Shown here: positions 1-64,000 of the stretch, piece after piece
Numbering within the stretch: the first letter of the stretch is position 1
How the letters are laid out: each line of letters begins with the position of its first letter
Assembly: GCF_000002425.4 (NCBI RefSeq)
Contig: NC_037267.1
Span: forward strand, 7,019,396-7,083,395
Source of the DNA: Physcomitrium patens
Lineage: Eukaryota > Streptophyta > Bryopsida > Funariales > Funariaceae
Reading direction: 5' to 3'
DNA length: 64,000 nt
Position numbers and translations under genes: made by a program
Notes under the pieces: generated by a model
What the model saw: the letters and a program-made list of their open reading frames with translations, nothing else
Told to the model about the DNA's origin: nothing
Databases searched by the model: none

Positions 1-641
1 TCATTCCAAGTGAGTCTGCAACTTTTCTTGTAGAAACACCACTCCTAAGCTGCACCAATGCTTGGTGCTTCAATGATTCACACAACCGAGGCATAGAGAT
101 ACAATTGACAAATCAACTTTCACTATAGATAGTACACAACAAGAGCAACACAACAAACAAAAAATGCCCTCAAATCTTGCAACAAGGAGTGTACATTGAA
201 ATTTCGAAATTCAGCAAGAAGAAGCAACCAAACCTGAGTACACACATCTGTGTGCTTCTACAACACTTTTCTCATAAACCCTACCTCAAATGATAATGAG
301 ATTTTTCATCCATGTAGAGGACTGGATGAATACACACAATAAAAAAGTAATTCTATCAATTGACTTATGTGTCAGTTGCAAGGATCAATGAACTATGAGT
401 GTTCAGATTTTGTACTCGGTTTTGTTTGTCACTGTATGTGATATTTTCAATTGAATAAAATTTCCTTATTTCTAAAATATAAAAAATAATTAGAATTAGA
501 ATTTAAAACTTACTATTACTTTATTCATATTAAAATCTTCAAAAATATTTTAAAAAATTCCAATTTTCTTCACTTTTGCAACATCCACTATTTCACTAAT
601 ACAAACATGTTACTAGATGCTACTTATGATATAATTGCGTG

Positions 642-688
<47 letters not shown>

Positions 689-1794
689 TACACAATCTAC
701 TTAAATAAGAAGTTCCATCCACATTCATCACCTTTGGACCAACAATACAATACAGGCAAACCAAACAGTTTTGAACTTGTCCAAACCCATGAATGGATGA
801 TTCTTATCCAGCTGATTGCGAGGTTACATTCATCCACTCACGGATTGATGAATGCATCGGACGGAGTCTAGTAACCATTTCACATCCAGTCACTGCTTTG
901 CGAAGGCTCTGTCACAATTTTGTGAGTGTGTGTGTTTCCACGTCGTCACGCAACAACAATCGGTGCTTTCAATTGCTCATTTAGCAGATCGAGCTGTGAG
1001 ATTCAATAGCTTCATCTGCCACTGCAAGACAGAGTCCAACAAAGCCTGCACTCTTACCAAGACTCATGAGAAAATCTCATTCATTGAGTCAGATTGAATT
1101 GCCCAGCTCTGTGAAGCTCATGGCATTGCCGGCGTGTGAGTCATACTGGTTCTCGTGGATGAGGCTGGATTCATGAGGGAGCTTGCTGTGCACTCCTGAA
1201 CAGCAATGAATCCACAAGAAAAAAATGTGAAAGGCTTGCATTCAAGGAGGATTGGTATCTAGCAAATTTCAATGATTTATCGATGCACTTGTTGTGTCGA
1301 CACTACGAACATTCTCATGTATTGACTGCAATGAGTCGAAGAGAGTGGGAGTGTTGAATTCATGTCACTTTGTAGTGTGGTGGGGCATGCACATTGAGTC
1401 ACATGTTTGAGCTCACAGAAAACACAGTACACAGAAGAAGTTGTTTGAACTCATGGTGATTGACTCGATAATGAAGAGGATTTCGATTTGGGGATTATAT
1501 TACAAGAATTGACTGAAGAGAAGAAGCCACATGAGGGGGCTAACACGATTGGTTCAACCAACTTGTACACAAAAAACTGTTGTGTCGTCAGTGACGGGCC
1601 CATTAGAATGCCCTTGACCAGAATACAAAATTCCTGAAGGTAATTTTCTGACTGCGGTTTATGTATGAGTTAAACTAATGACACACTCTAGCTGGTTTCT
1701 ATTGCTACAAACGACCTGTCATTGATTCCCGGTCATTGGTCTGACTGCTTTGAGAACATGACGTTTGCTCTAAACCTGCGGGAAGCCAGATTGA
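1..1794. other. Intergenic, no gene seen
   Basis: No coding exon with family similarity or convincing splice structure was found here. The stretch has an AT-rich part (about 400-620), a poly-A run followed by a short CA repeat (about 645-692) and then sequence of more even base composition. The last few hundred bases probably include the 3' untranslated region of the FTR1 gene, which ends at 1795 on the minus strand. Confidence 0.6.
645..692. repeat. Poly-A plus (CA)n simple repeat
   Basis: A run of about 29 A is followed directly by alternating CA. It could be the A-tail of an old retroposed sequence or plain microsatellite growth. No flanking duplication was noticed. Confidence 0.8.
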
Positions 1795-2730
1795 CTAGAC
1801 AGGGATCTTCATTCCTTCATCAGGGATCTTGTCCAGTACCGCTGCGTCGCGTTCAGCTTCGCGCTTCCATTTCATGCTCAGGATGACGAAGGCGATGGCC
1901 ACGAACACCCAGTACATAATGTAAGAGACGAGTGTGCCCACGGTCGCCTCATCGCGCCAGCCCACGATAGCATTCAGAATTTTCCAGATGCCATCCTTCT
2001 TGTGGTGGCAGCAATGCAGTTTCCATAAGATTTTTTCGTTTTCGGTGTATTCCTCAAACTCATGCACGGCGCCAGCAAACAGTCCTGCGGCTACAAGGAA
2101 AAGGAGCGCAGTAGATCCGACCAGGAACCACTTGAAGTTCATTTTGTTGGAGCCCTTGTACATCAAGTACCCGGCAAAGATCCCGCACAGCGCTCCGACG
2201 ACTGCGGGAATGGGGATAGCAGTGCCAGAGCCCTCGAGGCCCACTCCGCCGAGGAACACAACTGCTTCGACTCCCTCCCGAAGCACAATGCTCAGGGGCA
2301 GAAGGAACAGCGCGTACTTGCTGCGCTTGCTCTGTACCTCACCCTGCTTGTTCAGGGTCTCCACCGTCACCTTGGTGAGCTTCTTCTCCCACTTGGCCCT
2401 CCATGTGTCCACGCGAATCATGGAGAATCCCATGATGGTAATCAGCACTACAGCAATGAGCGACAAGATCCCCTCCCAGAGAGGCTCTGAGCTATCCCAC
2501 GCTTCCTTGGCGACCGTGTAGTATAATGAGATGAATATCGTAGCGATGATCAAGGACAAGACCACTCCAGTCACTACCCCGAGCCATACATGCTTCTTCA
2601 TCCGCCGCCGCAAGGATGTCTCCTCCACAATATTGTCAATCAGCACCATCATCACTGATAAGATGATTGCCGCCTCCAGCGTCTCCCTGAAGAGGATGAA
2701 GAACGCCGGCACATTGAAGAGCTGCACCAT
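1795..2730 (-). CDS. FTR1: High-affinity iron permease, FTR1 family
   Basis: A single-exon ORF of 311 residues. The FTR1/OFeT family moves Fe3+ through the plasma membrane, in fungi together with a multicopper ferroxidase. Both family signatures of the REXXE type are present: RETLE at residues 15-19 in the first membrane helix and REGVE at 151-155 in the fourth. About seven hydrophobic segments can be seen (roughly 10-32, 50-72, 86-106, 140-160, 172-190, 200-222, 264-285), with a charged linker at 108-138 and a charged C-terminal tail. The protein is shorter than fungal Ftr1 (about 400 aa) because the tail is short. The start is the first ATG and there is no in-frame candidate close upstream. 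The coding region is markedly more GC-rich than its flanks. No ferroxidase gene lies in the window. Flowering plants generally lack FTR1, so its presence points to an alga, a bryophyte or a transferred gene. Confidence 0.88.
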   Translation of the reverse strand: MVQLFNVPAFFILFRETLEAAIILSVMMVLIDNIVEETSLRRRMKKHVWLGVVTGVVLSLIIATIFISLYYTVAKEAWDSSEPLWEGILSLIAVVLITIMGFSMIRVDTWRAKWEKKLTKVTVETLNKQGEVQSKRSKYALFLLPLSIVLREGVEAVVFLGGVGLEGSGTAIPIPAVVGALCGIFAGYLMYKGSNKMNFKWFLVGSTALLFLVAAGLFAGAVHEFEEYTENEKILWKLHCCHHKKDGIWKILNAIVGWRDEATVGTLVSYIMYWVFVAIAFVILSMKWKREAERDAAVLDKIPDEGMKIPV

Positions 2731-3300
2731 CTTGACAAGCTGGAATGATCACACAGAAACACACAAATTGACAGGAATGTGTCGCAGCAGCGCCTCAAGT
2801 TCAGCTTAGCTCAACCTCGCCACGACCCACTACTCACTTTCCTCGGGAGGGTGATAAAGGAGGCACTGGTACGTGCGTGCCGGCACTCCGGTACTGTACT
2901 CAACTAGGACCTGACGTGACAACTCAGAATGCCTTGGATATCATATGGGAATCCAGCAGTGGACTTATACTAAATCGAGGTTATCCGAAAAGAAGCTTGA
3001 AAGTTACTTTTGGAAGCACTTCCTACAGGTTTCTAGGGAGTCCACTTTCCCCATTTTTTGCGGCGCGAACCCAATTAGCGACGTTGACTCAGTGTGGCGA
3101 ATGGAATGCGTTTATGGCCGGCTTAAGCGTCGGAGAAAGGATATTTGAGACTTGTGTTGGAGAAGAGTATGTTTTCTCGCGAGGTGTGGGATGTGCAACT
3201 GGGTGAGGAGCGGTCGGGCACGCGCGGGGAAGCACGGGCGTGTGCCGACTTCATGCTTCGCACACCTAGGAATGTGACTGTCCCTGTGTAAAGACATTAT
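2731..3300. other. Upstream region of FTR1, no gene assigned
   Basis: This should hold the FTR1 5' untranslated region and promoter, read on the minus strand. A weak TTTATCA-like element lies near 2850. Short ORFs on both strands have no recognised similarity. Confidence 0.4.
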
Positions 3301-5440
3301 AATAGATGTTTGGCTCACCACCCTTCACCGCCCTAATCTCTCTCTCTATTTCTCTCTCGCGCTCTCTGTCCACTGTTAGGGGGCGCCGTGACCTACTTCC
3401 ACGCCTTCTTAATCCACCTCCACCACATTCCTTTGTTCATGCAGAGGAGGAACTTACATTCACAATGAACTTCATATCACCAGGGTAAATCTGTTTGGGT
3501 AAAGTGACTGTTGGTTCAGAGACTTTCGGATTTACAAATCAGCTCTCTTGGACACTATATTTGATGCGCTCAAAAGATGTTGGCCAAGGTCATCTAGATT
3601 TGTGTATCAACCCATGCGAGCATTGTCTGCTAAGCCTGTAATGCCTGATCCTTGTTTGAGATGTCACATGATTAGTAATTCTTTGTCTCCGCTTGAAGAT
3701 TGCATGGGCTTTTCTAGGAATGATATTTTATTTGCACACGATGGGTTGGTTTATGATATTGCTAACAGAGCCCTTGAAGTTCACGCTGGATTACTTCAGA
3801 GGATCTTCAGAACCGGACAAGCTTGCTGACGAAAGGCATCATAACTCTGTTCGCCATCACCGATCCAAGTGAAAGATCAAGAAGAGCCTGGTGAAGATGC
3901 GGTGAGTTTTCACTTGAATTTTTTTAACTGCGTGGGTTCGAATAATTTCAATGTGCTTATCACAAACACTGTGCATGACTTGAAGTTTGTAATATCCGAA
4001 TCTGCGAAGGAGAACAATAGAAAAACTCTTGTATGTTCTTGCGATTTAGTTTTCTATTAAGTTCACACATGCATGTGTGGTTCTTGCGGGCGATCATCTT
4101 GATGTGTCTCTCAAGATATTTGTGAATGAAGTTCCAGATCTGTAACGAATGACATAACGAGCGGTCTCGCCGGTGAATTATTTAACTGGAACGGAGCATA
4201 TCTAATTTACCTAAGTACGGTACTCAAAGTCTTCATGAAGACTCTAACGAGAGAAGCTCTGAACCGTGACGTACACTTGCGAATTCTTCATCGGTGCTCG
4301 AATCAGTATTGCGTGTCAACGGACTCGGATTCGGAAACGTGCCGCCTGCAAGTCATGCCCTTCTGTAACACCACCAAGTCACCAGTTCCGAATTCGACAA
4401 AGTAGGAATATCAGAACAGGAAGACCTTCACCTCGCGTTGCGAAAAGTTGCACGTCACCTAAGCGTCGTAAGTCCTTGAGAATTAGCTCAGCGAGCAACC
4501 TCATCTACGAACAATTTGGCAATTCGTTCAAAGACGCTTATGAACTTCTCACTGCGAGCATCTCGGAAAGAAAGAAAGCTTTGTTTTAAGTGCCTCGCTC
4601 GCGTGAATTCTACAATGCAACTTGTGCTCCGAACAGAACCTAAGTATGATTCTTGTGAGAGATACAAATACTATGGGGAAGGCATCGTGAAACCCAAAAA
4701 GTAGAATCCTCTCGATAAACCCTCATCTTGAAATGAAAGGCACCCGCAACTTGATTTATGGTCCTGGTGGATGTTTGTGATATACAAGCAAATGTCGAGC
4801 TTCTTGGGTCAAGACACTAAAGGATCCTTCTCAATGCGAACGCCCAGCTTCTCATCAACCTTGAACTTCGACGTGCCTCTCCTCGCAATGGCTCTCACCA
4901 TCCTAGAATCCAGTCTGGCTTTCCGCGGCATATACACTCTACCTGCCTTACTAAGCTGCAAGCCTGTTAGCGGCACGCTTCCCATATGAGCGAGTCTCTT
5001 GACTGCAACACTCCGCGACCGATTCGGCGGAGTCGATGTGCAGACTGGGCGAAGTGCTCCGGTTTTGCACCACACAGGACTACACTGATGGACGAACGCT
5101 TCTCCGTTCAATATGTGGTCAAATATATGCGTAAGAGCAAGTAAGCATGGGTTTTACAAGGGGTGGCAGAGTCTGTCTAGGACTACTAGGTTGACACAAG
5201 CCAGGCAACATTCCTCTTCCCATTTCCTAAATCGGAAAATCCTTCAGAATCTCGTCCTACTGATGAACAACTCAATAGTGACGCATCCACCTAATGCTCC
5301 ACCGCTTTCTCCACACGGGACTGAATTTTCAGTGTCGATGATAGTCTCCGGTGTCTGTGATATCGAGACTAGTCATGCACTGCTCGCGAGTTCGGTCATT
5401 ATGAATCCACTGTTAGGGTTGAGGTAGGATCATTGCTTTG
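3301..5440 (+). other. Possible uncharacterised or decayed transcription unit
   Basis: This stretch of relatively even base composition contains several short plus-strand ORFs: 3548-3829 (93 aa), 3869-4060, 4266-4589 (107 aa, rich in basic and Ser residues) and 5113-5427 (104 aa). A minus-strand ORF lies at 4809-5111 (100 aa). A good donor consensus (GCG|GTGAGT) follows 3900. None of the translations was recognised, and no consistent chain of exons could be built. It may be a lineage-specific gene, a non-coding transcript or the wreck of a gene. I do not assign a product. Confidence 0.25.
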
Positions 5441-7233
5441 AAACTGAATGCAACAACTTGTGGTCTTGATCACTTCGAAATATATTCGTTTCATAGTTCT
5501 GTCGTTTTTCTAAAATCTGCAGCAGTCTCCAAGATGTAGTAAATTGCAATGGTATTTTTATTGTTAAGTCTAATTGATTTTACTTAGCATGTTTAATATA
5601 TACTGAAAATATTTTTTCATCTCTTGAACTAGTTACATAAATAAATATGTACCTTTATAGCTAACATCTGATTGCATACACATCTATAGAAAATACAACA
5701 ATAAGAATGAAGTTTTGTTGAAAGATTTGGGGAAGCCCTCAAAAAGGTTGATATTTTTGGAGCAATCTTGTATTTATTTTGAATGTAACTTCAATAGTAA
5801 TTGGAAAGACTTTTTGTTTATTAAATAGTTTCTGAAGTCTCTTTTATGAGGCTTTGGCTGTATAAGATGAAACTTAACTAAACATTTACATATAAGAAAG
5901 GTTTTGATTTGCTATCACTTAATCAAATTGTTGGAAATGTTTTTTTAACTATGGTATCCACAATTGCGCGACATTTTAGACTTTTTTTGTGGTATTTTTT
6001 TTAAAAGTAAAATTTGCATTAAAAAGAAAGTATTCTTTGAAAATCACATATTTTTAAATGTAAAGTTTATTTTAAAATTAGATCTTCTACAGGTTACAAA
6101 ATATTTTAAAATAAATTTAAAGATACATGATAAAAATACCTTATGGTAGTGTACAAGTTATAGTTAATGCCAAAAGTACTAATAACTTTAAAAGAGCCAA
6201 AAAATCCTCAGTGTGAAATAGGTTTCATCTCCCTTTATATTTGGTTGGCTATAACAATTTAAGTCCTCAAGTAAGTTTGTAAAAGGAGGCATGTAAAAGG
6301 AAAAGGAATTGTAAATAAAAGTAAATGAGAAAAAAAAGGGAGTGGGATGGAACACTTCTGAGATAAAGTAGTGTAGTTAGAGTCACAGCAAAAGAGATGG
6401 TTTCACATCTGATTTGAATTACTTTATTTGTTTATTTATTTTTTTCTGATAAGTGAACCTGATGTTGGCAACTCCACTGAGTCAACACACTCATTCATCC
6501 ACTGATGGCACCGGTAAGTGGATGGTACACATTCATCCATAATTCGTACACGAGTACCTTTCGAGAATCCTTGTGCACCGACACGAGGTGCAGGATCAAC
6601 CATGTTCGGCGTCAAGATTGACGTGAAAAGGGTTCACTAGTGGGTCACTACGATGTGAAGAATATGTAAACATAATTAGAGTTTTGTAGACAGAAGGCTG
6701 TCAGTGTGCTGTGCGTGGAGAACGATCTCAGTTCGATCTCATTCCGTGACTGGTTCACTAGCAGGAAGCGGTGGATCTACACCGACACCGATCAATGGAT
6801 TGGGTTTATTGGGAATGTGTATCAGTGAAGGACCGGATCGCTTCGTGATCAGAACATGCTTCAGACTTGCGATGAACTTTGAAGAATTTCTCAACTTGTG
6901 AGATCATAGATATGTTCCTGGGACAATGTGAGATAAGCGTCGTTCGGGGGAGAAACCTGTACTAGTTCGTGAAATGTAAGGGCAGAGTGAGGAAGAGTGT
7001 TGAGGAGACGAAGATCATCGATCATGTTCCACTTACGTAGAGACACAACTTGACAACAGCGTGAATCGAAAATGAACCCAATCGGGCTATATGGCGACAG
7101 CAAAGGTTCACCGGCGAGGTAGTGAGCTGATAGACCTGTCTTAAATGGAGTTAGGAGTACATAAACAATTTGTTTGGTTTTACTTTACGTGCCCATTTAC
7201 CTACGATCACCAAGAGCACTAAAGAACGTTGCA
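5441..7233. other. Mostly AT-rich intergenic stretch
   Basis: From 5450 to 6450 the sequence is strongly AT-rich with no coding signal. From 6460 to 7230 it becomes more balanced but still gives only short, unrecognised ORFs. The right end probably includes the 3' untranslated region of the cyclophilin-like gene that stops at 7234. Confidence 0.5.
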
Positions 7234-9231
7234 TCATTGCTCCATTGCTCTTTGTGCGTCAACGTGGACAAGTCTAATGTTCACAGGTTTGTCAAGAACC
7301 TGAATCGGTACCCCTTCCCAAGTAGCTGTAGTTGTCGGCAGTTCTGCAAGGGTCTCAATGAGAGATATGTCATCATCCGCTACAGTTGCGAAAACCGAAT
7401 GCTTGCGAGGCCACTCCACATGGTCTGCCAAGCTAATGAAAAAGTCGGGCCCTCCACCCAACCAACCTACCATGCCTCTTAAAATCGCAGGCGTGTATTC
7501 TTTCGGAATTTGTTTGAAAGGAACATGGTGAGCCTCCAGTGTGCCTTGCACAACCGCATATGGCGGACCGGTACTCCTCATCTGGAGTGTAAAGCATTCA
7601 AATCATGAGCCTTATCGTAACCTTGCAGGAAGAAACCTCACACTAGAAGCGATTCCACTACGGTTCAAGCACATAAAACTATGAGACATCTTTGCAAGGC
7701 TAGGTGCGATCCCTAAACTCGACAAATACCAATGGTTTGATGTAAAACAGGTTCGGACAGTCATTCCACTGAGGTGTCATTTTCTGTTTACCTTGGAATT
7801 GTGACCACCGTAAGAATCCCACAGTCCCGCACGTCCCTCCGCACGATAAAAGCGACAGCCTGCGCAGTGGGTCAACTTGGCCAGGTCCAGTATTTGCAGT
7901 ACCGAGCTTGGTGCACAATCAGGAAGCAACTGCATCCATTTGCCAGTACCTTTATTCGAATAAGAGACAGAGAGGAATGACCAACCACAGATTGACATTC
8001 TAGAACATGTTGCTTCAAAGGAATTGTGATGACGCACTCCCCACCCTCTCTGCTTTCTATTATTTTTTTGTGGACTATGAGTTATTACCTTCAAGTGTAT
8101 GAGTTGTCCGCTCATGGTGCCATTGTCAATTGAGAGCCCCACAACGGCCTGCAACAGGAAGAAGAATGTCCAATTAGATTATTGTGTCCTTCGACGAGCT
8201 TGCCGTAAACCGCACACGTTGTGCAGCTATGCCATTCATTGTGATTGACTGCTCGGCAGATCCATCTACACTAATTGGGATTCGAGTGCCTTGAGAGCTC
8301 TAAATTGGTAAACCCATTGCATACACACATTTAAATTAAGACGTTCAAAGGTATTCTGTAATGCAGACGTGTTATTTGAAAATTAACTGAAAGTTTAAAA
8401 GGGGAGAAATATTATACCATATCCTTGTCGAGCACTAGCCCAGAAGTCCAAGGATTAGATGGGCCCGAGTCATGACTTTCTGGATCGAGAGAATTCTTCT
8501 GTCTCTTCAACCAACACTGAAACAGTAACATGAAGCCAACAAACCGACTTTCGTCAGCCATCAAAGAATGGTGCACGGAAGGGCCAACAGTCTTCGCGGA
8601 AGACAAGAAACTGGCAATAGGAAAAAAGCAAGATTGATGAAATCGCCCTAAAATACAACCTTGAACCCAAAAAATCACATACTTCAGAAACTTTTTTTCT
8701 TTTTTTTTTCTTTTTTTTTCTTTTGTTCAGTAGCCATGAAAAAATTAAAAACTCACGTGTACCGAAAAAGATGAAGAAAGTATTATCTAAATATTAAAAA
8801 AACGGCAGGGAGTGGTTCCAGACGATAGGAATCACCTGACGATAGAAGCTCCCACAGTTTGCTTCATCAGCGCAATGTACCCAGGAATCGCACGTTGGAT
8901 TCGTTTTACAAGCGTTGCAGCATTCTTGCGCCGTATCGAGAAGAAAGTCATTGCCCCAGTTCACAGCATCGCCCCACAACTCCGTGTGCTCTATACCCCT
9001 ACAGCATCCTGTTCTATTATTGTCTAGATGCTGTCGTGCTACATGCGCAAGAGATGCCTGTGAAAAAAATAGATTGAAGAGTAGGGGGCGAATGAAGAAA
9101 TACGCTGCCAAGCAGGTGCAGACAGTCAAAAGAAGAATGAGAAAGGATCGCCATCTTCTTTCACCCGCATGCATCCGTCTCGCCATAGCTTCACCACAAT
9201 TGATCACAGGGACCTGAATCCAATTTCGCAC
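7234..9231 (-). CDS. Membrane-anchored cyclophilin-like protein
   Basis: Five exons on the minus strand, all introns phase 0: 9231-8836, 8516-8418, 8148-8089, 7929-7792 and 7581-7234. Together they give 346 residues. Residues 29-50 are one hydrophobic helix after a basic stretch, suggesting a type II membrane anchor. A Cys-rich section follows (about 74-140, with CC pairs and CDSWVHC). A cyclophilin-like fold runs from about 166 to 346: LLPDCAPSSV, CRFYRAEGR, GPPYAVVQGTL and KHSVFATV match the order of cyclophilin strands. The usual catalytic FHRVI and QGG segments are altered, so peptidyl-prolyl isomerase activity is uncertain. Plant proteins with this anchor, Cys-rich section and cyclophilin-like order are known, but I cannot name the subgroup. 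Every donor is GT and every acceptor AG, and the frame closes without a stop, which supports the model. An alternative start is Met16. Confidence 0.8.
8690..8722. repeat. T-rich tract in intron 1 of the cyclophilin-like gene
   Basis: An interrupted poly-T tract (poly-A on the coding strand) within the 319-base first intron. Confidence 0.7.
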
Positions 9232-9586
9232 AAAGGAATGTGCCCAGTTTTCTGCTCTGTTTTTGGCACTTAAGCAAAAACGCTCGTGGGTCGCAAGCTA
9301 CTGGTGCTTTCGTTACAGTTTTCAGTGGCATAAAAGAGCATCTGATGCTTTCCCATGACAAACCTTAGGTGTACGATGCGCTGAGTCCTGAAACTCGAAA
9401 AATCAACGTCCCAAATCGCGACTGATCACCACATTGTGAAATTCGCGCGAATGGAGTCAATTCCGTTGTGACTCTGCTCTTATTGTGACTCGATATAGTC
9501 AACCTGAATGTGTGGAATCATTCTTTACTTCGAACCTTTCAGCTCGTTGTTTCGAAACCTTTACGTATCCTCGTTCCTGAAATATG

Positions 9587-10918
9587 TCAGTACGAGAACG
9601 TGAGCTTCGTCGTCGGTTGACCAAAACAATCCATGGAATGAACGGCAACAAGGTCTGTAAGACATAACGCGAGAATGGCCCCCAGGGAGATAGAAAGATA
9701 AGTAACTCGAAGTAACTGGGAGAGTGCGGCAGATGCATTTCACTGGAAAAAAAAGGGGGGATGAAACTCTCGTAGCTAACCGACCCTCTTTGAAAAATAT
9801 ATATATATATATATATATGAAGATTGACACGAGGGCATTATTTAAATCAACCGGCAGGAACGGCCTTTACCACATACATGAGACTCAGCATCGATCGAAT
9901 CAGAATGCGCCTCTCATCGACAACAGCCGACAATTTCCAAGGCCTCCAACTGAGAAACAGAAGAGAGGAAGAAAAGACGATCCCATTGGCGATGATAACA
10001 ACGAGACAGAACGCAGATTGCAGATACAATGAAGACGCGAGAACGCTGACAGACAGACAGCAGCGACGGCACAAGACATGGTATCCCTCAATCCTCCAAT
10101 CTACCACTCATCACTCGGAAGATCAAAAAACCAGTTTCCGAACGCACCATTCCGGTTCGCAACCTACCAGGTGGGGAAAGCAGAGGACGACCACAAACAC
10201 GAGATCGAGAAACACCCACGTCGGAAGAGCAGCCAACCCCTTTCACCTCCGCACCCTCCGACCATCTTTTCCTCTAACCGCAAAAAAGCCAGCGGAGACG
10301 TGGGTCACGATCATTGACAAACGGCAGCAAAAAAACAAAAACAAAAACAAAAAGTGCCGCACTTGGTGAGTTCACCGCAAAAGCTAATGAGTTAAAAAAA
10401 GCTCTACTGCATGACTTCGGTGCCGTCAGCTTTATTACAAACCCAATTCACAAGATCTGCATCGCACTCTCGCTCCGTCCATCCCTTCTGTTGAGCACCA
10501 ATCTGTTCAAGCCTTCCAGGCCCAAACGAACGATCCACGAGAGTTGCGACACCGATAGGACCAGAGAATTCGCCGTCGGGTTACAGATTATCCCGAAATG
10601 ACCGAGAGATGAGCCATATTTAGAAACTGCAATTGCAGGTTTGGATTCCGAGGCCCCACACATCGAAGCGGAAGCGGAAGCGGACGAGGTGGTGGCGCAA
10701 TAGCTACACCCTCCCTCTCTCCCTCCCATCCCTGAATCTAGGGTATATGTTTCTTTCTGCGGTTGTGTTCGATGGATCATGTGGTGTGCTAGCATTTGGT
10801 TCGATGCGACGATGCGATCAATTTGCAATTGTGCTCCGCTGCATCGACACTTCCACGCATTCGAAGGAACCTCCTCCTCCGCTTCACCCCACGCCTCCAT
10901 CTCAGTCGCCCAAGCCAA
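9587..10918 (-). CDS. Putative small membrane-protein gene, product unknown
   Basis: There is coding potential on the minus strand but only a tentative gene model. A GC-rich region starting with ATG at 10918 encodes a charged, Cys-containing N-terminal part (begins MAWATEMEAWGE). Near 9930 there is a strong pyrimidine tract and acceptor (TTTCTCAG), then a stretch starting WRPWKLSAVVDERR, with a possible donor after LSLMYV near 9856. A further acceptor near 9716 joins in phase to a hydrophobic segment (VTYLSISLGAILALCL) that runs to a stop at 9587-9589. The middle exons could not be placed and no family was recognised. An alternative is a plus-strand transcript, since a donor (GTAAGT) lies at 10992 on that strand. 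Treat the span as a hint only. Confidence 0.25.
9797..9828. repeat. (TA)n microsatellite
   Basis: An alternating AT run of about 30 bases, one of many such runs in the window. Confidence 0.85.
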
Positions 10919-11082
10919 TCGCGCCTTCCTCGCAACCTCCCCCTCGCGAAGCTTCTTGGGCGTTTCGAGTGCGAATTAGGGTAAAGTGTCGGTAAGTTTC
11001 TGTGACTTTTTTTTGAGGAATCGTTGTTTATGGGAATGGAAAATCTGTTGAAGTATTGTATCTGCGAAAATGATTTTGTATT

Positions 11083-11125
11083 ATATATATATATATATAT
11101 ATTTATTTATTTATTTATTTATTTT
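11083..11125. repeat. (TA)n-(TTTA)n compound microsatellite
   Basis: Alternating TA for about 20 bases followed by five to six TTTA units. Confidence 0.85.
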
Positions 11126-12836
11126 TTTATGTTTTTTATATTTTTGTAAGTGTTTTCGGAATGATTGTGTTATGGATTATGGGGGCAATATCATCGTTGG
11201 GGGGTAACTGGAACTAAAGCAAAAGTAGGATTGGTAACTTTTGTGTGAGGATAAAGCGTGGTTAGAGAGAGTTTTATTGGGTATTTATTCAATTATAGTT
11301 TATTGATGCAAGATGGAATTGCAATAATTCTTTGAATTATGTATTTTCTTAAATTTAAATAAAATTTAAAGATAAAAATATGAGTATTTAAAATCAAATT
11401 GATAGATTACTAAGTGTAAAAATTTAACTATTGTAGGAACTGTCAAATCAATAGTCCAACTTAAATCACAATTTTTGTCTTATTGAAAAAAATAGTTTTA
11501 AAACGTATTTTTTCCATGTTTTACCAACTATTATTGGATATTACATATTAATGTTATTGGATATTATATATATTATTACTAAATAAATAATTTTTAATTA
11601 TATTTATCTTATTTTATCAACTATTAAAATCAAACAACACCACTAATTAAATAACATTTGATGCAATTTATAATATCTTTTATAAGAAAGATTCAGTTTA
11701 TTTAATAAAATTTAAAATATTGGCAAAATTGAATTCAATTGTTTGACTTTAAATTATATATTAAAGGCAAATAATCCTTAAATCTTTAAAATAGTGCATT
11801 TTATAGCAAGAATAATGTGAAGACAATACTTTCTACTTCAATGAATCTTAGTTTTAATTTTTTTCAATTAGTTTTATTAAATTGTCAAAACAGATATTTA
11901 TACATTATTAAGAACTAGCAGAAACCTATGCCATTGGGCATGAATAAGATGCTTATAGATTGTAAACTAGATGTCTTTTTGCTAAGTAATGATTTCTTGG
12001 ATTTCAATCAATGAGAAGGCTTTTTTGTCTTTTTAGTCTTATACCTAAGCTTTCTTTATTATACATATGGATATTTTGTGCAAAAAAACAAGAAGTTTTG
12101 ATTAAAAAAAATAAATCATGTTGTAGATAATAGAATTGTTCAATAATTATGTCAAGATTTAAACAACTTCTAATTAATAATTTACTACGATAAAATATAA
12201 AAAGACTTCATAGGACTAAGAATGACTTTAATATTGTTTCTCTATGTTTCATGTAGGAAAGTGAACTTTATGTAAAATACCATCTTTTACATCATTTTTT
12301 AACTTTTAAATTTATTTAATAACTATTAAAAACAATTTTTAATATTCAATAAACTATCCTATAAATTTCTTTAAGTTTAGATATATATATATATAACCAT
12401 ATATGTATAATTTTTTTGCAAAACAATCAAAATCATAACTGCATCTTAAAGTCTAGTTTTCAATACATGCAATCTTCACTTCAAAAAAAAATAAATATAG
12501 ATTGTCTTAAAATAGCATACCATTTTGTCAATTTGATAATCCATACAACATTCTAAATGTGATGAATGCATATAATAGTTAACTTGCATATTATTTTAAT
12601 AATGTATAAAATAAAAATTATTACATTGTTTCCTATATATATATATATATATATAACAAGGATTGATATGTTGTTTTTTTAGTAAATATCTACACAGATT
12701 TAGATCTACAATTTTTATAGAACTTTCTCAAATAATTCAAAGAAATCCGCAGACAAGACTCAGAAATTTTAAGTTGATTAGACACCATCAGTTCTCATAT
12801 TATATGAACACAACTCAAAATTACTGATAAACATAC

Positions 12837-12839
<3 letters not shown>

Positions 12840-12871
<32 letters not shown>
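12840..12871. repeat. Poly-A tract
   Basis: An uninterrupted run of 32 A in an AT-rich spacer. It may be the tail of a retroposed sequence, but no element body was recognised beside it. Confidence 0.85.
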
Positions 12872-12874
<3 letters not shown>

Positions 12875-13058
12875 AGAATGAGTTCAATTCAATTTGCTAA
12901 ACTCTACTATTGATACTTCTTTGTCGTAAACAAAACTTCACTTAAGGAGATTAAATAAGAAAAGCTTCCTCATTTCTTCCTAGTCTTTGGACTAACTTTC
13001 ATTGTTGCAGAGTGAACAACCTATGAAAAGTGACATTAAGAGAGACACTTGATTGACG

Positions 13059-15318
13059 CTAGCAGTTACCCTCAGCAAAACTTCGAACTTGTGCTGTTAG
13101 TGAGGGATGAGTACCCGTCTTCTTCAAAGATCGGACATGTGTATCCGTAAGACCATCTTCACAAATCTCTCCCAGCTGCCAGCGTGGCCTCAAATCAAGC
13201 TGTTCAGTAGACATTGGTCCAGCCTTAGTCAAAATCCCATCAAGTCATAATGATAGTGCTAGTGGTCCAGACCCACCCTTGAAATTCTTTCATGGGACTC
13301 AGACATGATAAAGAATCATGACAGTACGCAAAAACATAAGAAAGTGTGATGATGAAACCCACTCCAACATTAAATTTAAAACATACCCAACAATCAGAAG
13401 TTTCATCAATCGGGGGAGGAGGCTGTGTCATCCCCCTGTTGTAGTGCTCAATACCTGCCCACGCTACCATCACTCCTGCATGGGAAAGATTTAAGACTTT
13501 ATTAGCACATGTATCCCTGTACAACTGTTGGCCACGCATAATCAATATATTGCAACCATATGATCTAAGAGTGGATTTGAAACGTGTACGAATTGTGGGA
13601 ACTGACCGACAAGCCCACAAGACAACTCCTATGTATCCATATTCCTTCTGGAAATAGATTCCTTAATAATGCACCAGCACTCTGATTGGTACTGTGCAAG
13701 GAAATCCACATTGATTCTACATCCTGTAAGGAAAAGTAGAAGATACCATTATCGGTGCAGAGGCGAGGCGGGGGACATACAAGGCGAAGCCCAACTTCTT
13801 GAGAGATGTAATTCAGTCTGCTCCGAACTAATTGGTTGGAAGCTACGCCTCCTGATACAACCTGCGAAACAAGAAAGGGAAAGTTATACATTTTGTATCA
13901 TGTATTCAAAGTATGCCAACACCTGGATGAGGAGTGAGAATCACGCTGTTCAACGCAAACGTCATTATAGCACTAACTGGCTTTTATTGGCTCAATGGAG
14001 CATATCAAGATTGAGACTGCTCACCAAACACTGCACTGAAGGATTAATTTTCCGTGCCCACTCCAAAGCTCTGCGGCATCTGTCCTCCAGGTGAAGTACA
14101 GCAACTCTCTGATTGAAGAATTCCATCGTTTTTTATTACACCTCTCTGATTGGCCTTCTTCATCCACAAAACAGAAAAAATGCAGGAGAATTGACATGAA
14201 ACAACTACAGAATACAATGACTACTTCACTTCCCGTCGGGGTTAATAGCAAACATCAACTACGTGTGACAAGTTTAGGAGGATCATTTCTTGACTTAAAG
14301 CAGTAGATGTATCTGCTACCAATATCCTTGCCTGAAAAGATGCTGCCAGGTCTGCTCGAAGACGGCGGTCTTCAGGGTCTGCCTCTGCTAGCGGCACTTC
14401 AGCATTACTGAAATATTCAGATTTGAGGAAAGTCAGATAGTTACTCATGTTCTTATAATTAACTGAACTTGCCTACATTAGTCAAATACAACTATAGACT
14501 ATATCCATCTCTGATACAAAACAACACGCCACTAATACCCCAGTTGTGGATAGTTAAATAGCGTCTTTACTACTATTTCTGCAGAATCTCTGCGCAAGTT
14601 TATTTCATAAATCTAAATTGAACCGATACTTTTCAAGCTTATTCAGGGAAAATCATAGATAACAAGCAATAAGGACTTCTACCCATCACATAGTGTAAAT
14701 TTCCATATGACTTTTGATAGTAAAGTTCCGTCGATCTGTTGAAATTACGATGCCATTAAGATTACATACATGCTCTTAGAAGCGATGGCCATGCGGACCT
14801 GATTCTTGAGGCCAGCATATGAGAAATTACAATTTTGACGGTGTCGCATAGGCACCTGAAGCATTGGGTGCAAGTTGGTGAGGCACAAACATTGTTCAGA
14901 CCAAGCTACTACAGTATGAACAGATTGAGTGCACGATAAAAGTGAAATGACAACTTAAATTGACCGATTTTCACCAGCAACGTTTGAGAATCAATCTATA
15001 TTGAAGAACATTCCTCTAAATTTCATGACTTTCGGGCCCTGGATCAGATAAAACATTCTATAAAAGATAATTCCAAGAATACATCAATGAGACGTCAGCG
15101 CAGCATCCAATGTCAGCGTGAAGAAACTCACAGAAAAGTTAAAAGCATTAGCATCTCCTTCCAAAGCAAGCTGTTCAAGAGCTGGACCCCCTCCACGTTT
15201 TAAGTCCAACCCTAGAAGCCTCGCTGTCTTGTCATACGCCTGCGCCGAATTCAAAGCCAGTGGAGTTTTGATTACCAGTTGCCTGGGGTAAGAAGAACTA
15301 GCAACAAATAAAAAAACG

Positions 15319-15404
<86 letters not shown>

Positions 15405-16964
15405 CAGAGTTATGGGACAGATTCGTAAGCATGAAATAACTATGACATCACTTTGGGTATGGGGTACACGTCAAACGAACTCTTGAGACTCTCGGAAACA
15501 AAAACAAAACCGCAACGTCAACTCTACACATATTCCTCCATCTCTATTTCAACGTGAGGGCTTTATCAGAAATCAATTTAATAAAAAGTAAGAAGCATGG
15601 TTCAAAAAAACACGATCCACTTTTTCTCACCTCACCAATGGCATCGTCAACTGTGGTGCCCAGCTGTGTATATTGACCAACGTCTTGAGCCAGCAAAAGC
15701 AAGTTGTGTCCTCCTATCGCTCATAAGTACGAAGTAGGTGCACAATCAGTTTCTATAAGTTCATCTCTTTCACCTCGAGAGGATGTTATAGTTGCAAGTT
15801 AATCTACATTAAGACATCACTGGGCGTACCTGAAACTAAGAGCACCACAAAAGGGAACTCCACTCCTTTTTCTGTCAGCCTACACAAATGAATCCCAGAA
15901 CTTTAAATTAAGCAACAAAACTTAGAGACATCTCCAAATTAAGACGTTGTCAGAAACTTCTACATTGGAAATTTGAACTATTTAATTTAAAAAGTACTCA
16001 AAAGAACCAATTATTCATTAGCATAAAGTACTGGACCTCCTGGCATGTCAAGAGACTTCACAGACAGTTACAAAAAAGCCATATAAAAAGTAAGACCACC
16101 TGACAACAAGTGCATGCGCTTCCATGTGATGAACACCAACCATGGGCAGGCGGTGAACCCGTGCTATTTCCCTTGCCTTGCTAACGCCCACTGTAGCCAG
16201 TTAACGAACAAAAAAATCGTGATTTATGCAGAAAGGTCAGGTATTCCACGATGATGCTCAAGCCTTCCAATGACTGAGAACTTCAACACATTTAACTTGA
16301 ACACTTTTATAAATCACTGACTGTTACCCTACAACAAAATAAACTAATAATATGTAAAAATATCCCAAGCACATTGGGACACGGATGTGACCTCGTAGAC
16401 ACATGCTTAATCCTGGACCGATGGTAACGGCCACGGCAGAAAGGTCTCCCTCTTGGACATTTGCTTTCGCAAGAGCTTCTGCCACGACCTGCCACCTCAA
16501 AGATTATTTGCACTTCATCCAGATTACACAAAGAATCATTTCACTAACATTGGTATGAATCAAGTGAACACGATCCAACAAGTAATATCCACCAGTACCA
16601 ATAACTGCCTAATCTCTAAGAGAAAATCATAACTATCAGTGTTTATACTAATAATGAATAAGAAGCATCACACGAAGGACGGCCGAATATAAGGACTGTC
16701 ACGAATTGAAGTTTTTATCATACCCTATCAATAGCCTTGGCATGGGCATCCTGGGCTAGGTTGGGCACAACTCCACCCCACTGAACTAGCAAGTCCGCCT
16801 TCATAGATACAACACCAACGTACGATCAGAATTCGTTATAAAGCTTTGACAAAAGAAAATGGTTCAAAATCTACGCACTATTACACTAAAAACTTTGCCA
16901 AATAATCTCCAAATTAAACGAATCATGCAAATAATAAAGCAAAGACAGATAAACCAACTGAAAA

Positions 16965-16995
<31 letters not shown>

Positions 16996-17873
16996 CAAAA
17001 CGAACCAAAACAGAAAGAGAAGGCGAAACAAAGCCCAGGGCTCAGCACTGTTATGATCCACCTGCGATGCAAGTGCTTCCCCAAGAATGCGACCATCTGT
17101 AGTGACCTGCAACATTTCAGACAGGTAAAGGAGGTCGAAGATTCTATAAGAAATCTTGATACCGCAAAGGGTGAGTTATCTCAATGAAAACCAACCTAGT
17201 GAAAAAATTTACCAAATAAGACATATTCAAGGTGACACAACTGAGATGCCGCCTATTAGACAGCGGTAAGTGGGGCTACAGAATGGGCAAGAGCTCCTGC
17301 AGACTACGCTTCAAAATGACGTGTTTTAAATTGACCTCAATTCAATCCTGCTGAACAACAAAATTTGCCAAGGGATTACATGTTGTCCTAAACCCTAAAC
17401 CCTAGAAGCGAATTCTCCCCTCATCAATTGCGCAATAACGATACAAGCGATTCAATCAATTCACTCATAGAGACCTTAAGAACCTAACCCACTGCTTCTT
17501 CATCGATGAGCCCTGTCATTTTTTTTCAGACGCTACCCGACTAAAACAAAGCCTCAAAACAGAATGGCAGGGAAGAGAGGAGATGATGCATTACCACGGC
17601 CGCACCGGTGTCGTCACAGCTAGTCTCGATGCCCAATACAAGCCCTCCTCCACGCTCTCCCTCGCCAACAGCTCCATGCAATGCCCGCACTCGCAGTGCC
17701 GACCCTGAGCACCGGCATTGTAATCTGGCCACATTCGCACTCCGACTCAAGCTACCACAAACAGAGATGACACTTCTCAATCCTCCAGCACCGAATACCA
17801 TCGCTGCAGGCCGAGGCCACGCAGCAGCTTGAAACACGAGTCTCCTGTGAACCATTCCCACTGGCAAGGCCAT
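13059..17873 (-). CDS. GCP1: Organellar tRNA N6-threonylcarbamoyladenosine transferase (TsaD/Kae1/Qri7 family)
   Basis: Fourteen exons: 17873-17595, 17106-17062, 16798-16724, 16488-16392, 16190-16100, 15879-15830, 15713-15631, 15239-15132, 14855-14770, 14407-14332, 14108-14025, 13861-13747, 13475-13387 and 13223-13059. The joined CDS is 1443 bases (480 aa), a usual length for the organellar plant form. The enzyme places threonylcarbamoyl on A37 of ANN-decoding tRNAs. About 75 Arg/Ser/Ala-rich residues precede LGIETSCDD (80-88), as expected of a transit peptide. Also visible are GPGLS, the metal-binding HxxxH (H187-MEA-H191), LVSGGH, FSYAGLK, VSGGVASN and a C-terminal RPRWQLGE segment. All phases agree. 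Donor 10 is probably GC (CAG|GCAAGG); a GT donor 12 bases further on would add four residues. The last acceptor could also lie 24 bases further on. Cytosolic Kae1/OSGEP is shorter and lacks the presequence, so the organellar assignment is favoured. Confidence 0.93.
14331..14332 (-). promoter_or_regulatory. GCP1: Non-canonical GC splice donor of GCP1 intron 10
   Basis: Exon 10 ends TTTCAG and the intron begins GCAAGG, the usual context of rare GC-AG introns. Splicing here joins ASFQ directly to RVAVLHLE, the ungapped family arrangement. The competing GT donor at 14319-14318 has a poor context and would insert ARIL. Confidence 0.7.
15317..15401. repeat. (CA)n(TA)n microsatellite in GCP1 intron 7
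   Basis: On the plus strand a short CACA run passes into about 34 TA units. It lies inside the intron between exons 7 and 8 and should vary in length between individuals. Confidence 0.9.
16963..17001. repeat. (CAAAA)n low-complexity tract in GCP1 intron 2
   Basis: Repeated CAAAA/CAAAAA units within the intron between exons 2 and 3 of GCP1. On the coding strand the tract is TTTTG-rich. Confidence 0.8.
17387..17405. promoter_or_regulatory. Telobox cluster in GCP1 intron 1
   Basis: Just over two consecutive CCCTAAA units (plant telomere-type repeat), reading AGGGTTTAGGG on the coding strand, in the first intron about 190 bases from its donor. Teloboxes near plant gene starts are known binding sites for telobox-binding factors. 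Function here is inferred. Confidence 0.5.
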
Positions 17874-18624
17874 GCCTGAATCACCAAGCTTCCTCGTCCA
17901 CTACTTCTATCAATCCTACAATCTCAGCATCAGCTTCACCACCGCCATCAACTCCACAAAATCTACGACACAGCCAAACCTAATTCCCAATTCCACGATC
18001 AGCACCAACGAGATTTCATTGCATTGTGTGCATTGTCCATAGCCACGAGTCTCTGGGAAGCCCTAACTCGGTTTCCCCTGCTTCCAAACTCATCGTCACC
18101 GAATTTCGACCTCGAATTGCGTCGACTGTATGAGTTTGGACGAAACCACAAATTCAGAGTGAAAACTGCGATTGAGTGCGGCAACAATCCCGCATCACAG
18201 CTTCAGAAATTCTGCGGCGCTGTTTTTGGTTTCGCTGCATCAACTTTTGCGAGGACTCTTTGGTTGGCTTCGTTTGGCTGTTGCTCGCCCTTGCGATAAG
18301 CTTCTCGTCGCAAAAAAGTGCATTTTACTTTAAGTTTATTTGTCATGTTTTTTAAATCAGTGTTTATAAAAATATACTAAGAATAAGAGTAATCATTGTA
18401 CTATTTATCTTCGTTTTTCTGTGTTTTAATTATATGTTATTGGAATGTGAATCTAATTTTTGTAGTTTTTACTTTTTGTTGTGTACTATTAGTGGTTTGT
18501 AGATGTAAGAATGAATTTTGGAAATAAAATAAAACAAAACAAAGCAAAAACTTATTGTGAATGTGTAAAATTTTGAAACAAAAGTTTGAATGATTACTCA
18601 ATCTTGAAATTTTATCTTAGTCTC

Positions 18625-18638
18625 TCTCTATATATATG

Positions 18639-18678
<40 letters not shown>

Positions 18679-18682
18679 CTAT
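18625..18682. repeat. (TA)n-rich tract
   Basis: An interrupted TATATG/TATATA run in an AT-rich spacer just before an old LTR fragment. Confidence 0.8.
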
Positions 18683-18793
18683 AAATATAAAAATATATAT
18701 GCTTTTCCAACACAATTGTGATCTTCTACTATTTGTAGTGCTAATGTCTCCATTATTTTATTAACACATTGGTTCTTTTTAAACAATAGACAT

Positions 18794-19289
18794 TGTCACA
18801 AACATACATATTTACTCCAATAATTACTTAGATACTATGAATACATAAAAGTAAGTTAATTTGATGATATCTTGTACGAAAGTTTCCTAGAAGCTTCATG
18901 GATGTGGTTTCACCTTTGTACATGTCTATAGGTCATTAGAAGGTTATAAAATTAGCCAATAAGTAAGCCATGTGTCACACAAGTTGATAGCTTGTGATAT
19001 AAGCTAATAATGTGGCACATATGTAGGAAACTTGCCTTGTGAGTTAAGATACATGTCTTATAAATTGGACACATATTGGAGGTCTTATAAAATGTCGTCA
19101 TGTAGCTTCTAATTAGATAGTATATATAGAGACAAGAATAAACTTTTCTTCACTCTTGTCAATGTTTTTCTAGTCTTTAGTCTTATTTCAAGTTTCAATA
19201 TTATATTAGTTTTGAATAAATATCTATTCTTTTACAATTACACAAGAATGTATTGGATTTTTGATTTGTCAAAATTAATTTCCTTGACA
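18794..19289 (+). repeat. Diverged solo LTR of the Gypsy family seen at 57.4 kb
   Basis: The sequence aligns along most of its length with the 5' LTR at 57382-57953. Shared blocks include TACATATTTACT, AGAAGCTTCATGGA, AGTTAAGATAC, AATGTCG, AGATAGTATATATAGAG (LTR TATA box at 19121-19128) and TTCTTCACTCTTGTCAA. No internal region follows, so it is a solo LTR or a remnant. The 3' limit is approximate because similarity fades after about 19170. Confidence 0.7.
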
Positions 19290-19365
19290 AACACCAATAT
19301 CTTCATTATCTCACTAACACGATTTTTTTTTTTTTTTTTTGTTTTTTTTCTAACTAAAATAAAGC

Positions 19366-19425
19366 CATAATGGCTTATTGAACAAAAGTAGTTACAAGAT
19401 TACTTTTGTTCAATAAGCCATTATG
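19366..19425. repeat. Perfect 25-bp inverted repeat with 10-base loop
   Basis: Arms 19366-19390 and 19401-19425 are exact reverse complements around the loop GTTACAAGAT. The arms carry the motif AATGGCTTATTGAACAAAAG. A T-rich run precedes and the flanks are AT-rich. It may be a tiny transposon remnant or a hairpin-forming element. No ORF is nearby. Confidence 0.85.
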
Positions 19426-20027
19426 CTTTCGCTAAAATTAAGTTAATCTTAATAATAAAATCGAATTTGTATTTTTATGTATAAAATTCAGTAAGCATAA
19501 TCTTTTTTTCTTTTTTCTTTTTTTTTTTTCTTATCTAGATCTTTAAAAACTAAAACATTATATTTTTACAACATCAAAGCAATTAACACTTTGTGTATAT
19601 CTATATTATAAATAAGTCATAAATCACTTAAAAGATAATAAAATAAAATAAAGTAAGAAGATTGTTAGAAAGACATCTCCCTTTTATTTTCTAGATTATT
19701 TCTCTCCTTCCATCTCCCTCCCTTTTCCATGCTACACCAAGAATACACCATTGCAATAAGTTTTTCAATAAGTTGGACAGTAATAAAGTTGAAAGATACA
19801 AAAAGAATAACAAAAAAAATAGTAATTCACAATACTACCATACCAGCAATACAAAGCCAAATCAAACCAAATAAATAAATAAATAAAAGTGTTCACATCA
19901 GAATTCCACTAAGCAGATATTATTATTTTAAATTAATATATATATATATATATATATAGAAATTTTTTATTATTAATATTAATCTATTATATGTTTTTGT
20001 TTTTATTTTTATTTTTCTTTTTTGATG

Positions 20028-20053
20028 TTTTTTTTTTTTTTTTTTTTTTTTTA
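20028..20053. repeat. Poly-T tract
   Basis: A run of about 25 T in the AT-rich spacer. Confidence 0.8.
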
Positions 20054-21035
20054 ATTTCTTTTAGCTTTATTAGTATCTTACTTCTTGAAAAACTTGTAGT
20101 AGTAATATATTATTGGTATTACATGAGAGAGGTGTCTATATAGTAAAAATGAGGTGTCTACATATTAAAAGAGAGATGTTGATATAGAAAAAAGAGGGTA
20201 TTAATATAGAAGTTTCTAAAAATAACTGTTTTAATTCAAAATTATAGTCTAGCACCATCAAGGATCATATTGAAATATATAATTATAAGAAATTTAATTC
20301 TTTTAAATATTGTAATAATATAGGAATTAATCATTTTTATTCTTGGTTTTTAAATCTAAAGAAAAGCCATAACCAATCTTTATTCTTTGCATCAAAAAAC
20401 AACTTAAACCAAATTGACTAAAAACAATTATTTCAATTCTACAAATACTTTTAGAATTGTATTTTTTTTTAATATCAAACATATCTTGTTGATATAATTT
20501 TATAATTTTTATAATTTTTCTCTTATTATACATGCATTATCAAAATAGTATTAACAATCTAGTATTTATATGTTTAATCAATTACTACAACAAGCAATTA
20601 ATAAAACAAATTAGTTGTCCAATATTTATTATAATTAGTAATCTCAAAATATTTTTTACTTCTATTTAAAATATATTTCATGTAAAATCGTGTCTTAAAA
20701 TTTGTACATTTTATTATTCAATTACTACCAAAGATTATATAATATAACACAATTAAATCCATTTATACCACTATCAACCTATAGAAATGCTACACTTGCA
20801 TATTTTTTAAAAATATAATCAAATTCTATGTAATATAAAAGATAAAAGAGATTCTATTATATATAAATTTTAGAACCTTATTTAAGTAGCAAAATTGCAA
20901 TTTAATTGGAAATTATATGTTTGATATTATAAGTTTCATTAATAAAAGAATATTTTTCAAATTTTCAAATTTTTAAAAATAAAAATAAAAAAATCATAAA
21001 AACTTACATATATTTATTTTTTATTTTTATTGTTT

Positions 21036-21230
21036 TGTTATCATGGACATACATATTTACTGTAATATATACCTATATGATTAAGTAGAAGTAGAAAAAA
21101 GTAGATTTATTTCATAACATTTTTCAAACTAGCTGCTTCGAAGCTTCATAGATGTTGTTTTGACTTTACATGTGTTTGTAATTGATTGGTTGGTTAGAAA
21201 CTTGGTTAATAAGTTAACTACAAATTCATT
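21036..21230 (+). repeat. Truncated LTR fragment of the same Gypsy family
   Basis: It starts TGTTATCATGGACATACATATTTACT and continues with AGCTTCATAGATGTTGTTTTGACTTTACATG and TTGGTTAGAAACTTGGTTAATAA. These align with the first 180 or so bases of the LTR at 57382. The alignment then stops, so only the 5' third of an LTR remains. Confidence 0.7.
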
Positions 21231-22491
21231 AATCATGTTTATATTTTTTTATGTGTATTTCAAAAATACACATATTTTTAATTCTTAACATTAAGAGACA
21301 TGCAACATTTACAAGATTGTAGATCATTCACTAATTTATATATATATTTATATTTTTCTACTATCACTAATAATAATTTGATATTTTCATCCACACTTTT
21401 ACTATATTTATTCCTTGGGTACTACTTGAGAATTTCAACATCCTTGCCTAATTTGTTTAATGTCCCAAATTAACACTTACATATTTTAAATTTAACTACC
21501 ATGTAAATGATGGGCTGTTGGAAACCAATCATGCTGCCTAGAAAAGGATGTTACTATGAGCAATGGCCAACAATTGTTCATTGATGAACATCTTGGATAG
21601 ACACATTTAGCATGAGTTGAAGATGTTGCTTTGTATACAACTAATAACCAAGACCATGCATTTGCAACAACCATAGCATGCTCAAGGGCACAAAACTAGT
21701 TGGCCTATGCTATCAAGCATTGCATGATGGGTGGAAATAGTAAAAGTGTGGGTAGAAATATCAATTCTCTACTGGTATTCACAATTGTTAAATAGATTTT
21801 GCCATTTGCATCTTTCTATTTTAAAAATAATAGATTGTTATGGAATTTTTATTTTACATGGTATAAACAATTTATAATACTTTAGTTAAAATTTTGCATT
21901 CTTTTTTTAGTATGAATAGCTGAATTGTGTATTAAATTGTGATCAGACAAATCATTGGTTCAAGTAATTTTCAAGTAATAAAATCCATAGTATTATCAAA
22001 CTTTGAATTACAAAAATAAGCAACGCTTGTGTGTTCGTTAATTGTATGAAAACAAAGTCATATTGATGATTCTTAATTCCTTATTCATGAAACTAGATGG
22101 AAAACATGTATAGGTTCAGTACACTAGTTAGGTTGACAAAGTGAGACGACTGCATTCAGAAAGATCATTGCAACAGCATGTTGCCTTTGAGTGAGGCATT
22201 CACATACCAAATCATTTCTGAACACTGTACCCTTTGATAAAGATTAATGATGCAATCAATGGAATTCACACAGTGCCTACTTATCTAAACACACAAATCC
22301 AAAAGAGTGAAAATCTGGGAATCAAGTTCCTGCCTTGAATTCGCACCCCATTGGGTAAAGAAAGCAGCCAGGCAGGAGAACCGAGGAAAAAATGCCACCT
22401 GCCCTCAATATTCGTCTGTACAAACAAATGTTAACTACTAAAACCCTTGACTCCCCAGCTCCCTCTACTTATGGACTGGCAACTGAATCTC

Positions 22492-26173
<3,682 letters not shown>

Positions 26174-26408
26174 CTTTGCACAACCTCTCGGTCTCCACTG
26201 CCCTCTTCGTAAATTCCAACCCCGTCTTCTCTCGCAACCTGCACCTCACTCACAAGAAAATCCGATTCTCAAATTCTAAACCACCCAAACCCTCTCCGAA
26301 CTCCTAAGATTCTCCTACTCTTCACTAATCTGTTAACCAAGCCAGTAGCGTCAAGTGGTTTCCCAACTCTTAAAAAATAAATTGCTCTCAATGCAGGTAT
26401 TCAAGACC

Positions 26409-26418
26409 GTTATATAGC
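26409..26418 (-). promoter_or_regulatory. CDC48: Probable TATA box of CDC48
   Basis: On the minus strand the site reads GCTATATAAC, about 240 bases upstream of the CDC48 start codon. This would imply a 5' leader of about 200 bases. No other strong TATA element lies nearer. Confidence 0.45.
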
Positions 26419-27478
26419 CTAGCATTCCACTCACAAGTTGCAAGCTACAAGTAAAGTGAAGATCTGGAAGCTGCTGCACCGCCTTCTGACCTTCTAACGC
26501 ACAAACTAGATATTGAATCTTGCCTTCCAGTCGGTTCCAAGAGATTAAGTCGACTCAAACGAGTGAGTTCGGCAGTTGCGTGGTCTGTAAGGCCTCCTTC
26601 GACCTTGTTGAATGTAACCCGTTTCGGAACGAAGGTCAGGTTGCAGGCCACCGAGAGCTCTCAGCTACAAGAGCAACACACCCTCCGAAACTGGGGTGAA
26701 GCTTCTCTTGTCCTACACCCCATTTCTCTTTTGCTTCATGGTTGTTTTTCCCCTACTACTGCCTATCTTTCTCTTTGTTTACCGGTACTTCCCGTCACAT
26801 TTGATGATCGGGTACCTTGCTCAGAGCATCTCCACAGTTAACCGTGTAATCTTCCTGATACCGCGATTCTGGCCACCACGACGAAGTATTGATGGAATAG
26901 CACCAGAACTCTAGGTCGTACCTTCCCTTAGGTCCATCATCTACGCCCAGTTTCTCCACCTTTTTTTAGCGCGGATGACAAACACAAAGTACGAATGCTC
27001 GCACACACTTTCATGAAGTGACATTATTGATCCCTCTTAACAGGATTGAAAGAGTCCATATATTCTCCTAGAATGCGATGTGCCAAAGTAGGTCTTCCGT
27101 CACCCCCTAATAAAATCAACGTAAACGAAAACGAAAAAAGATTAAACAAAATCAAACAGCAACGAGCTAAAGGAAAACAAACAAAACAAACGACATGAAA
27201 CAAAAACTATGCCATGAGCAGGAAACCATGGAGTAAGCTCCACATCAAACCGAGCTCTAAACACGGGAATTCAGTCGGTTTCAAGGTACTCACGTGGACA
27301 TGCTCAGGCATAGTCATGTTCGCTACCTTGACAAAAGAAAGAAAAGAAAAGAAAATTCTCAAACATTCCTTCGAATCATACAAAATAATCAACTTCGATT
27401 GGTGTTTGTTCAGGAACGGTAAGCAAGCTGCAATGATTTTCCTCAAGATATTTTTATTCTTCTGGCGAGATATCCTTC

Positions 27479-27500
27479 GTGTGTGTGTGTGTGTGTGAGT
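27479..27500. repeat. (GT)n microsatellite
   Basis: About nine GT units followed by GA-rich sequence. Confidence 0.85.
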
Positions 27501-28274
27501 GAGAGAAAAATATATACATGTATGTAATAAACGATATAAATCCGAGAGTGGAAACTGCCGTTGCAAGCAGCTCAGACGCACATGCAACACGGTTACTCCA
27601 GAGCATCGGGGGAACTTCAACAAGAAGTGATGCCATCCTTTGGCATCTTAATGTGGCATTCCGCCTTACACCCCTCCTCTTCTTCATCCTCCCTTCCACT
27701 TCATTCAGGTTCTAAACCAGAAACGGTGCGCAGGCCTTTGTTCTGACGGAACCACGCGATCCTGGTTGGCATCGACCCAAGCCATAGACTCACTAACGTG
27801 CGTGAAACTCGATGGGGACCATTACTAGGGTTCTGTTGACGACAACGACGACGACGAGGTTAACGTTCCATCGCAACCATGCAAAGCTTACACTAATACA
27901 ACCACGCAGCCTCGTTCACACTCGTTGAGGGTCTGATTTTAGCCACAACCCTGTTTACACGAGGAGTACATATGGACAGGACCATCCTCGTGGGTTGTCC
28001 TTTACTTGGGAGGGGATGTGTTGAGGGGATGTGCCCTTTGCCTATTGAGTCAGGTTTAGAACTTAACTTTGTTTGTGTTCATAGTGAAAAGGATATTTCA
28101 GTACAATTAATAAAATGTGGCATCTCGACCTGTGACCATATTATTGTTGTTATTTGTTGCTATTTTTTCTATGGTGAAGGAAAACTGAGTGTCTTCAATG
28201 ATGTTCTTCACAAATCAAAATATGGGTACCGTCATTTGGTTATCAATTCTGAATTAGAATTCTTTTTGTGAGGA

Positions 28275-28340
28275 ATGTTGTTGTTGTTGTTGTTGTTGTT
28301 GTTATGATTATTATTATTATTATTGTTGTTGTTAATACTG
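28275..28340. repeat. (GTT)n/(ATT)n compound trinucleotide repeat
   Basis: About nine GTT units, then six to seven ATT units, then GTT again. It marks the left edge of the AT-rich spacer. Confidence 0.9.
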
Positions 28341-29502
28341 ATCTTCGTTTTTTGCATTATGAAATATATTCATCAAAAATTTATTTTTGGTATAAAATTA
28401 CGTGTAAGTTAGTTGAATATGTGTATTTATAGGTGATTTATTTTTACTTACTTTAAACAAATAATGCTTCTCCAAAAGAAATAATAATAATAATGAGAAC
28501 ACATAACTATGATATTATGAACTAATTTTGTTGAATAGTATTAAAAATGTGAGATTGTAATTAATAATATTCAACTTATGATTTGTTAATCTTTATTTAT
28601 CTAAATTAGCCATTTTAGAGTTGGGTAGTTTTGCATTACTTCATAAATGAAAATATGATATTAAAACTACAGAATGTTTAAGAAATGGATTGCAAATTAT
28701 GTGTAGGTGTATATTTCTACATTTGGTCATATAATGTCAAATGATTTTTTGTGGTAAACTTAGATAACAATTTTTGCTAGAAATATAAATAAAACCAAAT
28801 CACTGATCTCATTTAATGATATTACCCTCTTTATTCTATCTAAACTTGCATAAATTCATTACAAACTAAATAAAAAGTAAATTTACGATTGTTTTATTAT
28901 ATATATATATATATAACAAAAAGCCTTGAAAATGTTCTAAAAGATTTATTGTTTGGTTTTTTCAACCTAATCTAAAACACAATCTCATGTTAGGATTATT
29001 TTTGCTAGGCTTGTATATGTTTGCAATATTATATATATATATATATATATGCATTATGTTGGCAAATGTAACGACAGAAAGAAAGAATTAAATTAAAACT
29101 GATCAAAGCCAATATATATCACTAAGTAATTTTATCCAATAATTAATGTACTCAAATGAATCAATTGATTTTAGTTATACAATCTAAGCATCACCATTTA
29201 TTTATTTATTTATTTATTTATTTTATTTCTATGTATTGCCGGATCTTAATGAAGTAAATTTCGAAAACAACAAAATTAGCTTTGAGTGTATACTAGTGTC
29301 ACCTACAGGAATTTGTGCACTTGCTTAATCTACCAAAAGCTGTACTAAATATCTTTTGTTAATACTTTGGGATTCATTAATATGCTTGAAATTCTTAATT
29401 AAGTTTTGGTAGAAGACACTAGTGTGTTTTAAAATTTGAGATTAGTTGTAAAGATAGTATTATTCTTTGGTGTATGCACCAAATTTAAATCCAATTAAAA
29501 GA

Positions 29503-29503
<1 letters not shown>

Positions 29504-29532
<29 letters not shown>
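29504..29532. repeat. (AAT)n trinucleotide repeat
   Basis: About nine AAT units in AT-rich spacer. Confidence 0.8.
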
Positions 29533-29534
<2 letters not shown>

Positions 29535-30952
29535 CACCTTCATACACTTTTGTAGTCACTGTTTACTCTAGAATAATCAACATCATATTTCAAAATATAT
29601 TTCTATGTAGCTTTTCAGATATTATACTTTTCATACACCATATATTTGATATTAAACTAACCAAGTAAAATGGTTCATTTTTATAAAACAATCAATGGGA
29701 CTAAAGATCACAAATCTTTGCAAGTTATGCATATCTTTATTCAAATGTTTTAACAATATTATATTGGATCAATCCCACAAGGTTTATATAATCCTCAGAA
29801 AAAACTAGAAGAATTTAAGAAAATAAAAAATTGATGTATACATAAAAAATAAGAGAGGGTAAAATGTTTCTGAACTGAATGCATGAGGTCTTAGGTAATT
29901 ATACAATATTACCATAGTATAGAGTATCCTTTGCCCAAACTATTACTACTACTATTGATTCTTGTCTATGTGTCTCTAATTTTTTGCTAGATGTTGCTAG
30001 ATAGTTAGCTACATAATTCAATAGATAATAGAAATATTGAATTATTACCATAAAATAGACCTAGTTGGAGCAAAAAATATCATGCAATAGAGGTTATTGA
30101 GTTATTGGATATTAACTTATAAAGGGATCATCGAATACAACAAATATTTGAATTATCTAATCAATCATATACCACATCAATACACTATGTATTTTTTTTG
30201 TTTGATATTATCTTCTATTGCGTTGTTCATGTGTTAAAAAAAAATAAAACTAATAACTAAGTATGGTTTTTTTCATTGTGCATTGTGCTAGTAAATCAAG
30301 CTATTAATTTGATTTCTAATTATCTTAGCTTTCTTCTTTTTAAACAAAATAAAATGTACACAAAAGCATTTAGAGATATCATGTCTAATTATTTATATAT
30401 TTTCTTTTTATGTATATTATGTTTTAGTTTCTTTGAAATAATAAATTGTATTGAATACATGAAAAATTTAAAATAAACAAAATCACCATTTTTGTTTTTC
30501 TAGAATCATAATTGTGTAGAAAATAAATATAAGAAACATTTAATTTGAATATAAAAAGAATAAATTAATATATCTTGTGCATTGATAAAATTACTTGTCA
30601 ACCAACAATCAAGACCATTGATAACAAACCTACCTAATAAATTACAAAAAATATATTGACTTTATTACAAATCCATATGTTGGTATTGACTAATTGTCCA
30701 CGAGATACATTTCACAGTCAAGTTTGAATTTATATATATAGATAAATTTATTTATAAAAGAAAATGGTGCCTGTATGTTCAGTAAAATCAGTGATTGGCT
30801 GTGGTTAATATATGTGTGTTAACTGTGTGTGTAAAAAATATGTGTGTTGACTGTGGCCAGCTCTCTGTATGCTTTTCCTATATCACAATGCAACCCTAAT
30901 TTTATTCTATTTTTATCATAATCTCCTTCAAGGCATTAACACAAAACTCAAG

Positions 30953-30954
<2 letters not shown>

Positions 30955-30986
<32 letters not shown>
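30955..30986. repeat. (TA)n microsatellite
   Basis: About 15 TA units, followed by a short TG-rich run. Confidence 0.85.
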
Positions 30987-30988
<2 letters not shown>

Positions 30989-31488
30989 TGTGTGTGTATG
31001 TATTGTTATTCTGTATTAAATATTGATTTCTAGGATTTATTTTGAAAACATCTAACTTTTATCTAAATTTTGAAAACATTTTTTTAAGAAATAAAATCAT
31101 AAAATGTATGATCTTTTAAATCACTTCATAACCAAAATTATTGTTTAAAATATAATATTATGTAAAATAATTTTGCATATAGTGTTTGTGAAAAGAAAGA
31201 AATAAGACAAAATAATTTATTGCATTATACTATAGAATGTTAGTCAAAGATGTAGTTGGTTTCTACTCATCTTTGTAATAACCTTGTAGCAGAGCAATGC
31301 TATACAACATCGTCGTTTGACATGTGATTTGATTGAAGAAACAATTTACAATCGTTGAAGGCAAAGACTGTTTGCTAGCTAAATGGGAAAATATGAATTG
31401 TAGATCTACTGCAAATATTGCATATTAAAAAATAATTCATTAGCTAAATGACTTTGACAATCATTTAGCTTGAGGAATAGATTTCTCT

Positions 31489-31493
<5 letters not shown>

Positions 31494-31524
<31 letters not shown>
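31494..31524. repeat. (TA)n microsatellite
   Basis: About 15 TA units in AT-rich spacer. Confidence 0.85.
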
Positions 31525-31526
<2 letters not shown>

Positions 31527-33251
31527 TACAATAATTATGAAAGAAATAGATTTTTTTAATCATAATAATTTTATCTTGCATATGATATGAATAATTATAA
31601 TCGTTCAATTCAACTCATAGAAAAGTAAAATAAAAAAAATATGTTTTATTAACATATTCTTTATTAAATTGAATCTAAATACCAATTTGAAAACATTATT
31701 TTATATTAAAAAATGATATTAAATTACTTCAAATCAATTCAAAGATAATGTGTGTTGATTCAATTTTTTAGAACTTCTAACATCAGATATTTAATGAATT
31801 AAGATACAATTTCAAAATGATTCTATAACTCAAAGACATCTTACATGCAAAAAATTATTACATTGTGTTTATGTATGCATGTAGGTATATGCATATATAC
31901 AAAGAAATATAATTCACAATTATACATGAATATGAGAACATGTGAAAGTATCAATCTTATTATTAGTTCATTGAAGAAGTTATTAAACATACATAAGTTT
32001 TGTTTTGTAATGTTGCTGCTAATACAAATTATGGAATGATGTATTACAAATCCATGAAAAGCTTTAGATCAATGACGATTTCTTCTTTTTAAGGATCCTG
32101 TACTACAAATATTTGGTCTCCCAAATTAAATAGTTTTTAAAAATAAAATAAGAAGTATATTTTATACATTGCACACTGATGTTATGCATCATATATTCAT
32201 CCATCAAGGTTATAAGTTAAGTGGGGTATATCTATATCAGCATTTAATATATTAAATTTGGTGGTTTTATATACTTTTAAAAACACATTCTAAGTTGTAA
32301 TGAATTAATTATGGTTTAATTTAGATTGGTTAACTGACATAATTTGATTATTTTGAGTTAATCAACACATTGTTTTTTCATACATGACATTTCAAAATCA
32401 CAACAGTTAAAAGTCGTAAAGCATTCTACACCAACAACTAAAGAAATTAAGAGAAAGAATTATGTAACAATTTTTTCAATGCAATTTGAACATATAACTA
32501 AGACTATATTCTTTGCTTTAAATTGTAACGTCTAATTATATTTCACGACAAAATATAGGAGATAAGAAATTTGGAAGCTTCAAGGGTGATAAGTCCAGGG
32601 GAATTTTATCATGAAAAATATTCACAATGAAAAGAACTCAAAACGTATTTCAAGCATCAGAGAGTATGTAAAGTAGACATACGGTAGTTTTGATACGATA
32701 TGTAGTAAACAAATTTTTCTGAGACGAAACCTTGAAGGATCAAGATCTGAAAGGGGACGTGGAATCGAGGGAATAAGAGGGTGGGACGTGGGACGTGAGA
32801 CCCGGGAAAGGGGGGGGTTCAGGAGCTGGGACGCAGGCGAGAGACTGACTCTTTGAGACGACAAACTCTGGCTTTCTTCGTTCGAGGCGTCGAGGGCGAT
32901 GGCGGATACCTGCAGCCCCCGTAGGTCTCCCTGAGCCATTTGCATTGCCCTCTCCTCGGCTGCGCTCAGCCTCCCTCCCTTGAATGTTACATCGTTCTCC
33001 CTTTCTTAGACTTCTCTGTCTCTTAGCCTCGTTTCTGGTTGCTCTTTTCGTCTTATAGAGGTCAGTATTGAAAGGTTCGTGGTTGTAACCGTTTTTGGTG
33101 TAATTTCTTGCGGTCGTTGGCTGGTGTTGATGATTTAGATGTGTGAGAGAACATCTTAAGTGGTATTGTCGAGTTTGTTTAGAAGACTTTTAGTGTTACG
33201 TTATAGAGGAGGAATTTTTTGTCAGTTTGTTGTCCACGAGCGATTAGGATT

Positions 33252-33282
33252 GGGGGGGGGGGTGTGTGTGTGTGTGTGTGAA
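33252..33282. repeat. (G)n(TG)n simple repeat upstream of NDX
   Basis: A run of about ten G followed by about nine TG units, roughly 1 kb before the NDX start codon. Confidence 0.85.
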
Positions 33283-34314
33283 GTTAAAGAGGGAGTTGGA
33301 GGTCACTGGATTGGATTAGTCCTTTCGATGTGAGTTTGTAAAGTGGCAGAGAATGCTTGATGTGACGAATACGGGCGTAGAACGGGAGGAGAATATTTTC
33401 GACATCTTGGAGGCTGATCAGGTTCTTGAGTCTTCGTCGAGGAAATTTAAGCATCTGGAGACTGATCAGAGTCTTGATTCGACTTTTAAGGAATCCGAAC
33501 CTTAGAAGAAGACAAAGCAGGTGTGAGAATTGGTAGTACCGACCCTTTTTCATTGAGTTCGTGCTCGCAACTCAATCGTTCTCCTCAAAGTATATTGCTG
33601 TGGGCTTCTTTCCTCTAGTAGGTCTAGGATTAATTCTTGTTTCTAAGCCGTTCAGAGTTCAAGGCTCTTATATACGTGGAAAATTCAGTTCATGCATGAA
33701 AACACGTAATGTCAACTTGTCACACGCTCTCGTGCGCGCGCTCACACAAGTAAGCAACCACAAAAATGCAATTCATGAAAAATGCTCAAAACTTGTGTCC
33801 GCTACCGAAGTTTTAAGTTATCATGTGTTGGATTCCATTCTATTTGTCGAAAATATCAAATTGTACTGATTGACACAAATTCTGAACTTTGTGCATGTGT
33901 CTCATCTTATGTGTAAAAATAACGCCTTGTGAGTAGACTTGATTCTGATTGTCTCCTAGCTTATATTTTCATTATCGGAATTGAATTTCACGTCCGCGAG
34001 TAGTCGATATTGTAACGCGGTTAGGCTAACAATTTGAATTTTTAGTGGAACTGTCTAGTTAAGTGGACGTTTGTGTTAGGAATAGCTTCTAAGAGCCGCA
34101 TATTGCCACAGAGAACGTGCAAGTGGTTTAAAAGGTCTTCATTTGTACGGAGTTTGCGCTTAACTTCACACAAGGTGTCAGGTTTAGATCTGATGAATTT
34201 TGGAGAGGGGAAATTTAGTCGATGTGTGGCATGTGTAGAATTAATAACATTAGCAGGGTGTACCTGAATTATCCGAAGTGCTGTTGTGAATGATAAGTGG
34301 GTGAATCTGACGTG

Positions 34315-37300
34315 ATGGTGTACCGTCATATGCAGGCAGGTAGTTTCAGAGAAGAGATGGCACCTCGCAGTTCTAACGTAAGCAATATTTCCTCTCTTTG
34401 TTGTTTACAAAACGGACAACGTTAGAATTGGCCGCACTTTTATACTGATTTTGTGGTGCTCCTCTTATATATAGATACAACGATGTTTCAGGCGAGTGCG
34501 ATTGATATTTCCAATTTATATTAGATGTGGAGTTTTGTGACTGTTTAATCCTTTCATATATTATCTTCCTTTACTCTAAGAATTTGTGAACATGCTTATC
34601 TAGGGTTTAATCACTGAAAACTGAACTACAGTTTCTGGATTCATGTGATGCTACTATTCAGAATCCAGATTCGTTAGTGACTTTCGTCAAGTGCCTTGTG
34701 CAATCAAGTACCTTAGTAACGGCTTACCGTAGTAGCGGGTGTTTCACACTCATGTTTCGAGCGTAGTTGTTGTATTGGATCACTTGTGTTGGAAGCATGC
34801 CACAGAATGATAATGTTATTTGCTACAGTGGCAGAATTTAAAGGCGTCTAAGTTACGGGATCCTCTTGTAAACATTTTGAAGCTAAAGTATAATATCAAT
34901 TGTAGTGGACATTGTTTGCGGCTCCGCTTCTGTCCTCTTTAGGAGCGCAACGCCGATCAGTTCTTTTCATCCTTTGGATGTTTTATGCTAGAAATAACGT
35001 CTTTGTGAGCTTCCTTTCTTCAGGTTATTGACGAGTATGTTGCCGTTGAGGAACTTCATGCATTAAGTCCAAAAGATATGAGCTCACTTTTACAGGAAGA
35101 AGAGTCTCTTGTACTAAAACTAAGCTCTGCAAAAGGCGTAATACTAACAGTGAGCTCTCTCGTTCGATCATCTTAACGATGCTGATAGTTTTGGAGCATT
35201 TATCTCATTTCTTATAGATTCTTGATCTCTTTCCGGTGTTGTCGTCTGGATTCTAGGATGATAGTTCTCTCGTAGTGAATCTGTATCTACGGGATGAACT
35301 TGTAAAGGAAAAAGAATCATTTTACTAAATTGAGCTTATCACCACTGGGGACACGTGAATGATTATAGCTTAATATCATGCACCTTTTGCTAATAACATA
35401 GTTAATTGAATGAGCATCAACGCAACAATCATCTAACAACAATTAATGCATAATGTCAAAGATACTCTGAAGTCTAGTTGAGGTCATTAGTCGTCAGGTT
35501 AATCGTGTTTGATTATGAACAAGATGATAAACACCCATTGGGACATCCTATCTCTGAATTTTCAAAATGTTGTTTGCTTGATTAATGGACTGGTTGCAGG
35601 TGGATATAGAAAAGCTAGCCAGTTGCCTCCCATTGCACCTCATGGCATGTGTTGCTTCCAGTGGAATCGAGCCACGGCTGCGATACTGGCTACGTTCTGT
35701 CCGCTTACTTCACACATTGAGTTCCTTGGCTCATGGTTACCCTAAACTTGCTCAGGTGTGCTATCTGAATGCAACTTTACATATTAACAAGTATTAATGT
35801 CATTGGTTTGGAACCTTTATTATTCTAGATGTGTTCTATGGATTCTGGTAGATGCCCAATTTTTTTCAAAGTCCTTCCTACAGAGTTTTCAAGGGAGTTG
35901 TCCATTATTTAAATAGTTCTTCAGAGTTTTGTATTTTGTAATTGCTTTTGTGATCTCGTGTTTTGAGAATGGTTCCAGATTTATGTAGCACAGAAAAACT
36001 TCGTTAATCGGTCAATTCTGAGTGTGAATTAGATGCATCATTGGGTCAATAGCTGCGTGACTTACATTTAGCCTATTCTGACTTCCAGTAGTGCTTTACA
36101 GCTTCCCCTGTTATTTAGTTACAGTGCATCTCATTGATCGTGTATCTGGATAAGCCTTTATAGCTCAGGGTGTAGACTGCACTCTTTTGGTGGTTTTGTA
36201 GGTACTGCTACAGGACGTGAAGATAAGGATGCAGATTCTTGATCTTGTCACCTACATGCTTGTTGTTTTAGCTAATATGGAGCAGGTTAGTAATATTGTC
36301 TTGTTTCCCATCTCTCGAATTTTAAAATTAATTTGTTTTTATGACTACGTTTTTTTTCACTTTCATTTATTTTCTATCTTGTTATTAGGTTTCTTTTATC
36401 AAGTACGAAAATTTTGGCGACCTAAGATATTTTTGGGTGTCCTTCTAATACCTTGGCAAAGCATCACCGAGTTTTCCTTCGTGATGCATTTAATCTGGTG
36501 GAAGTGATCATGTTAAAAGGGCTAGGCACAATGTTCTTTTTGGTAGACGTTCTGATATATGTGTTTCAATTTTTATGTCATGTTTTAGTGGCTTGGTATG
36601 TGTACAGGAGGGTCGAGGTGGGGGCTTCATAGCGGTGCTTCATGCTGCATCAGTGGCTTGCAGTCTGTACCTGTTAATGGCTTTTATCAGCCATGATTGG
36701 TTAGATATTGCTCATGTCCTTCTTGCTCATCCAAAGGTACTGGTATACTTTGTAATTTGGGCTGCCGTTTTGTGTCTTTTGTGTTGAATATTTTTGGAGT
36801 GTAACTGGAAGAGTGCGTAAATGTTTTTCTTGCCGGCGCAAGGGCTAGGATTCCCATATCATTTTAATTGAATGGCAACAAACAAGTCTTTGTAATTTAC
36901 AGTTTTGTTTTGTTTTTATGAATTTTTCAAAGCAATTAAGGGTGGTTAGGGATTGACAACTGATACATAATCCATCATATACACGAAACGATAAAGATCT
37001 ACCTGCTTTAATACCCTTTTAGTGTGGGTTCTTAAGCTACATTATATTGTAAGTATCATTAGAGTCCGTTCTTTCTCTTAGAATTTTGTGTTTTACAATA
37101 CTTCCATTTCGGATGGATTGCGATCAGGTCGACGTCTTCATGGATGCCGCCTTTGATGTTGTCAAACGAGATATTGTGTTGCTTCAAGTGAAATTGCGCT
37201 CTCTGAATACAAAGCTCTCTGCAAAGAAGACCACATTTGAATCTGCCGAACGCGTTGCTCAAGTTACTGCATTGCACTGCGAGGCATCATTACAAGTCCT

Positions 37301-40300
37301 TCAACATCTTTGTGTTACACCAAATTTTAGAGATCAAGTACTTAGTCACAAGGTCAGTTTCACTCTAAACTTTGGAGCTAAGTTCTGCCAGTACAAATGG
37401 TTATGTTGATTTTGAACGCAATAGCGTTCCTCTCTATCCTGCTTTTTGGTCTAACCGGCAGCTGGTTTTACCTCATTCTGTTTTGGAAAGCGTGGTTGCT
37501 TTTCCTTTTTATCAGTTTACTGTTCTCGAATTTCTTGCACGAAGGGTGCTCAGTGCTTCGCTCTCTTCTGAACTGTGACAGGAGCTCTGCAAAAACGGTG
37601 GCATCTTGAAATTAGTTTTGGCAGTATTGAGGCTGCAACTTCCGCCTGTATTTTCCAACTCCAAGTCTTTAAGAGCGACTTTCTCTCGTTCTAAAGCCAA
37701 AGCTTTGGTAATGGTAAGTATTTGTGAAAAGGGATTTGTGTGCGGATTGCTAGTTCCTGCTATGTCCTTTCTCTATCGTAGTCTTTGTTGGCGTTTATTT
37801 TGGCACATAATGTGAGGATTGTAAATGTTGATATGTCCTCATTAGATAACACGCCTCGCAGACTGAGTTGCCTATTTGTTCATATGATTTGTTTTAATTT
37901 TTTTCTTTCTCTGATAGGTTATTATTAACCCTTCTCTAGAGGTAGTTTAGCAGTCATTTCCTAAGTTGTAGCCTTGTCCTGTTATCGGAGATTAGTATCT
38001 GAATGTCCTTTTATGCTGTGTCAGATGCTGAAATTCTGTGAATCAGAACAGTGTTCATTCTTGGATGAAGTAGCTGCTGAACCACATGCCATGCAGCTTG
38101 CGGAGCATGTTGCATATGAGGTGAGCAGTTCGCATCTCTGAGTAATCTATCATGTCACACCATAGGCTTGCAATGTGAGTAAAGTCTTAAAAACTTATAT
38201 GAGATCAGCTTCAATTTCTTTCTCTAACAACCAGAAGAAGTTGTTTAAAGTCACGTTTGTCATATAATTAACTGAAGTGCCTGAAGCGAATAATTTGAGG
38301 GTATCCTTTGAGATCGTATGCTTGCTGATTCAAAGTATTCTATATATTTTTATTTGCAGGTACTTTTGCTAGTGAAAGGTGCTTTGCTGGAGGATCCAAG
38401 ACTTATTGAAGATGAAGAAGAGGAAAAGAAGAATCCTATGGGGTTGATGCATATAACTTCATTGCGCCTAGCTGACATCTTTTCTGATGACTCGAATTTT
38501 CGCAACTTGGTGATGGACCAGATTGTGCGTGAATGCTTTATAAGCTTATCTTCTGACAGATGCTTTTGCTTTCGCAGGATCAAACTGTTGGTCAGTGTGA
38601 GAGAGGTCCTTGATTGGGATTTTTGTTCTTCACTGGACTTGCAGGCTTCAATCTGCCCAAAAAGTCTGGAATTGCATTGTTTTCCATGGATGTGTGAAAG
38701 AGTAATAATTTGACATATGCTTTTTGTTTGCGCAGGCTCCTGATTTGGCATCTGTATTAGCAGTTCATCCGACTAAGTTTCAAGAACGCTGGTGTGGAGG
38801 TCCTGTAGCTCGAGAGTTGGCAGTAGGAGAGCAGGATGCATCATTAATATTCGACCCATTTGAAGCTGCTGGAGAAGCAATGGCAGCGGCTGCTAAGGTT
38901 GTTGGTGCGTGTGTTCCTATCCAGGAAGAGCCTTGCAATCCCCCTGACTTCCAGATCATACCTTTGGTAGCCAGTGCTCATCAGACTCGGGCCGCCCTGT
39001 TGGTGAAATTATTTGCTAACTTTTTCTGTTTTAATGCCGAGGTCTGCCCAGGTATATTTTCATCTGAATTTATATTGTATTATATTTTCTTTTCATTTTT
39101 CCTTTTTGGTGCAATTCATATCCTTAGATTGCATCATATCTTATTCTATTGATTAGCTCAGACAAGAGTTTTACTGCCTTATGCATGTGAAGGTTTTTCC
39201 TCATTCTATGGCCTATCTATGTTTTTATAGAAGTGCATGCTGAGTGTCTTTGATCTTGGAGGCGCTTTGAAGAGGCTGGGTCGTAAACTGCTTTTTAAAT
39301 CTTAATAACTATGATTACTAGTTTTTTCTCATACCGTAATATTTCTTGCAATTCAGTTGTGGCTAGCATTTGCTTGCTGTTCCACGACTGTCTTAGTAGC
39401 TCTATCGTCTTGCATTTCTTGTTGATTCTATAATGTGTTCAGTTCTCATGGTACGTAGATTGATTTGATGTTATATCGCATCACTGAAGATAATACTTGT
39501 TCATGCAGCTGATGAGAAGGACCGGTTCATGCACACATTCTTGCGGTGTCTTCGTGAAGGGCCTTTAGATCTATCTCACCCCTTATTTTTTCTAACTTTT
39601 GAGCGGACAGCCGTGCGAATCTGTGAGAATCTTCGTAAGCTTCTATCCATGACTCTACGACATTTACTATTTTCAATCCCTAATCTTTACACGAGATGCT
39701 GGATTGATTTCCCGAACAAATCGTTTAAATGGCTCAGGAGCTTATGTTGCATTTAGGACAATATTCTGTCGTTAGCCTTGGTATTTGAGCATGTATATTC
39801 TAGAGCACTTTTTGTTTGTGGGCAAGCACTGGCGAATGATGTGATGGTCTCGACTTGTGACGAACCGAACAGATGTTTGATTTTCACATCCTTTCATACA
39901 CCACTTGGAGCCTTTCGACTTATAATTTGATGTGTCTATGGCAGATACACTGTATGACTATGTCCTGACCTTGACATCAGATACTGTAGTGGATGATGAT
40001 CTTGTTCTTGTCAGGTAAAATTGGTTCCGAAATGTCTTTCGATGTATTTACCTTCCGTGATTATTGCGGTTAAGGTTATATGTGCCCAATTTTAATTAGC
40101 TCTATTATTATTTAGTGCTCTTGAATGGAAGTTCATTAGTTCTTGAGATGGCTATGAACTTGTTTGCCAACTTTAAACGTGCAGTATTTCAAGAAAAATG
40201 AGATTGTACTTCATCAGATAAATCTCTCATTTTCCCGTTACTGTCGATTGTAAGCGTCTTCCGCCCCTTAGTTATTTCTAACTCTCTGCACTGGTTTTTA

Positions 40301-43300
40301 CGCAGTGACTTTGCAGAGGCTCTCCATCTTCAGATCTGCCCGTCTTCTGGTAGTGTTGCGGTATGTTCTACTTTACTGAAACATCATCTTCCCCTTTGTA
40401 CGTGTCGTACGACATAACATGTTATTGGAAACTGAATCATTAATTCGTCCACAGTCCATTAAAAACACAGACGTTAAAAAGTTACCACAAAAATTACTCT
40501 TGTTAACAGGATCTCGTAATTCTGTTAACCTTCTTTTGGTAGCTCATAAAATACACCAAATTCTTGCTGAACATGGTTCTTGTAGTTGATTACTCGGGGC
40601 AGCTATGTGCTGAGTCAATCGTAGGCTGTGGATCTGCATCAGAGACAAGATCAGATGAATTATCTTAGGTGTTCCAAGTTCGTCAACAACCCAGAAGTTT
40701 GAATTGACACATGTAAGGAGGCTAGAACCAAGGCTTAACTTACTAAAATCACCTAATTTCTAATGTTAGCTTTCTTAAATCCAACCTGAATGCCCGGTTA
40801 GGGAATAAAAGAATAATAACATGTTCCATACTTAGTGCCTTTTGAGATGCACACTTAAATTGAAGTCTTGTTGTGAGTGAGCAGGATGCTCCATTGTTGA
40901 GCTTTGTTCGTGATGGGCATGAACAAAAGCTGTTACAATGGAAGAATGAGAGAGAGCAATCTGAACGCTGGAAGCGGTTGGATCAGTCTAGGCAGTCTGG
41001 CAATGACGAAGTGGGTGCAACTGAGGGTGCATTGCAGGCGTCAAATGAGTCCGAGAAGATCGAGGTGGACGCACTATCCAAGGTAAATTGTGTAGGTTAT
41101 GTTCTTAGATTTACAGCTGAACTTCAATGGGTACTTTGTACCGTTCAGCATCGACACAACAACTTAATGATCACAGCAAGGAAACGATTTACACTTTCTT
41201 TTTAGTAATAAGAGTACGTACTCCAGAGCATATGCACACCAGAGACAGTGATACAGATGATTGAGTCTCATCAAAGATTTTCATTACAAAGGACTTCCCC
41301 ACCATCACTGCGCCTAAAATTCCTGATTTTTGTTTTTTTATCACTAACGTACCGACATTATTTGTGTTCATCATTTATTGTGTAGTATGCGCCACATTCA
41401 TACTTTTAATGAACGAGCATACGTCTGCAACAGGATAACAAGAGGGCTGGTCTTTCCGTAGTGGAATGAACTGCTTTTTACTGTCAGCAGAGGAAACGTT
41501 GGTATTTACAGAATTTTCCTGGTCCTTAAAAGTTGCCTGCGGAAATTGAACGCAGTCTGTTCAATAAATGCTAGAATGGACGTCATGCTGGGTGCGCCTA
41601 CTGAAGTTCGACCTTGTGGGTCATTCGTTAGGTGGAGGAAGTTCCACATACTTCAGGAGAAGCTACTGGGCATAATATAGAAACCACTCCAACTGCAACA
41701 GCGGTGATGAAGACGGAGGATGTGAAAGAGGATTCCGTTCAGCGTGATGGAACTGCCCAGAGTGATGTCATTGCCTTCCAGCGCGTCTCAACAAAGTTGG
41801 AGACCCATAAAATTGAGATTAAGTCTGCAACTATGGTGGTAAAAGAAGAGGTAGAATCTAGAAGCGCCAATGTCACAGAACGAGAGGACATAGGAAGAGG
41901 GGAACAAGAAAGTGGAGGGGTGACTTTTGGTGGAATGGGGACTCCGGCAACGAGGAATAGTAGGGATCGTGAGCCCTACAGTAGCGAACATGGGGATGAA
42001 TCTCAGCCCAAGAAACGGAAGAGGAACATTATGAGCGATAAACAAGTTAGTGTAATGGAAGCGGCTCTTCAATTTGAACCAGAAATGCAGCGTAGTCCAA
42101 AGTTGATCCAGCAATGGACTAATCATCTAAATTCAATCGTAAGTTCGTTAACGTAAAATTCAATCGCTTTCGCTTTTGTTTTTCTTCTAATTGTTTTTGG
42201 TTTTAACACTCGTATCGACTGCTACAAGTTGTTGAAATAGGATGCTGACATTGGAAACTTGTAATCATTTGTCTTGCATTTTCACTTTTTGAGAGAAATG
42301 GTGATGATTGTCTAATCTATGTCAGGGACCGGAGGTAGCGTATCATCAGCTAAAGAATTGGTATGTCATTGGATGGCACATTTGCTCAGTTTGAGTCTGA
42401 AGTTAGTCTCCTCCGAATTTTCACCTGAGATGAAAGTTCATTTGTTCTTTCTTTTATCGTTTAACTCCTTATACGTCGAGACAATGTCACAGGGCAGCAT
42501 CTCTGAATGGTGTAAAAAGTTGAAAACATTGACTTGCTGGGGTTCTCAAATTACGGTTGAAGCTCCCTTGTGCGTTTTGGACCTCATGGTTCTGAAAGCA
42601 TGGCCATATAGTATCTGATAGACCCAGAAACTGACGAGTGAAAGATTGTGCATGCGCCTTTTCCTGATATTATCTAATTCATCAGATTCTCCTGAAGAAT
42701 GTGATTGAGACGGCGATCAATTAACCCTTCATCTCATACTGTAGTAGTCATGTTAAAACATTCGTGGGTTTGTTGCATTAAATTACATCCTTTTTACTCC
42801 GCAGTGTTGTGGTTTGTATTGATTGAAAGTTGGTGAGCTTGGCGTGTGGCAGGCTGAACAACCGGAAAGCCCGTATCGCCAGACAAGAGCGTGAAAAGCA
42901 GCGTCAAGAAGAAGGGGATGCCCTCATGACTCGACCTGAAAAGTCTCTCCCCGCTCGATCTGTCGCCTCCGATGACATGGATAGTCCTGCAGAGACCTCA
43001 CCGCGGTTGAAATATGACGATATAGATCAAGGAGAGGTTATTCCCTTAAAGTTGTCCCTTCAAGTTTCTAGAACACCCTCAAATGCTGGCAGTGAAGGTG
43101 AGCCACACAATTCTAGTAACAGTTTGGTAAGAAAGTGGAAGGGTGGTGATTATGTGAGCTTGCGGAGTAAGAGCGGTAAAGACATGGCTGTAGGAATTGT
43201 TCTCCAAGTAGAAGGCTCCTGGCAGGGACATAGTCTAGAGGAGGAAAGCTTGTGCCTAGTTCAAGTGTCGGATCTTAAGGTAGACAGGACCTCGAAACTC

Positions 43301-43450
43301 CCGTTCCCTTCATCAACGACAGGCTCTTCATTTGAAGAAGCTGAAACCGTACTTGGTAAAACCCTTGTTACCTGGGACGTCGACCACATGTGCATGGTGA
43401 CAAATATGTCTACACCACCGCTCGTAAAAGTAGTAAATTCTACGTCGTGA
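34315..43450 (+). CDS. NDX: Nodulin homeobox protein NDX
   Basis: Seventeen coding exons: 34357(or 34315)-34377, 35024-35149, 35600-35755, 36202-36285, 36608-36736, 37128-37352, 37582-37713, 38025-38120, 38360-38524, 38736-39051, 39509-39634, 39945-40014, 40306-40360, 40885-41082, 41632-42138, 42326-42360 and 42853-43450. All phases join, giving 1012 aa from ATG 34357; in-frame ATGs at 34330 and 34315 would add 9 or 14, below an in-frame TAA. NDX is plant-specific; the Arabidopsis protein binds single-stranded DNA at the FLC 3' end and stabilises an R-loop. A long helical N-terminal region is followed by an acidic/basic linker. The homeodomain (about 762-826) has helix 3 NWLNNRKAR, shared by three exons including one of 35 bases. 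The C-terminal NDX-B domain (about 909-1000) includes GSWQGHSLEEESLC and FEEAETVLGK. Exon 9 ends at a weak-looking donor (ATT|GTGCGT), but the join keeps the expected spacing to RWCGG. Confidence 0.92.
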
Positions 43451-43876
43451 ACCTGCAGATTGACATCCTTTTTGTACATGCCTTTGTGTACATGACATGT
43501 GCATATTTAATAGACTCAGTTTTGGAACGGACACTAGTACACGAGTTTATGCTACTCAGACGCACACAACCTTCTGATGCACCAGCGGTAATTAAGCTGG
43601 TTCACTCTCTCTAATCAGAGACCGTTTTTATTCTAATTTACTAGTTCAATCTCTTTCTGTTTGATTCGTTGACTCTTTTCTAGTGGTAGATGTGAAACAT
43701 TCCTCTACTCTTTTCTTAAGCATTAATGGTAGTGGATATGTCATTAGCGGTTTTATATTGTACTTCTCAAGTCCTATAAAAGTGTAGGACTTGCTTCTGC
43801 TAGTGCTCAAATCCTCATAGCATGTGGACTTGATCCCAAGTTTTAGTGACCAAGCTTACGATCAAAAGCCACATGC
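43451..43876 (+). other. NDX 3' region up to the palindrome
   Basis: Probably the NDX 3' untranslated region and terminator. A 12-bp inverted repeat (43816-43827 with 43869-43880) straddles the outer edge of the left palindrome arm. Confidence 0.5.
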
Positions 43877-44482
43877 TATGTGAATTAGAGCATAATATTG
43901 AGCATGACATGCACTGTGAGAAACCTGTTCCTGGGCAGCGAGGGGCATTTGCTCAAGTTTCACCAATTGCGTTGAAAACCAGCTCAGTGAAAAGCGGGCG
44001 TCGATGATTTCATGATTAACCAGTTTCTAAACCTACATTTAATCCAACACTAAATCTAATGACTTAAAATACCTTTACATAGAAACAAACCTTGAAACAC
44101 TAAAGTTGCAGTTATGTGACAAAGTTGGGGCACATGGGTGGATCATTTGGTGTGAACTAGTGAAGCAGCATAATGTTAGGACCGATTCCGACCTCATTAG
44201 CACCAATTTCATGGTCTCACTAGACGCAGAAAACAAAAAACAAAATCAGTTTGTAGAAGACAACAATGTTGATGGAAGTATGCTCCCAACAGGAAGCAAT
44301 GGATTGTTGGTCATTTCCAGCATTGTACAAGTGGATACGTTGATACGCTGGTACTCATGTGGGCAGTAGCTTGTTTGGTGTGAGCATGTGAGGCAGTGGG
44401 ACAGACCCAACGGAAAGAATCAAAAGCCGAAGCGGAGCAGGTTCCAACAGAACGGAAGGAGAGGAGGAGAGGGAAGCTCTGG

Positions 44483-44534
44483 AAAAAATTTGGACCATTT
44501 CTCGATTTGTGCGTGTCATCCTTGCGCAGGGGCC

Positions 44535-44566
<32 letters not shown>

Positions 44567-44586
44567 TCAGATGTCTCCGAAGAGAC
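44483..44586 (-). ncRNA. U6: U6 spliceosomal snRNA, copy A
   Basis: The minus strand from 44586 reads a full U6 snRNA. It has a 5' stem-loop (GTCTC-TTCG-GAGAC), then GATAAAATTGGAACGATACA, the invariant ACAGAG box followed by AAGATTAGCATGG (the U4-pairing AGC region), and the ending GAAATGGTCC followed by AAATTTTTT. The T run at the end is the RNA polymerase III terminator. U6 is the catalytic snRNA of the spliceosome. The gene faces the centre of the palindrome with its 5' end and is transcribed away from copy B. Confidence 0.97.
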
Positions 44587-44610
44587 GCAATCTTTACGAT
44601 CACTACCGCT

Positions 44611-44618
44611 GTATATTT
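44611..44618 (-). promoter_or_regulatory. TATA-like element of U6 copy A
   Basis: AAATATAC on the minus strand, 24-31 bases before the U6 start, as in plant pol III snRNA promoters. It is identical to the copy B element. Confidence 0.65.
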
Positions 44619-44641
44619 CTACACTCTTGTGCCACGCCATC

Positions 44642-44652
44642 CCTTATGGGCT
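44642..44652 (-). promoter_or_regulatory. Candidate upstream sequence element (USE) of U6 copy A
   Basis: AGCCCATAAGG on the minus strand resembles the plant USE (RTCCCACATCG) at 7 of 11 positions. It sits about 23 bases before the TATA element, the spacing typical of pol III-type plant snRNA genes. Confidence 0.45.
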
Positions 44653-44673
44653 CTCTATCGCTCGCCAGCATTC

Positions 44674-44969
44674 ATTCGTGCATGCGGCATCGGTCTTGCC
44701 ATCACGTCGGCATGCTCCACGATGAGAAGGTGTCGATTGTGCACAGAATGCAGTGTGGTGTTCCCACAACCAAAATCCGAGACCTGGGTTTGTTTCAACA
44801 TTCGAAATCTGGGTTCGACGTAGAGCGAGGTGGCCAGAGCAGACGTTAGATAATAGTATGTACAGTTGTCGCCTTCCCCTCAATGGTTTGCATCGATGAA
44901 AAGACCTTCGAGGATGAGACACCACAAACAACTAGTGTAACAACAGGCAGATGATGGACAATGTGCGTA
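44674..44969. other. Unique 296-bp spacer at the centre of the palindrome
   Basis: The non-repeated sequence between the two arms. With the inner arm ends it forms the shared divergent promoter region of the two U6 genes. No ORF or tRNA was recognised in it. Confidence 0.85.
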
Positions 44970-44990
44970 GAATGCTGGCGAGCGATAGAG

Positions 44991-45001
44991 AGCCCATAAG
45001 G
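44991..45001 (+). promoter_or_regulatory. Candidate USE of U6 copy B
   Basis: AGCCCATAAGG lies about 23 bases upstream of the TATA element and 56-66 bases before the U6 start. It is a diverged match to the plant USE. Confidence 0.45.
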
Positions 45002-45024
45002 GATGGCGTGGCACAAGAGTGTAG

Positions 45025-45032
45025 AAATATAC
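45025..45032 (+). promoter_or_regulatory. TATA-like element of U6 copy B
   Basis: AAATATAC located 25-32 bases before the U6 start at 45057. Confidence 0.65.
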
Positions 45033-45056
45033 AGCGGTAGTGATCGTAAAGATTGC

Positions 45057-45076
45057 GTCTCTTCGGAGACATCTGA

Positions 45077-45108
<32 letters not shown>

Positions 45109-45160
45109 GGCCCCTGCGCAAGGATGACACGCACAAATCGAGAAATGGTCCAAATTTTTT
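45057..45160 (+). ncRNA. U6: U6 spliceosomal snRNA, copy B
   Basis: The same sequence as copy A, on the plus strand, starting GTCTCTTCGGAGACATCTG and ending in a T run. Compared with the common plant U6 start (GTCCCTTCGGGGACATCCG) one base pair of the 5' stem is changed from C-G to U-A by two matching substitutions, and one loop-side C is T. The catalytic core (ACAGAGA, AGC) is unchanged, so the gene is likely functional. Confidence 0.97.
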
Positions 45161-45766
45161 CCAGAGCTTCCCTCTCCTCCTCTCCTTCCGTTCTGTTGGA
45201 ACCTGCTCCGCTTCGGCTTTTGATTCTTTCCGTTGGGTCTGTCCCACTGCCTCACATGCTCACACCAAACAAGCTACTGCCCACATGAGTACCAGCGTAT
45301 CAACGTATCCACTTGTACAATGCTGGAAATGACCAACAATCCATTGCTTCCTGTTGGGAGCATACTTCCATCAACATTGTTGTCTTCTACAAACTGATTT
45401 TGTTTTTTGTTTTCTGCGTCTAGTGAGACCATGAAATTGGTGCTAATGAGGTCGGAATCGGTCCTAACATTATGCTGCTTCACTAGTTCACACCAAATGA
45501 TCCACCCATGTGCCCCAACTTTGTCACATAACTGCAACTTTAGTGTTTCAAGGTTTGTTTCTATGTAAAGGTATTTTAAGTCATTAGATTTAGTGTTGGA
45601 TTAAATGTAGGTTTAGAAACTGGTTAATCATGAAATCATCGACGCCCGCTTTTCACTGAGCTGGTTTTCAACGCAATTGGTGAAACTTGAGCAAATGCCC
45701 CTCGCTGCCCAGGAACAGGTTTCTCACAGTGCATGTCATGCTCAATATTATGCTCTAATTCACATA

Positions 45767-48700
45767 TGCTCAAATGCTCAACTCGAGAGAGGCATAGCTT
45801 ATTTATTTATCTTGTTTTTCTTCTGGTTTTGGAAGAAACGACAATTGTTAAGGTTGACTGTATAGTTTGGACCATGTTGGTGAGGAATTTAGTCTTGAGA
45901 AAGTGGTATATGTTATCTTGAGTATATTGACAGTGTTTAATTTCATTCAACTATGTGCTTGACATGTAGGAGGTTAAATTAAGTCCAAGTTATGCTACTT
46001 TTAGCAGTGCATGTTGTTTTAGTAAGGATGGCTGCATAGGACTATGTAAGAGATGTTTTTTGAACTTTTATTTAATTGATTAGGTTTTTTGGATAAGGTT
46101 AATTAAACACAAATTCAATATTCAAATATTTTGTAAAGCATTCTTTAATTCCAAATTCAAGAAGCATTTTGTTGAATTTTTCCTTGCCATTGAACCAATT
46201 ATGTAATTTGAAGTTTATTCAGATATATAAAGAACAATTATGAGGATATAACTTATTTCAAATTTTATTCTATAAATACAAATTCTGTGATATTTTCTAA
46301 AAAACTAATAAGAGACAAAAATTCTTCCTAAGTTGTATACTTTGGTATGATAAACTTACAACTACAAGCACATTACATATGATCATCCCTAGATACTTAC
46401 ATCATTAGATACTTACATCCCTAGATTTGAAAAAGATGTTTATTTTTATCACTGAAAAAACCAACAATGATAACATCATTCTAGCTTTTCTATAGTACTA
46501 GTAATTAATCACATCCTCTTCATCAACTTTATCTCATAATATGATTTCTGAGATTAGCAAGAATATTAATTGATTTTGGACCAGATTTTTATTATATATT
46601 TTATAAAAAATATATGCTATGACCATTCTTTCAATAATACATTCACCACTATAACTTGGCACCATGGTCTTTGTCATTTAAATATTTTATCCATTTGCTC
46701 CATGCAATATTAAACCAATATTATATAATTTTTTTCTATTAAAATCCAAAATTTTAACATATAAAGGTTACATCTTTGAGAAACATTTTAGATTATTATA
46801 TCCTACAACATGAGTTATTCAAGCTATAGAATTATTAACTCTTGTACACAAAGACCCCATAGTTCCATGATGATCTAAACCTCTAGTAGTGCACTTCTTT
46901 TCTTTATATTAATAAAGACTTATTTTTTTTTATACTTACATTTATTTTTACAAAAAAAAGAAGTATAATTGGTTTGATCATGTTTTATTTAATATATAAA
47001 TAATTATTGAAAACTATGCCAACAAAAAATCCTTCTTCTTCTATTTTTACAACAATGGTAAATTTACTTAAATGTACTATTATAAATTTTGTATGAAGCT
47101 TGGCATTTGATGCCACTTTACAAAGTTCCAGAATCCAATATAAATTTAAGTTAATGAACATAAAATCCACTTGGCTTCAAAAGATAGTATTTATACTATA
47201 TTAATATTAGATGATTAATTCCAACAGAGATGTTATTTTTATAAGAAAAACACATATTACTTAAACCATAAATTCATTTTTAAACAATTGTATCTTTGTC
47301 ATTCTACTCTAATTCTATTAAATTCTACCTTGACTATAATAGTAAAAACTTTTAAATTTTGCAACCTAAGTTACACAAACTATTCTAAAAATAAATTATA
47401 ACTGCTTTTGATACCTTGTAAAATTACATCTACAAAGAGGATTTATACATACAAGTATTATAGAAAAAAACTAGCCAAATGTATATATCTAATTTTTTTT
47501 ATTAAAAATATTTTGTAATACTTATTTAATATACTATTAAAAGCTCAAAAATCTTTAAAATTTAAAAACCATATAACTCTTTAGTCTTAAAATAAATTGC
47601 ATATTAAAACAAGGACATAATTTATAAGACAATACATGATCTTAATAAGATAATTTTGTAGTAGAATCTAAGTGCACAATTCTCACTGTAATTTGACAAA
47701 TTTATTTTTTGATACAATCTCTTCTTTTATAATTTTCTTCTATGTTTTTGAGATTGTCTTGTTTCTTCTGAAAATGTTGAGCAATTTATTTATTTTTCTA
47801 TAACATAAATTCAAATGTTCTTGCTGATATTGGGTCTTTTCTTATTTCGTAAGAAACTTAAATTTCACATTATCAATTTGCATTTCTTTTACTTTTAATT
47901 GTACATGCTGTAAGATTGTAGCTAACACAACAATATTTTAAAACCAACAGAGTATAATTTCAAAAATTATATGAAAAAAACCGAAAAAATATATTTTAAT
48001 TTCATTAAAAACTAATTTTTATTTAGTAAATAAATACTAAAAATGAATTCAAGAATAGTTTCTTGAGGTCACATTTTAATTTGATATATTTAATAATATT
48101 CATCTTTATGTCAATTCTTAGCATCTTTATTAGTTAATTATTGATCTTTAAATTAATTAGTTAATTTTTTGCTACTTAATTCAAATTTATTGCTACTTAA
48201 CTACTAAAATTGCATCTTTCTTTCTAAATGTATATCAAATTTTTTCCACAAATTCATGTAATTTATAGGATATTATTTTTTTTTATTGATGTAAAACCAA
48301 GAAAACCAAGGTAAAACTAGTTTTATTGAGTAATGTTTTAATAAACTTGACTTAATATGTTGAAATTGGATAATGTTGTATATAAAGTTTATAAATAAAT
48401 TACACCTAATTGATAAATCCAAAAAAAAATTAAACTATCATTATTAAATTCTTTAAAATAAACTCTTTTATTTTTTAAATATATATCTCTATATTTTCAC
48501 TAATAAAAAAAATCTAAAATATAATAATTATTAAAAAGACTCCTATTATATTTATATCTTTATATCTTTTTATTCTAAGTTTGGTTATGGTACTAAATAA
48601 AGTAGAACTGTCAGAAGCAAAACATTCTTATTTGTTCTTTTATTTGTATTCTAAAATTAGAATTTTAAAATTTAATTTTATAGAAAAAATAACTATAAGA

Positions 48701-48973
48701 TCTTTTGCTTCTTTATAAGAAATCAAACTAAGTAAGTACAAGATAAAAAAAAAAATAAAGATGTAAAGACAATACAAGTTTAAAGAAAGATAATCTATAA
48801 CTTTTGGAGTTCTTTGATACTTGCAAAAGATTTGGTAATTTGATCTTTATTACAAAAGATTAAGCTTGATATTACAAATATTAGTCTTATAAAAAACATC
48901 AAAGACATTAATCTAGAAAAAATATTTTAAAAAATTATATGAATAATTAACTAAAAAAAGAAGAAAGAAAGAA

Positions 48974-49012
<39 letters not shown>

Positions 49013-51420
49013 AAAAACTAGAAGGTATTAGAATGGACATTATTATGTATAAAATTTTAGAAAATCTTAAACCAAGACTTAAATCTAGAAAGACATTAAT
49101 AAGATTAAGGATGGCATTAATCTTACCTATATGCATACTTCTTAATGAGAATATTATATAGGGATTCCTTAATAATTGCAAGACTTGTTAGCTAATTTTT
49201 TAAATTATAAAATAATTCTGTAGTAAAATTTTTAAAATAATATTTTTCGAAGATGTTATTTTTGCCGCATTACATACATATAGATCCAATCTATAAATAA
49301 AAAAATTCTCTCATACTTCTTAAAAAAGATATTATCTACTTAATACACTTCTACTAACTTTGGTTTACTTCTACTTATATAAATGGCATATATATCTATA
49401 ATATTATATCCACTTATAGAAACTGATTTTAAACAAAACAAAATCGATTTATTTCACAAATTAATAAAGTGTAATATTCTCTAAATGATATTTTTAAATT
49501 TTTTATTAAAAAAAATATAAAACTATACAAAAATATATTTAAAAAATATACAAGTCAAGTTATGAATGACTTATATTTTATTTTATTGATTTCATATATT
49601 TGTATCTACTATAAAAGTTCAAATTGGTTTTCTTAGATGATTCAAAGAATGTCGTGTTGAAAAATATAATGAAGAATTCATAATACTTTATACTTAGTTC
49701 ATCACAAACTAAAAAAATTAAATTCTATTATGAGTAATATATGTGAATATATTTATTTACTCAAATAAAAAATATGCTAATCCACATCAAAGTTTTACAA
49801 CATCTCTACTAAATATACATTTTTTGAAATTACATAAAAATATGTAAGAAAATATGTTGAAAAATGATTAATAAATATTGTAAATTTTTAGTAAATAACA
49901 AGCTATAATATAAAAATTTAGTAATAAAATAGAATTTTATGACGAAAATTCTTTAAAAAAAGAATAATTCTATATATTAAGCCAATAGATATGAAGTTAA
50001 ATTTAAAAAATATATATTTTTTATTTTAGAAATGTTATTCTAAAAATAATAATAAGATTAATGATTATATGAATACATGTTATCTTATTTAAATATACAA
50101 CATAATAACATAAATAATGTGATGTGAAAAAAAAAATTTAATTTCAAAATAATGATAATGGTAAAATCTTCTATATAATCTAATAAATAGCTATAATAAA
50201 AATTAATATTTAATATTTAATATTTTTATTTATGTGTATGACACATTTTTAAAAAACCATCATTTGTACAACCAAATCTTTACATATACACATTTGTTAC
50301 AATGATAGTAGGTTATGATATTTTAAGACTTTAGTTTCAATGAGTATACAATTTTTTTTATCACTATTTATAATTTTTTGTTTTGACTCAAATCAAGTTC
50401 TTGTCATAATAATCATGCAAGTGTATGTTGTAAATATTACAATTTATTCTTGCATAAAATGTTGTATATATTTAATCTTTTAAGCTTCACAATTATATGT
50501 ATAGTTTTTTTTGGTTTTAAATTTTTTTCTTTAATATTCCAACATTATGTTCAATCTTCATTTTCATAGACTCTTCACAAGTATTTTGAAATATGCTCCT
50601 CCATAATATTTAGTTAAACAAGAATTAAATTATTTTTATAAATTTGTTTTCAGAAACATGTGATTATTATGAGTATATCTTTAAAGCCTTGTGCATGCAT
50701 TATTTATTTAAGATAATTGTAAAAGAATGAAAAGGTTTGTTGAATAAAACCAAGTTTTTGTGTTATTATAATTTTCATTGTATTATGTAGCTCAATAAAC
50801 TAGAACTATGAGTATATCATTTATGGCACTTTCTATCCAAGTTAATCTACTGAAATAAAATTAGATTGTAAAAAATACAATGTTTAAAAATCAATATATG
50901 GTATTTGGAAATGACTTCACTGTTCTTTTTAATAAAAATTAATTAGATAATTAATTGATTGCAACCATAACCATGTTTGTGAAGAAATGTAGCACTGTTA
51001 TTAAAAATTCCCAATGTTTCAACAATGTCAAGACGTTTCATTAACACAACAAAACTTTATTTTTTTGCATCATCCCCACCATTTGCTACCCCTTATTTCA
51101 TACACACTATAGCAATTCCACAATTGTTTTTCAAAAATTTGAAAAATTAAGATTTGTTGCAACACTTTACAAACAACAAGAAGATTTATGCAACACATCT
51201 GCACTCATACATGTTCCTCATGTGGACTTGAAAAAGGATGTAAACCATTTTTTTTTGTTTTTTATAATGAATCACGAGGAATGCACAGACATGATGAGTT
51301 ATTTGTTGACTTCCTCATTCCACATAGAATGAAATTCCTCTTGAGAAATAACCCAAGTGTTTCTGTAAAATCGTGTGTCTACAGAGTGTGTGAATCACAG
51401 ATACTTACTCGCTTTTCGCT
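45767..51420. other. AT-rich spacer without recognised genes
   Basis: After about 45.9 kb the sequence is very AT-rich and gives only short, low-complexity ORFs. A (TA)n run is at 48978-49008. From about 51180 the composition becomes balanced. A 133-residue plus-strand ORF (51188-51589) overlaps the transketolase relic but its N-terminal part was not recognised. Confidence 0.6.
48978..49008. repeat. (TA)n microsatellite
   Basis: About 15 TA units in AT-rich spacer. Confidence 0.85.
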
Positions 51421-52012
51421 ACAGGCTAATGGACAGATAGGAGGGAATCCAGCCAGCGTGCATGTGATTTCCACACAACCAGAGGTACCTCTCTGTGCAG
51501 CTGCTGTACCGCACCCTGCAAAAACCTACGTCTCTGACACTGCCAATCTCACAAGCTCAAAGGCTTCTCTGACTTTGCCAACGAAATAACTTGGGTTGGA
51601 TCCTCCCCGACTGGTACCTCTTTAACTCTGAGTGGCGACATGGAGAATGTGATGCGTCTATCCTCCTCGAGTCAAGCTGGCGTTACCTGCATCCTGCTAC
51701 ACGACTCCATTGGAGTAGGAGAAGACAGACCAACACATCAGCCCGTGGAGGAATCAGCAAGGTTGAGAACCATTCCAGGGATGAATCTCTTACGACCTAC
51801 TGATGCAAACGAAGTGGAGGGTGGATATGAGATTGCAACCTCCCGGGGCTGTGTGCCAACGATCATGTTTGTTGCTTGAAAGTGGCAGGCACTGTCACTC
51901 GTACCTCTACCGACGTTTTGAAAGTCGGGTATGTCGCAATAAAACAACACCGATGAGAAACGGCTCCTGAAGCTCATCTCTTGATTGGAACAGGGGCGGA
52001 ACTCGTCTAAAA
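51421..52012 (+). pseudogene. Transketolase fragment, frameshifted
   Basis: Transketolase is the thiamine-diphosphate enzyme of the Calvin and pentose-phosphate cycles. Conserved pieces of its pyrimidine-binding domain appear in order on the plus strand. DTANLTSS (near 51537, compare SADLxxSN) comes first, then, after a +1 frame change, LKGFSDF. Next come HDSIGVGED with PTHQPVE (near 51706-51750) and a PGMNLLRPTDANEVEGGYE segment (about 51776-51831). After a stop at 51877-51879 a last piece reads LIGTGAELV (about 51983-52009). The loop with the thiamine-contacting FVFTDYMR-type motif is missing, so about 50 residues appear deleted. The frameshift, deletion and internal stop make it a relic. 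A short exon-like block (51427-51484, acceptor CTACAG, donor GAG|GTACC) precedes it. No intact parent gene lies in the window. Confidence 0.75.
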
Positions 52013-52358
52013 AAGCCACTTGTCGCAAACCTTCAATAGATGAGTACATCTCCTAGGAATGATCAGTCGACTTGCGAGGGTTTGGAGTGAAGCGAAACCC
52101 CACGAAACTCTAATGTTGTGTGAAGAGCGTGAGGATTGGCATTTTTGTTCCGCTCATGATCTGTTTGCTATCGATACTTATTAAATTGGAATGGATTGTC
52201 AGAATTACACTCACCAGGGAGGAAGTATAACAGGTTGAAATTCCCAAGGCTGCCAGTTATTGATTTGAGGCTTGCTGAAGAGAGTTTTATCCTGTGTTAC
52301 CTTGGATACATGATAATTTCTTCGTAGTTTTCCAAGTAGGAGTCCCCTCTGCCTGCAT
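52013..52358. other. Spacer between transketolase relic and unknown ORF
   Basis: No coding similarity was seen. It may include the 3' untranslated region of the minus-strand ORF that ends at 52359. Confidence 0.4.
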
Positions 52359-53315
52359 CTAGGAGTTTCTTATGGTTAGTTTCTCTGCATTGAATCTTAT
52401 GTGCCATGGGGCTGTTATCTTAAACGTTTCAGCTTCAGTCATGTTCCGTGATATATTTTCCTTTTCAGCCTCTAAGTCCTCTATTTCTATATCACTAAAG
52501 TCTTCGTAACTGGTGTAGTTTGGAAACTCCGTGTTCCTAAGAGCATGATTCAAACCCTGGTTCTTCATCAAATCAATCACTTGATCCTGGTCTTTACACT
52601 TGTACTCCAAGGGTTGCACGATGAAGAACTTCTCATTTTCGTCGCTCTCTTTCACGTCGAGAGATTGAAACTTGAAGAATTTGTGCGAGCTGTCATCCTG
52701 ATCTCCAGGTTGCAATGAGTGAATATCTAACTGCAAAAGATGCTCGTGTTCGACCCCAACACGATTATCCCCAACCTCAGAATCAAGAAACACATTTTCG
52801 TCGGCTGCTTCACAGAAATCCTTCAACTTCGTATTTCCCAAGTCCTCGAAGTTGTCATGGGCTTTTTCTATGGGTATAGTCTCAACACCCGCACTGTCAT
52901 TCGTTGTCACATTAGATTTGAAGCTCCCAATTGTTCCTCCAGTTCTTTTGATGTCCACAGCTTGTATTGAATGGACACTGCAATCCTCCCTCTCATAACT
53001 GGGCGTTTTATAACTCTGCCAAGCAAGACAATGCAGACCCTCGTCTGCCACTTCCAAGAGTTCCTGTTTCAGCAAGGGTATCAAATGACCATGCACATTC
53101 CAAACACAATAAGCAGCGGCCGCAACACTCAAAAACTGGTTGTACAAAAAGTGGCCGATGAACAACACCTTGAAATTACACACAAGCATCAAAACTGTGG
53201 AGAGAGAAAGAGAGATACAGTAACGCAGACTTATATTCAGTTCAAATAATCTTAATAAGAGGTGGTTCAAAGAACAAAGAAGTGTTTCGAGCCAGGTCAT
53301 AGAGGATGGATACAC
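52359..53315 (-). CDS. Unknown protein with hydrophobic N-terminus and acidic C-terminal half
   Basis: A 318-residue ORF on the minus strand that I do not recognise. The first 100 residues are hydrophobic, with two or three likely membrane segments (about 8-30, 30-50 and 55-76, the last ending AAAAYCVW). The rest is hydrophilic and rich in Asp, Glu, Ser and Asn, with repeated short acidic blocks (for example EDFSDIEIEDLEAEKE near 272-287) and little order expected. A pyrimidine tract and CACAG at about 53193 could be a splice acceptor, in which case the true N-terminus differs and the protein begins with an upstream exon. The ORF starts 302 bases downstream of the MOB1 stop on the same strand. 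The length and biased composition argue for a real but fast-evolving gene. Confidence 0.45.
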   Translation of the reverse strand: MYPSSMTWLETLLCSLNHLLLRLFELNISLRYCISLSLSTVLMLVCNFKVLFIGHFLYNQFLSVAAAAYCVWNVHGHLIPLLKQELLEVADEGLHCLAWQSYKTPSYEREDCSVHSIQAVDIKRTGGTIGSFKSNVTTNDSAGVETIPIEKAHDNFEDLGNTKLKDFCEAADENVFLDSEVGDNRVGVEHEHLLQLDIHSLQPGDQDDSSHKFFKFQSLDVKESDENEKFFIVQPLEYKCKDQDQVIDLMKNQGLNHALRNTEFPNYTSYEDFSDIEIEDLEAEKENISRNMTEAETFKITAPWHIRFNAEKLTIRNS

Positions 53316-53617
53316 ATCCAGTTTCTACATTGACGCTGTTGGTAGACCTTTATTATGCCACCAATACCTCAGGCCAGTCTAATAACAACCAACTAGCGGT
53401 CAAGAAGACCACAAGCATGGTCTTTTCTCTACCACTACCTTCAATTGTAAATTGTTCAGTAGGTACGCACTATCTTTGTATTTTCACACTACGTTGTTCA
53501 GGAGGTCGACACCACCTTCTACTGGTCCAACCACAGGCTATGCATTTCCCGGATCTTACCTATAAACATCATCATTCCCAACTAGAAGACTAGTTGACAC
53601 TAGAGAGGGCGACGTGG
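53316..53617. other. Spacer between the unknown ORF and MOB1
   Basis: It must hold the MOB1 3' untranslated region and probably the promoter or a first exon of the downstream ORF. Nothing distinct was seen. Confidence 0.4.
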
Positions 53618-55779
53618 TTAGTAGGGTACGAAAATTGATTCAATCAACTCTTGAAGTGGTGCGAGCTCCTTTTTGTCAATCAACGAAAACTCCTGAATAA
53701 CAAGAAAATTACGACAGTTAGATTACTGAATACCGAATTCCGTAACGACCATCAAACTTTTAAATGATGTATCATAACAACGCCGAGCAAATGGAACAGG
53801 GGTAACCGGTATTACATGAGTGAAAAGGATAAAGTGCTTGAAGCAGGTGTTCAGATGGGCCTCTTCTTTGAGACTGACAATCTTCTGAAAGTGAGAGTGG
53901 TATATATGTGCATAAACCCGGAACAATCTCTTGAAAATAGTCTTTACAACTTCCCTGAAATTTACAGGAAACGGAGCCCCTGCAGTGCCAAATCAAGCGG
54001 AACATATTACAAAAGAATAATCCTCATGCTTAGATCAATTTTGAGATTCTAGATTTACAAGCTCTCGGGAGCTCCATTAACTCGCAATTCCTATATAAAA
54101 TAATTAACTGCTGAGAATCAGCAATAGGAAGCCAAACCATATGCACTGCGAACAAATAAGCCAGCACAACACTCATTCGTGAAGGTGGAAAAGAGATGTT
54201 ATCCCCAGCCTAGCTCTGCATCCCTTCATTGAACTTTCCGATGGTTCTATTCATATGCATACAATTAATCATAAAAAGATGTGAATCACTAAAAACAATG
54301 GTATCTGGAAAAGTAGGTAGACCTATTTTTTGTGGAAATATGGCTTCATCGTCAAGCTGTCCTTCGATCCAGTCCATTAGATACTCCACATACTTCGGTG
54401 CTGAAACTTCCAAAGGTTTCTTTATCGTGACCCCATCAGCCCATCGATACTCGTACCTGCGCCCCAAAAACGTTGCGCTTATCGTACTAAAAGAGACACT
54501 AGCTCCCAAACAGGAGATTCGAAACTTCACCTCTACATTACTGTTTTGAAACTTTGGTAAACATTAAGCATCCTCTTCACGAATACCATGAATTGTGGCC
54601 ACAACCAGGTCTAAAATTTCTTTCATAGTACGAGGCACTGCGTCTACGATGGTAGAGTCACTTAAATTGCACTTCAACCCATACACCTCGAAAATAGACA
54701 ATCAGGTATATGAGAGATAGGATTGTAACCATTTCAGGGTTTAATTGAGCACCAAAATTATCTACTAAAATGGAGCCGAGAACACAAAAATGAATGACGA
54801 GTAAATATATAAATCACTTCTTGTTGCGAAAGGGTGAATAGAGTAGTACTTGGGTCCTGCGGACATAGTAGGACAGTTCTCAGGTGTGCAGAACTCGGTC
54901 AATGTTCCATAGAGTAGATTCACCTGGTTGAAAAAATCCACGGCTGCCCCACAGCGAGTTGCAACAGAATGAGAAATGGCAAATTTCGTCACAGAAAAGG
55001 GTCGAAATAAAAAATCGGAACAATGGTATACCCCTGACAACCTTTTCTCAGGGAAGAAAGCTTGAAGCAGACACTATTAAATCAGCATTCGTAACATGCA
55101 ACTATCTCCTTCAACAAAGTAGCACAAATCCCAGACTTCGTCGGTTATCTTTGATTTTCTGTTCTTTTCTTTTCTTCTCAAAATGGCTTGACATTTAGAA
55201 TTCCAAAAGTGCTTGAAAGTTGAAAGTCACCCATCTGATGCCACGAAAATAAGTACGACCTTGATCGTGAGCCTAACGCGGCTACCATTAGAGGGAAATT
55301 CGGGATAGCTAAAACTTACTATTAACAGCCAACCACTCGTAGAGATCTTCGCCAGGAGGTAGGCGCACGGCCTCTCGTAAGTTTCCACTTCCAAGAGTCG
55401 CATCAATGTGCTTGCGCAGGGCAGCACCCTGCAAGTCACCGCCCAAAAACACTCAGCAATTGGGCCACTCCAGTCCCTCGAATCAATCACAACCCCGACA
55501 AGATCACATTGAAAGCCCATTAATCTTTCGTACCTTACTCCCTGAAGGAGTGCTCTTCTTCGGGCGGAACGTGCGCTGATTCCTACATTCCCCAAAAACA
55601 GCACCATCAGTAATCCCCAATCCACCGCAAAAATCCCCACCCTAACCACCCCAACCACCCCAAACATCTCATCAACCCTAAATCAACGCAAATCACTCCA
55701 AAACCCACAAGGAGAACACCAATCTCGCAACATCCAAACCCAAATCTGACCCGCACCTGCCCAGCCCAAAGAGACTCAT
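53618..55779 (-). CDS. MOB1: MOB1 kinase activator
   Basis: Seven exons: 55779-55757, 55582-55534, 55428-55320, 54943-54850, 54456-54323, 53979-53816 and 53692-53618. The joined CDS is 648 bases, exactly 215 residues, the length of plant MOB1. MOB1 binds and activates NDR/LATS-type kinases in the Hippo-like pathway controlling cytokinesis and growth. It starts [17 protein letters not shown]. The zinc ligands fall at the family positions: C79 and C84 (FCTPENC), H161 and H166 (AHIYHSH). The LATS/NDR-binding acidic surface and the ending [11 protein letters not shown] are present. All introns are GT-AG with phases 2, 0, 1, 2, 1 and 0. Protein identity to known plant MOB1 is evidently high throughout, so function is very likely kept. 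The upstream leader is CT/GA-rich. Confidence 0.97.
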
Positions 55780-57381
55780 GGCTTTGAGAGCAGCCGTGTC
55801 TACCCCACGTCTAATTTGATCCCTTCGCTGCAGCTGCGTCTTTTCCGGCCTTCCTCTGCTCTATCTCACAACCCCTCCCTTCCCACTCTCCCTCCCTATC
55901 TCCCACTCTCTCTACACAATTTAATCACACTACCGGCCAGCACCCCTCCGTCGAATCTAATCCAAAACTTCCACACTTTCTTCCTCTCCTTAATGATCTT
56001 CTTCTGCCCCCCTACTCCTCTACTACCACCTCTCCTACAACAGCACCCAGGTCCTGCTGCTGTTCAGATCTCCGGCGGCACCAGAAAAACCGGGCACCGC
56101 GACAAATTCATAGAGACGGAGGAGGCGCGTTGCGTGGAATCTGGGTGCAAACACGGCCCACCTATGACACTATCCCTCTCCTCCCGTCGCCTCCCGTCCC
56201 GTCCCGTCCCACCCCAAGTGCCTTTCCTCGCTGCTTCCCTCCACTGCAGTTTCCGAAACACACAGAAACTGCAACAATAACAACAACAACAACAAGGGAG
56301 GGGGCTGGCCAGTAGCAACAAGGAAGGACGAGAGAAGATCAAGTAGCGGTAATGGTGTAATGGGGGTCCTGGTCTTTCCCTTCCCCTTCCTAGTGCTGCT
56401 TTTGGTGGTCGTGGGTCCTCCCTTTTCCCTTCTCTTCCTTCTCCTCCTTCTTCCTCTTCTGGTGCAATGTGTGGGGATGGCCCACTCCCTTCCCCACTTC
56501 TCTCGGCCCCCTTTACTTTACTTATTTACTCACTCACTCACTCACTTCCCTTTCCCCTTCCCCTTCTCCCGCAATCACAGCAGGGCCACGCTGGAATGAT
56601 CTCCCCTCCTCCTCCTCCTCTGATCCCCCCCCCCACCACGACAATGCTAGTCAGTGAGGTTTCCTGGAAAATGCACCCCACCCCCGCTACCCAACACCCC
56701 TACTACCCTACACCCCGTAAACATACATACCCACCCATCCGGGGAATTGGTCAAAGAGAGCATTAAGGGAAGGAAGGAACGAAGGAACGAAGGCAGGGCC
56801 AGCTTTGTCCCTTTGCCTGCCCTACTCTACTCTACTCTACTGTGATTGCGGGTGAAGGGGAAAGAAGGACATGGAGCCAGAAGAAAAAGATTTCTTTGCT
56901 TGCTCTTTCTCTCTCTCGCTCCATGTCCTTCTTCTACTTGTTCCTTTTTACTAGTTCTCGTGTTGACTTGGAGGAAATGGCCTTTCATGGGGTTTCTAAT
57001 GTTGGATGGTGATGGTGTTTTCCGTTTGAATGGTTTTTGTATCATGACTGTTGCCCATCTTTTTCTTTCTATTGTCTAGGGATGATTATTATTATTGTTG
57101 TTTTGCATGTTTCTTTTTGTTTTGTTTTTTTTATAACAAGGTTTGTTAGCAACTATGGCCACTTCTGTGGTCTGTGTCCTTGTTTGACATGTTTCATATA
57201 ATGTCTTCTTTTAGTTGAATGTCACTTTCTTTTATTATTGTTTTTATTTTATATCCTTATTGAAACTGTCTTCCTTGTTTTAAGATTGAAATAAGATTGA
57301 AAGGCACATATATTAAGGTGGATAAGTCAGTACAATAGACTCTAAAGAGATAAAGTTAGATTCTATTATTAATGCTCTTGA
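55780..57381. other. MOB1 upstream region, pyrimidine-rich low complexity
   Basis: A GC-richer stretch with long C/T-rich runs on the plus strand (55850-56830), short tandem CTCA and CTACT repeats and proline/serine-rich ORFs that look compositional. It likely holds the MOB1 promoter and leader (read on minus). Two small inverted repeats are present: 56568-56580 with 56840-56852 (13 bp) and 56863-56876 with 56919-56932 (14 bp). After 57060 the sequence is AT-rich up to the LTR. Confidence 0.5.
56863..56932. repeat. 14-bp inverted repeat, 42-base loop
   Basis: AGAAGGACATGGAG (56863-56876) and its reverse complement (56919-56932) flank an AG-then-CT-rich loop. Confidence 0.75.
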
Positions 57382-57953
57382 TGTTATGGACATATATTTA
57401 CTATAATTATTACCTAGATGATGTGAATAGGTAGAAATAGGTAAAAGTATATTAATTTCATAATATCTTTTAGAGTAACTTCCTAAAAGCTTCATGGACG
57501 CTGTTTTAACTTTACATATGTTTATACTTGATTGGTAGGTTAGAAACTTGATTAATAAATTAACCACGTGCCACACATGTTGGTAGCTTGCGGAACAAGC
57601 TAACTATGTGGTGCCCACATAGAAAAATTACCTTGCAAGTTAAGATACGTGTTATGCAAAGTCAATACGTTTTTGAAGATCCTATAGAATGTCGCCACAT
57701 AGCTTCTAGGTAGATAGTATATATAGAGGTAAGAATGAAGCCTTCTTCACTCTTGTCAACTCCTTTCTTGCTTCTAATCTAGTTTCAAGGGTCTCTATTT
57801 TTCTTGTCTTTTGGTAGTAGCCATTTTAGTTTCTTTTTTAATATACATATTTAGTTATTTCTATTTTGTCATCTTTCTTTGAGAAAAGTCTCACTTATTT
57901 ATTTATTTTTATCAAGTTCTTGTCTTTGGAAGATTGATAAGAATACACTTACA
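57382..57953 (+). repeat. 5' LTR of the Gypsy element
   Basis: It begins TGTTATGGACATATATTTAC and ends in ACA just before a primer-binding site, about 572 bases. A TATA box (TATATATA, 57718-57725) is followed by GAGGTAAG, the likely transcription start region. The start is set by alignment with the fragments at 18794 and 21036. Confidence 0.75.
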
Positions 57954-57966
57954 ATATCAGAGCTTT
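57954..57966 (+). other. Primer-binding site
   Basis: ATATCAGAGC directly after the LTR matches the core of the plant initiator-Met tRNA primer site (TGGTATCAGAGC). Confidence 0.75.
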
Positions 57967-58143
57967 GTCTAATCTTGATTAAGAATAGATTATCCTTTTC
58001 TCTTGATAAGACATAAGCGTATTAGAAGTTGTAGATTATCCTATTCTAAACTGATATTGTTTTTAGTATTTTCTTTGTTCTCAAGTCTTCTCTTCTATTT
58101 GTCTTGAGCGATATTAGACATCTTCTCTTTTCTAAGTATTATC

Positions 58144-59100
58144 ATGGCAGAACTTGCTAAAATGAAGAATGCAATGGCATAAATGCAAGAACAATTGAGG
58201 GAGTTAATGCTTGCAATGCATCAACTCAATTTACCACCACAAAGAACAATAAGATTGGCAAGAAGTGAAGATATAGAAATGATTGGAGGTCCTTCAATAT
58301 CTGCACCAAATCATGTCCCTTCTCCTAAGGTGGAATATCCTTCCAATGTTAGAGAACCAAGAATTATCCTATCCAAGAAGTTTGATGGCATCAGATTAAA
58401 GTTTAGAGGATTTATCAATCAAGTACAACTTATGATTGAACTTCAACTCCAAAGCTATCTAACTCCACGATCACAAGTTAGATTCATTGGTATGCTTCTT
58501 TCACGTTCAACATTATCATGGTTTTTATCTTTTCTTGAACGACGAGATTCAATATTGGATAAAGTGGAGGCTTTTTTGGTAAAGTTTTGATCCATGTACG
58601 GAGAACATGATGCAATTCATGTTGCAACCAATGAAATTTGTATTTTATGACAAGACAATCGATTAATAACATTGTATGCTTCGCAATTTTGACAACTTGC
58701 AACTGATATCAAGTGGGATGATACTGCACTTATTAGCCAATTTCTCTATAGATTATGATATGAGGTAAAAAAATTAATGATGAACTTACTTGATCTTCAA
58801 ACATTGAGTCAAGCAATTGACTTTGTTGTCAAGTGCGACAATCTTCTTTTTGAATTTTGATCTGAGAATCGTATAAGTGGACATCAACGTTACTACAATT
58901 CAATGGCAATTCTAACATGTCTTCAACACATACATTTGGAAGTAGAAGATATATAAATTGATGTGATATATTTTTAAACCTCTTATTGAGCAAGAAAAAA
59001 CTCATCGTCGTCACAAAGGATTGTGCTTATATTATGAAGAACCTAAGCACACTACTTAACATTATGCAAAGAAGCGATGCAACCACTAAATAAGAAATAC
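58144..59100 (+). pseudogene. Gypsy gag pseudogene
   Basis: It begins with ATG at 58144 but meets TAA after 12 codons. The best open part (58183-58590) encodes a Gag-like capsid segment, with KFDG and FINQVQLMIEL motifs and RFIGMLLSRSTLSWF. A zinc-knuckle remnant near 59026-59085 has lost two of its cysteines to Tyr and carries a stop. Confidence 0.8.
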
Positions 59101-59157
59101 GGCTATCAAAGAAGATAGTATGTCAGAAAACGAGTTTGTCTAGCTACAATAGGAACT

Positions 59158-59609
59158 GTGTGGTTGGAACCTTGTATAATATCTAGTGAAGGTCCTATTC
59201 TCTCCTTCAAACATTCTCTTTGTTTTACGATAAATATTTTAGAACCTAAACATCACAAAGCCTCTGCTTTATTAGATTTAGGAGTCTCAGCATGTTTCTT
59301 AGATGAAGAATTTGTTAAAAGACATAACATACTTTTAGTAAAGAAACTAGACCTGTTCATGTAGGAGTCATAGATGGTCGTCCATTGTCTTCAGGAGATG
59401 TTACTCATGAAACCCTTCTTATAGAAGTAGCAACTAATGGTCATAGTAGCTTTGTAATATTTAATATCATTAGATCTCTTTCTAATCCAGTCATTTTAAG
59501 TTTATCATGGTTAGAAAAATATAACCCTAAAATAGATTGGACTTCTGGTAGTCTTGATTTTTCTGAAAGTATAACTAAGAGTATAGTTAATCAGATAGAA
59601 AGTCATTAG
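59158..59609 (+). pseudogene. Gypsy aspartic protease pseudogene
   Basis: ALLDLGVSACFLDEEFV corresponds to the retropepsin active site, but the DSG/DTG triad is now DLG, so it should be inactive. A frame change near 59360 and later stops break the link to reverse transcriptase. Confidence 0.8.
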
Positions 59610-59877
59610 TCTAGTACAATTAAACCTATATTTGTAGGTGCAAGAACTTTCTTGCATGCTGCAAAAGAAGAATCACCTTGTGTCATTTATGCTGCATTTG
59701 TTTCTACTAGTGGAAAGACTTGAAGTGGCATTCGAAGCCAATATTAAGATTTTCAAGATGTATTTGAGAAGAAAAATGCACATATCCTTCTAGGACATCA
59801 TTCCTATGACTGCTCAATTGATATTTAAGAAGGAGCACAACTGCCATTTAGACCAATCTATAGTTTATCATAAAATG

Positions 59878-59996
59878 AGTTGACTGAACTCAAAGAGTAT
59901 ATTGAAGAGAATTTGGCCAAGAACTTCATATGTCATTCCAAATTTCTAGCAGGAGCTCTAATTTTATTTGTGAAGAAAAAAGATGGATCATTGCGA
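59878..59996 (+). pseudogene. Gypsy reverse transcriptase, part 1
   Basis: [17 protein letters not shown] and [10 protein letters not shown] correspond to the finger region of Gypsy reverse transcriptase. The reading is interrupted right after DGSLR by the inserted sequence. Confidence 0.85.
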
Positions 59997-61840
59997 TGTC
60001 GTATTATAACACGACTATATGGTAAAAGATGATAATATGGATCTTATAATAGAAGTGCGAAGTTAAGAGAAAAGGTAGAAAAATATGGATAAAAGATAGG
60101 AAGGTAGTAAAACTTTTAGTAGTAATGCTGCCCTTTTAAAAAAAATAGCTTCTACTTATTTTGTAGGGCCAAAAATAAGGCAAAATAAGGTAGATTGGAA
60201 AACTAAATGATATAAACATCTTTAGAAAGAAGTTAAGAGTAAATTCTAGTAAAAATTACTAAAAAAAACCTAGATGTTGATATCCGGAGAGGGCCAGTTA
60301 TGAACCAGGGTCGAAATCAGACCCTGAGGCACAAAACTAGGTCTCGACGACGACTTCCGGACTCTTTGGCAGATTGGAAAATCAAGTTTGATAGAAGATT
60401 GAATAGGATTTCTATGGATGTTGATTTTGGGTGATTTGGATCTGTATTGACTTTGTAATAGCTTTGCAAAGTCAAGGTTTGTTTCGGATGACTTGGATTT
60501 TATGAAATAAAATAGGATTTATGTTTTGGGTGATTTCAAGAGTTTTGTAATAGATCTATGGGTGAAATTTTGTGGATTTATGGTTTTAGTTGTGTTTAAT
60601 ATGTGTCGCGAATTTGAGCTTGATCTAATGATTAAATTGAGGGATATTGAGGTTTAAGTGGATCAAGGTCTCAGAAAGTAGAATTATAGGTCTAATAGGG
60701 ATTTTTAAGATTTCGTGCAATCTACTAGTTGGATTGGAATGAAACTTATGTGAGAGGATATTAGACTTGTTTTTTTTATGTGTATTAGAATTTTTAAATC
60801 AATCAAACGGTGTAAAGAAGAGATATTGGCTCTGGAAGATTAGCATTAAGATTGGAGAAGGAAGCCGGTCAATACCCGAGCACATTTTTGAAGTTATCGT
60901 CAATTTGGTAACTCCGATCTTTTTCAATTTTTTTGTGCTTATTTTGAACTTAGTTTTTAAGAAGTATATAAAATTTGAATTAAGATCAACGGTTTATTTA
61001 TTAGTCATTGAAGTTTAAATTTGTTCTAGGAATTACTAGGGTTTGGTTTAGGGTTTGGTTAGGGTTTGGTTAGGTTTTGGTTTAGGATTTGGTTTAAGGT
61101 TTGATTAGGGTTTGGATTAGGGTTTGATTTAGGGTTTAGGATTTAGGATTTGGATTAGGGTTTGTTTTAGGATTAGGGTTTGGTTAGGGTTTGATTTAGG
61201 GTTTAGGATTTGGATTAGGATTTGATTAGGATTTTTTTAGGGTTTATTTAGAATTTAGGATTTGATTAGGATTTGATTTAGGATTTAATTAGGATTTTAT
61301 TTAGGATTTAGGATTTGATTAGGGTTTGGTTTAGGATTTAGTTAGGGTTTTATTTAGGATTTAGGATTTGGTTAGGATTTGGTTTAAGATTTAAGGTTTG
61401 TATTAGGATTTGGTTTAGGGTTTGGTTAGGGTTTGATTTAGGGTTTGGTTTAGGATTTGATTTGGGTTTGGTTTAAGATTTGTTTAGGATTTGATGTAGG
61501 GTTTAGGATTTTATTAGGATTTAAGATTTAATTAGATTTGGCCTGAAATTTGAATGAAGTTCAATAGGATTTTAACTAAAATTAAATTAAGATTGAGTTG
61601 AGATGTATTTGAATGATAATTGTGATCGTTCTAATATTTTTTTATGAATTCTTATTGTTTGTTAGAAATTTCTTTGAAGTTTTTTTTGAAATTGATTAAG
61701 CTTGCTTAATATTATTATGGTCTAATTAGAGCATTATTAATATTTTATTAGAATTAAGATTTTGTTATTATAATTTCCATTCTTCCTTCCACAGCTAGGT
61801 GCTCAGAGCATTCTCAAGTAAGACTTCACGTAATACGATA
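59997..61840. mobile_element. 1.84-kb insertion inside the reverse transcriptase, possibly a solo LTR
   Basis: The insertion begins TGTCGTATTA and ends TAATACGATA, so the termini are inverted repeats with one mismatch. The flanks are GCGA on the left and GCGG on the right, a probable 4-bp target duplication with one change. Removing the insert and one flank copy joins DGSLR to [10 protein letters not shown] in frame as in intact elements. No integrase or transposase ORF is inside. TG...(C/T)A ends and short duplication suit a solo LTR; a non-autonomous element is an alternative. It contains the telomere-like array. Confidence 0.75.
61037..61530 (+). repeat. Degenerate telomere-like minisatellite
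   Basis: About 500 bases built from units such as TTTAGGGTTTGGTTAGGG and GGATTTGGTTTAGGATT, related to the plant telomere repeat TTTAGGG but with a TTTGGT insertion and many GGG-to-GGA changes. It is G/T-rich on the plus strand and lies inside the inserted element. Confidence 0.85.
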
Positions 61841-62400
61841 GCGGATGTGTGTTAATTATCGAGGATTCAACAAAATCACCATTAAGAACAAGTATTCGCT
61901 ATCTTTGATATCAGGACTCCTTGATCAATTGAATCAAGCTAAGATCTATACAAAAATAGATCTACAAGGAGTATACAATCTGATATACATCAAAGAAGGA
62001 GATGAATGGAAGATTGCATTTCTAACAAGGTGTATACATTTCGAATACAATGTCATGCCTTTTGGTCTTACAAATATATCAATAACATTCTAACATCTAA
62101 TGAATGATGTCTTTCAGGAGTTTTTAGATGATTTTTTTGTCTGTTACCTAGACAACATCTTAATCTATTTTAAGAACATAGAAGAACATTAACTTTATAT
62201 TCGTCGTGTGTTACAAAAACTAAGAGATGCAGGACTCTATGCCAAGATAAAAAAGTATGTATTTCACACTAGCCAAGTTGATTTTTTAGGATACATCATT
62301 TCAAATGATGGACTTATGATGGATCCTAAGAAAGTTCAAGCTATTATGGATTCGAAGATCTCAAAAACTATAAGGAATGTCCAATATTTTTGAGATTTGT
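61841..62400 (+). pseudogene. Gypsy reverse transcriptase, part 2
   Basis: It resumes at [17 protein letters not shown] and contains MPFGLTN and the polymerase catalytic motif, which reads YLDN in place of YxDD. Stops at about 62092 and 62191 and a frame change near 62390 confirm inactivity. Confidence 0.88.
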
Positions 62401-62639
62401 AAACTACTATTGAATCTTCATCAAAGACTTCTATCAAATTGTAGCTCTACTTACACGTTTGACTTGTAAAGGTAAATATCAATGGAATCAAGAAGCGGAA
62501 GTAGCATTTGAAGCTTTGAAGATAGCCTTTGAAGTTATCTTCAAACTATCTTCAAAGACTTGAAGATAGTTATCTGCATCAATCTTGTAAAATTTTGAAG
62601 ATAGTTTCTTCACCAATCTTCTTTCGTGTCAATTTTTCT

Positions 62640-62960
62640 AAGCCATTTTTAATGGGAACAGATGCATCAAACTTTGCTTTGAATGTCGTATTTTTATAAA
62701 TAAGAACAGATGATAAATTTCACCTAATAGCTTTTCATTCCAAAAAATTTTCAGCAACTGAGATCAATTACGTGATTCACGACAAAGAACTTCTTGCAAT
62801 CATGGATTCATTTCAAGAATGGTGCCATTATCTAGAAGGTGCTCCTAGTCAAGTCACTATATATATGGATCACAAGAACCTTGAATATTTTATGTCAACA
62901 TGTATTTTTAATCATTGCTAAATCCATTGAAATATGTCTTTATCAAGATTTGAATTCAAG
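62640..62960 (+). pseudogene. Gypsy RNase H pseudogene
   Basis: GTDASNFALN, AFHSKKFS, HDKELLAIM and TIYMDHKNLEY match Gypsy RNase H in order, with stops in between. Short local duplications of GAAGATAGTT-type sequence occur just upstream (62510-62610). Confidence 0.8.
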
Positions 62961-63239
62961 ATTTTTTATGGTCTAGAAAAACAACAAGGTATGTCAAATG
63001 CATTTTTTAGACGATCTTACCTTGTACCAAAGGAAGGAGATGCTACTTTTGATTAACAATGGACAATTGTCTTAAAGCCAAAGCATCTTCATCTTTGAGC
63101 AATGAAATCAACACTAATTGTTGATTCAACTTTCATTAAGCAAGTTGAGTCAAGTATGTCTTTTGATCCTCTTATTCGTGATGTTAAGGAAAATCCTTCA
63201 AAGTCTCATAATACTTTTAAGTTTGAATTCAAGAACAAT

Positions 63240-64000
63240 CTATTATATATTGAGAGATGCTTATATGTTCCAGAAGATGAAGCTCGATTACGTGTTCTTC
63301 AAGCTTGTCATGACTTTTCAATAGTAGGACATTTTGGATATAGTAAAACTTTGGAATTAATATCTAGGAATTTTTGGTGGCCCCAAATGTAGAAGGTAGT
63401 CAAAGATTTTGTTTAATCTTGTGATGTTTACTCAAGATCAAAAACTCCTCGCCATCAATCTTATGGACTTTTTCAACCATTATCCATTCAAGAACAACCA
63501 TGGTCTTCTATTTTTATAGATTTCATCATGTATCTTTCAATCTCACGTTCTTATGATTCTATATTCATGATAGAAGATCGTTTTACCAAGATGGTACATT
63601 TTGTACCATGTATAAAATCTATCACAGGTAAAGATATAGCTAAGCTTTTTTTTGACAATATCTATCGCTATCATAGATTATCCAAGGATATTATATCAGA
63701 TAGGGAAACTCAATTTGTATCAAGATTTTGGCGGACTCTTTTGAAGATTCTAAAAGTAGATATAAAACTATTTTCGACATTCCATCCTCAAATTGATGGA
63801 CAAACAAAGTGTGCTAATCAAGTTTTGGAGCACCATTTAAGATGTACCATCAACTACCAATAAGATGATTGGACAACGCTTTTGTCATTCGTAGAATTTG
63901 TTTATAATAACATGGTATATTCTTCTATAAAACAAACACCTTTCTTTGTCAATTATGGTTATCATCTATGACTTGATACTTTTGACTTTTCAAAAGCTGA
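63240..64000 (+). pseudogene. Gypsy integrase pseudogene, truncated by window end
   Basis: The zinc domain shows the His pair (CHDFSIVGHFG) but the cysteine pair reads CDVY in place of CxxC. The core has FIDFI, ISDRETQF and GQTKCANQ; the last position that should be the catalytic Glu is Lys. Several stops are present. The domain continues past the window. Confidence 0.85.

Follow-up and report, generated by a model that had tools for sequence, protein, structure and literature searches.

Sex-chromosome palindromes, such as P6 of the human Y chromosome and those of willow, consist of gene-bearing inverted arms that have become near-identical by intrachromosomal conversion, according to the available text of the two reports (PMC3723533; PMC7023750). 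In the moss Physcomitrium patens, tandem genes have been described as unusually alike and gene conversion has been suggested (Lang et al., 2008, as cited in the accessible part of PMC3045890). For moss U6 or snRNA genes, a literature search on inverted repeats, duplication and conversion returned no paper on a U6 palindrome by title or abstract, subscription journals lying mostly outside the search.

Here, an inverted pair of U6 snRNA genes is described on chromosome 15 (chr15) of P. patens, within the window (the whole 64-kb stretch of DNA analyzed, chr15 7,019,396-7,083,395), together with three similar pairs elsewhere in the genome. The likeness to human Y P6 and the willow palindromes lies in nearly identical inverted arms that carry genes. 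In contrast to those systems, the moss arms are much smaller (0.8–2.6 kb), lie on ordinary chromosomes and contain U6 snRNA genes, and conversion in the moss is known from sequence comparison in one genome only. With the tandemly arrayed genes of P. patens, the pairs share the species, the unusual likeness of neighboring paralogues and the proposal of conversion; the arrays, as presented in the accessible source, comprise protein genes, whereas the present pairs are inverted, contain non-coding U6 genes and include, on chr12, a step from an old outside to an identical inside. Homogenization of palindromes by conversion is already known, and the moss U6 pairs appear to be a new instance. In our reading, to which we give a probability of roughly 60%, the chr15 locus would be an inverted duplication of U6 with its promoter and downstream DNA, whose arms have been kept identical by gene conversion.

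The inverted repeat on chromosome 15

The features of the locus are as follows (window coordinates).

43877..44673, no strand: left arm, exact reverse complement of 44970-45766
44484..44586, minus strand: U6 snRNA gene of the left arm (RF00026, 113.4 bits)
44612..44616, minus strand: TATA-like element of the left gene, mirror of 45027-45031
44642..44651, minus strand: USE-like element of the left gene, mirror of 44992-45001
44674..44969, no strand: unique centre, 296 bp, single genome copy at E<=0.001
44970..45766, no strand: right arm, exact reverse complement of the left arm; order common with the chr24 relative
44992..45001, plus strand: USE-like element GCCCATAAGG of the right gene, -65 to -56, in the register of ACCCACATGG elsewhere (e.g., L012)
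45027..45031, plus strand: TATA-like element ATATA of the right gene, -30 to -26, in the register found in L012
45057..45159, plus strand: U6 snRNA gene of the right arm (RF00026, 113.4 bits), same sequence as the left gene

Self-alignment of the window gave 797/797 reverse-complement identity between 43877-44673 and 44970-45766 around the 296-bp centre. The original prediction that the arms match base for base far outside the U6 genes was borne out, with no arm differences, and the uniqueness of the centre was confirmed by a genome search in which the centre gave one copy. Its term "perfect palindrome" holds for the arms, which are perfect; strictly, the 296-bp centre makes the structure an inverted repeat and not a gapless palindrome. 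Each arm comprises the 103-bp U6 gene, preceded by 87 bp and followed by 607 bp. Under a crude random model, the log10 of the number of such identities expected by chance is about -444. When the arm was used as query against the 470-Mb genome, two full copies were found, both at the chr15 locus. Gene-carrying inverted arms of at least about 98% identity, by which gene-conversion palindromes are recognized, are thus present on chr15 at 797/797. The pair is the sole inverted repeat of at least 150 bp in the 64-kb window (BLAST, low-complexity masking), and a sample of nine random 10-kb stretches, the first of 100 drawn from this genome, contained none of that length (0/9). Folded as a single strand, the repeat pairs with itself, as every inverted repeat must. 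With a 296-bp centre, cruciform extrusion from duplex DNA is unlikely.

Inverted arms that each contain a U6 gene resemble a foldback arrangement, as would result if U6 had been carried by a mobile element or a dispersed repeat with inverted ends, and a direct match of 13/14 exists between 43804-43817 and 45767-45780. This match scores 12.0, below the shuffle mean of 12.8, and its left copy lies off the arm edge; being no better than shuffles, it was rejected as a target-site duplication. An origin from a mobile element, which we regard as extremely improbable, was rejected because the genome holds no further full copies of the arm or the centre and the longest ORFs of the arms have no Pfam match.

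Beyond the arm edges, neither the outward flanks nor the two halves of the centre gave alignments better than those of shuffled sequence, and no diverged homology was found there, so nothing outside the chr15 arms dates the duplication. These sharp edges would also fit a single, very recent inverted duplication, in which a copy of 44970-45766 was placed about 300 bp upstream in inverted orientation, template switching in replication being one possible route, and has not yet diverged. Substitution rates of 5–9.4e-9 changes per site and year were assumed. At these rates and in the absence of conversion, 0/797 differences would place the duplication at less than about 0.2–0.4 million years, an age into which a recent event fits; if conversion is at work, this bound on the age of chr15 is removed. 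We consider a recent duplication possible, though on the unlikely side, and the points that bear on it are given with the loci below.

U6 genes and their promoters

The two divergent U6 genes expected in the arms were recovered by Rfam RF00026 and point apart, and both cover positions 1-105 of the 105-position model with 113.4 bits, against an Rfam gathering score of 44. A single U6 gene on chr1 (L012) has ACCCACATGG and TATATA at positions equal to those of the chr15 elements. We take GCCCATAAGG and ACCCACATGG to be the plant USE, and ATATA and TATATA to be the plant TATA element, in name and in role. The full U6 sequence, the promoter elements at -65 and -30 and the 3' T-run (TTTTTT) give the chr15 genes the RNA polymerase III layout of plant U6 genes, with USE and TATA in fixed register. 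They differ from plant U6 genes in the variant USE, as GCCCATAAGG matches ACCCACATGG at 7/10 positions, and in their setting within a perfect inverted repeat. Both genes would be transcribed by RNA polymerase III.

U6 loci across the genome

In release V1.6 of the P. patens genome, 213 snRNA genes were annotated (available portion of PMC3729371). The present list of U6 loci is based on a DNA search with the chr15 arm, which marked 21 places and gives a lower bound. The window and 16 fetched loci were compared with the Rfam gathering score as cut-off, which was reached by 19 U6 matches (2 in the window and 17 in the fetched loci). Eight of these 19 make up four inverted pairs.

chr15 pair: diverging genes; arms 797 bp, 100%; centre 296 bp
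chr12 pair (L010): converging genes; arms 2,090 bp, 99.3%; centre 152 bp
chr2 pair (L021): diverging genes; arms 1,534 bp, 98.4%; centre 1,976 bp
chr1 pair (L016/L015): converging genes; arms 2,561 bp, 99.8%; centre 10,227 bp

In all inverted U6 pairs with a spacing below 15 kb (4/4), the identity is 98.4-100% and extends over 0.8-2.6 kb, far past the 103-bp gene. The original statement that U6 copies elsewhere usually differ in their flanks holds between loci, where the similarity is mostly about 54-64% in the 300 bp downstream of U6 (exceptions being chr24 vs chr15 at 72% and L013p vs L011 at 80%) and 50-86% in the 70 bp upstream; it fails within the four pairs, where both flanks are 99-100% alike. 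The two arms of the chr1 pair have one U6 variant in common, and the chr2 pair has a diverged U6 with one base different between the arms. Copying is local, because every pair has its own flanks and the chr1 and chr2 pairs also have their own U6 variants. On a recent duplication, all four inverted U6 pairs would need to be young, and among the loci compared no inverted U6 pair of middling divergence was seen.

The arms on chr12, chr2 and chr1 also bear on whether one chr15 arm is a false inverted copy, produced by a chimeric clone or a misjoin during assembly. Arms without differences are indistinguishable by sequence, which such an artefact would also produce. Against it, the 64-kb window is without N, and the arms at chr12, chr2 and chr1 differ at some bases, so that each entered the assembly as a sequence of its own. 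As the main phase of the moss is haploid, no merging of two haplotypes is expected. The artefact, which had been raised as a possibility, is on these grounds less likely than a duplication, and we hold it to be improbable.

The U6 promoter used for genome editing in P. patens is given as chromosome 1 5050300-5050621 by Collonnier et al. (accessible part of PMC5253467), and in the arm search a U6 match starting at C1:5,050,622 directly abuts its end, which identifies the genome searched as that of P. patens; the assembly is taken to be version 3. As described in that part of the source, this U6 (chr1, 5.05 Mb) is a single gene, whereas the chr15 genes form an inverted pair. A U6 pattern search of viral_contigs gave no match.

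Differences between arms on chr12, chr1 and chr2

In the chr12 pair, only 2 substitutions and 2 indels (one of 4 bases and one of 8 bases) separate the arms over 2,090 bp, and these are confined to L010 3110-3333, while the inner 1,546 bp are identical. Just outside the arms lie mirrored segments of 67% (200 bp) and 77% (74 bp) identity, in preserved order, with scores of 98.3 and 65.0 bits against 30.1 bits for the best of 100 shuffles. These segments were not found in direct orientation, and a genome search with the 200-bp segment gave exactly two places, the mirrored pair. The outer segments indicate that the chr12 inverted duplication is older than its arm identity, and this argues against recent duplication as the general explanation. 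A pattern that is old outside and identical inside is a signature of gene conversion between arms, and overwriting of the inner part of an old inverted duplication would explain it.

Matches to the chlorophyll a/b-binding family (PF00504) were found for ORFs in both chr12 arms, and the outer segments may be the 5' exons of this gene pair; of the outer ORFs, one was tested and gave no Pfam match. The left chlorophyll-binding copy (L010:2775-3445) is broken into two reading frames near the 4-base indel relative to the right copy.

In the chr1 pair, all 6 differences fall within 11 bp at the inner edge, and the other 2,546 bp have none; no diverged homology that could date the duplication was found outside its arms. 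The chr2 arms have 24 differences, of which 8 are in the 31 bp of the outer end, 8 in the 80 bp of the inner end and 8 between. Beyond the chr2 outer end, similarity is about 63% over 64 AT-rich bases, which is weak and proves little.

Gene conversion as the preferred explanation

Conversion is favored because the four pairs, a small number, are at 98.4-100%, flanks between loci are mostly at background and the chr12 duplication is older than its arms. The original prediction, which named a recent inverted duplication or active gene conversion, is supported by the genome comparison, with the latter favored. Conversion would then be acting at chr15 as at chr12. In the proposed mechanism, a U6 gene with its 87-bp promoter and 607 bp of downstream DNA would first have been duplicated in inverted orientation. 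Arm damage or stalled replication would be followed by repair templated on the mirror arm at a distance of a few hundred bases, and such repair, by repeatedly copying one arm onto the other, would keep the arms identical. Homologous recombination repair is presumably the agent. Homologous recombination is described as very active in P. patens (available portion of PMC3729371).

The chr24 relative and the probable ancestral order

A locus on chr24 (L009) with one U6 gene (94.1 bits) is related to part of the chr15 structure. The stretch upstream of its U6 is 69-79% like the centre at 44808-44960, and the right arm at 44991-45502 is 73-74% like L009 and colinear with the centre match; L009 has about 400 extra bases between its centre-like and arm-like parts. 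Because L009 is colinear with both, the order of centre and right arm is probably ancestral, the left arm being the inverted copy. This refers to the order and not to the side next to the neighboring NDX gene, since the centre would be inverted by a crossover between the arms. A relative with one U6 only, whose order follows part of the centre plus the right arm, also speaks for a recent inverted duplication.

Other inverted repeats and controls

Near-identity is not specific to U6, since two inverted repeats lack U6 in their arms. L012 has a 997-bp repeat of 99.7% (5987-6981 and 7204-8200), which ends in a stretch of 801 N next to the chr1 U6 that supplies the promoter for genome editing, and L017 has an AT-rich 1,782-bp repeat of 99.8% (26-1807 and 6358-8137) that flanks a U6 gene. 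Both could mean that recent inverted duplication is frequent, and the N run at L012 that such repeats may trouble assembly; the L012 repeat is possibly an assembly problem, and part of the near-identical inverted repeats may be recent or artefactual. Among the 16 U6 loci, older inverted repeats of 72-89% are present at L015, L019 and L024, so that homogenization is not universal among inverted repeats. The only close direct U6 pair (chr10, L013) is 83% identical in the gene and 57% downstream, and it provides no fair control for orientation, since neither flank is a copy of the other.

In a control search with U2, the four best matches (68-127 bits) were dispersed. Matches of 119 bases to the U2 model at 52-58 bits included two inverted pairs of equal score, one on chr20 and one on chr12, each with a spacing of about 6 kb.

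C20:5875944 and 5882275; C12:5871508 and 5877671: weak U2-model matches, inverted
C23:11019992-11028008; C60: weak U2-model matches, direct series

Possible significance of inverted gene pairs

In a haploid-dominant, largely selfing moss, inverted gene pairs might serve as local units of copy correction, in which essential multicopy genes such as U6 would be preserved intact with the mirror arm, and not a homologous chromosome, as template, much as in human Y palindromes, and the pairs would be retained for this reason. We put this forward as a doubtful speculation. If the arms are indeed kept identical by conversion, this would explain how dispersed U6 genes can remain functional in local pairs even as their loci drift apart, and P. 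patens would become a small, easily edited plant system for the direct measurement of inverted-repeat conversion. It would also call for caution, as one guide RNA or primer pair hits both arms.

Neighborhood of the repeat

The left neighbor of the repeat is an NDX gene with Nodulin_N, HTH_NDX and Nodulin_C domains, which ends near 43450.

42827..43450, plus strand: last exon region of NDX (nodulin homeobox), outside the repeat (Pfam Nodulin_C, 1.1e-31)

A relative of NDX is found on chr9 (79%). A shared chr9 copy from before the duplication was rejected, as the similarity to chr9 stops at 43534, short of the arm, and the arm search gave no U6 on chr9. Elsewhere in the window, an intact-looking ORF for an FTR1 iron permease lies at 1795-2748 (minus strand), a family that is to our knowledge rare in land plants. 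A match to the Integrase core at 63417-63863 (plus strand) falls just under the Pfam cut-off and is probably a retrotransposon remnant. A degenerate tandem array of telomere-like units resembling TTTAGGG occupies 61011-61523, and the nearby stretch 60040-61120 is 75% like chr24 L009:65-1138.
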